Assembly: GCA_030655755.1 (NCBI GenBank)
Contig: JAUSOQ010000057.1
Coordinates: 1-64,000, forward strand
DNA: 64,000 bases
Direction: 5' to 3'
Source of the DNA: Coriobacteriia bacterium
GTDB lineage: Bacteria > Actinomycetota > Coriobacteriia > Anaerosomatales > Anaerosomataceae
Positions within the stretch are counted from its first letter, which is position 1; each line of letters begins with the position of its first letter. The notes beneath the pieces were generated by a model, which saw only the letters and a program-made list of their open reading frames with translations, was not told the DNA's origin and did not search any database. This document shows positions 1-64,000 of this stretch, piece by piece. Made by a program: the position numbers and the translations under genes.

Positions 1-74
1 CCGTCGATCTGTACGATGCGCAGGTTGCGATCAAGGACGATATGCGGCACATCAAGCCGTTGTGTGTCGTCTGA
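1..74 (+). CDS. C-terminal tail of an unidentified protein (partial)
   Basis: The frame starting at base 3 is open from the window edge to a TGA at 72-74 and encodes about 23 residues ending in KPLCVV. The tail closely matches the end of the gene ending at 12,179: both contain an AIKDD-like block followed by IKPL and a stop just before an attC-like site. The body of the gene lies outside the window, so no function is assigned. The shared tail suggests two cassettes of common origin. Confidence 0.5.
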   Translation, partial: VDLYDAQVAIKDDMRHIKPLCVV

Positions 75-155
75 CCAGGGCATCCAGCAGACGGCCAGGA
101 GCGTTAGGATGAAGAGAGGCGTATCGGCCGCAGCTGATGCCCAAAGACGTTCGGC
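69..155 (+). repeat. attC-like site 1
   Basis: The outer ends GTCTGAC and GTTCGGC flank an imperfect inverted repeat: GGCATC-CAGC-GGCC on the left pairs with GGCC-GCAGCTGATGCC on the right. The internal part (CCAGGAGCGTTAGGATGAAG) recurs in altered form near 12,197 and 13,299. The right core departs from the GTTRRRY consensus at one position. Confidence 0.55.
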
Positions 156-234
156 GGAGCCCTTCGAGCAGGGTGGCAGCAAGCGAGATTATCGTGTAAT
201 CTGATTCTCAGATACTTGAGTTAGGAGCAACGAG

Positions 235-510
235 ATGTCGGATGTGACGGTCACCCAAGTCGCGCGCCACTTCGCGGACTATGTCAACCGCGTCGCCTAC
301 CGCCGCGAGTCGTTCACGCTCGTGCGCGGCAAGAAGCCGCTCGCGGAGCTTCGTCCGCTGCCTGCAGGCAAGCGGCTCTCAGAACTGCCCGCCCTGTTCG
401 CGTCTCTGCCGCATCTGACGCCGCGAGAAGCAACGGACTTCGCTGATGATCTGTCTGCCGCGCAAGGGGAGTTGGCACAAGCAGAGGTCCGTGACGCATG
501 GCAGTCCTGA
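235..510 (+). CDS. Phd/YefM-like antitoxin
   Basis: This 91-residue protein opens with a short DNA-binding-like segment (VTVTQVARHFADYVNRV) followed by a strand pair with LVRGKKPLAEL, the usual layout of Phd/YefM antitoxins, and an acidic C-terminal tail that would wrap the toxin. It overlaps the downstream PIN toxin gene by 13 bp, so the two are translationally coupled. It probably neutralises the toxin and represses its own promoter. The pair fills a cassette between the attC-like sites at 69-155 and 903-1006. The family is assigned from the motif and the neighbour. Confidence 0.8.
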   Translation: MSDVTVTQVARHFADYVNRVAYRRESFTLVRGKKPLAELRPLPAGKRLSELPALFASLPHLTPREATDFADDLSAAQGELAQAEVRDAWQS

Positions 511-908
511 TCGATGCCAGCATCCTCATCGAGGCCGAGCGCGGCAGACTCCACCTTGAGTCGCACGTGGCACGGCATCACGACGAAGAGTCCTTCCTGT
601 CCGTCATCACCGCGAGTGAATTGCTTCACGGCGTGCATCGGGCGACTCTGCCGGACGTGCGCGCGAAGCGCTCGGCTTTCGTCGAAGGCATTCTCGAGCA
701 CTTCCCGCTCCTTCCCGTGGATCTCGCGTGTGCCAGAGCTCACGCGCGGATCTGGGCGGAGCTGCGCCAGGCCGGTACGATGATCGGCCCGCATGACCTA
801 TGGCTCGCCGCCACGTGCGTGGCTCATGGGCTCACCATGGTGACGGGGAACGTGCGCGAGTTCGAGTGTGTTCCCGGGCTGACAGTAGAGGTTTGGTCTG
901 GATCCTAA
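498..908 (+). CDS. PIN-domain ribonuclease toxin (VapC-like)
   Basis: This 136-residue PIN domain has the family's acidic positions: Asp6 in LIDAS, Glu in ASELLHG near residue 42, and Asp in GPHDLWLA near 101, with a TGNVREF segment near the end. VapC-type toxins cleave RNA, often tRNA, with metal-dependent catalysis. The length is normal for the family. It forms a two-gene module with the Phd-like antitoxin upstream. Its TAA stop at 906-908 falls within the TCCTAAC left core of the next attC-like site, a common feature of compact integron cassettes. Confidence 0.88.
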   Translation: MAVLIDASILIEAERGRLHLESHVARHHDEESFLSVITASELLHGVHRATLPDVRAKRSAFVEGILEHFPLLPVDLACARAHARIWAELRQAGTMIGPHDLWLAATCVAHGLTMVTGNVREFECVPGLTVEVWSGS

Positions 909-1006
909 CTGACCTGCCGGGCCGCGCCGAAAGCGGATCGAGCGGGCGGCGGGAGCGCTACAATCAAGCAAGGGATGGGCCGCCGCTCATCCGCAATGCG
1001 TTGGGC
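903..1006 (+). repeat. attC-like site 2 (shares a 71-bp exact repeat with site 9)
   Basis: The left core is TCCTAAC and the right core GTTGGGC. Between them GCGGATCGAGCGGGCGGC pairs imperfectly with GCCGCCGCTCATCCGC. Bases 932-1002 are identical to 9522-9592. The left arm is longer than the right by roughly 15-20 bases, so the exact left boundary is uncertain. Confidence 0.65.
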
Positions 1007-1052
1007 ACCACCTGACGCCGTGTGCAGCGGCAGACACAGACGGGAGTCGTAG

Positions 1053-2036
1053 GTGACAGACGCAGAGCGCGATTACCGGCACGCCCATGGACCCACGGCA
1101 CTCATCTCCCCCGCCCGGGGCTCGGCGTCGTGGGTCTCTGGCGTGGTCTCGACACCCATCACGATCAGAGTCGTGCTCTCGCTCGTTCTTCTGGCATTCG
1201 TGGGTCTGGTTGACACCGCCATCGAGATCAGCTTCTCAGTCTTCTACCTCATACCCGTGCTTTTCGCAGGAACCTTCCTGTCCCGTGGGGCCGGTCGTGC
1301 CATGGCTGTCGTCAGCGCCGCGACTTGGGGCTATCTGGAATTGCTCGGCGGCGGTGTCTACTCCTCCGCCTGGATTCCGGTATGGAACAGCGCTGTCAGA
1401 CTCGCCTTCTTCCTGATCATCAACGAGCTGGTCCACGCGATGCGTCAAGCCCACGCGCGCGAACGCGAGTTATCCAGGAAGGACTCGCTCACCGGGATCG
1501 CCAACGGACGCGTGTTCGCGGAGCGCGTCGATCAGGTCATAGCCCAGGCCCGCCGTGACGGACGTCCGTTCACGATCACGTACGTGGACTTGGACCGCTT
1601 CAAGGAAGTGAATGACACCGAAGGCCACTCGGAGGGCGACCGGCTTTTCAAGGCGGTCGCCACAGCCATCGAGCGTGATCTTCGCGCGACCGATGTCGTG
1701 GCGCGGCTCGGAGGCGATGAGTTCGGCATCCTCATGACGGAGTGCGGGGTGACGCAGGCGCGCCAGTCGCTCGAACGCATCGCTGCCTCACTCGCGCTTG
1801 AACTCGGTAAGCGTTGGGGAGTCGGGGCGACATTCGGCGCCGTGACCTTCGACACGCCGCCCGATGACGTCGATTCCGCCGTGCGGCTGGCGGACGATCT
1901 CATGTATCGCGGCAAAGCCGAGGGACGAGGACGTATCATGCAGGCGACGTGGCCGGGTCTTCACGCGGCGGAGACAGAACTGATGGGGTGCCCAATCACC
2001 GCATCCAGCAGACAGCCGCTTCGCGGCTGCAGCTGA
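1053..2036 (+). CDS. Membrane-bound GGDEF diguanylate cyclase
   Basis: The 327-residue protein has an N-terminal half with several hydrophobic segments (about residues 30-130), a short coiled linker, and a C-terminal GGDEF domain. The active-site motif RLGGDEFG is intact at about residues 218-225, and DLDRFKEVND gives the metal-binding segment, so synthesis of cyclic di-GMP from two GTP is expected. No RxxD inhibitory site is obvious just upstream. It starts at GTG with only a weak ribosome binding site. It is the only gene between attC-like sites 2 and 3, and its last 15 or so codons are formed by the attC palindrome. Confidence 0.87.
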   Translation: MTDAERDYRHAHGPTALISPARGSASWVSGVVSTPITIRVVLSLVLLAFVGLVDTAIEISFSVFYLIPVLFAGTFLSRGAGRAMAVVSAATWGYLELLGGGVYSSAWIPVWNSAVRLAFFLIINELVHAMRQAHARERELSRKDSLTGIANGRVFAERVDQVIAQARRDGRPFTITYVDLDRFKEVNDTEGHSEGDRLFKAVATAIERDLRATDVVARLGGDEFGILMTECGVTQARQSLERIAASLALELGKRWGVGATFGAVTFDTPPDDVDSAVRLADDLMYRGKAEGRGRIMQATWPGLHAAETELMGCPITASSRQPLRGCS

Positions 2037-2053
2037 TGCGGGTCACGTTAGGC
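1990..2053 (+). repeat. attC-like site 3
   Basis: The left core is GCCCAAT and the right core GTTAGGC. The stem is strong: GCATC-CAGC-CAGCCGC pairs with GCGGCTG-CAGCTGATGC across a TTC loop, with unpaired bases on one side as in real attC hairpins. The stop codon of the diguanylate cyclase (2034-2036) is inside the right arm. Confidence 0.8.
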
Positions 2054-2221
2054 CGATTCGCGTATCCTTTCTTGGCGATCATCGCGAGGAGTCCGAACAC
2101 GTGGCAGTGTCTATGAGCGCCAACTCAGCCGACGGGCACTCCGGCTGTTGACATGAGTGATTGCGTCTACTACCGTCGATTTTGGGACGACTGGGGGGGG
2201 GCATCAAGAACGGGGGCATTG

Positions 2222-2776
2222 ATGAATCGTCTAGTTCGCATTTGTATCATGCTCGCATTGGGCATGACCGTAGTGGCTCCGCACGTCGCCGTCGCGAAGT
2301 CAGCGGCACCCAACCCTTCGCAAATCACTCACTACACCCTGTCGGTGTCGGTCGATGGTGGTCCGTTCACGGAGGTGGCGAGCGGCAGCAACGAGAGTGA
2401 CGTCGAGCTCACTCCGCAGATCATGGCTATCATTTCTGGGGGTTCGAAGTCGGTCACGTATCGGAACACGGCTTGGTCGCTGGTTCAGCCGATCTACTAT
2501 CTTGACCACCGACTGAGTTGGGGGTGGGATGGCTCGAGTTGCCGCCTGATCAGCCGGGGCTATTCCGCGTACGCATATCCGGGCAACGGTTGGTCTTGCT
2601 ACAGGCTGAACTCCAGCAGCTGGGGAGGCACTGGCTCGTCCTCTATATGGAGCAAGTACCAGTACACCTTCAAATACAATGGGACTGTTGGCGGTGTCCC
2701 CGTCATCTTCTTCAAGAACCTCGGGCTCCAGGTCATCGGTTACGCCGGCGGGGGTAGTTCGTCAACACCGTACTAG
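2222..2776 (+). CDS. Secreted protein of unknown function
   Basis: The 184-residue product begins with a clear signal peptide (MNRLVRICIMLALG, hydrophobic to about residue 20, cleavage near AVA-KS). The mature part is rich in Ser, Gly, Tyr and Trp and contains four Cys-free beta-like stretches plus a WGWDGSSCRL and a GNGWSCYRLN segment, so two cysteines could form one disulfide. No family was recognised. The start at 2222 is chosen because the signal peptide begins there; an upstream in-frame start at 2153 would add residues read across a 9-G run (2193-2201). It shares a cassette with the membrane protein downstream. Confidence 0.7.
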   Translation: MNRLVRICIMLALGMTVVAPHVAVAKSAAPNPSQITHYTLSVSVDGGPFTEVASGSNESDVELTPQIMAIISGGSKSVTYRNTAWSLVQPIYYLDHRLSWGWDGSSCRLISRGYSAYAYPGNGWSCYRLNSSSWGGTGSSSIWSKYQYTFKYNGTVGGVPVIFFKNLGLQVIGYAGGGSSSTPY

Positions 2777-2851
2777 TTCCTGCTCGCTGCCATCGGATTA
2801 ATTGGCCCACCAGTCGTCCCCTTTTCACGCTTAATCACAAGAGAGGTTGCC

Positions 2852-3253
2852 GTGAGTACAAGTGGGATTCCAATGCGAATGAGAGTAGCCGCATGGTCAT
2901 GTGTGCTGTTTGGGGCCATTGCCCTGGCTAAGACCTTAGTTCTGCTCTTTCGAGGCGAGGTGAGCTTCGACCCAACGGTGCTGCTGCTTCTTGCAGGCAT
3001 TGCTCTGCTCTTTGGGTGGATCCGTTTTCGCATGTGGATTATTGCGTACATCGCTTCCATAGCCACTCTCGCGATTGTCGGTCTGTCGCTCGTGCTGGCA
3101 AGAAGCCTCGATCGGATAGTGATTGGGGGTTTGGTCATCAGGGCTTGGCAGGGAGCCCTCACCGCACTCATCATCGTCGTGGCGCTCGCTTCAGCGGCGT
3201 TCTGGGCCCTGTACAGCAGCCCCCGCGCTCGGTCAGATGCCGCCTCTCACTGA
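2852..3253 (+). CDS. Small membrane protein of unknown function
   Basis: The 133-residue protein has four predicted membrane helices (about residues 10-32, 41-58, 60-85 and 100-125) and little else. The GTG start at 2852 follows AGAGAGG at good spacing. It lies 75 bp after the secreted-protein gene, with no attC-like site between, so the two probably travel as one cassette ending at the site at 3304-3402. No family was recognised. Confidence 0.68.
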   Translation: MSTSGIPMRMRVAAWSCVLFGAIALAKTLVLLFRGEVSFDPTVLLLLAGIALLFGWIRFRMWIIAYIASIATLAIVGLSLVLARSLDRIVIGGLVIRAWQGALTALIIVVALASAAFWALYSSPRARSDAASH

Positions 3254-3303
3254 CATACGGCCATACTCCCAGTTGTGTGAGGGACAGAGGGCTAATGCGC
3301 ACG

Positions 3304-3402
3304 GCCTAACCCGCGCTTCCACACAGACGGCGCGCTTCGTGCGGTAGACTCGGGCGGAAGGCACTCGCCGGCGCGCCGCTGGTGAAGCGCCCAACGTTAG
3401 AT
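3304..3402 (+). repeat. attC-like site 4
   Basis: Both cores match the consensus: GCCTAAC on the left and GTTAGAT on the right. The arms GCGCTTCC-ACAGACGGCGCGC and GCGCGCCGCTGGTGAAGCGC pair along most of their length, with a loop of about 35 bases between. This is one of the clearest sites in the array. Confidence 0.82.
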
Positions 3403-3453
3403 TCATGACGTATGACGCTTGACCTTTGACGCCACGCGTTATACCCTCTGAGC

Positions 3454-3735
3454 ATGATCAAGTCGTTCGCCGACAGCGAGACCGAGAAGGTGTTCAATCG
3501 GCAGTTCTCGAAGAAGCTGCCGGGCGACATCCAGGCCGTTGCGCTGCGCAAGTTGAGGATGCTCAACAACGCTCACGCCATCAACGACCTGCGAAGCCCT
3601 CCGGCCAACCGGCTCGAGAAGCTTTCCGCGGACCGCGAGGGCCAACACAGCATCCGCATCAACGATCAGTGGCGCGTGTGTTTCGTGTGGGACGACCGTG
3701 ACGCGTACGACGTGGAGATCGTCGACTATCACTAG
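3454..3735 (+). CDS. higB: HigB-type RelE-superfamily mRNA interferase toxin
   Basis: The 93-residue protein has the HigB pattern: MIKSF-D at the start, RKLRML in the middle, the NRLEKL-GQHSIRINDQWR segment and a VEIVDYH end. These toxins cleave mRNA on the ribosome. Gene order is toxin first and antitoxin second, as is usual for HigBA, with 14 bp between the genes. The two genes fill one cassette between attC-like sites 4 and 5. Confidence 0.92.
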   Translation: MIKSFADSETEKVFNRQFSKKLPGDIQAVALRKLRMLNNAHAINDLRSPPANRLEKLSADREGQHSIRINDQWRVCFVWDDRDAYDVEIVDYH

Positions 3736-3749
3736 AGAGGAGGCCTACG

Positions 3750-4055
3750 ATGACGAACAAGATGCTCGCACCCGTACACCCCGGAGAGGTGCTGCTCGAG
3801 GAGTTCCTCAAGCCGCTCGGGCTCAGCCAGAATCGTCTGGCCTTGAGCCTCAACGTGTCGCCCCGGCGCATCAACGAGATCGTGCTCGGCAAGCGCCGCG
3901 TCAGCGCAGAGACCGCGCTGCGGCTCGCTCGCTACTTCGATACGACGCCCCAGTTCTGGCTTGGACTGCAGGCGGACTACGATCTGGACGTCGCGTCCGA
4001 CGAACTTGGCGAGCGCTTGAACGTAGAGATTCGCGGTCACGCGATCGCAGTGTAG
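3750..4055 (+). CDS. higA: HigA-type HTH antitoxin
   Basis: The 101-residue protein has an Xre-type helix-turn-helix: HPGEVLLEEFLKPLGLSQNRLA, then RINEIVLGKRRVSAETALRLARYF and the QFWLGLQADYDL segment typical of HigA. It would bind HigB and repress the operon. A GAGAGGAGG ribosome binding site precedes the ATG. Length and order match the family. Confidence 0.93.
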   Translation: MTNKMLAPVHPGEVLLEEFLKPLGLSQNRLALSLNVSPRRINEIVLGKRRVSAETALRLARYFDTTPQFWLGLQADYDLDVASDELGERLNVEIRGHAIAV

Positions 4056-4062
4056 AGTCAGA

Positions 4063-4118
4063 ATCTAACAAGCAGTTCGAGCCGACCCGCTTCGCGGGCG
4101 GCTCAACTGCCGGACGGA
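4063..4118 (+). repeat. attC-like site 5 (right core degenerate)
   Basis: The left core ATCTAAC fits the consensus. A near-perfect hairpin follows: CAGTTCGAGCCGACCCGC pairs with GCGGGCGGCTCAACTG over a TTC loop. The expected GTTAGAT-like right core is replaced by GCCGGACGG, so the site may be decayed or recombined at its right end. Confidence 0.62.
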
Positions 4119-4145
4119 CGCGACGAGGCACACGAGGGGGGCCGG

Positions 4146-4709
4146 ATGGGGCGTAGTGGTCGCACGACAGTCGACCCAACGACGATACTCGAAGCTGCGC
4201 GCGAGTTCCGCACCTCAGCCGACCGCCTGCTCGCACAGGTTCAGACAATGTATCCGGGCCGCATCCCACCGTTCGCTACTCTTGCCCCGGGGTTTGCTCT
4301 GAGCGCATTCTCGGTCGAGCTGGCGCTCAAGGCGCTCATCTTGCTTGAATCTGGCCAGTGCCGGCGCGGTCATGATCTCGGCAAGTTGTACAAGATGGTC
4401 TCGCCGGCGAGCCAGATTGTCTTAGCAAAGGAATTCACGGCGCGATGCGAACAAAACCCGGTCCTGATGCAGATTCGGACTGACGTTATCGCTGATGGCG
4501 GCGATATCCCGTTGACTATCGAGTCGGCCTTGGACGAAGTGGGGAGCTCGTTCGAAAGCTGGCGGTACGTCTACGAAGGTAATCTGCCTAGTGTCTACGG
4601 GCTACAGGAGGCCTTCGTCGCCATCAGCACCAGAATGGCTGAGTTGAGGTCAGCTAACAACGGCGGGCCCGTGAGTGAGTCGATGCGCTGCCCGACCGCT
4701 GAGCAGTGA
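4146..4709 (+). CDS. HEPN-like protein of unknown function
   Basis: The 187-residue protein is helical. A central stretch, FALSAFSVELALKALILLE followed by GHDLGKLYKMV, resembles HEPN-domain proteins, in which such helices form the nucleotide-binding or RNase fold. A canonical RxxxxH catalytic motif is not obvious. The stop overlaps the GTG start of the SNF2 gene by 4 bp, so the two are translationally coupled. The pairing with a SNF2 helicase and a SWIM protein suggests a shared defence or nucleic-acid role, which is inference. Confidence 0.6.
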   Translation: MGRSGRTTVDPTTILEAAREFRTSADRLLAQVQTMYPGRIPPFATLAPGFALSAFSVELALKALILLESGQCRRGHDLGKLYKMVSPASQIVLAKEFTARCEQNPVLMQIRTDVIADGGDIPLTIESALDEVGSSFESWRYVYEGNLPSVYGLQEAFVAISTRMAELRSANNGGPVSESMRCPTAEQ

Positions 4710-7321
4710 CAGAATCAATGAGGAGGATGCTCGACTTGGAATTCGTGTTCAAGCGCGATGGCTTCGCGCTGGACATGTCGTCTGGCAACCACTCGCCTGA
4801 AGAGAATCAGTGGCTGGACCGTTTCCAGCATGACAAGTGGCACGCCCTCTTTCATCTGGGGCAATCAGGCTACCATTCGGCGCCCGCATCCTCACTCGAG
4901 TTTCTCCTTCGGCTTGCTCGCGAGTACTTCGCGCTGCTTGCGCGCTCCAGCGACCTGGAGCTCAGGCGAGCGGCAGTGGATCTCGAGGTATCCGACGAGG
5001 CCGTGGCCGCAGCGCTCTCCGAAATACCGTTCGCGGTAGGGTCCGAACATCTCACGCCCAAGTGGGTGCGCAATGTTTACGCCCGGCTGCATGAGGTGTT
5101 TCAAAGCGATATTGCCGTGTGGGACGGTTCAGTCGAGTCGTACTTCACTCAGAAGGGACTCGCTCATGCCGGAGGGCGGCTGATCTTCCACCTGGCCGAA
5201 CGCAGAAACAGCAACACGCCCTTCGCCTTCCTGGCAACCTATGCCGTCGAAGGTGCAGAAGGCGCAATCACCCACCTCAAGTTGAAGCAGGCGCTCGATC
5301 AGTTTCAGGACAACCAATCAGAACTACTCCGCATCGTCTCAATTCTTGAACGAGCGCAGAAACGCAGCGGCTTCGTTCGCTCGTTTATCGAATCAGGCGA
5401 CTTGTTCCATGCCGTTGAAATGAGCGCGCAGGACACCTATAGATTCCTTCAAGACGTAGCGACGCTTGAGGAACTCGGAATTAAGTGCCGCACGCCGGTC
5501 TGGTGGAAGCCTACGGGCAAACGGTCTCGAATAGACGTCCGTGCGTCACTGCTTCGAAACTATACGCGGGAGATCACGGGGCAGTTTGGCCTTGGGACGC
5601 TCGTGGAGCTGCAGCCGATCATGAGCATCGACGGCACGCTGATTACTGAGAGCGAGATCAGGGAGCTACTTGAAGTCTCTGACGGGCTCACCCTACTGAA
5701 AGGGAACTGGGTTGAAGTCAACCATGAGCGGTTGGCCTCAATGCTTGAGGTATTCGAGAAGCTCAAGGACACGGAGCTTACAATTGCGGATGCTCTGCGT
5801 GGGAGCTTGTCGCCGATTGATCTTCCCGATGACTTTGACATCGAGGTCGATAACTCACTCTGGCTCGCGGAGATGCGGCTTACAACGGACAACGCCGGAT
5901 TGGACTCCTCACCGCAAGCCCCGGACACGTTCCACGCGGACCTTCGACCCTACCAGGCCTTGGGATTCGCCTGGCTGTGCCGCATGGCCTCCTTGGGGTT
6001 CGGTGCGTGCCTCGCGGATGATATGGGTCTGGGCAAGACCGTTCAGGTACTCGCGTTGCTTGAGAAGTTGCGCATCGAACATCCAGAGCATAGGACACTT
6101 CTGATCGTGCCAATGTCTCTGCTGGCCAATTGGACGCACGAACTGAAGAAGTTCGCACCATGCATGCCGTATTCCGTGATCCATCGTTCGGCAGACGACT
6201 ACGCTGCCGTGGACTTTGCTGACCTGCCATTCTTATCAATCACCACATACGGGATGATTGTGCGCCGTCCTGAGTTTCACGATATGGCCTGGAATCTAGT
6301 CATCCTGGACGAGGCTCAAGCCATCAAGAACCCCGCCTCTTCGCAAGCCGTAGCGGTGAAGAAGTTGCGGCGTCACAACTGCATCGTCATGACAGGGACG
6401 CCTGTTGAGAACAAGCTGTTTGACCTATGGTCACTGTTTGATTTCCTTAACCCGGGACTTCTCGGTTCGGCGAAAGAGTTCGCATCCTCCGAGATGCGCT
6501 ACAAGCCGAGTGAGATACGAAAGATCACAGGGCCCTTTGTTCTGAGGCGATTGAAGACGGACAAGACCGTCATCGCTGATCTTCCTGAGAAGAACGAAAT
6601 AGATCAGTACGTTTCGCTCAGCAAGGACCAGAGAATTCTCTATCAACAGATCATTCGGAGCTTGCAGGAAGATTTCAATCGCGGCGATGTACGCCACACC
6701 AACGCGAAAGTGCTGACTGCTATATCGGCCTGCAAGCAGGTCTGCAATCACCCTGACCAGTTCCTCGGGCTTAGGGGGTTCGATCCTGAACGAAGTGGTA
6801 AGTTCCTAGCGCTGCGCCAATTATGCGAGACGATTCACGATAAGCGCGAGAGAGTAATCGTCTTCACGCAATATCGCGAGATCACGCAGCCGTTGGCGGA
6901 CTTCTTGGCTAGCGTGTTCGATCATCCAGGACTCGTGTTTCACGGAGGCCTGACTCAGCGCCAAAGGGCCCGCGTGCTGGATGAGTTTCAAGGCGATGGG
7001 GACGCCCCGTTCATTGTTATGTCCATTAAGGCAGGTGGCGTAGGTTTGAATCTCACTGAAGCTAACAACGTCATCTTGTTTGATCGCTGGTGGAACCCGG
7101 CAGTTGAGCAACAGGCAATTGACCGGGTCTTTCGTATCGGGCAGACACGCGACGTCATGGTCCATAAGATGGTCGTGGCGGATACTATCGAAGAGAAGAT
7201 CGTCGAAGTACTGAGGACCAAGGGATCCTTGGCAGATGCCGCAGTGGGTGCGGGTGGGGGTCTGGCGGAGACCCTGAGTATCGATGATCTCGTTGCTCTA
7301 CTGCGATCGGAGATCGTTTGA
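4706..7321 (+). CDS. SNF2-family helicase-like ATPase
   Basis: The 871-residue protein has an N-terminal region of about 400 residues with no recognised fold, then a SNF2 core. Motif I is DDMGLGKT near residue 440, motif II DEAQ near 535, and the C-terminal lobe has GGVGLNLTEAN and QAIDRVFRIGQT near 800. All catalytic motifs look intact, so ATP-driven movement on double-stranded DNA is expected. It starts at GTG overlapping the HEPN-like gene; an ATG at 4718 is an alternative. The SWIM gene follows with a 1-bp overlap. Base composition is less GC-rich than that of the housekeeping genes. Confidence 0.92.
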   Translation: MTESMRRMLDLEFVFKRDGFALDMSSGNHSPEENQWLDRFQHDKWHALFHLGQSGYHSAPASSLEFLLRLAREYFALLARSSDLELRRAAVDLEVSDEAVAAALSEIPFAVGSEHLTPKWVRNVYARLHEVFQSDIAVWDGSVESYFTQKGLAHAGGRLIFHLAERRNSNTPFAFLATYAVEGAEGAITHLKLKQALDQFQDNQSELLRIVSILERAQKRSGFVRSFIESGDLFHAVEMSAQDTYRFLQDVATLEELGIKCRTPVWWKPTGKRSRIDVRASLLRNYTREITGQFGLGTLVELQPIMSIDGTLITESEIRELLEVSDGLTLLKGNWVEVNHERLASMLEVFEKLKDTELTIADALRGSLSPIDLPDDFDIEVDNSLWLAEMRLTTDNAGLDSSPQAPDTFHADLRPYQALGFAWLCRMASLGFGACLADDMGLGKTVQVLALLEKLRIEHPEHRTLLIVPMSLLANWTHELKKFAPCMPYSVIHRSADDYAAVDFADLPFLSITTYGMIVRRPEFHDMAWNLVILDEAQAIKNPASSQAVAVKKLRRHNCIVMTGTPVENKLFDLWSLFDFLNPGLLGSAKEFASSEMRYKPSEIRKITGPFVLRRLKTDKTVIADLPEKNEIDQYVSLSKDQRILYQQIIRSLQEDFNRGDVRHTNAKVLTAISACKQVCNHPDQFLGLRGFDPERSGKFLALRQLCETIHDKRERVIVFTQYREITQPLADFLASVFDHPGLVFHGGLTQRQRARVLDEFQGDGDAPFIVMSIKAGGVGLNLTEANNVILFDRWWNPAVEQQAIDRVFRIGQTRDVMVHKMVVADTIEEKIVEVLRTKGSLADAAVGAGGGLAETLSIDDLVALLRSEIV

Positions 7322-8058
7322 TGTCCTGGGAACTTGATGAGAACGGATTCTATAGGCAACCCTTGCAGCAAGAACTCAAAGTTCGAGCTGCCGCCACCAA
7401 GCAGAGGCTGGCCAATGCGACGCAGTCGCTCTCCCCGATCACAATGCCCGAGGGCGGGCGTACGCGGATTGTATCCACATGGTGGAGCGACGCGTGGTGC
7501 TCGAATCTCGCAAGTTACGCTGACCTGCAGAATCGTGTGGCCAGAGGTAGGAAGTACCTCCGCGCCGATGCGGTCATCGACCTCCAAGTTGCCACGGGAC
7601 GAATTGCCGCACTGGTCCAGGGCTCCGTGGTTGAGCCGTACAGGGTTCAGATCGAGATTCAGACGTTGGATGAGAATCGGTGTCGCGATATCCAGCGTTA
7701 CTGCGCAGAGCGCATGACCGGCCTTGAGACCTTGATGGCCGGAGCGCTGCCTCAGGAGCTCGCGGACCTCTTCACTGATTCGCGGACCGGGCTGTTTCCG
7801 TTAGAGCAGGAACTCAATCCGTGCTGTTCCTGCCCCGATGTTGCCTGGGTCTGCAAGCACACCTTCGCCGTGTTGTACGGAGTCGGCAGCAGGCTTGACG
7901 ACAATCCGCTTCTGTTGTTTCAGCTTAGAGGAATTGATGTAGCGGAGCTAATTAGCAAGTCGGTCGACGCACGAGTCTCCTCCCTGCTCGAGCGCGCCAA
8001 CGAAGCGGGTCATACGGATTTAGATGATGATGACTTGAAGGGGACCTTCGGACTATAG
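7321..8058 (+). CDS. SWIM zinc-finger protein
   Basis: The 245-residue protein carries a SWIM zinc finger near residues 168-180 (CSC-PDVAWVCKH), of the form CxCx(n)CxH, thought to bind DNA or protein. SWIM proteins are frequent partners of bacterial SNF2 ATPases. The rest (EVGSTSAP-free, mixed alpha/beta) has no recognised domain. It starts at ATG one base inside the SNF2 stop codon and ends 33 bp before attC-like site 6, so the HEPN-like, SNF2 and SWIM genes form one cassette-borne operon. Confidence 0.85.
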   Translation: MSWELDENGFYRQPLQQELKVRAAATKQRLANATQSLSPITMPEGGRTRIVSTWWSDAWCSNLASYADLQNRVARGRKYLRADAVIDLQVATGRIAALVQGSVVEPYRVQIEIQTLDENRCRDIQRYCAERMTGLETLMAGALPQELADLFTDSRTGLFPLEQELNPCCSCPDVAWVCKHTFAVLYGVGSRLDDNPLLLFQLRGIDVAELISKSVDARVSSLLERANEAGHTDLDDDDLKGTFGL

Positions 8059-8091
8059 GATCTGAAGGACGACGCAGGTGAGCGACGCGCC

Positions 8092-8153
8092 GTCCAACAA
8101 TGAGATCAACCTGACAACGCTTCGCGTTGCGGGTTATCTCACAGACGTTAGGC
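8092..8153 (+). repeat. attC-like site 6
   Basis: The 62-bp site has left core GTCCAAC and right core GTTAGGC. TGAGATCAACCTGACAACGC pairs with GCGTTGCGGGTTATCTCA around a TTC loop, with small bulges on one strand. This is a textbook attC architecture. Confidence 0.87.
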
Positions 8154-8183
8154 GCACTTGGTAGCGGTGATGGAGGGGCCAAG

Positions 8184-8672
8184 ATGGCGACCATTGTGTC
8201 TCTTCGCCAGGTGGTCGACGAACTCGACATCCTGACAGACGAGTCCAGCGTCTACCTCAACCGGCAGACGGGCGAACTCTACACGCTCCCGGATGAGGTG
8301 GCGGGCATGGTCGAGGACGATGCCGATCCGGAGGACCTTGCCGAATGGCTGGGTGACGAAGTCCCCAAGGTCCGCGAGATCCTCGAGTCGGAGGACTGGC
8401 TCGCCCTACCCACGAGGTTCGACATCCACGAGTGGGCGATCATGGACGATTTCGCCCGCTCAATCGACGACCCCGAACTTCAGGATGAGTTGCTGGGTGC
8501 CATCCGGGGCCGTGGGGCGTTCCGATACTTCAAGGACACCATCCACCGGCGCGAGATCCAGCAGGACTGGTATGACTTCAAGACAGCGGCGCTCGCACAG
8601 ATTGCCGCTGACTGGCTCGATGGGCACGGCATCTCCTACACTCGTGACGCAGGTGCATCGCCGGCGGGGTAG
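8184..8672 (+). CDS. UPF0158 family protein
   Basis: The 162-residue protein matches the uncharacterised UPF0158 family: an N-terminal strand-rich part with VYLNRQTGELYTL, then an acidic helical region (FDIHEWAIMDDFA) and a C-terminal RGAFRYFKD-WYDFK block. No biochemical role is established for the family. The ATG at 8184 is chosen because GGAGGGG precedes it; an earlier in-frame start would lie inside attC site 6. It is the sole gene of a cassette between sites 6 and 7. Confidence 0.85.
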   Translation: MATIVSLRQVVDELDILTDESSVYLNRQTGELYTLPDEVAGMVEDDADPEDLAEWLGDEVPKVREILESEDWLALPTRFDIHEWAIMDDFARSIDDPELQDELLGAIRGRGAFRYFKDTIHRREIQQDWYDFKTAALAQIAADWLDGHGISYTRDAGASPAG

Positions 8673-8677
8673 GAGGC

Positions 8678-8738
8678 GCCGAACAAGGGGATCAAGCTGA
8701 CTCGCTTCGCTCGCAGCTTATCCCCAACAACGTTAGGT
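8678..8738 (+). repeat. attC-like site 7
   Basis: The 61-bp site has left core GCCGAAC and right core GTTAGGT. GGGGATCAAGCTGACTCGC pairs with GCTCGCAGCTTATCCCC around a TTC loop, with bulges confined to one arm. It begins 5 bases after the stop of the UPF0158 gene. Confidence 0.87.
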
Positions 8739-8796
8739 GCTCCGCTCGTGGCGATTCTGTGTACCGTCAGTAATCGTTCGCGCCATCGGTCTCAGT

Positions 8797-8858
8797 AGCC
8801 AACAGCGCTCGCCCCGTATTCCGCCTGAGCCTCGCAGGTGAAGCCAAACATGTTAGGT
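8797..8858 (+). repeat. Possible decayed attC-like site 8
   Basis: A GTTAGGT core at 8852-8858 and an AGCCAAC at 8797-8803 are spaced like an attC, but the sequence between them pairs poorly. The 114 bp from 8739 to 8852 hold no credible gene, so this could be the remnant of a geneless cassette. Confidence 0.25.
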
Positions 8859-8901
8859 CAGATCCCACGAGTTCCTTCGACTTGTAGTGGCTACTCCTCG
8901 G

Positions 8902-8921
8902 TTGTACTATGGTTTGTACAA
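8902..8921 (+). promoter_or_regulatory. Likely operator of the Phd/ParE module
   Basis: TTGTAC at 8902-8907 and GTACAA at 8916-8921 form a 6-bp inverted repeat with an 8-base spacer, 23 bases before the antitoxin start. A further TGTACTT lies at 8928-8934. Such a palindrome directly upstream is the usual autoregulatory site of a Phd-type antitoxin. Confidence 0.5.
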
Positions 8922-8943
8922 GCCAATGTACTTGGAGGCAACG

Positions 8944-9231
8944 ATGCAGCCAATCAAGTTCGATGAGGACATCCGACCACTTTCGGAGTTTCGCGCCGGG
9001 GTCGCCTCCTTCGTCAAGCAGGTGAATGACAGTGGCCGACCACTCGTGCTGACGCAGCGCGGTCGAGGAGTCGCGGTCGTCGTCGACATTCGCGAGTTCG
9101 AAGCTATGCGAGAGAGGCTGGTGCTTCTCGAGGATATTGCCGTTGCGGAGGCGCAGCTCGCCGCCGGCGAAGGTATCCCGCACGCTGAAGCTAAGGCCCG
9201 AGTACTTGAGAGCATTCGCAAGTGCAGGTGA
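8944..9231 (+). CDS. Phd/YefM-like antitoxin
   Basis: The 95-residue protein has the Phd/YefM fold signature: PLSEFRAGVASFVKQV, then PLVLTQRGRGVAVVVDIREFEAM, and a charged C-terminal tail ending RVLESIRKCR. It should bind the ParE-like toxin and repress its own promoter at the palindrome upstream. The ATG at 8944 follows TTGGAGG at good spacing; earlier in-frame starts would run through the operator. It overlaps the toxin gene by 10 bp. Confidence 0.9.
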   Translation: MQPIKFDEDIRPLSEFRAGVASFVKQVNDSGRPLVLTQRGRGVAVVVDIREFEAMRERLVLLEDIAVAEAQLAAGEGIPHAEAKARVLESIRKCR

Positions 9232-9518
9232 CTTGGACCGACCCGGCTCTCGAACGGGTCAGAGAGATTGCGCTTCATATAGCGCTCGACGATGTAGATG
9301 CAGCGGAACGATGGGCTGTCGGAGTCTTCGATGCAGTCGAACGGCTGGCGACCTTCCCGGAATCCGGACGCGTGGTTCCGGAGTTGGGCTCCCGCACAGT
9401 CCGCGAGTTGATCCTGGGATCGTATCGAGTGTTCTACCGCGTTGGCCAGGCGGTTGAGGTGCTCTCAGTCCGGCACGGCAGCCAGCTGATTCGCGCTGAG
9501 GAAGTCCACGAGGACTGA
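9222..9518 (+). CDS. ParE-type RelE-superfamily toxin
   Basis: The 98-residue protein fits ParE/RelE plasmid-stabilisation toxins: WTDPALERVREI at the start, AERWAVGVFDAVERLATFPESGR in the middle, then VRELILGSYRVFYRV and a terminal VLSVRHGSQLI. ParE members poison gyrase, and RelE members cleave mRNA; sequence alone does not decide which. It starts at GTG inside the antitoxin gene and ends just before attC-like site 9. Confidence 0.9.
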   Translation: MQVTWTDPALERVREIALHIALDDVDAAERWAVGVFDAVERLATFPESGRVVPELGSRTVRELILGSYRVFYRVGQAVEVLSVRHGSQLIRAEEVHED

Positions 9519-9596
9519 CCTAGCGGATCGAGCGGGCGGCGGGAGCGCTACAATCAAGCAAGGGATGGGCCGCCGCTCATCCGCAATGCGTTAGGA
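9514..9596 (+). repeat. attC-like site 9 (copy of site 2)
   Basis: The right core is GTTAGGA, and the stem GCGGATCGAGCGGGCGGC/GCCGCCGCTCATCCGC is the same as in site 2. Bases 9522-9592 are identical to 932-1002. The left core (near TGACCTAG) is degenerate. Confidence 0.68.
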
Positions 9597-9638
9597 ATAG
9601 CCGCGTCACCGTGCGCGGCTTGCGCAAGGGTTTATCGC

Positions 9639-9669
9639 TGACGTATAGTATGGGTTAGGTTGTACGTCA
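9639..9669 (+). promoter_or_regulatory. Likely operator of the RHH/PIN module
   Basis: TGACGTA at 9639-9645 and TACGTCA at 9663-9669 form a perfect 7-bp inverted repeat with a 17-base spacer. The spacer includes a TATAGT that could be a -10 element, and the right half abuts the GGAGG ribosome binding site. Autorepression by the ribbon-helix-helix antitoxin is the likely use. Confidence 0.5.
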
Positions 9670-9680
9670 GGAGGCCCTAC

Positions 9681-9917
9681 ATGAACACCAAACTCACCCT
9701 GCGGCTCGATGACAAGCTCATCGCAAGCGCCAAACGCCGCTCGGCCGAATCTGGCAAGTCCGTTTCGCAGCTCGTCTCGGACTTCTTCACTCTGATCGAT
9801 GCAGAGGACGCTGGCATCGAGATCACCCCTCGCGTCCGCTCGCTTCGCGGAGTGCTTGCCGGCTCCAACTTGGACGAGAGCGACTACCGCCGTCACCTTG
9901 AGGAGAAGTACCGGTGA
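9681..9917 (+). CDS. Ribbon-helix-helix antitoxin
   Basis: The 78-residue protein starts with a ribbon-helix-helix strand and helix (TKLTLRLDDKLIASAKRRSAESGKSVSQLV, quoted only as its outline: TKLTLRLDD, then SGKSVSQLVSDFF), followed by a toxin-binding tail (RGVLAGSNLDESDYRRHLEEKY). The ATG at 9681 follows CAGGAGG. It overlaps the PIN toxin gene by 4 bp. It is expected to bind the palindrome upstream and to neutralise the toxin. Confidence 0.88.
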   Translation: MNTKLTLRLDDKLIASAKRRSAESGKSVSQLVSDFFTLIDAEDAGIEITPRVRSLRGVLAGSNLDESDYRRHLEEKYR

Positions 9918-10336
9918 AGGTGCTGTTCGATACGAACGTCGTGCTCGACCACCTATTGGGCCGTGAGCCCCACGCTGACACGGCGGAACGACTGCTGAAC
10001 CTCGTCGACACGGGGAGGATCGACGGGGTCATCTGTTCTACGACCGCCACGACCATTCACTATCTGGCGTCCAAGGCGGTCGGAGCGTCGGCGGCTATGG
10101 ACTATCTCCGCAAGCTGCTCGCGATGTTCGATGTAGCGTGCGTGGACCGGGAAGTGCTTCAGGGCGCGCTCGACCTGGGCTTCACGGACTTCGAAGATGC
10201 CGTTTTGCATGAAGCGGCCTGCAAGGTCGGTGCAGCGGCAATCGTGACTCGCAATGGCAAGGACTTCGTGCGGTCGTCACTGCCGGTGTTCAGCCCCTCT
10301 GAGCTTCTCGCAGCCGTGTACGCCGAACCCAAGTAG
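9914..10336 (+). CDS. PIN-domain toxin
   Basis: The 140-residue PIN domain has Asp6 in LFDTNVVLDHLL, the conserved TTIHYLASK segment in the middle, and DFEDAVLHEAA with AIVTRNGKDF near the end. These supply the metal-binding acidic cluster of this subfamily. RNA cleavage is the expected activity. It starts at GTG overlapping the ribbon-helix-helix antitoxin. The C-terminal half is closely similar to the broken gene at 11,907-12,179. Confidence 0.9.
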   Translation: MKVLFDTNVVLDHLLGREPHADTAERLLNLVDTGRIDGVICSTTATTIHYLASKAVGASAAMDYLRKLLAMFDVACVDREVLQGALDLGFTDFEDAVLHEAACKVGAAAIVTRNGKDFVRSSLPVFSPSELLAAVYAEPK

Positions 10337-10339
10337 TGG

Positions 10340-10397
10340 GCGGAACCTGACAGACCGCTCGGGATAGACTGGGAACCGATCGGCGCGCAGGTTAAGC
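10340..10397 (+). repeat. Possible attC-like site 10
   Basis: GCGGAAC at 10340 and GTTAAGC at 10391-10397 resemble attC cores and sit directly after the PIN gene stop. Pairing between the arms is limited (CCTG/CAGG and ACCG/CGG), so the site is weak. The following bases to 10,568 show no gene. Confidence 0.35.
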
Positions 10398-10568
10398 GCT
10401 CGTACTTGGCGACACTGTTCGTCAAGGCCACTTCTCATGCACTGCTCACGATGCTGCAGACGGAGATGAACACTCGAGTCTCTGGCTAGGATGATGCCTT
10501 AGTTATTGTGCTTGAGAACGCGCTGCTGGATGCGCAAGCATGCGATACACGCCTACCAGGGGGGCACA

Positions 10569-11030
10569 TTGAGAGCGCCTAAGTCGTCCGTCCCGCCCGT
10601 GCGGGCGATATGGTTCATCGGGTCGATCGTGCCGGTCGTTCTTCTGTTTCAGATGTTCGCGCTTGCAGGAGCGGCCGCCACTGTGAGCGAGCTCTTCGAC
10701 CCCACGCCGCTTTTTGTCGCTATCGCCATTCTGGTTGCGTGGCGCTGGAACGGGGTTTCTCGGAAATGGTTTGCAAAAGCGGGAGTCCTGGCCGCAGTGA
10801 TGTCGCTGGAGTGGATCGCCTGGCACGTTCGATTGAGTCAGACACCTGGCTCCACGACCATGTATGGATTCCAACAGCAGACATATGCGTTGGCGGCGCG
10901 TTTGCTGTCGTTCTACCTTGCTGAGGGTTTGCTACTGTTGATAGCGTGTGTTGTTGCTTCAACCTTGTCGATAAACGGGATCTGCCGGGCCAGGAAGGCG
11001 CATTGCGCCAATGCCGCCACTCACGCATAA
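10569..11030 (+). CDS. Membrane protein of unknown function
   Basis: The product has about 153 residues with four hydrophobic stretches (VRAIWFIGSIVPVVLLF, FVAIAILVAW, AKAGVLAAVMSLEWIAW and LAEGLLLLIACVVAS) and little polar sequence. No family was recognised. A TTG at 10,569 is chosen as the start because an AGGGGGG run precedes it at 5 bases; in-frame ATG and GTG starts further upstream lack a ribosome binding site. The end overlaps the methyltransferase gene by 20 bp. Confidence 0.5.
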   Translation: MRAPKSSVPPVRAIWFIGSIVPVVLLFQMFALAGAAATVSELFDPTPLFVAIAILVAWRWNGVSRKWFAKAGVLAAVMSLEWIAWHVRLSQTPGSTTMYGFQQQTYALAARLLSFYLAEGLLLLIACVVASTLSINGICRARKAHCANAATHA

Positions 11031-11859
11031 CGATTACGAGCTCCTGGATAGCGGGGAAGGCCGGAAGCTTGAACGCTTCGGTGACGTGATCTTGTCACGC
11101 CCGTGCGAGCAAGCCCTGTGGGAGAAGCAGAAGCCTGAGCTGTGGGCGACTTTCTCGGCAACCTTTGACCGAGGGCGCGGGTGGATCGCCCGGGACGATG
11201 CGCAGATGCCCGCAAGCCGGGTCGTCACCATCAACGGTATCGCCATGAAGCTCAAGCCCACTCCCGCCGGTCACCTGGGCGTATTCCCGGAGACGCGCCA
11301 ACTGTGGGGCTGGGTCACTGACACGCTGAAGCAGGCGCCCCAGGGTACGAGTGTGCTCAACTTGTTCGCGTACTCGGGCGGCGCAACGCTGGCCGCAGCG
11401 CGTGCCGGCTGCGCGGTATGCCATCTGGATTCCTCGCGGTCAATGGTCACGCGTGCACGAGAGAACGCCGCGCTGAACCAGCTGGAAGACACCCCCATCC
11501 GATGGATCGTGGAAGATGTGAACAAGTTCCTTGATCGTGAGATCCGCAGGGGCCGTCGATACGACGCGATCATGCTGGACCCGCCATCGTTTGGGCGCGG
11601 CATCAAAGGCGAGCAGTACAAGCTCGACAAGGACCTGGTCGCCACTTTGGAGAAGTGCCGAACGCTTCTGTCCCAGAAACCCGAGTTCCTCCTGCTCACC
11701 TCACACACTCAGGGCGTGACGACGGAGCAGCTTGAGGAAGTGGCGGGAGAGGTGCTGGGTTCCGGTTCCATCACAAGCGACCAGATGGAGTTGACTGGTG
11801 CTGCGGATGTGCGCCCGGTGAGCAGTGGCGTATGGGCTTGCTGGAGTGGCGCGCGGTAG
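11011..11859 (+). CDS. Class I SAM-dependent methyltransferase (rRNA-methyltransferase-like)
   Basis: The 282-residue protein has the Rossmann SAM motif VLNLFAYSGGATLAAA and the catalytic-loop motif LDPPSFGRG, and keeps the extended N-terminal beta region typical of RlmI/RlmK-type 23S rRNA methyltransferases. The DPPSF variant fits the RlmK branch more than RlmI. It overlaps the preceding membrane-protein gene. Its place between cassette-like genes suggests it was acquired, but no clean attC-like site flanks it directly. Confidence 0.82.
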   Translation: MPPLTHNDYELLDSGEGRKLERFGDVILSRPCEQALWEKQKPELWATFSATFDRGRGWIARDDAQMPASRVVTINGIAMKLKPTPAGHLGVFPETRQLWGWVTDTLKQAPQGTSVLNLFAYSGGATLAAARAGCAVCHLDSSRSMVTRARENAALNQLEDTPIRWIVEDVNKFLDREIRRGRRYDAIMLDPPSFGRGIKGEQYKLDKDLVATLEKCRTLLSQKPEFLLLTSHTQGVTTEQLEEVAGEVLGSGSITSDQMELTGAADVRPVSSGVWACWSGAR

Positions 11860-11906
11860 TAGTCCTTTTGGCTACCCCTGGAAGCCGCGCGTAAGGTAGT
11901 CCGCGA

Positions 11907-12179
11907 ATCCTGTTCGAAGTCGCACCGGTTGACCGCGATGTGCTCGACGGCGCGCTAGACATCGACTTCACGGACTACGAGGAGGCTGTGCTTCACGAGG
12001 CCGCGCGTGCCGTTGGGGCGAACGCCATCATCACCCGGGATCGTCGCGACTTCGCCAACTCGGCTGTTCGGCAACTCGCTGAGTTCTGGCTCATCCTCCA
12101 GCGATCAGTCGACCCGTGGGACGCTGCGCAGGCTATCAAGGACGACGTGGCCCGGATCAAGCCGTTGAGTGTCACCTAA
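11907..12179 (+). pseudogene. 5'-truncated PIN-domain gene with a foreign tail
   Basis: From about 11,907 the frame encodes FEVAPVDRDVLDGALDIDF and DYEEAVLHEAA plus AIITRDRRDF, which match the C-terminal half of the intact PIN toxin at 9914-10336. The N-terminal 85 or so residues, including the first catalytic Asp, are missing. After the PIN part the frame continues into a tail (RQLAEFW to IKPLSVT) that is not PIN-like but matches the partial gene at 1-74. It therefore looks like a fused remnant of two genes. A short product from GTG 11,940 is possible but unlikely to be active. Confidence 0.65.
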
Positions 12180-12255
12180 GCGCAACAGCAGAACGCCAGG
12201 AGCGATAGACTGAAGTGAGCGCAGAAGCCGCAGCTGATACGCTAAAATATTGGGC
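12173..12255 (+). repeat. Degenerate attC-like site 11
   Basis: The internal block CCAGGAGCGATAGACTGAAG and the GCCGCAGCTGAT arm match site 1 almost base for base. The outer ends (CACCTAAG and ATTGGGC) are far from consensus. It follows the same protein tail as site 1, so both probably derive from one ancestral cassette end. Confidence 0.45.
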
Positions 12256-12322
12256 AGGGCTCAGATTTTGCGAGGGGTAGGTCGGCGGCGAGAGCTGCGC
12301 GTCGCTGATGGGACTGGGGCTG

Positions 12323-12577
12323 ATGCAGATGTCTGAGTACACGAAGGACGACGCGCTGACATGCATCGAATCGATGCGCCTCATGCTTGGCAATCGCGTA
12401 GGGTTCAAGTGGCTTGTCGAGAAACTGTCCCACCTCGCCGCCTACATCGAATCGATCGCAGCCAAGAACGAACGGCTGAACGCCTACCTCGACTGGGCGA
12501 ACGCGAGAGACGACTACGAGTCGTACTGCGCCAATCCCGACGCCGCCCTCCGAGATGACGCACCAGAGGAAGGCTGA
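12323..12577 (+). CDS. Small protein of unknown function
   Basis: The reading frame encodes about 84 residues, mostly helical and charged (MSEYTKDDALTCIESMRLML, then AYIESIAAKNERLNAYLDWA), ending acidic. No family was recognised. ATG at 12,323 follows a GGGGCT at 6-8 bases; 12,308 and 12,329 are alternative starts. It lies after the last cassette-like site and may be the last cassette or resident sequence. Confidence 0.45.
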   Translation: MQMSEYTKDDALTCIESMRLMLGNRVGFKWLVEKLSHLAAYIESIAAKNERLNAYLDWANARDDYESYCANPDAALRDDAPEEG

Positions 12578-12675
12578 ATCGTTCTCGAGGCATTCGCGCC
12601 CATGGCGCCGCGCACCGATACGGTGGAGCGTTTCCATCCCGTACCTTGGGGGCCGTCGCAGTGCGCAGTGGTCGT

Positions 12676-13098
12676 CTAGTCGTGGAAGTGGCCGGATTCG
12701 TGGACCTCTTCCACCTTCGCCTTGAACGCCTCGAAGAGCGGCATGACGGTCTGCATCGGTTCGCCGGTCTCAGTGTCTTCGGGTAGTGCTTCGACCGCGT
12801 CGATCAGATCCTGGTGCGCAGCGACGGCGTCCGCGATGTCCATCCCCTCTACTCCCTCAGCGGCTTGCTCGACGCCCTTCCATCGAGATGAGAGCCTCTC
12901 GGTGACGGATCGGACGTCAGCGGTCGTCGCTTCAGGTCCAAGCAGGTAGAAGGACGCGAACTCATGCTCCACGCTGTGGATCGCCTCATCGAGAGCGGCG
13001 CGCTCTTCTTCCTGAGCCGAAGCCTGGCATCCTGACACCAGTCCGACCAACACTATGGCGGTGCAGCAGAGCACGAGTACTCGTCGCACGGATCCCAC
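12676..13098 (-). CDS. Lipoprotein of unknown function
   Basis: On the minus strand, the 140-residue product has a lipoprotein signal: hydrophobic VLVLCCTAIVLVGL followed by the lipobox LVSGC, so it should be anchored to the outer face of the membrane. The mature part is helical and acidic with a His-rich end (HESGHFHD), which could bind metal. The GTG start at 13,098 is chosen because AAGGAG lies 5 bases upstream. It is the first gene on the opposite strand and marks the edge of the cassette region. Confidence 0.75.
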   Translation of the reverse strand: MGSVRRVLVLCCTAIVLVGLVSGCQASAQEEERAALDEAIHSVEHEFASFYLLGPEATTADVRSVTERLSSRWKGVEQAAEGVEGMDIADAVAAHQDLIDAVEALPEDTETGEPMQTVMPLFEAFKAKVEEVHESGHFHD

Positions 13099-13284
13099 CC
13101 ACTCTCCTTGAGACGAACCTTCGAGCAACCGGGTGTGGTGATTCGACAACACCAGTCGCTCGCATTCATCCTACCAGGGTCCGCCGTGAGTGTAGAGTGC
13201 TCGAATGGAGAAACGACCCGCTTATGCGTTCGCCATGAGTATCGTCTACGGTTGGCGGCTGCTTGCTCTCACGATGTAGGCTGT

Positions 13285-13345
13285 GGGTGGTCGGGAGCGT
13301 TAGCATGGAGTGAGCCGCTTCGGCTGTTGCGGATGCGTTCGACGT
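13285..13345 (+). repeat. attC-like internal repeat remnant
   Basis: The block GGAGCGTTAGCATGGAGTGAG near 13,299-13,319 (outline: GGAGCG, TAG, TGGAGTGAG) matches the internal part of sites 1 and 11. The flanks do not form a convincing attC hairpin. It may be the footprint of a former array end between the lipoprotein and HemW-like genes. Confidence 0.3.
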
Positions 13346-13371
13346 CCGTTGGTCAGGCCCACACACGACGC

Positions 13372-14637
13372 ATGGAGAAACACTTGCTGACGACGATACT
13401 GCGCGCGGTGTTGGCGAGAAGCCTCAAGCCGTTCGTGTTCGAGTCGACCGACCACTCGCCTGCGCTTGACCTGGATGTTCCGCATCTGGGCGCGTACGTG
13501 CATATCCCGTTCTGTGAGACCCTCTGCCCGTTCTGTCCCTACTACAAAGTCGCGTACGGTGACGGTTCGGCGATGCCTGCCTACCTGGATGCCCTCGAGA
13601 GGGAGATAGCGCGCGTTCTTGGCAGGAGCGTCACGCCTCTCAGTAGCGTCTACTTCGGCGGCGGCACCCCGGCGCTCGCGGGCGAGGGTATCGGCCGTAT
13701 CATCCGTGCGATCAAGTTCCATGCCGAGATAGCCGGCGAGATCGGACTCGAGTTGCATCCCCGCGATGTGGCAGAGGACTTCACCACGATGCTTCTCGAC
13801 GCTGGCGTGACGATGGTGAGTCTTGGCGTGCAGTCCTTTCAGCCTCACTCGCTGGCTGCTCTGGGTCGGCCAACGGACCCGTCGATCAGCGTGGCCGCGC
13901 TGGGCATGCTTGGGACCGCCGGGTTCTCTGCAGTGGATGTCGACCTGATCTTCGGCATCCCGGGGCAATCGGACGATGACCTGAGGCGCGACTTCGCGCG
14001 TGCCGTCGAGTTGGGGGCGACCCAGGTCTCCACGTATCCGTTCATCGACTTCTCTTACGCGAGCAATCGCATAAAGCCGGTCTCGGAACGTCGCAAGCAA
14101 GGACTCATGTCCGTGCTGCTCAAATCTGCCGAGGAGAACGGTTTTACGCGGGGAAGTGTCTGGACGTTCCGGCGCCGGGGCACGCCATCGTACTCGTCGA
14201 TCACGCGCGACGACTTCGTGGGCTTCGGCGCATCGGCGACCACACTGTTGCGTGATCAGTTCAAGGTGAATACGTTCGACGTGGATGGGTATATCTCGGC
14301 GGTTGGAAACGGTCGTCTGCCGACCGCCTATACCTTGCGGTTCAGCCCCAGAGCACGGCGCGCGTACTGGCTCTTCTGGTCCTGCTACAACATGGATATC
14401 GGGCGCGATAGGTTCAGTGCGTTCTTCGGAGCAGAGCTGGACGAGGAGTTCGGGGGATCGCTGGCGCTTGCGAAGGCGCTCGGCATCATGGCGCCTACGG
14501 CGGACGGATACACCCTCACCGGTCGTGGCGCCTACTGGTTCCACGTGATCGAGCAGCTCTACACGCACCAGTACATCGACAAGACCTGGCGGGTCGCGAT
14601 GTCGGCCACGCCTCCCAGGCGCATCATGCTCTGGTAG
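13372..14637 (+). CDS. HemW-like radical SAM protein
   Basis: The 421-residue protein has the radical-SAM cluster motif CETLCPFCPYY (CxxxCxxC), preceded by YVHIPFC, and the GGGTP segment that binds SAM, all typical of the HemN/HemW family. True HemN needs extra residues; this architecture fits HemW-like members, which may deliver haem or act in other radical reactions. Given the multihaem cytochrome downstream, a role in haem handling is plausible but not shown. The ATG at 13,372 gives a protein starting just before the family's conserved core. Confidence 0.8.
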   Translation: MEKHLLTTILRAVLARSLKPFVFESTDHSPALDLDVPHLGAYVHIPFCETLCPFCPYYKVAYGDGSAMPAYLDALEREIARVLGRSVTPLSSVYFGGGTPALAGEGIGRIIRAIKFHAEIAGEIGLELHPRDVAEDFTTMLLDAGVTMVSLGVQSFQPHSLAALGRPTDPSISVAALGMLGTAGFSAVDVDLIFGIPGQSDDDLRRDFARAVELGATQVSTYPFIDFSYASNRIKPVSERRKQGLMSVLLKSAEENGFTRGSVWTFRRRGTPSYSSITRDDFVGFGASATTLLRDQFKVNTFDVDGYISAVGNGRLPTAYTLRFSPRARRAYWLFWSCYNMDIGRDRFSAFFGAELDEEFGGSLALAKALGIMAPTADGYTLTGRGAYWFHVIEQLYTHQYIDKTWRVAMSATPPRRIMLW

Positions 14638-14687
14638 GAGAGGGTGCCCACAATCACCGGGTTGCTGCTTTTTGGCGCAGGACCTGC

Positions 14688-14693
14688 TATACT
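14688..14693 (+). promoter_or_regulatory. Probable -10 element of the cold-shock gene
   Basis: TATACT lies about 112 bases before the csp start. No good -35 hexamer is visible at 16-18 bases (TTGCTG sits 20 bases upstream). The surrounding GACCTGCTATACTCCAG recurs almost exactly at the hisZ promoter. Confidence 0.5.
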
Positions 14694-14703
14694 CCAGCCA
14701 GGT

Positions 14704-14788
14704 GAGCCATAGGGCTCATAGGATTGCGACGTGACTGGCCGCATTCTAGCGGTAATAGTCACGTCGTTTTGTTTTGCCCCGTTGGGGC
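14704..14788 (+). promoter_or_regulatory. Structured cold-shock leader with an embedded terminator-like hairpin
   Basis: Three hairpins occupy the leader between the -10 element and the csp start. GAGCC/GGCTC spans 14704-14717. CGACGTGACT pairs perfectly with AGTCACGTCG (14727-14766), with an inner CCGC/GCGG, followed by TTTTGTTTT. GCCCC/GGGGC spans 14776-14788. The middle one has the form of an intrinsic terminator, so transcription may be attenuated or the fold may sense temperature. Confidence 0.6.
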
Positions 14789-14804
14789 GAGAGGATGGAT
14801 TTGA

Positions 14805-15008
14805 ATGGCTGAGGGTAAAGTTAAGTGGTTCAACGCTGACAAGGGTTATGGCTTCATCGAGCGCGAAGGTGGCGACGATCTGTTCGTTCACTTCTCCGAG
14901 ATCCAGGGCGAGGGCTTCAAGAGCCTCGATGAGGGTCAGGCTGTCTCCTTCACGGAAGCCACTGGCCAGAACGGCAAGCAGCAGGCGACGCAGGTTCGCG
15001 CTATCTAA
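14805..15008 (+). CDS. csp: Cold-shock protein (CspA family)
   Basis: The 67-residue protein is a single cold-shock OB fold with both RNA-binding motifs: [13 protein letters not shown] (RNP1) and LFVHFSEI (RNP2). Length and sequence fit CspA-family RNA chaperones that melt RNA structure, mainly at low temperature. It is a single-gene unit, closed by the palindrome at 15,033-15,064. A GAGAGGAT ribosome binding region precedes the ATG. Confidence 0.97.
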
Positions 15009-15032
15009 TAGCGTACTTGTTCGGACGCTCAC

Positions 15033-15064
15033 GAGCCGGGTAACCCCTAGGGGTTACCCGGCTC
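15033..15064. terminator. Perfect 32-bp palindrome between csp and catalase
   Basis: GAGCCGGGTAACCCCT pairs with AGGGGTTACCCGGCTC without a mismatch or loop. It lies between two convergent genes and can serve as a terminator for both, although neither side has a clear T-run. Confidence 0.7.
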
Positions 15065-15103
15065 TGTCGTTCCGGTAGACCTCAAGCGCTCGGGCGATCC
15101 CAG

Positions 15104-16501
15104 CTACTTGGCAGCGGTCGCTGCCGCTCGCTCCTCGGCAGACATCGCGGCGAGGTGCTCGACCTCGGTGACATCGACGCCGACGCCCTCGGCCACGCGC
15201 GTGCCGTACTCAGGGTCCACCTTGTAGAAGACCGCGCACTGGCGCAGCTTGATCCGCTTCTGTGCGTTGCCCAGGTGGCCGACGATGTTGCTGATGAGGT
15301 GATCGCGGTCCTCGTCGGTCATGGCGTCGCGGAAGAGCGCTCGCGGTTGGACGAAGTCATCGTTGGGGTGCGGGTACTCCGTGCGTCCGGTGACGCCGGC
15401 GATAGGCATGCCGGGATCGGCAGCACTCGGATCCGGACCCGGGCCACCCTGGCTGTTGGGCCAGTAGTTCGGGCCGCCGCCGCCGTTGTCGTCGAAACGC
15501 ATCGTCCCGTCGCGCTGGTAGCTGCTGATCGGTGCGTTCTTGGGCGCGTTGATGGGCAGCAGATGGTAGTTCGGGCCAAGCCGATGCAGGTGCGTGTCAT
15601 GGTAGCTGAACAGGCGCCCCTGCAGCATCTTGTCGTTCGACGGTCCGATGCCCGGAACGAAGTTGCTCGGGTTGAAGGCCGCTTGCTCGACCTCGGCGAA
15701 GTAGTTCTCGGGGTTACGGTCGAGCATGAGGCGTCCGACGGTCATCGGTGGGTAGTCGGCATGCGGCCACACCTTCGTGATGTCCAGGACATCGAAGCGA
15801 TACGCGTCGGCTTCGGCGGCGGTGAGGTTCTTGATGCCCTGCTCGGTCTTGAAGTGGTACTGCACGTAGAACTGCTCGCCTGAGGCGTTGCTCCACACGT
15901 AGGTGTGGCTGGAGTAGCCGTTCATGTTGCGGTAGGTAGCCGGCGTGCCGCGGTCGGAGAACAGGACCATCACCTGGTGCACCGACTCTGGCGTGAGCGA
16001 CAGGAAGTCCCAGAACATGTCCGGGTCTTTGAGGTTGGTCTTCGGGTTGCGCTTCTGCGTGTGGATGAAGTCGGCGAACTTCAGCGGATCGCGGATGAAG
16101 AAGACGGGCGTGTTGTTGCCCGTCATGTCGTAGTTGCCTTCCTCGGTGTAGAACTTCAGAGCGAAGCCGCGTGGATCGCGCTCGGCGTCCGCCGAGCCCT
16201 TCTCACCTCCCACCGTGGAGAAGCGCGCGAACACCTCGGTCTTCTTGCCTACCTCCGAGAGGAACACCGCCTTCGTGTAGGCGGTGACGTCCGCGGTCAC
16301 CTCGAAGTAGCCGTGTGCGCCGGCGCCTTTCGCGTGTACGACGCGCTCCGGGATGCGCTCCCGGTCGAAGTGCCCGAGCTTCTCAAGCAGGTGTACGTCC
16401 TGCATGAGTACGGGGCCCTTCGGCCCTGCAGTGGCGGAGTTCTGGTCGTCGTCGACCGGTTTTCCGAACCCGGTCGTGAGTCGCTTGTCTTTTTCGGCCA
16501 T
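15104..16501 (-). CDS. katA: Haem catalase (small-subunit type)
   Basis: The 465-residue minus-strand protein is a monofunctional haem catalase that splits hydrogen peroxide to water and oxygen. The catalytic His is in ERVVHAKG, the Asn in TGNNTPVFF, and the proximal Tyr in [12 protein letters not shown]. The length and the lack of a C-terminal flavodoxin-like domain fit the small-subunit clade 3. The ATG at 16,501 is preceded by AAAGGGA; a longer reading frame upstream lacks a ribosome binding site. In an anaerobe this would protect against transient oxygen. Confidence 0.96.
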
Positions 16502-16697
16502 GATCGGTCCCTTTCTCTGAGGTCGGGCGGGCATCGTCCTGCCGTGACTGTCCTTGCGGTCATCTCGCGGTTGCCCATCTCGTCGCAAGAGGACGCGGAG
16601 AGTGTGTACCCTGCTACCCGATACCTGGCATAAAGTACCCGAACCGTGAGGGGTCATGACGTGAGCGCCCTCTCGCGACTCGTCGTATCATGCCTAT

Positions 16698-17696
16698 ATG
16701 ACACTCTCGCGTTCCGACATAGCCGCGCTGCTCTTCTCGGCCAAGGTCGTGCTCGGCCCCATGGCCGGGGTGACCGAGGCGCCGTTCCGCGGCATCTGCA
16801 AGCGCATGGGCGCCGGGCTCACGTATACCGAGATGGTCAGCGCCAAGGGGTTGCACTACAACCCGGACGCGGCGATCTCACGCGGACTGCTGTCGTTCTC
16901 GGCCGAAGAGACGCCGTGTGCGGTGCAGCTCTTCGGCGCCGACCCCGCGATGATGGCCGAGCAGGCCCGCGGCATCGTGGAGCGTTACGGCGATGATGTC
17001 GCGCTTATCGACATCAACATGGGATGCCCCGTGACGAAGATCGTCGCGAAAGGGGAGGGCAGTGCGCTCATGCGCACGCCGGAACTGGCCGCCGAGATCG
17101 TGTCGCGCGTGGCCGAGGCGAGCGCCGTCCCTGTGACGGTGAAGTTCCGCAAGGGCTGGGATGAGAGCGAAGCTAACGCGATCGAGTTCGCCCGCGTGAT
17201 GGAGGATGCAGGTGCGGCCGCGCTCTGCGTGCACGGACGCACACGAGACCAGTTCTACCGCGGGAGGGCGGACTGGGATGTGATCGCTGCGGTCAAGGCC
17301 GTGGTGGGAGTGCCGGTGATCGGCAGCGGCGATGTCTTCTCGGCTACCGACGTGGTGGCGATGCTGGAGCGAACGGGCGTGGACGCTGTGATGGTCGCGC
17401 GCGGCGCGCAGGGCAACCCGTGGATATTCTCACAGGCGCGGGCCCTCATCGATCGCGGCGAGGTGCTGGCGCCTCCAACGGCGTTCGAGCGCATCGACAT
17501 GGCGCGCGAGCACGCCGCAGCGCTCGTGGCGTTCGCCGGCGAGCAGGCCTTCGTTCGCATGCGCAAACACGTCGCCTGGTACATCAAAGGGGCGCCGGGG
17601 GCGACCTTCGTGCGCGAGCGCGCATTCGAGGCACCGAGCTACGCCGCGCTTGATGCGCTGCTGGTCGAGTATCGCGCGTTTCTGGAGCGTCTCTGA
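16698..17696 (+). CDS. dusB: tRNA-dihydrouridine synthase
   Basis: The 332-residue FMN-dependent TIM-barrel protein reduces uridines in tRNA. Visible family features are LGPMAGVTEAPFR at the start, the INMGCPVTKIV motif with the catalytic Cys, VKFRKGW, and HGRTRDQFYRG with the active-site His/Arg. Length is normal for DusB-type enzymes. It stands between catalase (divergent) and citrate synthase. Confidence 0.95.
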   Translation: MTLSRSDIAALLFSAKVVLGPMAGVTEAPFRGICKRMGAGLTYTEMVSAKGLHYNPDAAISRGLLSFSAEETPCAVQLFGADPAMMAEQARGIVERYGDDVALIDINMGCPVTKIVAKGEGSALMRTPELAAEIVSRVAEASAVPVTVKFRKGWDESEANAIEFARVMEDAGAAALCVHGRTRDQFYRGRADWDVIAAVKAVVGVPVIGSGDVFSATDVVAMLERTGVDAVMVARGAQGNPWIFSQARALIDRGEVLAPPTAFERIDMAREHAAALVAFAGEQAFVRMRKHVAWYIKGAPGATFVRERAFEAPSYAALDALLVEYRAFLERL

Positions 17697-17902
17697 GCCT
17701 TCTGTGGCGATGTCTGAGCAGCGCGCTTAAGCACCGCGATTACCTTGGCGACTCCTACTTCAGGTAGGATAGAGCGACGACAGGCATTCAGCATAGCCCG
17801 GATCCTTTGCTGAGACGAACCGGTGGCGCCCCGATGGGTTGCCCGGGTGTACCGCACGAATCGGCACCCGATGCCGGTTCAAGGGTGGAAGGGACCTTCA
17901 TC

Positions 17903-19297
17903 GTGAATCCAGTTTCAGACGACCGTACGCGTCGCCCGAAGGCCGAGACAGAGACAGTCACCGAGACCCTTGACCGGTGGAGTCGCCTGTCCCAGGAGAG
18001 TAGCCGTTTCGACCCCGCACTCTATGTCGAGTACGACGTGAAGCGTGGTCTGCGTGACCTCACAGGCAAGGGCGTGGTCGCGGGCCTGACGCAGATCGGC
18101 GATGTGGTGGGTTCGCGGGTCGAGGGCGACTCCCGGGTCCCCGCTCCGGGACAGTTGATCTATCGCGGTATCGATGTCGTCGACCTCGTGGACGGTTTTC
18201 TGGCCGAAGGACGTCTCGGCTTCGAGGAGACCAGCTACCTGCTGCTCTTCGGTGAACTCCCGGACGGGGACGAACTGCGTCTGTTCGGCGACAACCTCGC
18301 TTCCTACCGCAAGCTGCCCAGGCAGTTCGTGCACGACGCGATCCTGGGTATGCCCAGCCATGACATCATGAACGCGATGGCGCGCAGCGTGCTTTCCATG
18401 TACCTGCTCGACAAGCATGCCGACGATACGTCGATCGCGAATGTCTTACGCCAGAGCCTACATCTCATCTCCAAGTTCTCGATGCTTGCCGTCTACGCCT
18501 ATCAGGCGTATCTGGAGGAGTTCTGTGGGAAGAGCCTGGTCATCCACCGTCCGGCCGCTGAGCTTTCGACTGCCGAGAACTTCTTGCACATGCTGCGGCC
18601 CAACAGCAAGTTCACACCGCTTGAGGCGCAGGTGCTCGATCTTTCTCTCGTGCTACACGCCGAGCATGGCGGTGGCAACAACTCGTCATTCACGGCACAC
18701 GTGGTGTCCTCTAGTGGAACCGATACGTACTCGGCCATCGCAGCTTCTCTCGGCTCGCTGAAGGGGCCCAAGCACGGTGGCGCGAACATCAAGGTCGTCC
18801 ATATGTTCGATGACCTGAAGTTGAATGTGCGCGACTGGGAGGACGACGAGGAGATCGAGCGTTACCTGCTGCGTGTGCTCGACAGGCAGGAGTTCGACCG
18901 CTCCGGTCTCATCTATGGTATGGGACATCCTGTGTACTCGGTCTCCGACCCGCGGACAGTGATCTTGCGCCACTACGCTGAAAGGCTGGCGGGGGAGAAG
19001 GGTCTTGCCAAGGAGTATCAACTGCACGCGAAGGTCGAGACGCTTGCTCCTCAGGCTATCGCCAAGACGCGGACGGTGTACAAGGGCGTCAGCGCGAATG
19101 TCGACTTCTACTCGGGCTTCGTCTACCAGATGCTCGACATCCCCCAGGAACTCTACACACCGCTCTTTGCGGTATCGCGTGTCGTCGGCTGGTGTGCACA
19201 TCGCCTGGAAGAGATCGTGAGCGGCGGCAAGATCATCCGCCCCGCGTACAAGAGCGTCGCGTCTCGCAGGGAGTATTCGCCGCTGGAAGGGCGATAG
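17903..19297 (+). CDS. gltA: Citrate synthase
   Basis: The 464-residue protein condenses acetyl-CoA and oxaloacetate. The catalytic His is in LHAEHGGGNNSSF, the second in GLIYGMGHPVYS, with Asp near the ANVDFYSG segment and the GPKHGGAN substrate loop. An N-terminal region of about 50 residues precedes the usual core. GTG at 17,903 is chosen because GGAAGGGA lies in front; a longer frame to 17,807 lacks support. With the isocitrate dehydrogenase at 20,753 it supplies 2-oxoglutarate for glutamate. Confidence 0.95.
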   Translation: MNPVSDDRTRRPKAETETVTETLDRWSRLSQESSRFDPALYVEYDVKRGLRDLTGKGVVAGLTQIGDVVGSRVEGDSRVPAPGQLIYRGIDVVDLVDGFLAEGRLGFEETSYLLLFGELPDGDELRLFGDNLASYRKLPRQFVHDAILGMPSHDIMNAMARSVLSMYLLDKHADDTSIANVLRQSLHLISKFSMLAVYAYQAYLEEFCGKSLVIHRPAAELSTAENFLHMLRPNSKFTPLEAQVLDLSLVLHAEHGGGNNSSFTAHVVSSSGTDTYSAIAASLGSLKGPKHGGANIKVVHMFDDLKLNVRDWEDDEEIERYLLRVLDRQEFDRSGLIYGMGHPVYSVSDPRTVILRHYAERLAGEKGLAKEYQLHAKVETLAPQAIAKTRTVYKGVSANVDFYSGFVYQMLDIPQELYTPLFAVSRVVGWCAHRLEEIVSGGKIIRPAYKSVASRREYSPLEGR

Positions 19298-19337
19298 CAC
19301 CGGCGGTTGGCCTTGTATAGCGATTCGAAGAAGTGAA

Positions 19338-19387
19338 GGATCGTCACGGGTGCAGTATCCTATTGGGACTTCACCCGGGGACGATCC
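19338..19387 (+). promoter_or_regulatory. Stem-loop in the trpB leader
   Basis: GGATCGTC (19338-19345) pairs with GACGATCC (19380-19387), and inside it GGGTG pairs with CACCC, leaving a loop of about 19 bases. It lies 58 bases before the trpB start and has no following T-run. Its role is unknown. Confidence 0.45.
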
Positions 19388-19444
19388 GGATCATGCGCGT
19401 CAGCGCGACGGACACAGATCACAGGAGAGAGGTCATAGGGCGAT

Positions 19445-20650
19445 ATGGCTGAGCAGAGCAGCAGCGAGACGACTCCAACTGAGGATGGGTTCTTTGGCAA
19501 GTGGGGTGGCAAGTACCTGCCCCCGCAGCTAGAGAAGCCGTTCGCCGAGATCTGGGACGCCTACCGAGAGATCGAGAACGATGCGTCCTTCATCGCCGAG
19601 CTGCGTTACATCCGTAAGCACTTCCAGGGTCGGCCTACCCCCGTCTATCACGCGCGGAACCTGTCGCTAGACAATGGCGGTGCGCAGATCTACCTCAAGC
19701 GCGAGGACCTGAACCATACCGGAGCGCACAAGCTCAACCACTGCATGGGCGAGGGGCTTCTCGCCAAGTACATGGGTAAGAAGAAGGTCATTGCCGAGAC
19801 GGGTGCCGGCCAGCATGGTGTGGCGTTGGCAACGGCGGCGGCGTACTTCGGTCTTGAGTGCGAGATACATATGGGCGAGGTCGACATCGTCAAGCAGAGT
19901 CCCAACGTGAGCCGTATGAAGTTGCTCGGCGCCAAGGTGGTGCCCGTGAGCGGCGGACTCAAGACGCTCAAAGATGCGGTCGACTCGGCGTTCAACGCGT
20001 ACTTGGCGGACTATGAGGACTCCATCTACTGCATCGGTTCCGTTGTGGGGCCGCATCCGTTCCCGCTGATGGTGCGCGATTTCCAGCACGTCGTCGGTGT
20101 CGAGGCCCGGGAGCAGTTCCAGGAGATGACGGGCAACCTGCCCGACGCGATCACCGCGTGTGTGGGCGGCGGCTCCAACGCGATAGGCATCTTCAGAGCA
20201 TTCCTGGACGACCCATGCAAGCTCGTTGGGGTCGAGCCGCTCGGCCGCGGCGAGGGTGTGGGAGATCACGCAGCGACCATGACGTACGGCACCGAAGGCG
20301 TCATCCACGGTTTCAGATGCTACCTGCTGCAGAACGAGGACGGCTCACCCGCGCCGGTCTACTCCTGCGCGAGCGGTCTGGACTACCCCGGGGTTGGTCC
20401 CGAGCACTGCTATCTGAAGGACACCGGACGCGTCCAGTATGTGACTGCCTCTGACGACGATTGCAGGGACGCGTTCTTCAAGCTGTCGCGGCAGGAGGGC
20501 ATCATCCCCGCGATCGAGAGTGCTCATGCGGTGGCGCATGCGCTCAAGCAGGCGTGCGAGATGAGACGAGGGACCATCCTCGTCAACCTGAGCGGTCGCG
20601 GCGACAAGGACCTCGACTACGTCCTCGAGAACTGGGGTACGGGCGAGTAG
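19445..20650 (+). CDS. trpB: Tryptophan synthase beta chain, stand-alone TrpB1 type
   Basis: The 401-residue PLP enzyme joins indole and serine to make tryptophan. The PLP lysine is Lys96 in HTGAHKLN, the phosphate-binding loop is VGGGSNAIG, and [10 protein letters not shown] is the substrate loop, so it is of the TrpB1 type. It sits outside the trp operon, with no trpA beside it, between citrate synthase and isocitrate dehydrogenase. It may salvage indole or pair with a TrpA encoded elsewhere. It complements a TrpB2-type gene at the end of the window. Confidence 0.94.
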
Positions 20651-20752
20651 GACTGACGCCCGGCGTACAGTATCACGAGAATCACGTACGATCTGCTGGC
20701 ACTTATCGGCTGCCGGGCGCTGTGATCCGGCGACGACATACAGGAGGAATGC

Positions 20753-21844
20753 ATGGCCAAGCACGTAGTGACACTGATCTCCGGTGATGGCATTGGTCCG
20801 GAGATCACCAAGGCGATGACGCGCGTCGTCGAGGCGACCGGCGTCGATATCGAGTGGGAGAGCGTCGAGGCAGGCGCCGATGTGATGGAGAAGTACGGTA
20901 CCCCGCTGCCACAGCACGTGCTCGACTCGGTGCGCAAGAACAAGGTTGCCATCAAAGGTCCCATCACGACGCCCATCGGCACCGGTTTCCGCAGCGTGAA
21001 CGTGGCGCTTCGCAAGGAGCTCGACCTCTACACGTGTCTGCGGCCGTCCTTCTCGATCCCGGGTACCGGCGCGCGCTACGACAACGTCGACCTGGTCATC
21101 GTGCGAGAGAACACCGAGGACCTCTACGCCGGCATCGAGTTCGAAGAGGGCAGTAAGGGCGCCGAGGAGCTCATCAAGTTCGTCGCCGACCACGGCGCCG
21201 GCATCATCCGACCGGATTCAGGTATCTCGCTCAAGCCTATCTCGGTCACCTGTACACGCCGCATCGTGAAGTTCGCGTTCGACTACGCGATCGCCAACGG
21301 TCGCAAGAAGGTCACGGCCGTGCACAAGGCCAATATCCTCAAGTACTCCGACGGACTGTTTTTGAAGGTCGCGCGTGAGGTGGCCGAGGAGTACGCGGAC
21401 AGCGGTATCGAGTTCGAGGACTACATCATCGACGCCACCTGTATGCAGCTCGTGCTGCATCCCGAGTGGTGGGACGTGCTCGTACTGCCGAACCTCTACG
21501 GCGACATCCTTTCCGATCTTGCCGCGGGTCTTATCGGCGGTTTGGGCATGGCGCCCGGCGCGAACATCGGCGCCGACTACGCCGTCTTCGAGCCCGTGCA
21601 CGGTTCGGCGCCAAAGTACGCCGGCAAGGATATGGCCAATCCGACCGCGCTGATCCTCTCGGCGGTACTGATGCTCAACCACCTTGGTGAGCGGGAGGCG
21701 GCCGATCGCGTGCTTGCCGCCGTGAAGACCGTGCTGGCCGAGGGCGAGAAGGTCACCTACGACATCAAGCGCACCAACACCGGCAGCACCGAGGGTTGCG
21801 TGGGCACGCAGACGTACGCCGACGCGGTCATCGAGAAGCTTTAG
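20753..21844 (+). CDS. icd: Isocitrate dehydrogenase (NAD-type, decarboxylating)
   Basis: The 363-residue protein belongs to the isocitrate/isopropylmalate dehydrogenase family. TPIGTGFRSVNVALRKELDLY and the LRPSFSIPG segment with the substrate-binding Arg set fit isocitrate rather than isopropylmalate, and the true leuB is at 38,591. PNLYGDILSD carries the metal-binding Asp and GSAPKYAGK the cofactor region. An AGGAGG precedes the ATG. It ends 4 bases inside the convergent deacetylase gene. Confidence 0.9.
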   Translation: MAKHVVTLISGDGIGPEITKAMTRVVEATGVDIEWESVEAGADVMEKYGTPLPQHVLDSVRKNKVAIKGPITTPIGTGFRSVNVALRKELDLYTCLRPSFSIPGTGARYDNVDLVIVRENTEDLYAGIEFEEGSKGAEELIKFVADHGAGIIRPDSGISLKPISVTCTRRIVKFAFDYAIANGRKKVTAVHKANILKYSDGLFLKVAREVAEEYADSGIEFEDYIIDATCMQLVLHPEWWDVLVLPNLYGDILSDLAAGLIGGLGMAPGANIGADYAVFEPVHGSAPKYAGKDMANPTALILSAVLMLNHLGEREAADRVLAAVKTVLAEGEKVTYDIKRTNTGSTEGCVGTQTYADAVIEKL

Positions 21845-22920
21845 GGAGCCGTTTGCACCAGGCGCGCGATCGTTGCTTCGACCTCATCAAGGAGCCGCTT
21901 CTCCGCATCTGCGGGGAGCGGTTCTTTGTCGTCTTGTGCCAGGGCGTCTGGTAGTTCGACGTCGGCAAGCGCGCCAGCCAGCATCGTCCACGCACGCGGC
22001 ACGATGTCTTCCCACGAGTAGCCGCCGCCCCCGAAGGCGACGATGTGGCCGTCACACAGCTCGTCGGCGAGACGCACCACGCTTTCGACGAGCCAGCGGT
22101 AGCCGGTCAGCGTGAGTCCGAGCGACGTGAGCGGATCGCTGTGGTGTGCGTCGGCCCCGCCCTGAAGTGCGATGAGGTCCGGGTGGAACGCTCGCACGGC
22201 AGGCGCGATCGCGCGCTCGAAGGCGAGGCGGTAGCACGCGTCGGTCGCGCCGGGGGGCAGCGGCAGGTTGAACGCGGTGCCAAGCCCTGCGCCCTCGCCG
22301 CGCTCATCGGGAAAGCCGGTGCCGGGGAACAGGAAGTGACCGGACTCGTGCACCGAGAACGTGAGGACGCGCGGCTCGGCGTAGAAGGCCTCCTGTACTC
22401 CGTCGCCGTGGTGTGCGTCGATGTCGATGTATGCGATGTGCAGATGCGGATCCTGCGCGAGCGCGTGTGCGATGGACACCGCAACGTCGTTGTAGACGCA
22501 GAACCCGGCGGCATGATCGCGGTGCGCGTGGTGCAGCCCGCCCGCTACGCTGAAGCTGCGACGATATCGCCCGCCCATGACCGCCTCCATCGCGATGATC
22601 CCTGCACCGGCGACGAGTGCGGACGCTTCGTGCATTCTGGAGAATGCCGGTGTGTCCGGGGTGCCGATGCCGTGAGCGGGGAAGAAGCGGTCTGGTGTCG
22701 CGCCTACCTTCTTCACGGCCTCCACGTACTCTCGCGTGTGGATGCGCAGGAGTTCCTCATCTGAGGCCGCACGGGGCGCCACTGTCTCGATCGTGGTGCC
22801 GAGAAGTCCGTATGCCGACATTCGCTCGACCGATCGCGTGACGCGTTCAGGCCTCAGTGGATGGCGTGAGCCGAGGTCGTAAGCGGCCAGCCGTGCGTCA
22901 TAGACGAGCGCGGTCTCCAT
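21841..22920 (-). CDS. Histone-deacetylase-fold protein (AcuC-like)
   Basis: The 359-residue minus-strand protein has the arginase/deacetylase fold. GGLHHAHRDHAAGFCVYND supplies the catalytic histidines, and YIDIDAHHGDGVQ supplies the zinc ligands (Asp, His), with a further Asp in LQGGADAHHSDPL. Family members remove acyl groups from lysines, for example reactivating acetyl-CoA synthetase, so regulation of acetyl-CoA metabolism near citrate synthase is plausible. The ATG at 22,920 is preceded by a GGGGG run; an upstream frame adds residues without support. Confidence 0.9.
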   Translation of the reverse strand: METALVYDARLAAYDLGSRHPLRPERVTRSVERMSAYGLLGTTIETVAPRAASDEELLRIHTREYVEAVKKVGATPDRFFPAHGIGTPDTPAFSRMHEASALVAGAGIIAMEAVMGGRYRRSFSVAGGLHHAHRDHAAGFCVYNDVAVSIAHALAQDPHLHIAYIDIDAHHGDGVQEAFYAEPRVLTFSVHESGHFLFPGTGFPDERGEGAGLGTAFNLPLPPGATDACYRLAFERAIAPAVRAFHPDLIALQGGADAHHSDPLTSLGLTLTGYRWLVESVVRLADELCDGHIVAFGGGGYSWEDIVPRAWTMLAGALADVELPDALAQDDKEPLPADAEKRLLDEVEATIARLVQTAP

Positions 22921-23273
22921 GTGCCCCCGACCGTCGTGACTTCCTAGCGTGAGGATACCCGCATACCCGTGACCATGGTGTAGGGAGCAGGCAAGTCTTA
23001 GCACAGATTAGTCGATAGATACCCACGGGGTATTGTAAAAAGGCTGTTCACGTCGCAAAATCAAATGAATCCGCGTCGGGCCAGGGGCCAAAGAGTCTCG
23101 GTGCGGGGATGATTTGCGGCTTTGAACCGTCGTCTCTATCTGGGCACCTGGACGATGGGGAGCCAGTGGTGCAACCGGCTGATTATCCTAGCCGGTTTTC
23201 TTGTGTCTGGGGCAGGCACGCCGGCACCGCATGGTTGAGGAGACCGCACACGGCGGGGGAGGACTCAAATCTG
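22921..23273 (+). promoter_or_regulatory. Riboswitch-like leader of the multihaem cytochrome gene
   Basis: This 353-base gap has no gene but is well folded. GATGA/TCGTC with CGG/CCG makes one hairpin (about 23109-23135), GCACCTGG pairs with CCAGTGGTGC (23144-23172), and AACCGGCT/AGCCGGTT (23173-23197) followed by TTCTTGTGTCT is terminator-like. The order of domain and terminator before a start is that of a transcriptional riboswitch. No class was recognised; c-di-GMP-I (GEMM) was considered because it often controls multihaem cytochromes, but its conserved core was not found. Confidence 0.5.
23173..23208 (+). terminator. Terminator hairpin in the cytochrome leader
   Basis: AACCGGCT at 23173-23180 pairs with AGCCGGTT at 23190-23197 over a 9-base loop, then TTCTTGTGTCT follows. 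It lies 66 bases before the cytochrome start, so it would stop leader transcripts unless an alternative fold forms. Confidence 0.6.
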
Positions 23274-24821
23274 ATGAAAACGCAACGCTTCATTCTGGTG
23301 CTGGCGATTCTGTGTTTCGTGCTTGCAGTCGGTGTGCCGGCAGTCGCATCGGCCACACTGTTGCCCGCGACGGGCTCGAGCACCAACACGGACTGCCTGG
23401 GCTGTCACGAGCCGGGCTCTACCGTCACCGGGACGACCGTGGAGTTCGGTGTCGGTGCTGTCAACAAAGCAACCGCGTGCCAGAAGTGTCATTGGATATC
23501 ACCGCATCCTATCCATGAGTCGACCCAGCGGTGCAATGCTCTGTGCCATGGCCGCTGGGACTGGGGTACACGGACCGATTTCTGGGTTTCACAGACGACG
23601 CCGGATGCTGTAGCCGTTGGCAGCTACTTCAACTCTGACGAGTCCGTGAACACTTCGGCGGACGAACTGCACCGCATACACACTCGCCGCAGCTGGATCG
23701 CGGAGCTCGCGGACTACAGGCCCAAATGTGCAGGTTGTCACGCGGCTGCGACATGCGACGCCTGTCACGGCTCGGGGACGGAGCACGGTGCCCATGGTGT
23801 TGCCGGGGATCCGGAGGTGGGTGAGCCGACGGAGGTGGTCCTGACCAACATGACCGGTGGGGCACCTACGAGCGCGATCAGCTCCGACGCCGACTTCACG
23901 TTCTACGGGGAGAGCGGTTGCATAGCTTCCGGGTGCCACGCTGGTGTCGCATCCGGCTATTTCATCGATGATTCAGAGATTGACTATACGGGTGACTGGA
24001 ACACGGTCTATAACGCCAATCTGATCGGGGACTCATACCGTTACTCGACGCAAACTACGGCAGTCTTCCAGTTCACCTTCACCGGTACCGGTTTCGCCTG
24101 GGTCGGGCAGAGCATCAACACGGGTGGTATCTCGGACATCTACATCGATGGAATATACAAGAAGAGTGCAGATTCCTTCCTTGGCAGATGGGGCCTGGAC
24201 AAACACGTGGCGTCGGTGCTCGGTCTGCCTTACGGCGAGCACACGGTGACCGTCAAGAACACCGTTCGTTCGTCCTATCTGTGGAACTACATCTTTGTGC
24301 AAGGTGTTCGCGTATACGGTGCCAAGCCGGATTTCGTCGCGGCACCCGACTGCGCCGGTTGCCATGATCAGCACGGTGACCTGGAAGCGAAGCATGTCTC
24401 CAGCTGGACGTTGGAAGGCTGTACGGCCGACGGCTGTCACCTCACGAACGAGCTTGCTGCAGAGCACGATCAGTGGCAGCCGACCAACACCTGCGCGCTT
24501 TGCCACGGCACCGCCGTCAACACGACCGTTGCGGATGCTGTCGATGTGGGCGTGACGGCGTGCGACGCGTGCCACACCACATTGCTCACTGAGAGCGCCC
24601 ACCATGATCTGCACTACGCCGCTAGCGTGACCCAGAAGGGCTGCAGCAGGTGTCACAGCATGTATCTAGACACCGAGCACGCCAATAGGGGCTACGATTG
24701 CAATGCGTGTCATGACCCGGATGAGGACAATCCGCTGGCGGCGGCTGCGATCGCAGCAGTGGCGAACGGCGACCTCCGCTGCGTGGCGTGTCACGGCTCC
24801 ATGCCGCACCGGACACGCTAG
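23274..24821 (+). CDS. Secreted multihaem c-type cytochrome with a beta-sandwich insert
   Basis: The 515-residue protein has a signal peptide (to about residue 27, ASA cleavage). I count ten CX2CH haem motifs (the first at residue 41), one CX3CH (CNALCH, residue 87) and two CX4CH (CIASGCH near 216, CTADGCH near 383), for up to 13 haems. Between residues about 235 and 350 lies a haem-free domain (YTGDWN, FTFTGTGFAWVG, DIYIDGIYKK, GEHTVTVKNT) resembling carbohydrate-binding beta-sandwich domains. It is probably an extracytoplasmic electron carrier that touches a surface or polymer. The ATG at 23,274 has GGGGGAGGA upstream with slightly long spacing. Confidence 0.9.
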   Translation: MKTQRFILVLAILCFVLAVGVPAVASATLLPATGSSTNTDCLGCHEPGSTVTGTTVEFGVGAVNKATACQKCHWISPHPIHESTQRCNALCHGRWDWGTRTDFWVSQTTPDAVAVGSYFNSDESVNTSADELHRIHTRRSWIAELADYRPKCAGCHAAATCDACHGSGTEHGAHGVAGDPEVGEPTEVVLTNMTGGAPTSAISSDADFTFYGESGCIASGCHAGVASGYFIDDSEIDYTGDWNTVYNANLIGDSYRYSTQTTAVFQFTFTGTGFAWVGQSINTGGISDIYIDGIYKKSADSFLGRWGLDKHVASVLGLPYGEHTVTVKNTVRSSYLWNYIFVQGVRVYGAKPDFVAAPDCAGCHDQHGDLEAKHVSSWTLEGCTADGCHLTNELAAEHDQWQPTNTCALCHGTAVNTTVADAVDVGVTACDACHTTLLTESAHHDLHYAASVTQKGCSRCHSMYLDTEHANRGYDCNACHDPDEDNPLAAAAIAAVANGDLRCVACHGSMPHRTR

Positions 24822-24842
24822 CATCACAGGATTCCCGAGACC

Positions 24843-24875
24843 GAAGGGCCCGGCTTCTCGTGAGCTGGGTCCTTC
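24843..24875 (+). terminator. Hairpin after the cytochrome gene
   Basis: GAAGGGCCCGGCT pairs with AGCTGGGTCCTTC over a 7-base loop, 22 bases after the stop codon. No T-run follows, so it may be a weak or factor-assisted terminator. Confidence 0.45.
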
Positions 24876-24934
24876 TGCATCCTGAGCGGCCAACGCGACT
24901 ACGGACCGCGTGCTTCCACGAAGCGTTCTACTGC

Positions 24935-24963
24935 TTGTCGCTCGAATGCCGCTGACGTATACT
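24935..24963 (+). promoter_or_regulatory. Promoter of the ilv-ser-leu operon
   Basis: TTGTCG at 24935-24940 and TATACT at 24958-24963, 17 bases apart, form a good sigma-70-type promoter 66 bases before the T-box leader core. Confidence 0.65.
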
Positions 24964-25026
24964 CGCACCCTGATCAGCTGAATACGAGAATGGCGTTGAC
25001 GGGGACAGTAGGGGCCAATCCTTACC

Positions 25027-25260
25027 ACAGAGAGCCGGGGATGGTGGAAACCCGGCGTTGGACGTCTCGAAACTCACCCCTGAGCCGACCGGAAGAACGG
25101 ACCGATACCCGCGTGCGGACGACCTCCGCAGGGAACCGGGACAAGTAAGACGGGACGGTGGCATCCGTTACCTGCCGCATGAGTGGACGCACGTCACGAC
25201 GTGCGTCAAACGGGGTGGTACCGCGGGAGTGAGTCTCTCGTCCCTGATCGGGGTGACTGC
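25027..25260 (+). promoter_or_regulatory. T-box leader, Leu (CUC) specifier
   Basis: The leader has the stem I signature (AGAGAGCCGGGG, GGTGGAAACCCGGC), a specifier region GAAACTCACC in which CUC (25073-25075) aligns with the Trp codon of the trp T-box, and the antiterminator sequence GGGTGGTACCGCGGG near 25,212-25,227 followed by CTCTCGTCCC. The specifier codes for leucine, so uncharged tRNA-Leu should turn on the downstream ilv-ser-leu genes. The hairpin TCGTCCC/GGGGTGA that would terminate lacks a clear T-run. Confidence 0.88.
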
Positions 25261-25356
25261 ATTCTCGGCGGTTTCGTCGTTTCTTAGACACCCCTCGATC
25301 ACCGCCCATCATGCGGCACGTGCGGCAGCCGCCGACCCCTCGGGGAAGGTGGACGC

Positions 25357-27021
25357 ATGGAGCTTCGGAGCGACCGCATGAAGAAGGGCCTCACCCGGGC
25401 GCCACATAGGAGCCTTCTGAAGGCCGACGGCCTTACCGATGAGGAGATCTCGCGGCCGATCATCGCTGTCGTCAACTCGGCCAACGAGATCATCCCGGGT
25501 CATCTGCAGCTTGCCGCTATCGCTGACGCGGTCAAGGCAGGTATCCGCATGGCTGGCGGTACGCCGCTTGAGTTCTCCACCATCGGTATCTGCGACGGTA
25601 TCGCAATGGGTCATGTCGGCATGCGTTACTCACTAGCGTCGCGTGAGGTGATCGCCGACTCGGTCGAGCTCGTCGTGCAAGGCCATGCGTTCGACGCGAT
25701 GGTCATGATCCCGAACTGCGACAAGATCATCCCCGGCATGCTCATGGCCGCCGCCCGTCTCGACATCCCCACGGTCGTCGTGTCCGGCGGACCGATGCTT
25801 GCGGGTAAGTGGCAGGGGCATGACGTCGACCTCAACACCGTCTTCTCTGCGGTGGGTGAGGTCAGCGCGGGCACGGTGTCCGAAAAGGACCTGTACGATC
25901 TTGAGAATGCGGCCTGTCCTACGTGCGGAAGCTGTGCCGGGCTGTTCACCGCCAACTCGATGAACTGTCTGACCGAGGCGATCGGTATGGGTCTGCCAGG
26001 TAATGGCACGATACCGGCTGTCTACAGCGAACGCATACGCCTCGCGAAGCACGCAGGTATGCAGGTCATGGAGTTGCTCAAGAAGGGCATCACCGCTCGC
26101 GACATCATGACACCGGCGGCCATCCGCAATGCGATGACGCTGGACATGGCGTTCGGCGGATCGAGCAACACGGTGCTGCACCTGACGGCGATCGCGCACG
26201 AGGCAGGCGCCGACATCACACTCGATGACTGGGCTGAGGTGAGCGCGCGTACGCCCAACCTCGTGCGTATCTCGCCGGCGAGCGACTACCACATGGAAGA
26301 CCTCTACTTCGCGGGTGGCGTCCCGGCGATCATGGCCGAGCTTGCCAAGCGCGATCTGGTCGATGACAGCGTGATGACCGCCACCGGTGAGAAGCTGCGC
26401 CATAACCTGAAGGGTGTCAACGGCGCCGACGGTCGTATCATCCGTTCCGTCGAGGACCCGTACTATGCCGAGGGTGGTCTTCGCGTTATGAAGGGCAACC
26501 TTGCGCCGCGCGGAGGGGTCGTCAAGCAGTCGGCGGTCGCTGCCGAGATGCGTCAGCACAGCGGCCCCGCGCGTGTCTTCGATTCCGAGGAGGCCGCCGT
26601 CGACGCCATCCTGGGCGGCAAGATCGTCGCCGGCGATGTCGTCGTGATCCGCTATGAAGGTCCGAAAGGCGGACCGGGTATGCGCGAGATGCTGGCACCG
26701 ACTTCCGCGGTGAAGGGCATGGGGCTCTGGAGCAGCGTCGCGCTCATCACCGACGGCCGTTTCAGCGGCGCCACCTCCGGTGCATCGATCGGACACGTCT
26801 CGCCCGAGGCCGCCGACGGCGGCCCGATGGCACTGGTCGAAGAAGGCGACATCATCGAGATCGACATCGACGCGGGAACACTGACGCTCACTGTGACCGA
26901 TGAGCGGCTTGCTATGCGGCGACGCGAGTGGACGGCGCCCGAACCGAAGGTGACGACGGGCTATCTCGCCCGCTATGCGCGCTTCGTCTCCAGCGCGGAC
27001 GAGGGGGCGGTGCTGTCGTGA
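25357..27021 (+). CDS. ilvD: Dihydroxyacid dehydratase
   Basis: The 554-residue iron-sulfur enzyme makes the 2-oxo acid precursors of valine and isoleucine. Cluster and active-site motifs are visible: [27 protein letters not shown], and GRFSGATSG near the end. The length is normal for IlvD. ATG at 25,357 gives [11 protein letters not shown], the usual family start, with GGAAGG in front. First gene of the T-box operon; ilvB follows. Confidence 0.97.
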
Positions 27022-27064
27022 ATCGGATGTCAGACAAGCAGCGGACGACGCAGGAGGTGACGAG

Positions 27065-28813
27065 ATGAGGATCACGGGCGCAGAGGCCCTGGTGAAGTCC
27101 TTGCAGGCCGAGGGTGTCGAGGTCGTCTTCGGGTACCCGGGCGGTGTAGCGCTGCCCATCTTCGACGCACTCTACGACGTCGAAAGTCCGCGGACCATCC
27201 TCGTGCGGCACGAGCAGGCAGCGGTGCATGCTGCGGACGGCTATGCACGGGTTACCGGCAAGCCCGCCGCAGTCATCGTGACGAGCGGCCCGGGTGCGAC
27301 CAACACCATCACCGGCATCGCGAACGCGTTCATGGACTCGATCCCGATGGTGGTGATCACCGCGCAGGTGGCGACGCACGTCATCGGTACCGATGCATTC
27401 CAGGAATCCGACATGACGGGTATCACGATCCCGATCACGAAGCACAACTACCTGGTGAAGAGCTCGGCCGAGCTGCCCGAAGTGATCAAAGAGTCCTTCC
27501 ATATCGCCACGATGGGCCGTCCCGGGCCCGTGCTTGTCGACCTGCCGGTCGACGTCAGTAAAGGGGAGCTTGAGTTCCACTATCCGGAGCAGGTCAACCT
27601 CCCCGGTTTCAAGCCGACGTACAAGGGCCATAGCAAGCAGATCAAACAGGCTGCTTCGCTGATCTCCAAGGCCCGCAAGCCGCTGCTGTACGCGGGCGGC
27701 GGCGTACTCGCCTCGGGAGCATGGAAGGAACTCAAAGAGCTTGCCGAGCTCATGCAGCTGCCTGTCGTCACGACGCTGATGGGCAAGGGCGCATTCCCCG
27801 AGGACCATCATCTGTTCGTGGGGATGCCCGGCATGCACGGCGCCAAGTACACGAACTACACGATCACCGAGACCGACCTACTCATCGGCGTAGGGGTGCG
27901 CTTCGACGATCGCGTGACGGGCAAGCTCGCTGCGTTCGCCAGCAAGTCCAAGGTCATCCATATCGACATCGACCCGGCCGAGATCGGCAAGAACAAGGCC
28001 GTCGACGTCCCCATCGTGGGCGATGCCTGCAATGTACTCACCGCGATCATCGCCGAGCTCCGCAAGATGGGCGCCGAGCCGCGTACCGATGCGTGGATGC
28101 GCGTCATCGATGACTGGCGCAACCGATTCCCCCTGCACTACCACACTGAAGAGAACGTGCTCATGCCCGAGTATGTGGTCGAGCGTGTGCGCGAACTCAC
28201 GAAGGATCGACCCACCGTCATCTGCACCGAGGTCGGCCAGAACCAGATGTGGGCGTGCCAGTACACCAAGATCCGCGAGCCGCGCACCTGGGTCTCCTCC
28301 GGTGGCCTGGGCACCATGGGCTTCGGCTTTCCGGCGGCGATGGGCGCGCAGGTCGGTCGGCCCGATCACCTCGTCATCGACATCGCCGGAGACGGCAGCT
28401 TCCAGATGAACACCCAAGAGCTTGCCACCGTGTTCATCAACAAGATCCCGGTCAAGGTCGTCATCCTCAACAATGGCGTGCTGGGTATGGTGCGCCAGTG
28501 GCAGGAGCTCTTCTACGACCAGCGCTACGCGTTCACGACCCTGGGTCAGGAGTCGCCCGACTTCGTGAAGCTTGCCGAGGCGTACGGGTGTCTCGGTCTT
28601 CGCGCGACCAAGGTCGAGGACGTCGACGCAGTGCTGCAGCAGGCGTTCGACTACGACGGACCTGCGGTCGTGGACTGCAGGGTCGCTCCAGGGGCATGTG
28701 TGTGGCCGATGGTGGCGCCCGGCGGATCCATCGACGAGATGCTCGGCGGCATTCCCGGAGGTCCGCTTTCCGAGATGCTCGATGACGAGCTGCTAGAGGA
28801 GGTGTGGGAGTAG
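27065..28813 (+). CDS. ilvB: Acetolactate synthase, large subunit
   Basis: The 582-residue thiamine-diphosphate enzyme makes acetolactate or acetohydroxybutyrate. Domains in order are pyrimidine-binding (FGYPGGVALPIFDAL, RHEQAAVHAADGYAR with the catalytic Glu), central, and pyrophosphate-binding (GDGSFQMNTQEL with the metal-binding motif). An AGGAGG lies 6 bases before the ATG. It is followed by the regulatory subunit immediately after its stop. Confidence 0.97.
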   Translation: MRITGAEALVKSLQAEGVEVVFGYPGGVALPIFDALYDVESPRTILVRHEQAAVHAADGYARVTGKPAAVIVTSGPGATNTITGIANAFMDSIPMVVITAQVATHVIGTDAFQESDMTGITIPITKHNYLVKSSAELPEVIKESFHIATMGRPGPVLVDLPVDVSKGELEFHYPEQVNLPGFKPTYKGHSKQIKQAASLISKARKPLLYAGGGVLASGAWKELKELAELMQLPVVTTLMGKGAFPEDHHLFVGMPGMHGAKYTNYTITETDLLIGVGVRFDDRVTGKLAAFASKSKVIHIDIDPAEIGKNKAVDVPIVGDACNVLTAIIAELRKMGAEPRTDAWMRVIDDWRNRFPLHYHTEENVLMPEYVVERVRELTKDRPTVICTEVGQNQMWACQYTKIREPRTWVSSGGLGTMGFGFPAAMGAQVGRPDHLVIDIAGDGSFQMNTQELATVFINKIPVKVVILNNGVLGMVRQWQELFYDQRYAFTTLGQESPDFVKLAEAYGCLGLRATKVEDVDAVLQQAFDYDGPAVVDCRVAPGACVWPMVAPGGSIDEMLGGIPGGPLSEMLDDELLEEVWE

Positions 28814-29302
28814 ATGACGCATACACTGTCAGTGCTCGTTGAGAACAAGCCCGGCGTGCTCACGCGCATCGCTTCGCTGTTCGCCCGGCGTGGCTTCAAC
28901 ATCGACTCGCTCGCTGTTGGCATCACCGAGGACCCGACACTCTCGCGGATGACCATCGTGGTGTCTGCCGAGGACACGCCCGTCGAACAGATCACCAAGC
29001 AACTGCATAAACTCATCAACGTGCTCAAGATCCAAGACCTGGATCCGAAGGAGATGATCGACCGCGAGCTTGTGCTCTTCAAGGTGAACGCACCGCCCGA
29101 GCGACGTCACGAGATCATCGAGATCGCCAACGTCTTCAGGGCCAAGATCGTGGACGTGGGCAAGAACAGCCTGACGATCGAGGCTACCGGAGTCAGCGAC
29201 AAACTCGCCGCGATGGAAGATCTGCTTCGAGCGTATGGGATCAAGGAGCTCGCACGTACGGGAAAGATCGCGCTTGCGCGAGGCTCGAAAGACCCGCAGT
29301 AA
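28814..29302 (+). CDS. ilvN: Acetolactate synthase, small (regulatory) subunit
   Basis: The 162-residue protein has an N-terminal ACT domain ([31 protein letters not shown], seen here as [14 protein letters not shown] and GFNIDSL) and a C-terminal ALS_ss_C domain ([22 protein letters not shown]). It binds the large subunit and gives valine feedback inhibition. The ATG follows the ilvB stop directly. Confidence 0.96.
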
Positions 29303-29355
29303 GGACCGGACAGGGCAATTCCCGGGGAACCGGGTTTCGACCAGGAGGAGACATC

Positions 29356-30351
29356 ATGGCCACCGTTTACTACGAAAGCGATTGCGACCTGAAGTGGGTA
29401 TGCGAGCGCAAGATCGCCGTTATCGGCTACGGCTCGCAGGGACACGCCCACGCACTGAACCTGCATGACTCGGGCTGCGACGTACGTGTCGGTCTGCGCG
29501 CCGGCTCGAAGAGCTGGAACAAGGTGAAAGAAGCCGGCCTGAAGGTCATGACGCCGCGCGAGGCGGCGCAGGAGGCCGACATCGTGATGATGCTCACGCC
29601 TGATGAGACGCAGGCGCACACGTACTACTCGGAGATCCATGAGTCGATGAGCGCAGGCAAGGTGCTCGCCTTCGCGCACGGTTTCAACATCCACTTCAAC
29701 CAGATCGAGCCGCCGGCTGACATCGACGTCATCATGATCGCGCCCAAGGGTCCCGGTCATATGGTGCGTCGCATGTTCACTGAAGGCTCCGGCGTGCCCA
29801 ACCTGATCGCTGTCTATCAGGATGCGAGCGGCAACGCCAAAGACATCGCGCTGTCGTGGGCTGCCGGTATCGGTGGCGCGCGTGCGGCGATCATCGAGAC
29901 GACCTTCGCGGAAGAGACCGAGACCGATCTCTTCGGTGAGCAGGTCGTGCTGTGCGGCGGCACGACCGAGCTTGTGAAGGCGGGTTTCGAGACGCTCGTC
30001 GAGGCAGGTTATCAGCCCGAGATCGCGTACTTCGAGTGCATGCACGAACTCAAGCTCATCGTCGACCTCATGTACGAGGGCGGCATGGCGAAGATGTTCG
30101 ATTCGATCAGCAACACCGCCGAGTACGGCGCCTACGTATCAGGCCCGCGCATCATCACCGATGAGACCCGCGCGACCATGGCCGACATCTTGTGGGAGAT
30201 CCAGAACGGCTCGTTCGCGCGTGACTGGATGCTTGAGAACAAGGTGGCCGCACCGTCGTTCAAGGCGACCCGCCGCATCAACGCCGAACACTTCGTCGAA
30301 GAGGTCGGCGGCGAACTGCGTGGCATGTTCAGCTGGATCAAAAAGGACTAG
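29356..30351 (+). CDS. ilvC: Ketol-acid reductoisomerase
   Basis: The 331-residue class I enzyme rearranges and reduces acetolactate. The Rossmann motif is [15 protein letters not shown], the NADPH-selecting loop has GLRAGSKSW, and the Mg-binding residues are in the C-terminal knotted domain ([23 protein letters not shown]). Length fits the short class. An AGGAGG is 9 bases before the ATG. It follows the ilvBN genes. Confidence 0.97.
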
Positions 30352-30424
30352 CACCCGGTTTTCTCGGCCGTCGATGCCGGGCGACGGCGCCACATCCGTC
30401 CTTGTGAAGAGGGAGAGAGATACG

Positions 30425-31573
30425 ATGCAGAAGAAGTACCTGATGACGCCGGGACCGACTCCTGTACCCGCGGAGGTCCTGCTCGCACAGGCACGGCCCA
30501 TGATCCACCACCGCACGCCTGACTTCTCGGCCATCTTGATGGAGTGCATCGAGGGGCTGAGGGAAGTCTTCGAGACCGAGAAGAGCGATGTGCTCATCTT
30601 ATCGTGCTCGGGTACGGGCGCGATGGAGTCCTCGTTCGCAAACTGTTTCTGCGCCGGTGACACGGTCATCGTGGCGCGCAACGGCAAGTTCGGCGACCGC
30701 ATGGTGCAGCTTGCCAAGGCCTACGGTCTGACAGTCGTCGACCTCGCCTACGAGTGGACCGAGACGGTCAAGCCTGCCGACATCGCTGTCGCGCTCGCAG
30801 CGAACCCCGGTGCGCGCGGCGTCGTCGTCGTGCAGTCCGAGACGAGCTCTGGCGTGCTCAACGACGTCGAAGCCATCGGCGCCATCGTGAGAGGCTACGA
30901 GGACTGCGTGTTCATCGTCGACAGCATCACCGGCATCGGGGCGGTGCCGTGCAAGACCGATGAGTGGGGTCTGGACGTCGTCATGACCGGCTCGCAGAAG
31001 GGGCTCATGCTCCCGCCGGGTCTGGCCGCACTCACCGTCTCCCCGAAGGCGTGGAAGGCCTACGAGCGTTCGACGCTGCCGAAGTACTACTTCGACTGGA
31101 TGAAGTACAAGAAGAACATCGAGAAGGAGACGACGCCGTTCACGCCGCCGGTCTCGCTCATCATCGGTCTGGCCGAGTCGCTTAAGATGATGCGTGAAGA
31201 GGGCATCGACAACGTCATCGCCCGCCACAGCAGGCTGGCCGAGGCGACCCGCAAGGGCTGTGAAGCACTCGGCATGGAGCTGTTCGCTCCCGCCGATGGG
31301 CGCGGCAGCGCGGTCACGCCGGTGTGGGTGCCCGAGGGCGTCGATGGCAAGGCCATCGTCAAGATCATGAAGAACAAGTACGGCGTCACCATCGCCGGCG
31401 GCCAGGACGACTACGTGGGCCGCATCTTCCGCGTAGGACATCTCGGCTACTTCGGCGAGTTCGACATCATCACGACGCTTGCGGCGCTCGAGATGACGCT
31501 TGCCGAGTTGGGGTACGTATTCGAGCGCGGTGCCGGCATCATTGCCGCCGAAGCCGTCTTCATGGGGGAGTAG
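30425..31573 (+). CDS. Class V aminotransferase (phosphoserine or serine-glyoxylate type)
   Basis: The 382-residue PLP enzyme has the fold-type I class V pattern: LMTPGPTPVP at the start, SCSGTGAMESSF for phosphate binding, and the PLP Lys in TGSQKGLMLPPG. It resembles the serine-glyoxylate aminotransferase branch, which in many anaerobes replaces SerC. The next gene is serA with only 2 bases between, so it most likely supplies phosphoserine. Substrate choice is inferred from the neighbour. Confidence 0.88.
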   Translation: MQKKYLMTPGPTPVPAEVLLAQARPMIHHRTPDFSAILMECIEGLREVFETEKSDVLILSCSGTGAMESSFANCFCAGDTVIVARNGKFGDRMVQLAKAYGLTVVDLAYEWTETVKPADIAVALAANPGARGVVVVQSETSSGVLNDVEAIGAIVRGYEDCVFIVDSITGIGAVPCKTDEWGLDVVMTGSQKGLMLPPGLAALTVSPKAWKAYERSTLPKYYFDWMKYKKNIEKETTPFTPPVSLIIGLAESLKMMREEGIDNVIARHSRLAEATRKGCEALGMELFAPADGRGSAVTPVWVPEGVDGKAIVKIMKNKYGVTIAGGQDDYVGRIFRVGHLGYFGEFDIITTLAALEMTLAELGYVFERGAGIIAAEAVFMGE

Positions 31574-31575
31574 AG

Positions 31576-33156
31576 ATGAAGGTACTGGTAGCAGAGAAGA
31601 TCGCCGCTTCAGGTATCGAGCTGCTCAAAGCGGAGTTCGAGGTCGACGTTCTGACCGACCTGACCCCCGCGCAGCTCGTCGAGAAGATCGGCGAATACGA
31701 TGGTCTGATCGTCCGCTCGGCCACTAAGGCGACGCGCGAGGTCATCGAGGCGGGTGTGAACCTCAAGATCATCGGTCGCGCGGGCGTGGGAGTCGACAAC
31801 GTCGATGTCCAGGCGGCGACCGAGCACGGCGTCATCGTGTGCAACGCGCCCACGAGCAACATCGTGTCCGCTGCCGAGCACACCATCGCGCTTATGCTGG
31901 CGCAGGCGCGCAATATCCCGCAGGCGAACGCGAGCATGAAGCAGTGCAAGTGGGAGCGTAGCAAGTTCACGGGCACCGAAGTCTATGAGAAGATCCTCGG
32001 CGTCGTCGGTCTCGGCCGCATCGGTATCCTGGTGGCCGAGCGTGCGCGTGGGCTCGGCATGAAAGTGCTCGCGTTCGACCCCTATGTCTCCGAAGAGCGT
32101 GCGGCGCAGATGGGTCTTGAGCTTGCACCGACGCTCGATGACCTGCTTCCGCGTGCTGATTTCTTGGCGGTCCACCTTCCCAAGACGAAGGAGACCATCG
32201 GCATGTTCGGACCGGCCGAGTTCGCCAAGATGAAGACGGGCGTCCGCCTGATGAACACCGCGCGTGGCGGTATCTATCAGGAGGAAGCGCTCCTGGACGC
32301 GCTTCGCAGCGGGAAGGTCGCCTCGGCGGGTATCGACGTCTACGAGAAAGAACCGTGCACCGACTCTCCGCTGTTCGCGTTCGACCAGGTCATCGTGACG
32401 CCGCACCTGGGTGCTTCGACCGAAGAAGCGCAGGACCGCGCGGGCGAGCAGATCGCCCAGTTCGTGGCCGCAGGCCTTCGGGGTGAGATGGTTTCGACCG
32501 CAGTCAACATCGCACCGGTCGCACCTGACGTGATGGAGCAGGTCGGTCCCTATATCCCTGTCGCCGAAGCTCTCGGCTCAGCGCTCGGCCAGATCGTACG
32601 TGGGCAGGTGTATGAGCTTGAGGCGCACTTCATCGGCGCACTTGCCGAGCAGGACACGCGCATCCTCAAGACGGCGCTGCTCAAGGGTCTGCTCACCGCG
32701 GTGACGCAGGACTCGATCAACTTCGTGAACGCGAACCTGTACGCCGAACAGCGTGGCATACAGATGTCGGAGCACAAGCGTCCTGACAGCTTCGACTACA
32801 TGAGCGTCATGGTGGTCGTGGCCAAGACCGAGCTGGGCGAAGTCAAGCTCGGCGCAACGCTTGTCGGCAAGAAGAACGAGCCTCGTTTGGTCGTCATGAA
32901 CGAATTCGAACTCGATATGGCGCCGACCCGGTACATGGCGTTTTTGAAGTACGCCGATAGGACGGGCGTGGTCGGTGCGGTGGGTGGCGCTCTTGGCGAG
33001 GCCAACATCAACATCGCGTCCATGCAGGTCGGGAGGACCGAGATGGGGGGTAGCGCGCTGATGGGAATCAACGTGGACTCACCGATCGGCCCTGAGCTAC
33101 TCGGCCGGATCGCTGAAGAGGTCGGCGCCGAGGGAGCCTGGAGCATCGAGCTCTAG
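31576..33156 (+). CDS. serA: D-3-phosphoglycerate dehydrogenase
   Basis: The 526-residue NAD enzyme makes the first intermediate of serine synthesis. The domain order is catalytic/NAD-binding (GVVGLGRIGILVAERA, with the active-site Arg in NTARGG and the His in VTPHLGASTEEAQ), an intervening ASB-type domain, and a C-terminal ACT domain (GVVGAVGGALGEANINIASMQVGR). This is the long form. It directly follows the aminotransferase, so the two form a serine unit inside the branched-chain operon. Confidence 0.96.
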   Translation: MKVLVAEKIAASGIELLKAEFEVDVLTDLTPAQLVEKIGEYDGLIVRSATKATREVIEAGVNLKIIGRAGVGVDNVDVQAATEHGVIVCNAPTSNIVSAAEHTIALMLAQARNIPQANASMKQCKWERSKFTGTEVYEKILGVVGLGRIGILVAERARGLGMKVLAFDPYVSEERAAQMGLELAPTLDDLLPRADFLAVHLPKTKETIGMFGPAEFAKMKTGVRLMNTARGGIYQEEALLDALRSGKVASAGIDVYEKEPCTDSPLFAFDQVIVTPHLGASTEEAQDRAGEQIAQFVAAGLRGEMVSTAVNIAPVAPDVMEQVGPYIPVAEALGSALGQIVRGQVYELEAHFIGALAEQDTRILKTALLKGLLTAVTQDSINFVNANLYAEQRGIQMSEHKRPDSFDYMSVMVVVAKTELGEVKLGATLVGKKNEPRLVVMNEFELDMAPTRYMAFLKYADRTGVVGAVGGALGEANINIASMQVGRTEMGGSALMGINVDSPIGPELLGRIAEEVGAEGAWSIEL

Positions 33157-33227
33157 CCCTCGCGCCGTGAAGCGGGGCGGCCACACCACCCCGGAGTGGC
33201 CGCCCGTATCCGGCAGAGGAGAGCATC

Positions 33228-34769
<1,542 letters not shown>

Positions 34770-34770
34770 C

Positions 34771-36039
34771 ATGCCCAGACCGATGACCATCACCGAGAAG
34801 ATCCTCGCCGCGCACGCCGGGATGGATGAGGTGGAGCCGGGCCAGCTCATCAACTGTCGGCTCGACCTCGTGCTCGCCAACGATGTGACCGCTCCGATCG
34901 CGATCCGCGAGTTCCGTCGCATCGGTGTCGATCATGTGTGGGACACGGAGAAGATCGCGCTCGTTCCGGACCACTACACGCCCAACAAAGACATCAAATC
35001 CGCCGAGCAGGCCAAGATGATGCGCGAATTCGCGCGGGAGCAGAACATCTCACACTACTACGAGATCGGCTGCATGGGCGTCGAGCATGCGCTACTGCCC
35101 GAGCAGGGCGTGGTGGGCGCCGGCGACGTGATAATCGGCGCCGATAGCCACACGTGCACCTACGGCGCCCTCGGCGCGTTCGCTACGGGTGTGGGGTCAA
35201 CTGACGCGGCTGCGGGTATGGCCACCGGCGAGGTGTGGTTCAAAGTCCCGGCGTCGCTCAAGTTCATCGTACAAGGCGAGCTTGGCCCATGGGTGAGCGC
35301 CAAAGACATCATCCTGCACATCATCGGGATGATCGGCGTGGACGGCGCGCTCTATCAGGCGATGGAGTTCTGCGGTTCGACGATCGACGCGCTCGATATG
35401 GACGGTCGCATGACCATCTGCAACATGGCGATCGAGGCTGGCGGCAAGTCCGGCATCATCGCGGTGGATGATACGACCCGCGCCTACATGGAGGGTCGCA
35501 CCGAGCGCCCGTGGACCGAGTATTTCTCGGACACGGACGCCGAATACGCCGCCGTCTACGAGATCGACGCTACTGGCATCAAGCCGACGGTCGCGTTCCC
35601 GCATCTGCCGAGCAACACGCGTGCAGCTGAGGACTCCCGCGACGTCTGGGTCGACCAGGTCGTCATCGGCTCCTGCACCAACGGCCGCCTGAGGGACCTG
35701 CGCATCGCTGCGAGCATCCTCAAGGGCCGCAAGGTGCACCCAAACGTGCGTCTGATCGTCATCCCCGCGACCCAGCAGATCTATCGTGACGCCATGCACG
35801 AGGGTCTGTTCGACGTCTTTCTCGACGCCGGTGCAGCGGTCTCCACGCCGACGTGCGGTCCGTGCCTCGGCGGTCATATGGGCATTCTCGCGGCAGGGGA
35901 GAGGGCGGTCGCTACGACCAATCGCAACTTCGTCGGTCGCATGGGCGATCCCACGAGCGAGGTCTATCTGAGCTCGCCTGCGGTCGCTGCGGCAACGGCG
36001 ATCGCCGGTCATATCGCGCTTCCCGAGGATCTGGACTGA
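34771..36039 (+). CDS. leuC: 3-Isopropylmalate dehydratase, large subunit
   Basis: The 422-residue aconitase-family protein binds a [4Fe-4S] cluster through cysteines in GSCTNGR and [10 protein letters not shown], and has the [11 protein letters not shown] motif. Length about 420 is that of the short, archaeal-type LeuC paired with a small LeuD, which fits the 164-residue LeuD downstream. The ATG follows a GAGGAG at the end of leuA. leuD is 2.1 kb away, displaced by a membrane-protein gene. Confidence 0.95.
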
Positions 36040-36075
36040 CGCCGTGTCGCATGTGGTCGGGGAGAGGCGATTCCA

Positions 36076-37848
36076 TTGAGAGTGGGTACATGCCCAGGCA
36101 CGGTCGCCCGGGTAGTACTGCCCGGGCTGTCCGGTCTCGCGCTGTCGGTGCTGGTACTCGGACCCCGTAATGGTGCGCCGCTGACAGGTCTATTGGCCGT
36201 ACTTGTCGTGGCTACGGCTCTCGCCCTCACCCGAACGGGACCACCGTCGCTCTCGCGTGATTCCGTTCCGTTGGTGGTCGCGTCTGGTCTCACGGCTGTC
36301 TGGTTGTGCGTGCGTGCCGCATTCGCAGTAGACCCGCGTGTGTCGCTTCTCGGCATCGTGGGACAGCACACCGGCGCTATCGTCTGGATCGGTGTGGTCG
36401 GTGTGCTGATCATGCTGCTGGCGTTTCCGCATAGCGATGACCTGCAGATGGTCACGCGCATCGTGGCCGTGTCCGGGGCGGTAGCCGGGGTTTTCGCGGC
36501 GCTTGACGCTGCCGGTCTCTCCGAGAGCTACCGCTACTCGAGGGAGGTCTCCGGTCTTCTAGAGAGTTCATCGAGCCTTGGCCAGCTTGCGCTGCTCGGG
36601 GTCGGGGCAGCCATCGCGTGGGCGACGATAGCGAAGGGCACCGTCGGGCGTGCGATCGCGATCACATTCGGGGCGTTCGGTCTCGCGGGTCTTGTGCTTT
36701 CTCAATCCCGTGGTGCATGGGTCGCGGCGCTGTTGGCTATCATTGTCGTGGCGGTCGCACGCGCCATGTCGCGACGGTGTTCGTCGTCAGCCCGCTGGTC
36801 GGCCGCTGCGGTCGTTATTATCGTCATCATCGGGCTGTTGTTGACGATGTGGGGTTCTGCGCTCTCCTCGGAGACGACTTTCGCTCGGTTTGCCGAGGCA
36901 AGTAACGAACGCGCGGTGATCTGGCGTAACGCGACTATGCAGATCGCCGAGTCGCCGATCATAGGTCATGGTCCGGAACAGTTCTCGGCCTGGGTCACAT
37001 GGTCTACTGAACCCGGTGTGAGCATCGAGAAGACTGCCGCTTACGATCCGCATAACCTGCTGATGTATGTGCTGCTCGGCGGTGGTGTGCTCGCGTTGGC
37101 CGGCGCGTTAGGCACGATGTACTTCGCATCCAAGCGCCTGTTCGAGACTCTCTCGTCTGCATCTTTCGGTGTCGCTGCTTTAGTAGCTGCCGAGGTGGCC
37201 CTTGTGGGCTCACTGATGTTCACCTGGACCAGCCCGCTGGCGGCTTTGTTCGGCGCGATGTTATCAGGTGCGCTACTCTCCGCTGCCGACCATCGGTCCT
37301 GTAAGGGAATCGGTGCTGATGATGTCATCGCAAGGTCTGAGTTCGGATGGGCGCTGCGTTCGGGCGTGATTGCGGCATGTGTCGTTGCAATGGTGGTTCT
37401 GGCGCCAGGTGTGGGCGCAGAGTACATCTGGGCGCGCGCACTCGACCGAGGTGGAGCTTCGCCGGAGGTCTTGTTGCGAACTGCGCAGATGACACACGAC
37501 CCGTCGATGTATGCCGCTTCGGCACTCTCATACCCGGGTGAGACCCTCGAAGAGTTGCGCGATGCCGCGTCATGGCACGTGGACTCGGCGTTCGAACTCA
37601 ACCAGGCGGAGTACACGGCTCTAGCCGTTGGATCCGGCGGGTCATGGGAGCGCATCATCGAATCCGTCGAATCGGGGACTGACGCGGACTCTGCGAGCGG
37701 TATGTGGGATTACCTGGCGGCTACAGAGGCTACGCTCCTGGGTCTTGACGGACAGGCGGCACGGTTCGCGATACAGGCACTCGATCATCCGCTTCCCGAC
37801 AACGCGCGCGCATGGCTCGAAGGTCTGTGTGACGTCAGCGGCAATTGA
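36076..37848 (+). CDS. O-antigen ligase/Wzy-like polytopic membrane protein
   Basis: The 590-residue protein has about 11 hydrophobic segments, and the central part (SQSRGAWVAALLAI, then NERAVIWRNATMQIAESPIIGHGPEQF and DPHNLLMYVLLGGGV) shows the conserved Wzy_C/O-antigen ligase region with an Arg-rich loop and GHG-E motif. Such proteins join or polymerise surface glycans. The C-terminal soluble part of about 130 residues has no recognised fold. TTG at 36,076 has GGGGAGAGG upstream. The gene separates leuC from leuD, which is unusual, and it may be co-transcribed. Confidence 0.8.
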   Translation: MRVGTCPGTVARVVLPGLSGLALSVLVLGPRNGAPLTGLLAVLVVATALALTRTGPPSLSRDSVPLVVASGLTAVWLCVRAAFAVDPRVSLLGIVGQHTGAIVWIGVVGVLIMLLAFPHSDDLQMVTRIVAVSGAVAGVFAALDAAGLSESYRYSREVSGLLESSSSLGQLALLGVGAAIAWATIAKGTVGRAIAITFGAFGLAGLVLSQSRGAWVAALLAIIVVAVARAMSRRCSSSARWSAAAVVIIVIIGLLLTMWGSALSSETTFARFAEASNERAVIWRNATMQIAESPIIGHGPEQFSAWVTWSTEPGVSIEKTAAYDPHNLLMYVLLGGGVLALAGALGTMYFASKRLFETLSSASFGVAALVAAEVALVGSLMFTWTSPLAALFGAMLSGALLSAADHRSCKGIGADDVIARSEFGWALRSGVIAACVVAMVVLAPGVGAEYIWARALDRGGASPEVLLRTAQMTHDPSMYAASALSYPGETLEELRDAASWHVDSAFELNQAEYTALAVGSGGSWERIIESVESGTDADSASGMWDYLAATEATLLGLDGQAARFAIQALDHPLPDNARAWLEGLCDVSGN

Positions 37849-38099
37849 TCGAAGAAGGGTGGACTCACTGTGAACGGAAGTGGTCCCATATGATCTGCTC
37901 GGCCATCGATCTCTTGACGCCGTAGAGAGTCCCCCCATCGACCAGTCGCAAGGGAGGACCTCGTCAGTGACGTCTCGAAGGAAGACCGTTGCCGGTCTAT
38001 TTTCTGTTTCGGCCGATCGGCGGGGTCAGGTATGATTCTCGTGGATGGGGCCCCCGTCTCATCTGTTCACCTGCAATACTCACAGTGGGAAGGACCATC

Positions 38100-38594
38100 A
38101 TGTTGTTCCAAGGTACTGCACACCGATACGGCCGGGATATCGATACGGACGTCATCATTCCCGCGCGTTACCTCAACACTTCTGTGCCCGAGGAGCTTGC
38201 CAAGCACTGCATGGAGGACCTCGACGCGGACTTCGTGTCCAAGCTCCAGTTCGGTGACATCCTTGTGGCCGAGGAGAACTTCGGCTGTGGCAGTTCTCGC
38301 GAACATGCGCCCATCTCGATCAAGGCTGCCGGGGTGAGCGTCATCATAGCCAAGAGTTTTGCGCGTATCTTCTATCGCAACGCCATCAACACCGGTCTGC
38401 CGATCATGGAGGCTCCCGAGGCCGTGGACGGTATCACAGACGGCGACGAAGTCACGGTCGATGCCGACGCCGGTGTCATCGTCAACAAGACCACCGGCAA
38501 GACCTACACTGCTCAGCCGTTCCCGCCTTTCGTAAAGGACATCATCGAGAAGGGTGGCCTGATCGAGTCTGTGAAAGCGAAGGTGCGCAGGTGA
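38100..38594 (+). CDS. leuD: 3-Isopropylmalate dehydratase, small subunit
   Basis: The 164-residue swivel subunit has the substrate motif [12 protein letters not shown] and [12 protein letters not shown], and completes isopropylmalate isomerase with LeuC. ATG at 38,100 has GGAAGGA upstream. The 250 bases before it hold no gene; a TATGAT at 38,031 could be a -10 element of an internal promoter. It overlaps leuB by 4 bp. Confidence 0.95.
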
Positions 38595-39700
38595 CCGAGA
38601 CACGACGCATCTGCCTGCTGCCGGGTGACGGCATCGGACCGGAGATCACTGCCGAGGCCGTGAAGGTGTTGCGGGTCATCGGCGAACGAGAGGTCATGAC
38701 CTTCGAGTTCAATGAGGCGCTTCTCGGCGGTATCGCCATCGACGAGACGGGTACGCCGCTACCCGAAGAGACGCTTGCGAAGGCCCACGCCGCTGATGCA
38801 GTGCTGCTTGCGGCGATAGGCGGACCGAAGTGGGACACGACAGACCCCGACAAGCCGCGTCCCGAGCAAGGGCTGCTTGGCATTCGCAAAGGACTGGGTC
38901 TGTACGCGAACCTGCGCCCGGTGAAGATCTTCGATGCGCTGCGGGATGCTTCGAGCCTCAAGCCCGAGTTTCTCGAGGGTGTCGACATGCTTATCGTGCG
39001 CGAACTCACGGGCGGGTTGTACTTCGGCTCCCGGGCGCGCGAGACGGACGTTCCCGGTGCGGCCACCGGCGGCGGCGAGGGTATGCGTGCCTATGACACG
39101 ATGGAGTACCGCGAGTACGAGATCGAGCGCATCGTACGCGTCGCGTTCGACGCCGCTCGCACCCGCGGTAAGTTGGTGCACTCGGTGGACAAGGCGAACG
39201 TGCTCGAATCCTCGCGACTGTGGCGAGAGGTCGCACACCGCGTGGCGCAGGAGTATCCGGATGTGGAGGTCGTCGACCAGCTGGTGGACAACACGGCGAT
39301 GCAGCTCATCCGCCGGCCGGCGCAGTTCGACGTGATCGTCACTGAGAACATGTTCGGCGACATCCTCTCCGACGAGGCGTCGATGCTCACCGGTTCGCTC
39401 GGCATGCTTGCAAGTGCGTCGCTCGGCGACGGCACCGCGCTCTACGAGCCGAGCCATGGCAGTGCTCCCGACATCGCCGGACAAAGGGTCGCGAATCCGC
39501 TTGCGATGCTGCTCTCGGTCGAGCTGATGCTGCGCTACAGCTTCGACATGCACGCGGCGGCAGACAGGCTGGCCGCGGCGATCGAGGCGGTGCTGGCCGA
39601 GGGTTGGCGCACGCGTGACATCGCAGATACGAGCACGCTGCCGCAGAAGATGGTGGGTACGAGTGCGATGGGCGATCTCGTGGTCGAGGAGCTTGGATAG
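38591..39700 (+). CDS. leuB: 3-Isopropylmalate dehydrogenase
   Basis: The 369-residue NAD enzyme oxidises 3-isopropylmalate. The substrate-recognition segment is ELTGGLYFG, and [15 protein letters not shown] carries the metal-binding Asp residues; GSAPDIAGQ marks the NAD site. These separate it from the isocitrate dehydrogenase at 20,753. GTG start overlaps leuD by 4 bp. Confidence 0.96.
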
Positions 39701-39790
39701 AAACCGAGAGGGACACACCCAGGATCGTCTCCTGACGGTGTACTATGGACGACACGCCCGAGGCGGTCGGCGAAGCGAGGGGATCTGACG

Positions 39791-40705
39791 ATGACACTTC
39801 CAAAAGTGGACAAGATCTGGATGGACGGCACCCTGGTGGACTGGGACAAGGCCCAGGTCCATGTCCTGACGCATGCGCTACACTACGGCTCCGGTGTCTT
39901 CGAAGGAATCCGGTGTTACGAGACCACAGACGGTCCGGCCGTTTTCCGCCTTACCGAACACATGCAGCGCTTCGAGCGTTCGGCCAAGATGCTTTTCATG
40001 GACCTTGGCTACTCCGTTCAGGAGATGGTCGACGCGGTCAAAGCGACCATTCGCGTGAACGGTCTGAAGTCGTGCTACATCCGTCCGCTCGCGTTCCGCG
40101 GTTACGGTGTCATGGGTCTGGACCCGATCCCTGCTCCCGTTCAGGTGATCATCGCCGTGTGGCCCTGGGAGACCTACATGGGCGAGGAAGCGCTGGTCAA
40201 AGGCGTCGACGTCGGTGTCTCGTCGTGGCGTCAGCGCGGTATCAACTCGATGCCGCCCGCGATCAAGGCGACCGGGAACTATCTCAATAGCTCGCTCGCG
40301 CGTATCGAGGCCAATCGCCACGGCTACAATGAGGCGGTCCTCCTGAACGAAGAGGGCAAGGTCTGCGAGGGAACCGGCGAGAACCTGTTCATCGTCCGCG
40401 ATGGTGTCATATCCACGCCGCCGGTCTCCGATGGCCTACTCGAGGGCATCACGCGTGACTCGATCATGGTGATCGCCGACAACCTGGGCTATCCCGTGCT
40501 CGAGGAGTCGCTCGTGCGCACTGATCTGTACTGTGCTGATGAGATGTTCATGACCGGTTCGGCGGCCGAGCTCGTGCCCGTACGGTCGGTCGATGGCCAC
40601 GTCATCGGCGAGGCCGGTCCGATAGCCCTCGAGCTGCAGAAGATCTTCTTCCGCGTCGTGCATGGCGAGGAGTCCGACTACGAGGAATGGCTGGAGCGCG
40701 TCTAA
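39791..40705 (+). CDS. ilvE: Branched-chain amino acid aminotransferase
   Basis: The 304-residue fold-type IV PLP enzyme transaminates the final oxo acids of leucine, isoleucine and valine. THALHYGSGVFEGIR, the PLP Lys in PPAIKATGNYLNS, and EGTGENLF are the family marks. It stands 90 bp after leuB and just ahead of cimA, with 1 base between genes. Confidence 0.96.
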   Translation: MTLPKVDKIWMDGTLVDWDKAQVHVLTHALHYGSGVFEGIRCYETTDGPAVFRLTEHMQRFERSAKMLFMDLGYSVQEMVDAVKATIRVNGLKSCYIRPLAFRGYGVMGLDPIPAPVQVIIAVWPWETYMGEEALVKGVDVGVSSWRQRGINSMPPAIKATGNYLNSSLARIEANRHGYNEAVLLNEEGKVCEGTGENLFIVRDGVISTPPVSDGLLEGITRDSIMVIADNLGYPVLEESLVRTDLYCADEMFMTGSAAELVPVRSVDGHVIGEAGPIALELQKIFFRVVHGEESDYEEWLERV

Positions 40706-40706
40706 G

Positions 40707-42284
40707 GTGATCACGCTCTACGACACAACGTTGCGAGACGGCACACAGCGTGAAGGGCTATCCCTGTCCGCTGAGGACAAGCTGCGCGTCGTGATGCGCT
40801 TAGACGACCTGGGCATCGACTACATCGAGGGCGGTTTCCCGGGCTCCAATCCCAAAGACATCGAGTTCTTCGACCGCGCCAAGTCACTTTCGCTCTCGCA
40901 CGCCAAGATCACCGCGTTCGGCACCACGCGTCGCAAGGGTATCGCCGCCGAGGAGGACGAGGGGCTCGCCGCACTGCTCGAGACGGATTGCGAGGCGCTC
41001 TGCATCTTCGGCAAGGCCTGGACGATCCATGTGACCGAGACGCTGCAGACCACGCTTGAGGAGAATCTGGCGATGGTCGGTGACTCGGTGCGCTACCTCA
41101 AGGCGCAGGGCCGCACCGTCTTCTTCGACGCCGAGCACTTCTTCGACGGCTACAAGGCGGATGCCACCTATGCATTGCAAGTCTGCCAGACGGCGGCCGA
41201 GGCGGGTGCTGGCGTGGTCGTACTGTGCGACACCAACGGCGGCACGCTGCCGCACGAGGTCGCACGTATCGTGGCCGAGATGACCGTTGCGCTCGATGTG
41301 CCGCTCGGCATCCATGCGCACAACGACGCCGCGTGCGCGGTCGCGAACTCGCTCGTGGCTGTCGACGGCGGTTGCGTGCACGTACAAGGAACCATCAACG
41401 GCTACGGCGAGCGCGCCGGTAACGCCGACCTCACCTCGATCATCCCGGCGCTCGTGCTCAAGATGGGCGTCGAGACGAGTGTGGATCCCGATCGCCTGAA
41501 GCTGCTGACAGAGGTCTCGCACTTCGTGGCAGAGACGGCCAATCTCTCCCCGTATCCACAGCAGCCCTACGTGGGAGCGAGTGCGTTCGCGCACAAGGGC
41601 GGCGTGCATGCGAGCGCAGCCTCACGGCTCGAGGCCGCCTATGAGCACATCGAACCGGCGCTCGTCGGCAATCTCGCGCGCGTCGTGGTGAGCGAGCTTG
41701 CCGGTCGGGCCAGCCTCACCATGAAGGCCAAGGAGATGGGCATCGACCTGACCGGCGACCAGGAAACGGTGGGCTCGGTACTCGACAACATCAAAGAACT
41801 CGAACACCATGGCTACTCGTTCGAGGCGGCCGATGCCTCACTCGAGATCATGCTGCGCAAGGAGCTGGGCACCTATGAGCCCTTCTTCGCGCTGGAGTCG
41901 TTCCGCTGCATCATGGAGAAGCGCGAGGACGGCAAGGTCATGACCGAGGCGACCATCAAGGTCCAGGTCAAAGGACACCGCTACATCGCTACGGCTGAAG
42001 GCAACGGTCCCGTGAACGCGCTGGACAAAGCGCTGCGCATCGCCATCGGTCGCTTCTATCCCGATCTGGACGCCATCGCACTCGATGACTTCAAGGTTCG
42101 CGTACTCGATGAGAAGAAGGGCACGGGCGCAGTCACACGCGTTCTGATCGAATCCGCTGACGGGGACAAGAGCTGGGGCACCGTGGGTGTCTCGGAAAAC
42201 ATCATCGAGGCCTCATGGGAGGCGCTCGTCGACTCGGTCGAGTGGGGTCTCTTACATCCGAGGCAGGATTCTGTGCAGTCGTAG
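40707..42284 (+). CDS. cimA: Citramalate synthase
   Basis: The 525-residue enzyme condenses pyruvate with acetyl-CoA to citramalate, the start of the threonine-independent isoleucine route. It has the DRE-TIM motif YDTTLRDGTQREG, metal-binding GIHAHNDAACAVAN, and the C-terminal regulatory domain. The DGTQREG version and the length fit CimA rather than LeuA, whose true gene is at 33,228. GTG at 40,707 is chosen because the frame otherwise overlaps ilvE. Confidence 0.92.
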   Translation: MITLYDTTLRDGTQREGLSLSAEDKLRVVMRLDDLGIDYIEGGFPGSNPKDIEFFDRAKSLSLSHAKITAFGTTRRKGIAAEEDEGLAALLETDCEALCIFGKAWTIHVTETLQTTLEENLAMVGDSVRYLKAQGRTVFFDAEHFFDGYKADATYALQVCQTAAEAGAGVVVLCDTNGGTLPHEVARIVAEMTVALDVPLGIHAHNDAACAVANSLVAVDGGCVHVQGTINGYGERAGNADLTSIIPALVLKMGVETSVDPDRLKLLTEVSHFVAETANLSPYPQQPYVGASAFAHKGGVHASAASRLEAAYEHIEPALVGNLARVVVSELAGRASLTMKAKEMGIDLTGDQETVGSVLDNIKELEHHGYSFEAADASLEIMLRKELGTYEPFFALESFRCIMEKREDGKVMTEATIKVQVKGHRYIATAEGNGPVNALDKALRIAIGRFYPDLDAIALDDFKVRVLDEKKGTGAVTRVLIESADGDKSWGTVGVSENIIEASWEALVDSVEWGLLHPRQDSVQS

Positions 42285-42285
42285 T

Positions 42286-42313
42286 TGAATGAACCTTTCA
42301 GAAGGTTCGTTCA
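42286..42313 (+). terminator. Hairpin after cimA
   Basis: TGAATGAACCT at 42286-42296 pairs with AGGTTCGTTCA at 42303-42313, 11 bp with one wobble, over a 6-base loop. No T-run follows. It may end the ilv-leu transcript or regulate the next gene. Confidence 0.45.
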
Positions 42314-42336
42314 TACCTGCACGGGAGAGAACCCGC

Positions 42337-43086
42337 ATGAGAGTCGTACGCATCTATCAGGACGAAGATGTCCGCTACGGTCTCGCCGATGACGCCACGG
42401 TGACGCTCATCTCCGACGAGCCGTTCGCCGCGTGGGAGGCCGAGGGCATCGTCCCACTCGCTCAAGCCCAGCTTCTGGCGCCAGTCATCCCCACCAAGAT
42501 CGTGTGCGTCGGCATCAACTACCGGGCGCACGCCAAGGAGATGGGACACGAGCTTCCCTCAGAGCCCCTGATCTTCCTCAAGCCACCGACTGCGATCAGC
42601 GGGCCGCAGGGCGAGATCCGTATCCCTGAAGGTGTCGAGCGTGTTGACTTCGAGGGCGAACTCGCTGCAGTCATCGGGCGTCGGACCCACCGGGTGTCAC
42701 CCGGCGAGGCTATCTCGCACGTACTCGGCTTCATCTGCGCCAACGACGTGACTGCGCGTGATATCCAGAAGCGCGATGGGCAGTGGACTCGGGCGAAGGG
42801 CTTCGATACGTTCTGTCCTGTCGGTCCGTGGGTCGAGACCGACATAGACCCACTCGATCTCAAGCTGGAGACGTACCTCAATGGTGAGTTGAAGCAGTCT
42901 TCGCGTACCTCGGACATGATCTTCAATGTCTACGAACTCGTGAGTTTCATCAGCGGTGTCATGACGCTGCTTCCCGGTGATATCGTGCTCACGGGTACAC
43001 CGAGCGGTGTGGGGCCGATGCAACGCGGCGACGTCGTCGAGGTTCGCATCGAGGGCATCGGCAGCCTCGTCAATCGCGTCGTCTAG
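42337..43086 (+). CDS. Fumarylacetoacetate-hydrolase family protein
   Basis: The 249-residue protein has the FAH fold: VGINYRAHAKEMG, PLIFLKPPTAISGP, the metal-binding Glu pair around FEGELAAVIG, and the TGTPSGVGP loop. Members hydrolyse or tautomerise small 2-oxo acids such as fumarylpyruvate or oxaloacetate. Substrate is not decided by the sequence; its place after cimA suggests a link to 2-oxo acid metabolism. ATG at 42,337 follows GGGAGAG. Confidence 0.88.
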   Translation: MRVVRIYQDEDVRYGLADDATVTLISDEPFAAWEAEGIVPLAQAQLLAPVIPTKIVCVGINYRAHAKEMGHELPSEPLIFLKPPTAISGPQGEIRIPEGVERVDFEGELAAVIGRRTHRVSPGEAISHVLGFICANDVTARDIQKRDGQWTRAKGFDTFCPVGPWVETDIDPLDLKLETYLNGELKQSSRTSDMIFNVYELVSFISGVMTLLPGDIVLTGTPSGVGPMQRGDVVEVRIEGIGSLVNRVV

Positions 43087-43235
43087 CGGCATCAACCGAG
43101 CATGGCGCCAGGTCGCCTCGCCGCCTGTCGGAAAGCTGGCTCCGCTCGGCCATGACCGACCCGGTATATCGCCGCCGAGTGGTAGGATAGGCACATCATA
43201 TTGTGTGTCCGCCACGACCCGGGAGCCTGTCGTCG

Positions 43236-43547
43236 ATGTCTTCGGATCGCGTTCGCACGCCTGAAGTGGAAGCCCTGCTCGAGGCGTTCCTTGCGCTCGA
43301 GAATGTCGATGAGGCGTACGCGTTCCTGCAAGACGTGTGTACGATCCGTGAGATCGGAGACATGGCGCAACGACTCGCCGTCGCGCGCATGCTGGCCGAA
43401 GGCGAGCACTACACGCGTATCCAGGAGGTCACCGGCGCGAGCAGTACGACGATCTCTCGCGTGAGCCGCAGCCTCAACTACGGTGCGGACGGCTATGCTC
43501 TCATCGCCGAGCGTCTCGGCAAGCTCGAAGGGGAGGACGGCGCCTAG
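43236..43547 (+). CDS. YerC/TrpR-like repressor
   Basis: The 103-residue helix-turn-helix protein belongs to the YerC/YecD group of the TrpR superfamily. EVEALLEAFLALENVDEAYAFLQDVCT is the dimer part, and EVTGASSTTISRVSRSL the DNA-reading helices. This family has been proposed to be the histidine regulator HisR in Gram-positive bacteria. It lies immediately before dnaE and 3.6 kb before the his operon, whose promoter carries a palindrome at 47,070. ATG at 43,236 follows GGGAG. Confidence 0.85.
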   Translation: MSSDRVRTPEVEALLEAFLALENVDEAYAFLQDVCTIREIGDMAQRLAVARMLAEGEHYTRIQEVTGASSTTISRVSRSLNYGADGYALIAERLGKLEGEDGA

Positions 43548-43548
43548 T

Positions 43549-46500
43549 ATGTCCGGCTTCGTCCATCTGCACACACACTCCGAGTATTCCCTGCTGGACG
43601 GGCATGCCCGGGTCGAGAAGCTCGTGGAGCGTGCTGCTGAACTCGGTATGCCGGCGCTCGCCATCACCGACCACGGCGCGATGTACGGCGCGGTCGAGTT
43701 CTACCGCAAGGCGCAGGACAAGGTGAAGCCGATCATCGGGTGCGAGGCGTACTTCACGCCCGATTCGCGCAAGAAGCGCGATGGCAAACCCAACCTGTAC
43801 CATCTGTTGCTGCTCGCCAAGAACGAGACCGGATACCGGAACCTTATGGCGATGATCTCAGAGGCCCACATCGGCGGTTTCTACTATAAGCCTCAAGTCG
43901 ACCTTGAGCTGTTGGAGCGCTATCACGAGGGCCTGATCTGCACGTCGGCATGCATGTCGGGCATCGTGAGCAAGTCCATCGAGCGCGGCGAACTTACGGA
44001 GGCCCGGCGCTGGGCGGAGACATATGCCGGTATCTTCGGTGTGGAGGATTTCTTCCTCGAGATCCAGCAGCAAGGGATCACCGCCGACAATGGCGTTACG
44101 CAAAAGCAGCTCAATGTCGCGATCGCCAGCATGGCCGGTGAGATGGGCGTGGGGCTGATCGCCACCAACGACATCCACTACGTCATGGCCGAGGACGCGC
44201 CGGCGCAAGACCTGCTCCTGTGCATCGGCACCGGCTCGACGGTCGAGGAGCGCGATCGGTTCCGTTTCTCCTCGGACCAGTTCTACATGAAGTCCGCCGA
44301 GCAGATGGCCGAGATATTCGCCGACTATCCGGAGGCGATATCCAATACCGTCGCCATCGCACAACGTTGTGACCTCACGCTCGAGTTCGGCCGCATCATC
44401 CTGCCGGTGTTCGAGGTCCCCGAACGCATACAGGTGCGTGCCGAGAACGGCGCCTACGACGAGCAGTCTTCGCTCAACGCGTACCTCGAGGAACAGTGTC
44501 TGCAGGGCCTTCATGAGCGCTATGGCGATCCTGTGTCCGAGATCGCGCTCGCTCGACTCGAACACGAGCTCACCGTCATCCGCGACAAGGGTTTTGCCGG
44601 CTATTTTCTCGTCGTGCAGGACTTCGTCCAATGGGCGAAGCACCATGGCATCGGTGTCGGTCCCGGCCGCGGCAGCGCTGCAGGCGCCATCATCGCCTAC
44701 GCGCTCGGTATCACTGCGCTCGATCCGCTCGAGCACGGACTGCTGTTCGAGCGTTTCCTCAACCCCGAGCGGACCGACATGCCCGATATCGATATCGACT
44801 TCGATGACGCACGTCGCGGCGAGGTCATCGAATACGTGCGTCAGAAGTACGGTGAGGACAAAGTCGCCCAGATCATCACCTTCAATACGATGAAGGCACG
44901 TGCCGCGGTACGCGATGCCGGACGCGTTCTCGGCTATCCCTACGGCGTGCCCGACAAGATCGCGAAACAGATCCAGGAGGGGCCGGACGCGACGATCGCC
45001 GGGTCGCTGAAGGAGAATCCCGACCTCAAGGCCGAGTACAATGCGGGCGGGGACACCAAACGCATCATCGACGCAGCGCTCTCTCTCGAGCACATCGTGC
45101 GCGGGGAGGGTGTCCATGCAGCGGGTGTCGTCATCTGCCGCGATCCGCTTCACTACTACACACCGGTCAAACGCGACACCAAAGGCGATGCGATCGTCAC
45201 GCAGTACGAAGGCACGCTGATCGCCGAACTCGGTCTGCTTAAGATGGACTTCCTCGGCCTGCGCACCCTGACCGTCATCGCGGATGCCGTCCGTGCCGTC
45301 AAGGTGAATCACGGTGTGGACATCGACATCGAGCACATCCCGATGAACGACGCGAAGACGTTCGAACTGTTGCGCCGGGCGGACACCGTCGGTGTGTTCC
45401 AAGTCGAGTCGGCAGGCATGCGACAGCTGCTCAAGGACCTGAAGCCGACCGTGTTCTCCGACCTGGTCGCCATCTTGGCGCTCTATCGTCCTGGTCCGCT
45501 GCAGTCGGGTATGGTCAAAGACTTCGTCGAGCGCAAGCACGGGCGTCAGAAGGTCGTGTATTACGACGACCGTATCAAGCACATCTTGGAGGAGACCTAC
45601 GGCACGATGGTCTACCAGGAGCAGGTCATGCGCCTGTCGATGGACATGGCCGGCTTTTCGGCGGGCAAGGCCGAGAAGCTCAGAAAGGCCATGGGCAAGA
45701 AGAAGCAGGAGATCATCGACGCCCTACGCAAGGAGTTCGTCGAAGGCGCCGTGGACCGTGACTACAACCGCAGAATCGCCGAGCAGGTCTATACCGACAT
45801 CGAGAAGTTCGCGCAGTACGGCTTCAACAAGAGTCACTCGGCAGCATATGGGCTGGTCACGTACCAGACCGCGTATCTTAAGGCGCACTACCCCGCCGAG
45901 TACATGGCGGCCGTCCTGACGAGCTACGTGGGCAAGACCGACACGATCGTGAAGTACGTGGCCGAGTGCAATCGCACCGGCATGACGGTACTCCCGCCGG
46001 ACGTGAACACCTCGGGCAAGGACTTCACTGCGGTGGGAAGCAGCATCCGCTTTGGACTTTCGGGCATCCGCGGTGTGGGTGAGGCGGTCGTTGAGCATGT
46101 AGTCGTGGTGCGCACCGAGGGTGGTCCTTTCACCTCGCTGCACGATTTCTGCGCACGCGTGGACCTCAAGCAGATGAACAAGAAGACGCTTGAAGCACTC
46201 ATCAAGGCGGGCGCGTTCGACTCCACCGGTTACGCCCGAAAGCATCTGATGACATTGATGGATTCCTGTGTCGAGTCGGCGCTCAAGCGCCAGCGCGACC
46301 AAGACAGCGGCCAGGTCTCGATGTTCGACCTGTTCGATGCGGATGAGCATGGGATGGACGATGCCGTTCCGGCGCCGGATGGAGATGATTGGGAGAAGGG
46401 CATCAGGCTCGCGTTCGAGAAGGAGATGCTCGGTATCTACGTCTCCGATCACCCGCTCAACGCGGTCCGCGAGCTTATTGAGCGAGCGCGCAGCTACTCG

Positions 46501-47037
46501 CTCGGCGATAGCGACGAGTTCGCAGATGGTATGTCTGGCTGGTTCGCCGGCATCCTCGCCAAGGTCGACAAGGTCGCCACACGTGCCGGCAAGCTGATGG
46601 GGACGATCGTGCTGGAAGATCTTGAGGGAAGCATGGAGGGCGTCATGTTCCCACAGGTCTATGAGAAGTACCGGGACGTGGTGGCCGAGGATGCGATCGT
46701 GCGCGTGCGTGCGAAGGTGGAGTCCTCCGACCGCGGCCGCAAGCTGATCGTGCATGAGGTCGAGCTTCTCGCGGCCGACGGTCGTTTCGAGGCGCCGCCG
46801 CAGACGCTGTGGATCTGTTCGGACGTCCGCATGCTCACCAATGGTCGCGGCGCTCGGTTCAAAGAGATCCTCGGTCAGCATCGTGGACGCGATACGGTGA
46901 TGCTCGAGCTCACCAATGGGGGAGATGCACCAAAGAAGGCTCGCATGCCCGATGAGTACAAGGTGAACGCCGGAAGCGCGCAGCTGCACGCCGAGCTCAA
47001 GGAACTGCTCGGCGAAGGGTGCGTAAGGGAGGCCTGA
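43549..47037 (+). CDS. dnaE: DNA polymerase III alpha subunit
   Basis: The 1162-residue polymerase has the N-terminal PHP domain (HLHTHSEYSLLDG), the Pol3 catalytic core with Asp residues in PDIDIDFDDARRGE, then the fingers (GFNKSHSAAYGLVTYQTAYLK), a helix-hairpin-helix region (SGIRGVGEAVVEHV), and a C-terminal OB fold. It is the replicative DnaE1 type. ATG is one base after the YerC gene stop, so the two are coupled. Confidence 0.97.
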   Translation: MSGFVHLHTHSEYSLLDGHARVEKLVERAAELGMPALAITDHGAMYGAVEFYRKAQDKVKPIIGCEAYFTPDSRKKRDGKPNLYHLLLLAKNETGYRNLMAMISEAHIGGFYYKPQVDLELLERYHEGLICTSACMSGIVSKSIERGELTEARRWAETYAGIFGVEDFFLEIQQQGITADNGVTQKQLNVAIASMAGEMGVGLIATNDIHYVMAEDAPAQDLLLCIGTGSTVEERDRFRFSSDQFYMKSAEQMAEIFADYPEAISNTVAIAQRCDLTLEFGRIILPVFEVPERIQVRAENGAYDEQSSLNAYLEEQCLQGLHERYGDPVSEIALARLEHELTVIRDKGFAGYFLVVQDFVQWAKHHGIGVGPGRGSAAGAIIAYALGITALDPLEHGLLFERFLNPERTDMPDIDIDFDDARRGEVIEYVRQKYGEDKVAQIITFNTMKARAAVRDAGRVLGYPYGVPDKIAKQIQEGPDATIAGSLKENPDLKAEYNAGGDTKRIIDAALSLEHIVRGEGVHAAGVVICRDPLHYYTPVKRDTKGDAIVTQYEGTLIAELGLLKMDFLGLRTLTVIADAVRAVKVNHGVDIDIEHIPMNDAKTFELLRRADTVGVFQVESAGMRQLLKDLKPTVFSDLVAILALYRPGPLQSGMVKDFVERKHGRQKVVYYDDRIKHILEETYGTMVYQEQVMRLSMDMAGFSAGKAEKLRKAMGKKKQEIIDALRKEFVEGAVDRDYNRRIAEQVYTDIEKFAQYGFNKSHSAAYGLVTYQTAYLKAHYPAEYMAAVLTSYVGKTDTIVKYVAECNRTGMTVLPPDVNTSGKDFTAVGSSIRFGLSGIRGVGEAVVEHVVVVRTEGGPFTSLHDFCARVDLKQMNKKTLEALIKAGAFDSTGYARKHLMTLMDSCVESALKRQRDQDSGQVSMFDLFDADEHGMDDAVPAPDGDDWEKGIRLAFEKEMLGIYVSDHPLNAVRELIERARSYSLGDSDEFADGMSGWFAGILAKVDKVATRAGKLMGTIVLEDLEGSMEGVMFPQVYEKYRDVVAEDAIVRVRAKVESSDRGRKLIVHEVELLAADGRFEAPPQTLWICSDVRMLTNGRGARFKEILGQHRGRDTVMLELTNGGDAPKKARMPDEYKVNAGSAQLHAELKELLGEGCVREA

Positions 47038-47040
47038 GGG

Positions 47041-47068
47041 TTGACCTTCACGCGGACCCTGCTATACT
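47041..47068 (+). promoter_or_regulatory. Promoter of the histidine operon
   Basis: TTGACC at 47041-47046 and TATACT at 47063-47068, 16 bases apart, form a strong promoter directly after dnaE. The palindrome at 47070-47085 overlaps the expected start of transcription. Confidence 0.75.
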
Positions 47069-47069
47069 C

Positions 47070-47085
47070 CAGTACTGCAGCACTG
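47070..47085 (+). promoter_or_regulatory. Palindromic operator at the his operon start
   Basis: CAGTACTGCAGCACTG is a 16-base near-perfect palindrome (one A/C mismatch) with CTGCAG in the centre. It covers the predicted +1 position and is a good candidate binding site for the YerC-like repressor encoded 3.5 kb upstream. Confidence 0.45.
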
Positions 47086-47121
47086 TAGTGTAGTAAAGCA
47101 AAGTACAGGAGGTGGGTGCTG

Positions 47122-48396
47122 GTGCGTCCAGTGACCCCGAGGGGATTTCGAGATGTGCTTTTTGCCGAGGCGGCCGAACGTGAAGCCGTCGCTTCGGCCA
47201 TGAGCGACGTCTTCGATTCGTGGGGATACGGGCCCGTCGAGACGCCGGTGGTCGAGGAGTACGCGACTTTAGAGGCGGCGGTCGGGCGTTCGCTCGAGGC
47301 GACCGCGTTCCGTCTGTTCGACATCGATGGCTCCCTGCTTGCGCTGCGGCCCGAGATGACGGTGCCGATCGCGCGGCTGGTCGTATCGCGTCTGTCCGCC
47401 GAGCCTGGTCCGCACCGTTTCCGTTACGTTGCGCCGGTGTTTCGCGAGTACGCGTCTTTGCGCGGCCAGTCGCGCCAGTTCACGCAGGCGGGGGTGGAGC
47501 TTGTGGGTGCACCCGGACCTGAAGGCGACGCCGAGATCATCTCCGTGCTGGCTGACGCGCTTGCTGCTGCCGGTCTGAGTGCGTACGCGATCGTCCTCGG
47601 CACCGTGCAGTTGCTGCGCGCACTCATCGAGGCGGCGGGGCTGTCGGAGGGTTGGGGGCAAGCGGTCCTCGATGCTGCTCACGAGCGGAATCTCGTCGAG
47701 ATCGACCGCCTGTCCCGGCATGACAAGGTCCCCGATGCGGTCGGTGACGCGCTGCGTGCTGTACCGCGCATTCGTGGCGGCGCCGATGCCATCGAAGCTG
47801 CCGGTGTATACGCGGCTGCGTGCGGCTGTGCGGGTGTGTTGCGCGATATCCGCGAGACGTACCGCATCCTGGAGGCGACCGGCCTTACCGGCGCGGTCAC
47901 CGTGGATTTCGGCATCATGCGTTCCTTCGACTACTACACGGGTCTCGTGCTCGAGGTCTATGCTCCCGGCCTCGGTCTCCCACTCGGCGGGGGTGGCCGC
48001 TACGATCGCGTACTTGCCGAGTTCGGTGCACCGGCGCCAGCCGCCGGTTTTGCGCTCGGCCTTGAACGCATCATGATCGCGCTGGCAGAACAGGGTGCGA
48101 CTCCGCGAGTCCGGCCCCTGGACGCGGTCATCGGCGGCGAGGTGCCCTCAGAGGTCTTCTCGGCAGCCGCTGCGCTGCGCATCGCTGGCTGGTGTGTCCG
48201 GATCGCGGTCGCCAGAAGTGGTCGAGCGCTTCTTGCCGAGGCGGAGCGGGCAGACGCCGAGGAGGCGCTGGAAGTCGAGGGGAAGCGCGTCTATCGCCTC
48301 GATCGGGCGGGGGAGCGGGCCTTGCCGCTTCAGACGCCATTTCCGGCGCCGCCGACGATGACGTGGGCAGCCGACCGAGAGGAGGGTGCGCGATGA
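47122..48396 (+). CDS. hisZ: ATP phosphoribosyltransferase regulatory subunit
   Basis: The 424-residue HisRS-like protein has the class II synthetase motif segments (FRLFDIDGSLLALRPEMTVPIAR and YYTGLVLEVYAPG, with RYDRVLAEF) but is a paralogue that activates short HisG. It sits directly before hisG, which confirms HisZ over HisS. GTG at 47,122 is 8 bases from an AGGAGG; the GTG at 47,116 is too close. First gene of the his operon. Confidence 0.92.
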   Translation: MRPVTPRGFRDVLFAEAAEREAVASAMSDVFDSWGYGPVETPVVEEYATLEAAVGRSLEATAFRLFDIDGSLLALRPEMTVPIARLVVSRLSAEPGPHRFRYVAPVFREYASLRGQSRQFTQAGVELVGAPGPEGDAEIISVLADALAAAGLSAYAIVLGTVQLLRALIEAAGLSEGWGQAVLDAAHERNLVEIDRLSRHDKVPDAVGDALRAVPRIRGGADAIEAAGVYAAACGCAGVLRDIRETYRILEATGLTGAVTVDFGIMRSFDYYTGLVLEVYAPGLGLPLGGGGRYDRVLAEFGAPAPAAGFALGLERIMIALAEQGATPRVRPLDAVIGGEVPSEVFSAAAALRIAGWCVRIAVARSGRALLAEAERADAEEALEVEGKRVYRLDRAGERALPLQTPFPAPPTMTWAADREEGAR

Positions 48397-49088
48397 TCGC
48401 GCGCAATCCCGGGTCGCGCTCGCGCGGCGGCAAGCTCCGCATAGCCGTGCCCAAGGGCGCACTCTACGATGACTCCGTACGCGTGCTTCGCACGGCTGGC
48501 GTGGACGTTGGTGGCCTTGCCGACCCCGGCCGTCAACTCATGGTGTCCACCGCCGATATGGATTTCATCATCGCGCGTCCCACCGACATCCCTGTCTACG
48601 TGGCATACGGCGGCGTGGACGTGGCGATCGCCGGCAAGGACGTGCTGCTCGAAGCCGATCTCGACGTCGTCGAACTGCTCGACCTCGGTTTTGGCGGTTG
48701 CCGGTTCGTGGTGGCCGAGCCAGAGGATGCGGTGCGCAGTGTGGAGGAGCTCTACCGCCACCTCGGCGTTATCCGAGTGGCCACCAAGTACCCGCGCATC
48801 ACCGAGAAGCACTTCGCGGAGAGCGGCGTGCAGGTCGAGGTCGTGAAGCTGCACGGCAACATCGAACTCGCCCCGTTGATCGGGCTTGCCGATCAGATCG
48901 TGGACATCACGGCGACAGGCAGCACGCTCGCTCAGAACCGGCTACGCATCGTCGATGAGGTACTCGCCTCAACGGCGCGCTTCGTCGCGAATCCGGCGAG
49001 CATGCGTACCGAATCAGCGCGCGTCACCGAGCTTGCCGATCGTATCGCGGCTGTCGTGCCGCTCACCAGAGAGGATGACGTCTCATGA
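48393..49088 (+). CDS. hisG: ATP phosphoribosyltransferase, short form
   Basis: The 231-residue enzyme makes phosphoribosyl-ATP, the first step of histidine synthesis. AVPKGALYDDSV, VAIAGKDVLLEAD and DITATGSTLAQN (PRPP-binding) are visible. It lacks the C-terminal feedback domain, so it must work with HisZ. ATG overlaps hisZ by 4 bp. Confidence 0.95.
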   Translation: MIARNPGSRSRGGKLRIAVPKGALYDDSVRVLRTAGVDVGGLADPGRQLMVSTADMDFIIARPTDIPVYVAYGGVDVAIAGKDVLLEADLDVVELLDLGFGGCRFVVAEPEDAVRSVEELYRHLGVIRVATKYPRITEKHFAESGVQVEVVKLHGNIELAPLIGLADQIVDITATGSTLAQNRLRIVDEVLASTARFVANPASMRTESARVTELADRIAAVVPLTREDDVS

Positions 49089-50404
49089 TGCGCCGCATCG
49101 AACTCGTCCGTGGCCGTCGTCTCACGCCTGCCGATATCGCCCGCTCCGGCGGTATCGACGTCGAGGTCTTAGGCGTCGCACAGCGGATCATCGATGACGT
49201 GAAGGCACGCGGTGACGAGGCTGTCTTCGAGCACACCGCGCAACTGGACAAGGTGACGCTGACGGAGTTGCGTGTGAGCGAGGCGGAGATCGAGGCCGCG
49301 CTCGAGGTCGTCGGTGATGAGTTCAAAGAAGCCATCGCGTTGGCCGCTGCCGCGATCGAGTCCTTCTGCCGGCGCCAGGTGCCCCAGAGCTGGTTCACCA
49401 CCGAGGAGGGCGGCGTCTTCCTCGGCCAGAAGGTCACACCGTTGCGCCGTGTGGGCATCTACGTGCCCGGCGGACGCGCGTGCTATCCGTCCTCGGTGCT
49501 GATGAACGCCATCCCGGCGATCGTGGCAGGCGTGGAGGAGATCGCGATGGTCGTCCCGCCGACATCGGACGGTAGTGTGAACCCGTACACGCTGGCCGCT
49601 GCGGCCGAGGCGGGCCTGACCGAGATATACAAAGTGGGCGGAGCGCAGGCAGTGGCAGCGCTTGCGTATGGTACGGAGAGCATCCCGCGCGTGGACAAGA
49701 TCACCGGCCCCGGCAACGCATACGTGACCGCCGCCAAAAAGCTCGTGATGGGTGAGGTCGGTATCGACATGCTTGCCGGTCCCAGTGAGGTACTGGTACT
49801 TGCCGATGAGACCGCCGAGCCTGCATTCGTGGCGGTCGATCTCATGGCGCAGGCCGAGCATGACCCCCGTGCCGCCACCTACCTGGTCACGACCGACCCC
49901 ACGCTTCCCGACGAGGTCGAGCAAGCGCTCGCGATCCTGCTCGAGGACTCACCGCGCGCCGATGTCGTCGAGCGCTCGCTCACCGACAACGGCATCATCG
50001 TCGTGTGCCCGGACCTGGATGTGGCTCTGGACGCCGCGAACCTTATCGCGCCGGAGCACCTCGAGGTCATGATGGCCGAGCCCTTCGAGTTGCTCGGCTC
50101 CATCCGGAATGCCGGTGCGATCTTCCTCGGACCGTGGACGCCCGAGAGTGTCGGCGACTACATCGCCGGCCCCAACCACGTCCTGCCCACCGGCGGCACG
50201 GCGCGCTTCTCCAGTCCGCTGTCGGTCGAGGACTTCGTGAAGAGGTCCTCGGTGCTCAGCTACTCACTGGAGGCTCTCGAGATGGACGGTCCTGCGGTGA
50301 TGACCATTGCCAACGCCGAGGGTCTCGACGCGCACTCCCGGGCGGTCGGTCTGCGCCTTGCGATGACGCTCGGCATGGAGGACGAGATGGGTGAGGAGGC
50401 ATGA
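49085..50404 (+). CDS. hisD: Histidinol dehydrogenase
   Basis: The 439-residue NAD/Zn enzyme performs the last two oxidations to histidine. [40 protein letters not shown] and the [10 protein letters not shown] loop are family marks, with zinc ligands in AEHDPRAAT and [12 protein letters not shown] overlaps hisG by 4 bp. Confidence 0.96.
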
Positions 50405-51546
50405 TGGATCGCCTGCGCTCACCGCGTCCCGAGCTTGAAGAACTGGTGCCCTACGACGCCAAGGAGGTACGCGCCGAGGTCATGCTCGCCTCCAACGAGA
50501 ACCCCGTTAACTTGCCGGGGGAGCTGCTTGAAAAGCTCGCTGATCGCGTGCGTGACATGGAGATCAACCGCTACCCCGACCCGCTTTCCAATCACCTGCG
50601 GAAGCTGATCGCCGAGGCGAACGGCCTGGAGCCCGTCAACGTCTTGGTCGGCAACGGTGGCGACGAGCTCATCTTAGACCTCCTGCTCGCGTGGGGCGGG
50701 CCCGGTCGCAAGCTGCTCGATCTGCCACCGACGTTCTCCATGTACGGCATCGACGCACAGATGACCGGGACCGAGATCGTGCGCATCCCGCGTCGGGCGG
50801 ACTTCAGGGTCGACTCCGATGCTGTGCTGGCGCGTCTGAGCGAGGGCGACATCGATATCATCGTGATCTCGAACCCCAATAACCCGACCGGCGACATCAG
50901 CCCCGAGACGCTGCTCATCGACATCCTCAACACCACGGACGCACTCGTGTTGATCGACGAGGCGTACTTCGAGTTCAGTCGCCACACCATGCGTCCGCAT
51001 ATGGAGCGCCACCCCAACCTCGTCATACTGCGAACGTTCTCCAAGGCGTTCTCGCTCGCCGGTCTGCGCGCGGGTTACCTGCTCGCGCACGAGGACGTCA
51101 TACGGGAGCTCACGAAGGTGCGTCAACCGTACTCGGTCAATCGATTCACGCAGTTGGCGGCGTCGCTCGTCTTCCGGGAGCGCGTCGTCTTCCAAGCCGG
51201 CATTCACGAGATACTGCGGAACCGCGACATGCTCATCCATGGGCTTTCCGGTATGGACGGCGTCACGGTCTTCGCGTCCGAGGCGAACTTCGTGCTGTTC
51301 CGCGTGCCGCACGCCTCGGCGGTGTGGCGCGATCTGTTGCACGATCACTCGATCTTGATCAGGGATTTCTCTCGTACGCCGGGTCTTGAGGACTGCTTAC
51401 GCGTGACCGTGGGCACTGACGATGAGACACGGCGCTTCATCGTTGCGATGGAGGAGATACTGGCCTCGCGGCACGCATCGGACATCTTCGGCCTCTCCGC
51501 TGTGGCCGAACGTCACCAGAACGGGGGCAAGCCGACCGATGAGTAG
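50401..51546 (+). CDS. hisC: Histidinol-phosphate aminotransferase
   Basis: The 381-residue fold-type I PLP enzyme makes histidinol phosphate. NGGDELILDLLL, SNPNNPTGD, and the PLP Lys in LRTFSKAFSLAGLRAGY are clear. Start overlaps hisD by 4 bp and the stop overlaps hisB. Confidence 0.94.
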   Translation: MMDRLRSPRPELEELVPYDAKEVRAEVMLASNENPVNLPGELLEKLADRVRDMEINRYPDPLSNHLRKLIAEANGLEPVNVLVGNGGDELILDLLLAWGGPGRKLLDLPPTFSMYGIDAQMTGTEIVRIPRRADFRVDSDAVLARLSEGDIDIIVISNPNNPTGDISPETLLIDILNTTDALVLIDEAYFEFSRHTMRPHMERHPNLVILRTFSKAFSLAGLRAGYLLAHEDVIRELTKVRQPYSVNRFTQLAASLVFRERVVFQAGIHEILRNRDMLIHGLSGMDGVTVFASEANFVLFRVPHASAVWRDLLHDHSILIRDFSRTPGLEDCLRVTVGTDDETRRFIVAMEEILASRHASDIFGLSAVAERHQNGGKPTDE

Positions 51547-52126
51547 GACCGCCGAGATAACCCGCACGACCAGCGAGACCGACATCACCCTACGGCTCGA
51601 TCTCGATGGGGACGGGAGCGTGTCGGTCTCCACGGGCGTCCCCTTCTTCGACCACATGCTCGATGCCCTCGGGCGCCACATGAGCGCCTCGCTCGGTGTG
51701 GAGGCCACGGGTGACCTCGCCGTGGACGCGCACCACACGGTGGAAGACGTCGGGATCTGCTTGGGAGATGCGTTCGCTCGTGCGCTTGGTGACAAGCGTG
51801 GCATCCGCCGCTTCGGCTCCGCTGTCGTCCCGATGGATGAGGCGCTCGTGCTGTGCGCCGTCGACATCTCGGGACGCGGGCAGCTGCACTACGCGGTGGA
51901 TGTGCCCATCGAGATCATCGGCACCTTTGACACGACGCTTGCCAAGGAGTTCTTAGTGGCGTTCGCGACCAACGCCGGCATCACGCTGCACTTGAGAGGA
52001 CTCGCAGGCGAGAACGCACACCACATCATCGAGGCGACGTTCAAGGCTGTCGCGCGAGCATTGTACGAGGCGGTCTCTATCGATCCGCGGGTCGCCGACG
52101 TGCCGTCCACGAAAGGCACGCTGTGA
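51539..52126 (+). CDS. hisB: Imidazoleglycerol-phosphate dehydratase
   Basis: The 195-residue single-domain dehydratase has FFDHMLDALGRHM, DAHHTVEDVGI and GENAHHIIEATFKAVARAL, the two half-repeats with the Mn ligands. No phosphatase domain is fused, so histidinol phosphatase must be encoded elsewhere. Overlaps hisC by 8 bp. Confidence 0.96.
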   Translation: MSRTAEITRTTSETDITLRLDLDGDGSVSVSTGVPFFDHMLDALGRHMSASLGVEATGDLAVDAHHTVEDVGICLGDAFARALGDKRGIRRFGSAVVPMDEALVLCAVDISGRGQLHYAVDVPIEIIGTFDTTLAKEFLVAFATNAGITLHLRGLAGENAHHIIEATFKAVARALYEAVSIDPRVADVPSTKGTL

Positions 52127-52743
52127 TCGCGATCGTCGACTACCGTATGGGCAATCTGCGCAGTGTGCAGAAGGGCTTCGAGCATGCCGGGGTCGCCGAC
52201 GTGCTCGTCACCGATGACCCGGCGGTCGTCTCGGCGGCTGACGGTATCGTGCTGCCCGGCGTGGGCGCTTTTCGCGACGCCGCTGCGAACCTCAAGGCCT
52301 CGGGGCTCTGGGATCTCGTTGTTGCACGGGTGGCCGAGGGAACGCCGTTCCTCGGCATCTGCCTGGGTATGCAGCTTCTTGCCGATGTGGGCCTGGAGGA
52401 TGGGGAGTGGGAAGGTCTGGGCATCGTTCCCGGTGCCTGCACGCGACTGCCCGGCGGTGTGAAGATCCCGCACATCGGATGGAACACGGTGATCTACCCA
52501 CGTGAGAGCCGCTTGTTCTCAGGTGTCCCGGAAGACACGGCGTTCTATTTCGTGCACTCCTATCGTCTCGAACCGGCCGATCCTTCCTGTATCATCGGCC
52601 TTACGGAGTATGGTGTGCCATTCGCGGCTGCGGTCCACAGGGGCTCAGCGTACGCAGTGCAGTTCCATCCAGAGAAGTCCTCTGAGATGGGCTTACGGTT
52701 GTTGGCGAATTTCGGTGACATCGTGAAGGAGACACGCCTGTGA
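52123..52743 (+). CDS. hisH: Imidazole glycerol phosphate synthase, glutaminase subunit
   Basis: The 206-residue class I glutaminase has the nucleophile Cys in GICLGMQLL, and the His/Glu pair in VQFHPEKSSEMG. It feeds ammonia to HisF. GTG overlaps hisB by 4 bp. Confidence 0.96.
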   Translation: MIAIVDYRMGNLRSVQKGFEHAGVADVLVTDDPAVVSAADGIVLPGVGAFRDAAANLKASGLWDLVVARVAEGTPFLGICLGMQLLADVGLEDGEWEGLGIVPGACTRLPGGVKIPHIGWNTVIYPRESRLFSGVPEDTAFYFVHSYRLEPADPSCIIGLTEYGVPFAAAVHRGSAYAVQFHPEKSSEMGLRLLANFGDIVKETRL

Positions 52744-53465
52744 TCATCTTTCCGGCGATCGACATCCTCGACGGCAAGGTCGTCAGGTTGCGGCAGGGAC
52801 GCCTCGACTCTGTGACCGTATACAATGATGATCCCGTCGACCAGGCCAGACGCTGGGCTGCAGCAGGCGCCGAATGGATACACGTCGTCGATCTTGATGG
52901 CGCGGTAACAGGGGAACCCGTCAACCTGCCGATCATCCGGCGCATCGTTGGCGAGGGCATCCCGGTCCAGATGGGTGGCGGTATCCGCTCGATGGAGATG
53001 CTCGAGCGTATCTATGATTCGGGCGTGCAGCGCACCGTTCTCGGCACCGCTCTCATCACACAGCCCTCACTTGTGGTTGAGGCCTGCGAGCGTTTCGAAG
53101 GTATCGTCGCCGGTGTGGATGCGCGTGACGGGAAGGTCGCGATCCAGGGTTGGCGCGAAGGCACCGAGTATGGCGTGCTGGGACTCGTTCGAGAACTCGA
53201 AGTGCTGGGTGTGCGCCGTCTCGCCTACACCGATATCAGTCGTGACGGGCTGCAGACCGGCGTGAACTACGGCGCATACCGTGCGCTGGCGTCCCAGGTC
53301 GGTATCCCGATCATCGCGTCGGGCGGGGTCTCCTCGCTTCAAGACATCACAGACCTGCTCACGATCGGCTTGCAGGTCGAGGGTGTCATCATCGGTCGCG
53401 CTCTTTACGAGGGCGTGTTCACGCTGGAAGACGCTCTGGCCACTGCCTGCGGTGAGGAGTCCTAG
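52740..53465 (+). CDS. hisA: Phosphoribosylformimino-AICAR-phosphate isomerase
   Basis: The 241-residue TIM barrel has the catalytic Asp in PAIDILDGKVVRL and the second in TDISRDGLQTGVN, with phosphate loops GGGIRS and ASGGVSS. In some actinobacteria this enzyme is PriA and also does the TrpF step; a trpF is missing from the trp operon visible here. GTG overlaps hisH by 4 bp. Confidence 0.95.
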   Translation: MIIFPAIDILDGKVVRLRQGRLDSVTVYNDDPVDQARRWAAAGAEWIHVVDLDGAVTGEPVNLPIIRRIVGEGIPVQMGGGIRSMEMLERIYDSGVQRTVLGTALITQPSLVVEACERFEGIVAGVDARDGKVAIQGWREGTEYGVLGLVRELEVLGVRRLAYTDISRDGLQTGVNYGAYRALASQVGIPIIASGGVSSLQDITDLLTIGLQVEGVIIGRALYEGVFTLEDALATACGEES

Positions 53466-53468
53466 CCT

Positions 53469-54236
53469 GTGCTGACCAAGCGTGTCATTCCTTGCCTGGA
53501 CGTACACGCGGGACGGGTCGTCAAGGGCGTGAACTTCATCAACCTGCGGGATGCCGGCGATCCGGTCGAACTCGCGGCAGCCTATGACACTGAAGGCGCT
53601 GACGAGCTCGTCTTCCTCGATATCACAGCGACACACGAAGAGCGGCCCCTCATGCTCGAAGTGGCGAGACGTGCCGCCGAGGAGGTGTTCATCCCGTACA
53701 CCGTGGGCGGAGGGATGCGCTGTTCCGCAGATATCCGTGCGATGCTCGCCGCAGGTTGCGACAAGATCTCCATGAACTCGGCTGCGGTCAACACGCCGGA
53801 GCTGATCACCGAGACGGCGCGCATCTATGGCGCGCAGTGCATCGTCGTCGCGATAGACGCTCGGCGAGTACCTGGTTCGAGCCCGACTCGCTGGGAGGTC
53901 TTCGTCTCCGGCGGCCGCACGAACACGGGTATGAGTGCGGTCACATGGGCCGAGGAGGCCGAGCGACGCGGCGCAGGAGAGGTCTTACTCACGAGCATGG
54001 ATCGAGACGGTACGAAAGACGGGTACGATATCGACCTCACGCGCGCGATCACCGACAAGGTCAACGTTCCTGTGATCGCGAGTGGCGGAGCGGGGGAGCT
54101 CGATCACTTCGCCGAGGTCGTGATAGAGGCGGACGCGGACGCCGTGCTCGCCGCGAGTGTCTTCCATTTCGGCGAGTTCTCGATCCGACAGGTCAAAGAG
54201 CACATGGCCCAGGCCGGGATCGCGGTGAGGCTGTAG
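53469..54236 (+). CDS. hisF: Imidazole glycerol phosphate synthase, cyclase subunit
   Basis: The 255-residue barrel has the catalytic Asp in [13 protein letters not shown] and the second in [13 protein letters not shown], and the phosphate loops VGGGMR and ASGGAG. It uses HisH ammonia to form IGP and AICAR. It starts 3 bases after hisA. Confidence 0.96.
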
Positions 54237-54653
54237 ATGAAGAAGACGAATGGCACACCTCGGCGTTGGCCGATCATCGCAGCTGCTGCCGCGGGCTCGG
54301 TGCCCGCGCTGGTCGCCGCCTGGTTCATGTGGGCGATCAACAGCGGTGCGCTTTCCGAGTTCGGCACGGTCGGCTTCGGTATCAGCATGCTCGTCATCAT
54401 CTTGTGGTGGATGGGTGTGACCATCGGCGTGATGCGTGCGGCGCTTTTCGCGGATAGGATGGCTGCCGGCGTGCTGGCCGGAGCTTTCTCGGCGGTGGCG
54501 CTGGTGGGGGCTTTGCTGCTGTCTCAGTCGCCGGAGAGCTGGACATCGACGATCGCCTCGCCGGGCGCCTGGCTCGGCGCGCTCGTCATCATCGCAGTCC
54601 CGTCCGTGATGGGTCTACTGTTCGCCGAGAAGCAACTGACCCGTCGCCGATAG
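54237..54653 (+). CDS. Four-helix membrane protein in the his operon
   Basis: The 138-residue protein has four membrane helices (about residues 10-34, 43-63, 76-95 and 104-125) and a short basic tail (KQLTRRR). No family was recognised. Its ATG follows the hisF stop without a gap, so it is translated with the his genes, but nothing ties it to histidine chemistry. A small transporter or membrane factor is possible but not supported. Confidence 0.7.
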
Positions 54654-54679
54654 CGACGGTAGTGGAGAGAGGACATCTT

Positions 54680-55057
54680 ATGGAACTGCCGGAGCTCTCG
54701 TTCGACAAGCGGGGACTCATCACCGTCGTCGTCCAGCAATACGACACCCTCGAGGTCCTCATGGTCGCCTGGATGGACGCCGAGGCGCTCAGCCGCACCA
54801 TGGGCAGCGGTCGCGCCTGGTACTGGAGCCGCTCGCGTCAGGTGTACTGGATGAAGGGTGAGACCTCGGGACACGTCCAGGAGGTCAAGGAGATCCGCTA
54901 CGACTGCGACGCGGACACGCTGTTGCTGCTCGTCGACCAGGTGGGCGTCGCCTGCCACACTGGCGCACGTACGTGTTTCTTCCGTTCGCTGTATCCGGTT
55001 GCCGAGCGCGAAGCGCCCACGGCGGTTCCTGATGGAGACAACATCCCGCTGTCTTAA
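54680..55057 (+). CDS. hisI: Phosphoribosyl-AMP cyclohydrolase
   Basis: The 125-residue Zn enzyme opens the adenine ring of [28 protein letters not shown], the [14 protein letters not shown] segment, and the Cys cluster [12 protein letters not shown] are visible. It is not fused to HisE. ATG at 54,680 has GAGAGGA upstream. Confidence 0.95.
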
Positions 55058-55075
55058 GACAAGGAGTGTGACTGT

Positions 55076-55411
55076 ATGACCGATCTTGACCCGCTCGGTG
55101 CACCTCAGCCCGTGAGTGTGCCCGATCTGGGAACCGTGCTTGAAGATGTGTTCGCAGTCCTCGAGCAGCGCAAGCGCGACATGCCCGAGGACAGCTACAC
55201 CGCCAAGCTTCTGCTCGGCCCGCTGGACAAGCTTTTGAAGAAGATCGCCGAGGAGTCCGGCGAGGTCATCATCGCCGCCGCCGAGCGCAACGTCACGCAG
55301 CTGCGTTACGAGTTGGGCGACCTGCTCTACCACATGCTCGTTGTCATGGTCCGCGAGAACATCTCGCTCGATGACATGGCGACCGAGATGGCCGACCGCA
55401 GGCGCAAGTAG
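55076..55411 (+). CDS. hisE: Phosphoribosyl-ATP pyrophosphatase
   Basis: The 111-residue all-helical NTP pyrophosphohydrolase has KIAEESGEVIIAA and ELGDLLYHMLVVM, the metal-binding Glu/Asp motifs of the MazG-like fold. It removes pyrophosphate from PR-ATP. Last enzyme gene of the his operon. Confidence 0.94.
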   Translation: MTDLDPLGAPQPVSVPDLGTVLEDVFAVLEQRKRDMPEDSYTAKLLLGPLDKLLKKIAEESGEVIIAAAERNVTQLRYELGDLLYHMLVVMVRENISLDDMATEMADRRRK

Positions 55412-55417
55412 CACGCC

Positions 55418-56557
55418 ATGACGCGCCCGTCGGGTATGACAGGGCACACATTGCCGCCCGGTGTGCGTGCCGAGCGGATCGAGACGCTGTGGCAACGCGT
55501 CGACGGCAATCGCATCAGGTTCGTCGTCTTCACCAGCCTGTTCGTCACTATCGTCTCGTTGCTTATCAGCCTGGTCGTGGCGTTCGGTACGGCCGTCGTC
55601 TTCATCGTTGCGATCGCCGAGACTGAGCCGGAGGCCGTTGCGGCGCTGCCTGCGCTTGCGGGCGGCTCGTTCGCCCTCTCAATGCTCGCGACCACGATCT
55701 GGGTGCTCTATCGCCTGTCGCGCTCCGAGAGGTGGCTGGTCAAGCGGCTCGGTGCTCGCATCACGGCCAAGGGGGAGTTCGCCTCGGCCAAAAGTGTGTT
55801 CAAAGACGTCACCATCGCCGCCGGTTTCAAGCATTCGCCGCCGCTTTACATCATCGATAGCGATCGGGTGAACGCCTTCGCGCTCGGCCGCACGCACAGC
55901 CGGGCGGTCGTCGGCATCACCCAGGGATTCGTCGAGCGGCTCACTGCCGACCAGCAGCGAGCGGTCTTCGCCAATCTCATGGCGCGCGTCGTGACATTGG
56001 ACACGCTGTGGGCGACCGCCGTCTCGGCGCTCATGGGTCCGATCTGGGCGATGCGGGAACGGGACCTACTGCGCGAAGACGCGCATCTTCTGGTGAAGGC
56101 CGATGCTCGGACGATGCCCCCCTTGCCTACTACTCACACGTCCTCCGCCGGGGGCGTCGCGTTTGCCGGGATCGCCGTCTACGGTGTCGCGGTCGTCGTG
56201 ACCGAGGTGCTCTCGTGGTGGCATCAAAAAGCCGCGTGGATGGCTGCCGAGAAGGCTGACGCCGAGGGTATGATGCTGCTGAAAGACCCGCGTTCGATGC
56301 TCTCAGCGTTGGAGTCCGTACTCGACTGCAATAATCACGTAACCACGGCGGGAGACGCCTTCTCACAGCTCTTCTACTGTTGGGCCGGGTTCGGTTTCGC
56401 TCCGGAGGACGACCCGGAGTACCAGCGTGTGGCGCATCTGCGCGAGGTTCTCGGCGCCGAAGGACTCGCTCAGCGACCCGCGCCCAATCTGTCGGGATGG
56501 GCGTGTCCGCCGCCACCAAGACTCGACGACGATGAGACGGGGGCGTACGGGGGATGA
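55418..56557 (+). CDS. M48-peptidase-like membrane protein lacking HExxH
   Basis: The 379-residue protein has two N-terminal membrane helices (about 35-62 and 75-98) and a soluble part that follows the HtpX/M48 order: NAFALGRTHSRAVVGITQGFVERL, then LTADQQRAV. Where active members have the zinc motif HELAH, this one has NLMAR (residues 186-190). A later segment, AEKADAEGMMLLKDPRSML, resembles the third-ligand region. Without the histidines it should not be a metalloprotease and may act as a scaffold or sensor. It begins 6 bases after hisE and overlaps the next gene. Confidence 0.78.
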   Translation: MTRPSGMTGHTLPPGVRAERIETLWQRVDGNRIRFVVFTSLFVTIVSLLISLVVAFGTAVVFIVAIAETEPEAVAALPALAGGSFALSMLATTIWVLYRLSRSERWLVKRLGARITAKGEFASAKSVFKDVTIAAGFKHSPPLYIIDSDRVNAFALGRTHSRAVVGITQGFVERLTADQQRAVFANLMARVVTLDTLWATAVSALMGPIWAMRERDLLREDAHLLVKADARTMPPLPTTHTSSAGGVAFAGIAVYGVAVVVTEVLSWWHQKAAWMAAEKADAEGMMLLKDPRSMLSALESVLDCNNHVTTAGDAFSQLFYCWAGFGFAPEDDPEYQRVAHLREVLGAEGLAQRPAPNLSGWACPPPPRLDDDETGAYGG

Positions 56558-58308
56558 GCGCTGCGCGCAGAGGGAGAGGCGCATCGGCGGAGAAGCGGCG
56601 CGTGTCGCCGGCACGCATAGCGCTCGTGCTTCTCGCTGCGGTCGCGCTCATCGGTGTCGCAGCCTTCATCGGACTGCGCGTGATGGACGTGGATACCGGA
56701 CTGACGGCTACTCCACTCACAGAGATCCCCGACCTGGCCTCCGTGCTCGAGACCGTTACGGTCACAATTCCCGAGCCTGCCGGCAAAGACCCCAACGCCG
56801 ACGGCATCAAGATAGGCACCTTCCTCGGCGACGAGACGCGCCGCTACTACGGTGAAGGCCCCGTGCCGACCAGACTTGAGGTCATCTGGAAGGCGAAGAT
56901 CGGCGGTGGTACCACCGGCGGGACCGGCAAGGCGCCTCCGAGCACCGACGGCACCGCGACCGTACCCTCCAACGGTCTTGTGACCTGGTACGGCACCGGC
57001 TGGACCGGTCAGCCCGCGCTCGTACGCGAGAACGGCAAGCTGTACCTGCTGGTGGGCGGATTCGACCACAACCTGCGCAAGATCGATGCCGAGACGGGCG
57101 AGACGCTGTGGACCTACAAGTTTCCCGACGTCATCAAAGGCAGCCCCACGGTGTTCGCCGACCCTGCTGCGCCCGATGACTTCAGCCGCTACACGGTGAT
57201 GGTGGGCTCTCGGCGTGGCTTCCCGAGCAGCATCTCGGCCCCGGACACCGCACCCTTCCGTGCAGTCTCCTACGCGACCGGCAAGGAGCTTTGGCGGCTG
57301 CCGGTGCCGCATACGCGCAGTTACAGCCGCGATGCCGACGGCAGCGGGTTCGTGCTCGACGGCAAGGTGTGGGTGGGTGTGGAGTCCGGCGACATGTATG
57401 TGCTCGATCCCTTCTCGACCGAGTCCTGGAAGAGCTGGCAGACGCCCAAGACGCTCGCGCATCAGCTGCTGCTGGGGGACAGTCGCGCCTCAAGCCACGG
57501 CGGTAATCTTGTGCTCGAGGCCTCGCCGGCGCTGCTCGGCGACCGCGTGTACATCGCGTCGGGCTCCGGGCACGTGTATGGGATGAACAAGGACACGCTC
57601 GAGGTCGAATGGGACTTTTTCACCGGCTCTGATATGGATGGGACGACGGTCACCACCTCCGACGGATTTCTGATCGTCGAGGTGGAGAAGCAGTACATCA
57701 AGGGTCACGGCGGCGTCTACAAGCTCGACCCGTCCAAGCCTGCGGTGGAGTCGGTGGTGTGGTACTTCCCCACGGGCGACCGCAACTTCGCCGACTGGCT
57801 CGGCGGCGTCATCGGTTCCGCGAGCGTGAACGACTCCTACAACCCCGGTAGCCGGCTGCCCGGTCTGGTCGCGTTCACCGCGATCGACGGCAACCTCTAC
57901 GTGGTGGCCAAAGACGATCTGGCCTCAACGACCGTGCCCGGCCCCAACCTGGAGCCGAATCTGCCCACGCCGGTGATGGTGTTCAAAGACGACATCGGCG
58001 GCGCGATATCGACGCCGATCATCGTGGGGGACCGCATCGTCGCGGCCGGCTACGACGCCACGGTGCATGTGTACAGCGTCGAGACCACCACCAATGCAAG
58101 CGCCGAGGGCGTGCTGCTCCACAATAAGGCCGGAGTGCCCTACAAAGTGAAGGTGTCCGAGACGATCTCGTTCCGTGGCGGCGGCACCTACGAGTCCACG
58201 CCGATCGTGTGGCAGGGCCGTATCTACATCGGTGCGCGCGACGGCTATCTGTACTGCATCGGCGACCCGGACTATGTGCCTGGTGTCGAGGCGCCCGAGG
58301 TGCCGTAG
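56554..58308 (+). CDS. Membrane-anchored PQQ-type beta-propeller protein
   Basis: The 584-residue protein has one N-terminal membrane anchor (about residues 20-42) and repeated blades: KLYLLVGGFDHNLRKIDAETGETLWTYKF, RVYIASGSGHVYGMNKDTLEV and RIYIGARDGYLYCIG. No quinone-dehydrogenase catalytic residues were recognised, so it is more likely a scaffold or BamB-like binding protein outside the cell membrane. The ATG overlaps the M48-like gene by 4 bp, so the two are coupled. Confidence 0.85.
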   Translation: MSAARRGRGASAEKRRVSPARIALVLLAAVALIGVAAFIGLRVMDVDTGLTATPLTEIPDLASVLETVTVTIPEPAGKDPNADGIKIGTFLGDETRRYYGEGPVPTRLEVIWKAKIGGGTTGGTGKAPPSTDGTATVPSNGLVTWYGTGWTGQPALVRENGKLYLLVGGFDHNLRKIDAETGETLWTYKFPDVIKGSPTVFADPAAPDDFSRYTVMVGSRRGFPSSISAPDTAPFRAVSYATGKELWRLPVPHTRSYSRDADGSGFVLDGKVWVGVESGDMYVLDPFSTESWKSWQTPKTLAHQLLLGDSRASSHGGNLVLEASPALLGDRVYIASGSGHVYGMNKDTLEVEWDFFTGSDMDGTTVTTSDGFLIVEVEKQYIKGHGGVYKLDPSKPAVESVVWYFPTGDRNFADWLGGVIGSASVNDSYNPGSRLPGLVAFTAIDGNLYVVAKDDLASTTVPGPNLEPNLPTPVMVFKDDIGGAISTPIIVGDRIVAAGYDATVHVYSVETTTNASAEGVLLHNKAGVPYKVKVSETISFRGGGTYESTPIVWQGRIYIGARDGYLYCIGDPDYVPGVEAPEVP

Positions 58309-58320
58309 TGAGAGGAAAGG

Positions 58321-58350
58321 TTGCGCAGGCCCGTGCGGCGGTGCTAGAGT
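58321..58350 (+). promoter_or_regulatory. Probable promoter of the trp operon
   Basis: TTGCGC at 58321-58326 and TAGAGT at 58345-58350, 18 bases apart, lie ahead of the T-box core. The match is moderate. Confidence 0.45.
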
Positions 58351-58404
58351 AACCCCCAATCGAAGACACGGCCTGTGAAGAGGACGAGTACTTCGAACGT
58401 GAAG

Positions 58405-58655
58405 CATAGAGAGCCGGTGATGGTGGAAATCCGGCGTGAACGTTCGGACGAATGGACCTCGGAGGCTCTGGGACAACGGTCACGCGCCTATTAGTCCCGG
58501 CGGACACCCACCGATACAAGGGGCCGGATATCGGAGCTGATCTGAAGTTCCCGTATTGCAGGACACAAGTGGGCCCGGAGTAGTTGCGGGTCAACAAGGG
58601 TGGTACCGCGAGAAGACCTCTCGTCCCTTGAGGATGAGGGGCTTTTGTCTTTTCC
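58405..58655 (+). promoter_or_regulatory. T-box leader, Trp (UGG) specifier
   Basis: The leader has AGAGAGCCGGTG and GGTGGAAATCCGGC in stem I, the specifier GAATGGACCTCGGAGG in which UGG (58453-58455) codes for tryptophan, and the antiterminator sequence GGGTGGTACCGCGAG near 58,598. A terminator stem CCTCTCGTC/GATGAGGGG (58617-58641) is followed by TTTTGTCTTTT. Uncharged tRNA-Trp should allow read-through into trpE. Confidence 0.93.
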
Positions 58656-58678
58656 GGGCCAGAAACGGAGTTGTTAGA

Positions 58679-60172
58679 GTGATACTGCCAAGCAAAGATG
58701 AGTTCGTAGCACTGGCGGCCGACCACGACGTGGTGCCGGTGGCGCGCGAACTCTACGCCGATCTCTCAACACCTATCAGCGCGTTCTTGTCTCTGGCCGA
58801 AGGCGCCGACTACGCCTACCTGCTCGAGTCGGTCGTGGGCGGGGAGCGGCTGGGCCGCTACTCCTTCCTCGGTATCGGCGCGAGCGAGGTCATCTCGGCA
58901 AGTGGCGGGCTTACCACGATCACCGAGCGCGGACACGCACGCACGGTTCCCGCGCCCGATCCGTTGCGTCCTGTGGCCGAGCATCTCTCGGCGGGTACCG
59001 TGGCACGCGTGAAGGGACTGCCGCGCTTCGTCGGCGGCGCGGTGGGCTATGTGGGATACGAGGTCGCCTCCGGTTTTGAGAAGGTGCCGCGTCACGGCAA
59101 TGACGAGCTGGATGTGCCGGACCTCGCGTTCATGTTCACCGACGTCATCGTCGCGTTCGACCACGCGCGCCGCATCATGCAAGTCATCGCGCCGGTGCGG
59201 CCGGGTTCTAAGCCAGCCGAGGCGTACGAGAAGGCCGTCGCGCGCATAGACGCCGTGCTCGAGCGTTTGCGCAAGGGCCCGGCGGGCGCGCAGCTCGGCC
59301 GTGTGGGCGCCTCGGCGATCGTGCCGCTTCGCGAGCACACCTCGCGTGCGGAGTTCATCTCGCAGGTGGAGATCGCCAAAGAGCACATCGCCGCAGGCGA
59401 CGTCTTCCAAGTCGTCCTCTCGCAGCGCTTCTCGGCACCTTTCGAAGGCGACGGCATCGACCTCTACCGCGTCCTGCGCGCGGTCAATCCCAGCCCCTAC
59501 ATGTTCTACATCCGCACGCCCGAGGTGACGCTTGTGGGCTCCAGCCCCGAACCGCTCGTTCGCGTCGAGGGCGACCAGGTGCTCACCCGACCGCTGGCCG
59601 GTACGCGTCCGCGTGGCGCCGATATCGCCGAGGACGGACGGCTGCGCGCTGATCTGCTGGCTGATGAGAAGGAGCGTGCCGAGCACGTCATGCTCGTCGA
59701 TCTCGGCAGGAACGACCTCGGGCGCGTGTGTCAGCCGGGCACGGTGCGCGTGGACGAGCTCATGGAAGTCGAGAACTACAGCCACGTCATGCACATCGTC
59801 AGCAACGTCACGGGCACACTGGCCGAGGGCAAGGACGCCTTCGATGCCCTGCGCGCGACGTTCCCGGCAGGCACCGTGAGCGGCGCTCCCAAGATCCGCG
59901 CGATGCAGATCATCCGCGACCTCGAGCCGGCCGCGCGCGGACCGTACGCGGGCACCGTGGGTTACATGGGCGTGGATGGCGCGATGGACATGTGCATCAC
60001 CATCCGCACCGTCATGATCACCGGTGGGATGGCCTACCTGCAGTCCGGCGCCGGCATCGTGGCCGACTCCGACCCTGAGAGCGAATACGAAGAGACGCTG
60101 CACAAGGCGCGGGCGCTGCACCATGCGCTCGAACTCGCAGCGGGCATGAGTGCCGAGGAGGACGCGTCATGA
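58679..60172 (+). CDS. trpE: Anthranilate synthase component I
   Basis: The 497-residue chorismate enzyme makes anthranilate with TrpG. The N-terminal regulatory part includes the LLESVVGGERLGRYSF motif that binds tryptophan, and the catalytic part has FQVVLSQRF, RPLAGTRPRG and the DLGRNDLGRVC segment with Mg ligands. GTG at 58,679 has CGGAG upstream. Overlaps trpGD by 4 bp. Confidence 0.96.
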   Translation: MILPSKDEFVALAADHDVVPVARELYADLSTPISAFLSLAEGADYAYLLESVVGGERLGRYSFLGIGASEVISASGGLTTITERGHARTVPAPDPLRPVAEHLSAGTVARVKGLPRFVGGAVGYVGYEVASGFEKVPRHGNDELDVPDLAFMFTDVIVAFDHARRIMQVIAPVRPGSKPAEAYEKAVARIDAVLERLRKGPAGAQLGRVGASAIVPLREHTSRAEFISQVEIAKEHIAAGDVFQVVLSQRFSAPFEGDGIDLYRVLRAVNPSPYMFYIRTPEVTLVGSSPEPLVRVEGDQVLTRPLAGTRPRGADIAEDGRLRADLLADEKERAEHVMLVDLGRNDLGRVCQPGTVRVDELMEVENYSHVMHIVSNVTGTLAEGKDAFDALRATFPAGTVSGAPKIRAMQIIRDLEPAARGPYAGTVGYMGVDGAMDMCITIRTVMITGGMAYLQSGAGIVADSDPESEYEETLHKARALHHALELAAGMSAEEDAS

Positions 60173-61923
60173 TCCTTGTCATCGACAACTACGACAGCTT
60201 CACCTACAACCTCGTCCAGCTGCTGGGAGCGCTTGGCGCCGACGTTCGGGTTGAGCGCAACGATGCGGTGAGTCCCGGCCAGGTGGTCGCGATGTCGCCG
60301 CGAGGCGTCGTCATCTCGCCCGGGCCCGGCATGCCGGGTGACGCGGGCGTCTCGGAGGGCGTCATCTTGGCAGCCGCTGAAGCGGGCATCCCGGTGCTCG
60401 GCGTGTGTCTCGGCCACCAGGCGATCGGCGAGGTTTTCGGCGGGCGCATCGTCCGCGCGCCGCGTCCTGTACACGGCAAGACCGCCGACGTCTACCACAG
60501 CGGCACCGGCCTGCTCGAGGGCATGCCCAACCCGTTCACCGCCACGCGCTACCACTCGCTGGTCGTCGACTTCGACAGCCTGCCTATCGAGTTAGAAGTC
60601 ACCGCCAAGACCGACGACGGCCTCATCATGGCGCTGCGCCATCGCGAGCTGCCGGTGTTCGGCGTGCAGTTCCACCCCGAGAGTGTGCTCTCTCCCGAGG
60701 GCACGAAGGTGCTGCAGAACTTCCTGACGCTCACGGGTGAGATCGACGGCGTGGCGGCGGGGATGGGGTCCGCCGCGAGTTCCGCAGTCGGGGGAGCCGC
60801 CGCAGGGCGCGATGAGCGCCCGGAGGCGGCGAGGGTCCCCGGCAAGGACTGTCTGAGCGCCGGACCCCGCACCGCCGCCACGCCCGTCGCCACGCTCCCG
60901 GCCGCAATCGACCGCGTCGTCACCGGCGGGTCGCTCGGCGAAGACGAAGCGTATGCGGTCATGGGACTCATCATGGACGGCGAGGCCACGCCGGCGCAGA
61001 TCGCATCGCTGGTGACTGGCATCCGCATGAAGGGCGAGACCGTCGACGAGATCGTCGGCTTCGCGCGTGCGATGCGCGAGCGCGCCGCGGCAGTGCGGCC
61101 CACCGTAGAGGGCTACATCGACACGTGCGGCACCGGTGGCGATGGGCTTGCGACCTTCAACATCTCCACGACCGCAGCGTTCGTCGTGGCGGGAGCGGGC
61201 GTGCCGATCGCCAAGCACGGCAACCGTGCGGTCTCTTCACGCTCGGGCAGCGCGGACGTCTTGGAAGCGCTCGGCGTGCGCATCGACCTCACGCCGCAGC
61301 AGATGGCGCGCTGCATCGACGAGACCGGCGTCGGCTTCCTGTTCGCGCAGGCGCTGCACGCCAGCATGCGTCACGCGGGACCGCCGCGCCGCGAGATCGC
61401 CATCCGCACCGTCTTCAACATCCTCGGCCCGCTCACCAACCCGGCCGGCGCAAAGCGTCAGCTGCTCGGCGTCTATGATCCGGCACTCGTGCCCGTCATG
61501 GCCGAGGTGGCCGCACGCCTGGGCGCCGAGAAGGTCCTCGTCGTGCACGGACACCCGGGACTGGATGAGGTCTCTGCGTCCGGTCCCACCGAGGTGGCCG
61601 AGGCGACGCCCGATGGCGTGCGCCTGTTCGCGATCACGCCCGAGCAGTTCGGCATCGCACGCGGCTCGGTCGCCGACCTCGCCGGTGGGGATGCCGCCGA
61701 GAACGCCGCATCCATCCGCTCGATCCTGTCAGGTGAGCACTCCGGCAAGCGCGACATCATCCTCATGAACGCCGCCGCCGCGCTCGTCGCAGCCGGTAAG
61801 GCCGCCGACTTCGCCGAGGGCGTGGCGCTCGCGCGCACCTCCATCGACTCCGGCGAAGCGCTCGCGCGTCTCGAGGCGCTCATCGCCGTCAGCCAGCGAC
61901 TCGCGGGGGAGGCGAGCGCGTGA
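60169..61923 (+). CDS. trpGD: Fused anthranilate synthase glutaminase and anthranilate phosphoribosyltransferase
   Basis: This 584-residue fusion has an N-terminal glutaminase (GVCLGHQAIGEVFGG with the Cys nucleophile, VQFHPESVLSPEG; about residues 1-190), an Ala/Gly-rich linker to about 240, and a C-terminal TrpD (GYIDTCGTGGDG, KHGNRAVSSRSGSADVLEALG; about residues 245-580). The fusion matches the enterobacterial TrpD layout. It feeds ammonia to TrpE and then attaches phosphoribose. No stop or frameshift lies between the halves. Confidence 0.95.
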   Translation: MILVIDNYDSFTYNLVQLLGALGADVRVERNDAVSPGQVVAMSPRGVVISPGPGMPGDAGVSEGVILAAAEAGIPVLGVCLGHQAIGEVFGGRIVRAPRPVHGKTADVYHSGTGLLEGMPNPFTATRYHSLVVDFDSLPIELEVTAKTDDGLIMALRHRELPVFGVQFHPESVLSPEGTKVLQNFLTLTGEIDGVAAGMGSAASSAVGGAAAGRDERPEAARVPGKDCLSAGPRTAATPVATLPAAIDRVVTGGSLGEDEAYAVMGLIMDGEATPAQIASLVTGIRMKGETVDEIVGFARAMRERAAAVRPTVEGYIDTCGTGGDGLATFNISTTAAFVVAGAGVPIAKHGNRAVSSRSGSADVLEALGVRIDLTPQQMARCIDETGVGFLFAQALHASMRHAGPPRREIAIRTVFNILGPLTNPAGAKRQLLGVYDPALVPVMAEVAARLGAEKVLVVHGHPGLDEVSASGPTEVAEATPDGVRLFAITPEQFGIARGSVADLAGGDAAENAASIRSILSGEHSGKRDIILMNAAAALVAAGKAADFAEGVALARTSIDSGEALARLEALIAVSQRLAGEASA

Positions 61924-62768
61924 GCTTCCTAACCGATATGATCGCGCGCCGCACGGAGCGCATCGCCGCCGAGTTCGGGCATCTGACGCCCGCCGACCTC
62001 GAGCGTCTCGCGTGCTGCGCGCGCCCGGTGCGCGACTTCACCGCCGCGCTGAGTGAGCGCACCGACGTCGCCGTCATCGCCGAGGTGAAGAAGGCGTCCC
62101 CCTCGGCAGGCATCATCACGGCGGAGTGCGAGGCGTCAAAGCAGGCGCTGCACTACCAGCGCGGTGGTGCGGCAGCCATCAGCGTTCTCACGGAGCCGGA
62201 GTCCTTTGGCGGGTCGTTCGCGGACCTCTCGGACGTGGCCGACGCCGTCGACCTGCCGGTGCTGTGTAAGGACTTCGTCGTGGACCCGGTGCAGCTGTTC
62301 GCCGCGCGCGGTCACGGCGCCGATGCGGTGCTGCTCATGGTCAGCGTGCTCGGTGCTGACATCGGCGAGTACATCGACCTGGCCGAGACGCTCGGACTCA
62401 TGCCCCTGGTCGAGGTTGCGGGTCCCTCGGAGCTGTTCGTTGCACTCGACGCAGGTGCGCACGTCATCGCCGTGAACAGTCGCGACCTGCACACGCTGGT
62501 GGTAGACGTGGAGGCGACCCGCAGCATCGTGGCCGAAGCCAAGCGCGCGGGCGCGATCGTCGTTGCCGCGAGTGGAGTGAAGGGGCGTCGCGAGGTTCTC
62601 ACTGCGGCGTCATCGGGCGCCGACGCGGTACTCGTGGGGGAGACGCTCATGCGGGCGCCGTTCCCCGAGGAGATACTCGAGGAGTTGACCGGGGTGTACA
62701 AGGACTCCGGTGCCTATAGGGAAGCCACTGGCGTCGCCGGCGACAAAGGAGGGATCAACCATGCCTGA
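61920..62768 (+). CDS. trpC: Indole-3-glycerol phosphate synthase
   Basis: The 282-residue TIM barrel has the catalytic Lys in IAEVKKASPSAGII, the Glu-Lys pair in VLCKDFVVD, and INSRDL-like VNSRDLHTL, with GVKGRREV for phosphate binding. It closes the indole ring. It is not fused to TrpF. GTG overlaps trpGD by 4 bp. Confidence 0.96.
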   Translation: MSFLTDMIARRTERIAAEFGHLTPADLERLACCARPVRDFTAALSERTDVAVIAEVKKASPSAGIITAECEASKQALHYQRGGAAAISVLTEPESFGGSFADLSDVADAVDLPVLCKDFVVDPVQLFAARGHGADAVLLMVSVLGADIGEYIDLAETLGLMPLVEVAGPSELFVALDAGAHVIAVNSRDLHTLVVDVEATRSIVAEAKRAGAIVVAASGVKGRREVLTAASSGADAVLVGETLMRAPFPEEILEELTGVYKDSGAYREATGVAGDKGGINHA

Positions 62769-64000
62769 TAAGACACGGTACTTGCTCGACGAGAAGGACA
62801 TGCCGACCGCGTGGTACAACGTGCTGCCGGATCTGCCTAAGCCGCTCGATCCACCACTGGATGCCGAGGGTAACCCGATCGGTCCGGAGCAGCTTGCGGT
62901 GCTCTTCCCGATGGAGTGCATCAAGCAGGAGATGGCCACAGAGCGCTACATCGACATCCCGGGTGCGGTACTCGACGTCTTCAAGACGTACCGGCCCTCG
63001 CCGCTCATGCGGGCCAAGCAGCTAGAAAAGGATCTCGGTCTGCCTGAGGGCGTCAAGATCCTCTACAAGTACGAAGGTGTCTCGCCCGCAGGCTCGCACA
63101 ACCCCAACACTGCCATCCCGCAGGCGTACTACAACATGCAGGAAGGCATCGCCAAGATCTCGACCGAGACCGGCGCAGGCCAGTGGGGGAGCGCTCTCGC
63201 GATCGCCGGTGCACTGTTCGGCATCGAGGTAGAGGTCTTCATGGTCAAGGTCTCCTACGAGCAGAAGCCGTACCGTCGAGCGCTCATGGAGACGTACGGA
63301 GGAACGGTGCACTCGAGTCCGTCGACTCTGACCAATGCCGGCCGCCACGTGCTCAAGATGGATCCGGACTCCACGGGTTCTCTGGGCATCGCGATCTCGG
63401 AGGCCGTCGAGGTCGCCGCGATGAACGCCGACACGCACTACTCGCTGGGCTCGGTGCTCAATCACGTGTGCTTGCACCAGACGATCATCGGCCTTGAGGC
63501 GATCAAACAGATGGAGATGGCCGACCTCGAGCCCGATGTCGTCATCGGATGCATCGGTGGAGGCTCCAACTTCGCCGGGATCGCCATGCCGTACTACTAC
63601 CGTCGCAAACAGGGTAAGTCCAACGCCCGCCTGGTCGCCGTCGAGCCGAAGGCATGTCCCACGCTCACGGCAGGTGAGTACCGCTACGACTTCGGTGACG
63701 AAGCGAAGATGACGCCGCAGATGATGATGTACACCCTCGGCCATGACTTCGTTCCCGCAGGTATCCACGCCGGCGGCCTGCGCTACCATGGCGATTCGCC
63801 GATCATCAGCCAGCTCGTGCATGAGGACGAGGTCGAGGCGATCGCAGTGAACCAGGTCGCGTGCTTCGATGCCGCAGTCAAGTTCGCGCGTGCCGAAGGC
63901 ATCCTGCCGGCGCCGGAGTCCAGCCACGCTATCCTCGCGGCGATCGATGAGGCGCTTGCTGCCAAGGAGGCAGGCGAGGACAAGGTCGTGCTCTTCAACC
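62761..64000 (+). CDS. TrpB2-type tryptophan synthase beta chain, PLP lysine replaced (partial)
   Basis: The reading frame runs off the window after about 413 residues. It has the long N-terminal region and the ETGAGQWGSALAIAG loop of TrpB2-type enzymes, and IGCIGGGSNFAG for the PLP phosphate. In the position where TrpB2 has Lys in SHKPNT, this sequence has Asn (residue 114, codon at 63100-63102), so ordinary PLP chemistry should be blocked unless this is an error. It overlaps trpC by 8 bp and sits where trpB is expected. Confidence 0.88.
   Translation, partial: MPDKTRYLLDEKDMPTAWYNVLPDLPKPLDPPLDAEGNPIGPEQLAVLFPMECIKQEMATERYIDIPGAVLDVFKTYRPSPLMRAKQLEKDLGLPEGVKILYKYEGVSPAGSHNPNTAIPQAYYNMQEGIAKISTETGAGQWGSALAIAGALFGIEVEVFMVKVSYEQKPYRRALMETYGGTVHSSPSTLTNAGRHVLKMDPDSTGSLGIAISEAVEVAAMNADTHYSLGSVLNHVCLHQTIIGLEAIKQMEMADLEPDVVIGCIGGGSNFAGIAMPYYYRRKQGKSNARLVAVEPKACPTLTAGEYRYDFGDEAKMTPQMMMYTLGHDFVPAGIHAGGLRYHGDSPIISQLVHEDEVEAIAVNQVACFDAAVKFARAEGILPAPESSHAILAAIDEALAAKEAGEDKVVLFN

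Follow-up and report, generated by a model that had tools for sequence, protein, structure and literature searches.

A HEPN-like gene coupled to a widespread SNF2-SWIM pair in an actinobacterial integron array

SWI2/SNF2 ATPases associated with SWIM-domain proteins have been described as widespread in mobile systems (PMC5512222), and the literature that we searched contained no functional study of SNF2-SWIM pairs. HEPN-SNF2 fusions and HEPN genes in restriction-modification (R-M) operons are likewise documented (PMC3710099), and PrrC is a HEPN tRNase that is kept silent by the type I R-M complex sharing its operon (PMC3710099). Several accepted HEPN families have lost the catalytic Rx4-6H motif or carry it in altered form. 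The HEPN-T (AF0298-like) and AbiV families do without the motif histidine; they retain the arginine, together with another histidine in the loop that follows helix 2 (PMC3710099), and an alternative active site has been suggested for them (Anantharaman et al. 2013, PMC3710099). Here we describe an operon in which a HEPN gene is coupled to an otherwise ordinary SNF2-SWIM pair. The coupling is what sets it apart: the second and third genes are a known, common, stand-alone module and not a new duo.

The operon and its SNF2-SWIM module

The operon lies in the window, the whole analysed stretch of 64,000 nucleotides, which is the start of contig C45 in an assembly of 2.13 Mb. The initial annotation described three overlapping open reading frames, and these are present at exactly the coordinates it gave:

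4146-4709, + strand: HEPN-like gene (gene 1), 187 aa, with E58-x3-K62, GHDL (H76) and WRYxYE (R140), without Rx4-6H
4706-7321, + strand: SNF2-family dsDNA translocase gene (gene 2), GTG start, 871 aa, with DUF3670 N-terminal to the motor
7321-8058, + strand: SWIM zinc-finger partner gene (gene 3), ATG start, 245 aa, with C169-x-C171-x6-C178-x-H180

Genes 1 and 2 overlap by 4 bp and genes 2 and 3 by 1 bp, the A of the gene 3 ATG at 7321 being also the final base of the stop codon of gene 2; overlaps of this size on one strand imply co-translation of the trio. The sequence allowed no promoter assignment. The GTG start of gene 2 at 4706 agrees with the N-termini of homologues, as in the protein from locus L051 (MAESMRTIQPLQFVF vs VTESMRRMLDLEFVF, aligned from residue 1).

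The recognition of gene 2 as an SNF2 motor is borne out by Pfam matches to PF00176 (189 bits), Helicase_C (80.8 bits) and DUF3670, and by a two-lobe motor with intact motifs (Walker A DDMGLGKT, the DEAQ box and the C-terminal motifs), whose columns are invariant with homologues. It is the sole PF00176 match in this genome. Its closest PDB match is SsoRad54 (1z63, E 1.4e-107), and the best NCBIfam match, to the SCO1167/SCO6262 helicase family, is sub-threshold. In the tree the protein occupies a long lone branch (1.47); its placement among Bacillota does not count as evidence for a Bacillota origin, the branch being too long. Gene 3 reaches only 14.1 bits against the SWIM Pfam model, under the cut-off of 19.6, but every homologue aligned keeps the C-x-C-x6-C-x-H ligands, and the SWIM assignment holds despite the score. 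The predicted structure of the SWIM partner is confident (pLDDT 87), and a PDB search with it returned no significant match, with ZSWIM8 first at E 0.73.

To place the pair, we fetched 80 public genome loci through a SWIM alignment search. They come from at least seven phyla, including Bacillota, Spirochaetota, Synergistota, Thermodesulfobacteriota, Nitrospirota, Planctomycetota and Actinomycetota. An SNF2 gene or fragment lies upstream of the SWIM gene on the same strand in 79 of the 80, normally adjacent to it; the one exception is a contig that starts at the SWIM gene, and in L093 the two genes are 1.6 kb apart. Not one of the 80 loci contains a BLAST match to gene 1 (E 0.01). The genes upstream of the pair vary widely in the 65 loci where they could be assessed, and no HEPN domain appeared among the 39 upstream neighbours (all at least 100 aa) scanned against Pfam. 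PADLOC models were matched at E 1e-25 by few of the 149 proteins neighbouring SNF2-SWIM pairs, as a raw count. The pair also occurs on plasmids and some viral contigs. On a Robbsia plasmid (L005) it directly follows a run of integrase and ATP-binding genes, an arrangement that may represent a mobile element. In the host's phylum the SNF2-SWIM pair is accessory, 66 of 397 genomes having a SWIM profile match. None of 60 relatives showed the SWIM gene, three genomes of the host's order gave only partial SNF2 matches, and the trio is absent from that order.

The HEPN-like gene and the contexts of its relatives

Gene 1 scores 18.1 bits against PF05168, under the cut-off of 22, and its identification as HEPN-like holds only after more sensitive tests. 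A two-sequence profile, built from gene 1 and an Eleftheria plasmid protein, was aligned by hhalign to 22 PF05168 proteins with 92.5% probability (P 4.8e-7; 0.1% for three unrelated controls) and a four-sequence profile with 89.5%, both alignments spanning only the first half of the HEPN domain, up to GHDL. An intermediate is provided by the relative L181, which clears the PF05168 cut-off (23.5 vs 22 bits) and aligns with gene 1 over 146 columns at E 3.8e-6. L181 and a further relative, L180, both from the host's class, carry GHDL and WRYxYE or a close variant, and E58, K62, H76 and R140 are invariant in four aligned members of the family. The initial annotation named a lack of HEPN similarity on structure prediction as a refuting outcome; the single-sequence AlphaFold2 model (pLDDT 40, all-helical) is uninformative, and the similarity is present by profile comparison. 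Judged from these alignments, gene 1 is a divergent HEPN protein. Its conserved residues match the alternative AF0298/AbiV layout, and its RNase activity is uncertain because Rx4-6H is missing.

Of the useful relatives of gene 1, the host's class alone supplied two and viral contigs supplied one. Nothing convincing was found in 297 Actinomycetota, 297 Desulfobacterota, 300 Bacillota and 199 Planctomycetota genomes or in phages, and pattern scanning with gene 1 alone likewise yielded nothing convincing on viral or genome contigs. Two weak matches, L103 and L106, were not real on inspection, and L148 was judged spurious.

Each of these three relatives lies beside or near restriction or methylase genes. 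The gene for L181 (locus L188, 8053-8481) lies in a type I R-M operon between hsdM (N6_Mtase, 224.7 bits), which it overlaps by 1 bp, and hsdS (Methylase_S, 89 bits). The order hsdM-HEPN-hsdS is a PrrC-like arrangement with a non-canonical HEPN. The gene for L180 (locus L187) shares a run of same-strand genes with Mrr (Mrr_cat, 102.7 bits). Between the two, at 3642-5950 of that locus, are two genes without a Pfam match, and the 507-aa product of one weakly matches the PADLOC candidate PDC-M09B. The viral relative (L190) neighbours a D12 adenine methylase gene on a contig that also has a Mu-type portal gene. We prefer a conflict-related role chiefly because of these three contexts, along with the HEPN-SNF2 fusions and R-M-operon HEPN genes on record, and the trio is probably conflict-related.

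The initial annotation likened the combination of an SNF2 motor, a SWIM partner and an HEPN-like protein to defence architectures. For the SNF2-SWIM pair itself this is weakened, since the pair is widespread and stand-alone and has mixed neighbourhoods; the restriction genes beside the HEPN relatives, by contrast, favour defence. A similar division applies to recurrence, where confinement of the trio to this genome was named as a refuting outcome: we found no second HEPN-SNF2-SWIM trio in the public collections searched, which exclude Pseudomonadota chromosomes and metagenomes, yet the HEPN relatives sit with restriction genes.

The integron array and the borders of the mobile unit

The trio sits in a genuine chromosomal-integron array, with these elements around it:

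3304-3402, + strand: nearest intact attC site to the left of the trio (GCCTAAC / GTTAGAT)
3454-3735, + strand: HigB-like toxin gene (PF05015, 69.6 bits)
3750-4055, + strand: HigA-like HTH antitoxin gene (PF01381, 46.9 bits)
4062-4115, + strand: left-hand attC remnant between HigBA and gene 1, with R'' box ATCTAAC and a hairpin with one extrahelical base, without a GTTRRRY core
8092-8153, + strand: right-hand attC site with the canonical boxes GTCCAAC and GTTAGGC

Scanned for attC sites with both boxes intact, the window gave 3304-3402 and 8092-8153; its other 51.5 kb gave no site, and neither did 40 Markov-simulated arrays. The same assembly encodes an integron integrase (C68:54997-55941, 478.7 bits vs a cut-off of 265), with two attC sites downstream of it near the contig end. 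The first 12 kb of the window look like part of this integrase's array, a joining of the two contigs that we infer. One family of attC-like elements, found at window positions 85-160 and 12186-12260 and again after the integrase on C68 (L012, 3560-3660), ties the window to that integron. Two other attC-like elements, at 932-1005 and 9522-9595, lie 8.6 kb apart and are 99% identical over 74 bp, which suggests recent cassette duplication or a common origin. The array looks rich in toxin-antitoxin cassettes: pairs of Phd/VapC-like, RelE/ParE-like and PIN-domain type were recognised by eye at 235-908, 8941-9518 and 9681-10336, the Pfam search covering HigBA. The cassette after the trio (8184-8672) encodes a UPF0158-family protein.

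The description of the trio as a single 4-kb cassette survives at one end only. At the 3' end the attC site at 8092-8153 has both its R'' and R' boxes. At the left border, the sequence at 4062-4115 has a strong, stable hairpin of attC type (-21.2 kcal/mol, z -4.5), but the GTTRRRY core, the site where the integrase exchanges strands, is absent, so that movement of the trio by itself is doubtful. With this core lost, the excisable unit probably also takes in the upstream HigBA, giving about 4.75 kb with 3304-3402 as the nearest intact left site. The trio and HigBA may thus be tied together as a single mobile unit.

Possible roles and comparison with known systems

Our tentative reading is that an existing SNF2-SWIM module gained a coupled HEPN gene, whose product would serve as an effector or accessory gated by a DNA tracker in an abortive-infection-like defence. 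The module would have acquired the translationally coupled gene in front of it and would now travel in the integron array. The SNF2 and SWIM proteins may act as a complex, loading onto dsDNA and travelling along it, with SWIM as the DNA-contact subunit. The HEPN protein could bind this complex, acting as an RNA-directed effector or, if the non-canonical site is inactive, as a nucleic-acid-binding adaptor. By analogy with PrrC, we propose that the motor would hold HEPN in check and release or recruit it on meeting foreign or abnormal DNA, and the outcome might be a defence resembling abortive infection that protects the cell or the mobile array. The position of the trio among toxin-antitoxin cassettes, its absence from the host's order and the intact motor are in favour of such a defence; against it, the trio was seen once, and the SNF2-SWIM pairs of other genomes come without HEPN and show no obvious placement in defence islands. 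The occurrence in one genome lowers our confidence, which the restriction contexts of the HEPN family raise again. A phage-defence role is plausible from sequence and context, although the specific form of a three-component anti-phage system, carried as an integron unit, in which the SNF2-SWIM complex would license a non-canonical HEPN RNase, seems to us unlikely.

The SNF2 and SWIM proteins could instead be a general repair, recombination or transcription-recycling pair, a Rad54-like motor with a Shu2/Sws1-like SWIM mediator, for which the HEPN-like protein is a substrate-binding accessory without any defence function. The presence of the pair in at least seven phyla, next to genes that vary and are mostly of housekeeping type, would fit this, as would the SsoRad54 and sub-threshold SCO1167/SCO6262 matches and a HEPN protein that lacks the canonical catalytic motif. 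We nonetheless regard it as rather unlikely: the pair is accessory in the host's phylum and missing from the host's order, plasmids and some viral contigs carry it, and the HEPN relatives lie near restriction genes. Chance assembly, in which an orphan HEPN cassette was fused to an SNF2-SWIM cassette and the three genes do not cooperate, would account for the single occurrence, for the unrelated neighbours of the gene 1 relatives and for the completeness of SNF2-SWIM without HEPN. A 4-bp overlap with a homologue-consistent GTG start is, however, the usual sign of a coupled operon, and no attC remnant separates genes 1 and 2; we consider this origin improbable. Slightly more improbable still is a toxin-antitoxin-like unit that mainly stabilises the integron array, with HEPN as a toxic RNase neutralised by SNF2-SWIM or by the upstream HigA. 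HEPN proteins are common as toxins (PMC3710099), the array holds toxin-antitoxin genes, and HigBA is directly upstream with the intervening attC core lost. Yet an 871-aa ATPase would be an unusual antitoxin, there is no MNT partner gene, and the HEPN relatives stand singly in R-M operons.

If the three-component anti-phage system that we consider unlikely is real, orphan SNF2-SWIM modules across bacteria would be DNA sensors that accept exchangeable effectors, a function that can be tested. The coupled HEPN gene, from an R-M-associated family, offers one concrete and testable hypothesis for what an SNF2-SWIM pair can do, and with the trio an actinobacterial integron gains a candidate conflict module.

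Among described defence systems, Zorya and DISARM share with this operon only the SNF2 motor (PADLOC 370 bits for ZorD and 141 bits for DrmD). Around the SNF2 gene we find HigBA, HEPN, SWIM and the UPF0158 protein, and no further Zorya or DISARM component was identified beside it. Membership of Zorya was rejected with no ZorA, ZorB or ZorC nearby and a ZorD NCBIfam equivalog score of 237 against a cut-off of 1500; that of DISARM with no DrmA, DrmB, DrmC or methylase adjacent and a DrmD equivalog score of 106 against 950. PrrC with its type Ic R-M system (PrrI) offers a functional analogy only: there, too, the HEPN protein shares its operon with a DNA-translocating complex by which it could be gated, but PrrC has its own ABC ATPase and a canonical Rx4-6H, and our operon has neither HsdM nor HsdS. 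Closer to gene 1 are the HEPN-T (PF05168) and AbiV families (PMC3710099), which resemble it in the Ex3K of helix 2, the GHDL histidine after helix 2, the WRY arginine, the lack of Rx4-6H and genomic links to R-M genes. Gene 1 differs in being too divergent for the Pfam cut-off and in having SNF2-SWIM as its partner, in place of MNT or R-M subunits. The SWIM-associated SWI2/SNF2 ATPases (SsoRad54-like; PMC5512222) share the SNF2 gene with an adjacent SWIM gene in the same order and on the same strand, with 35-44% identity along the full SNF2 protein. Set against them, the window operon is distinguished by an SNF2 protein on a long lone branch and by the HEPN gene coupled in front, which in the collections searched was found in this operon only.
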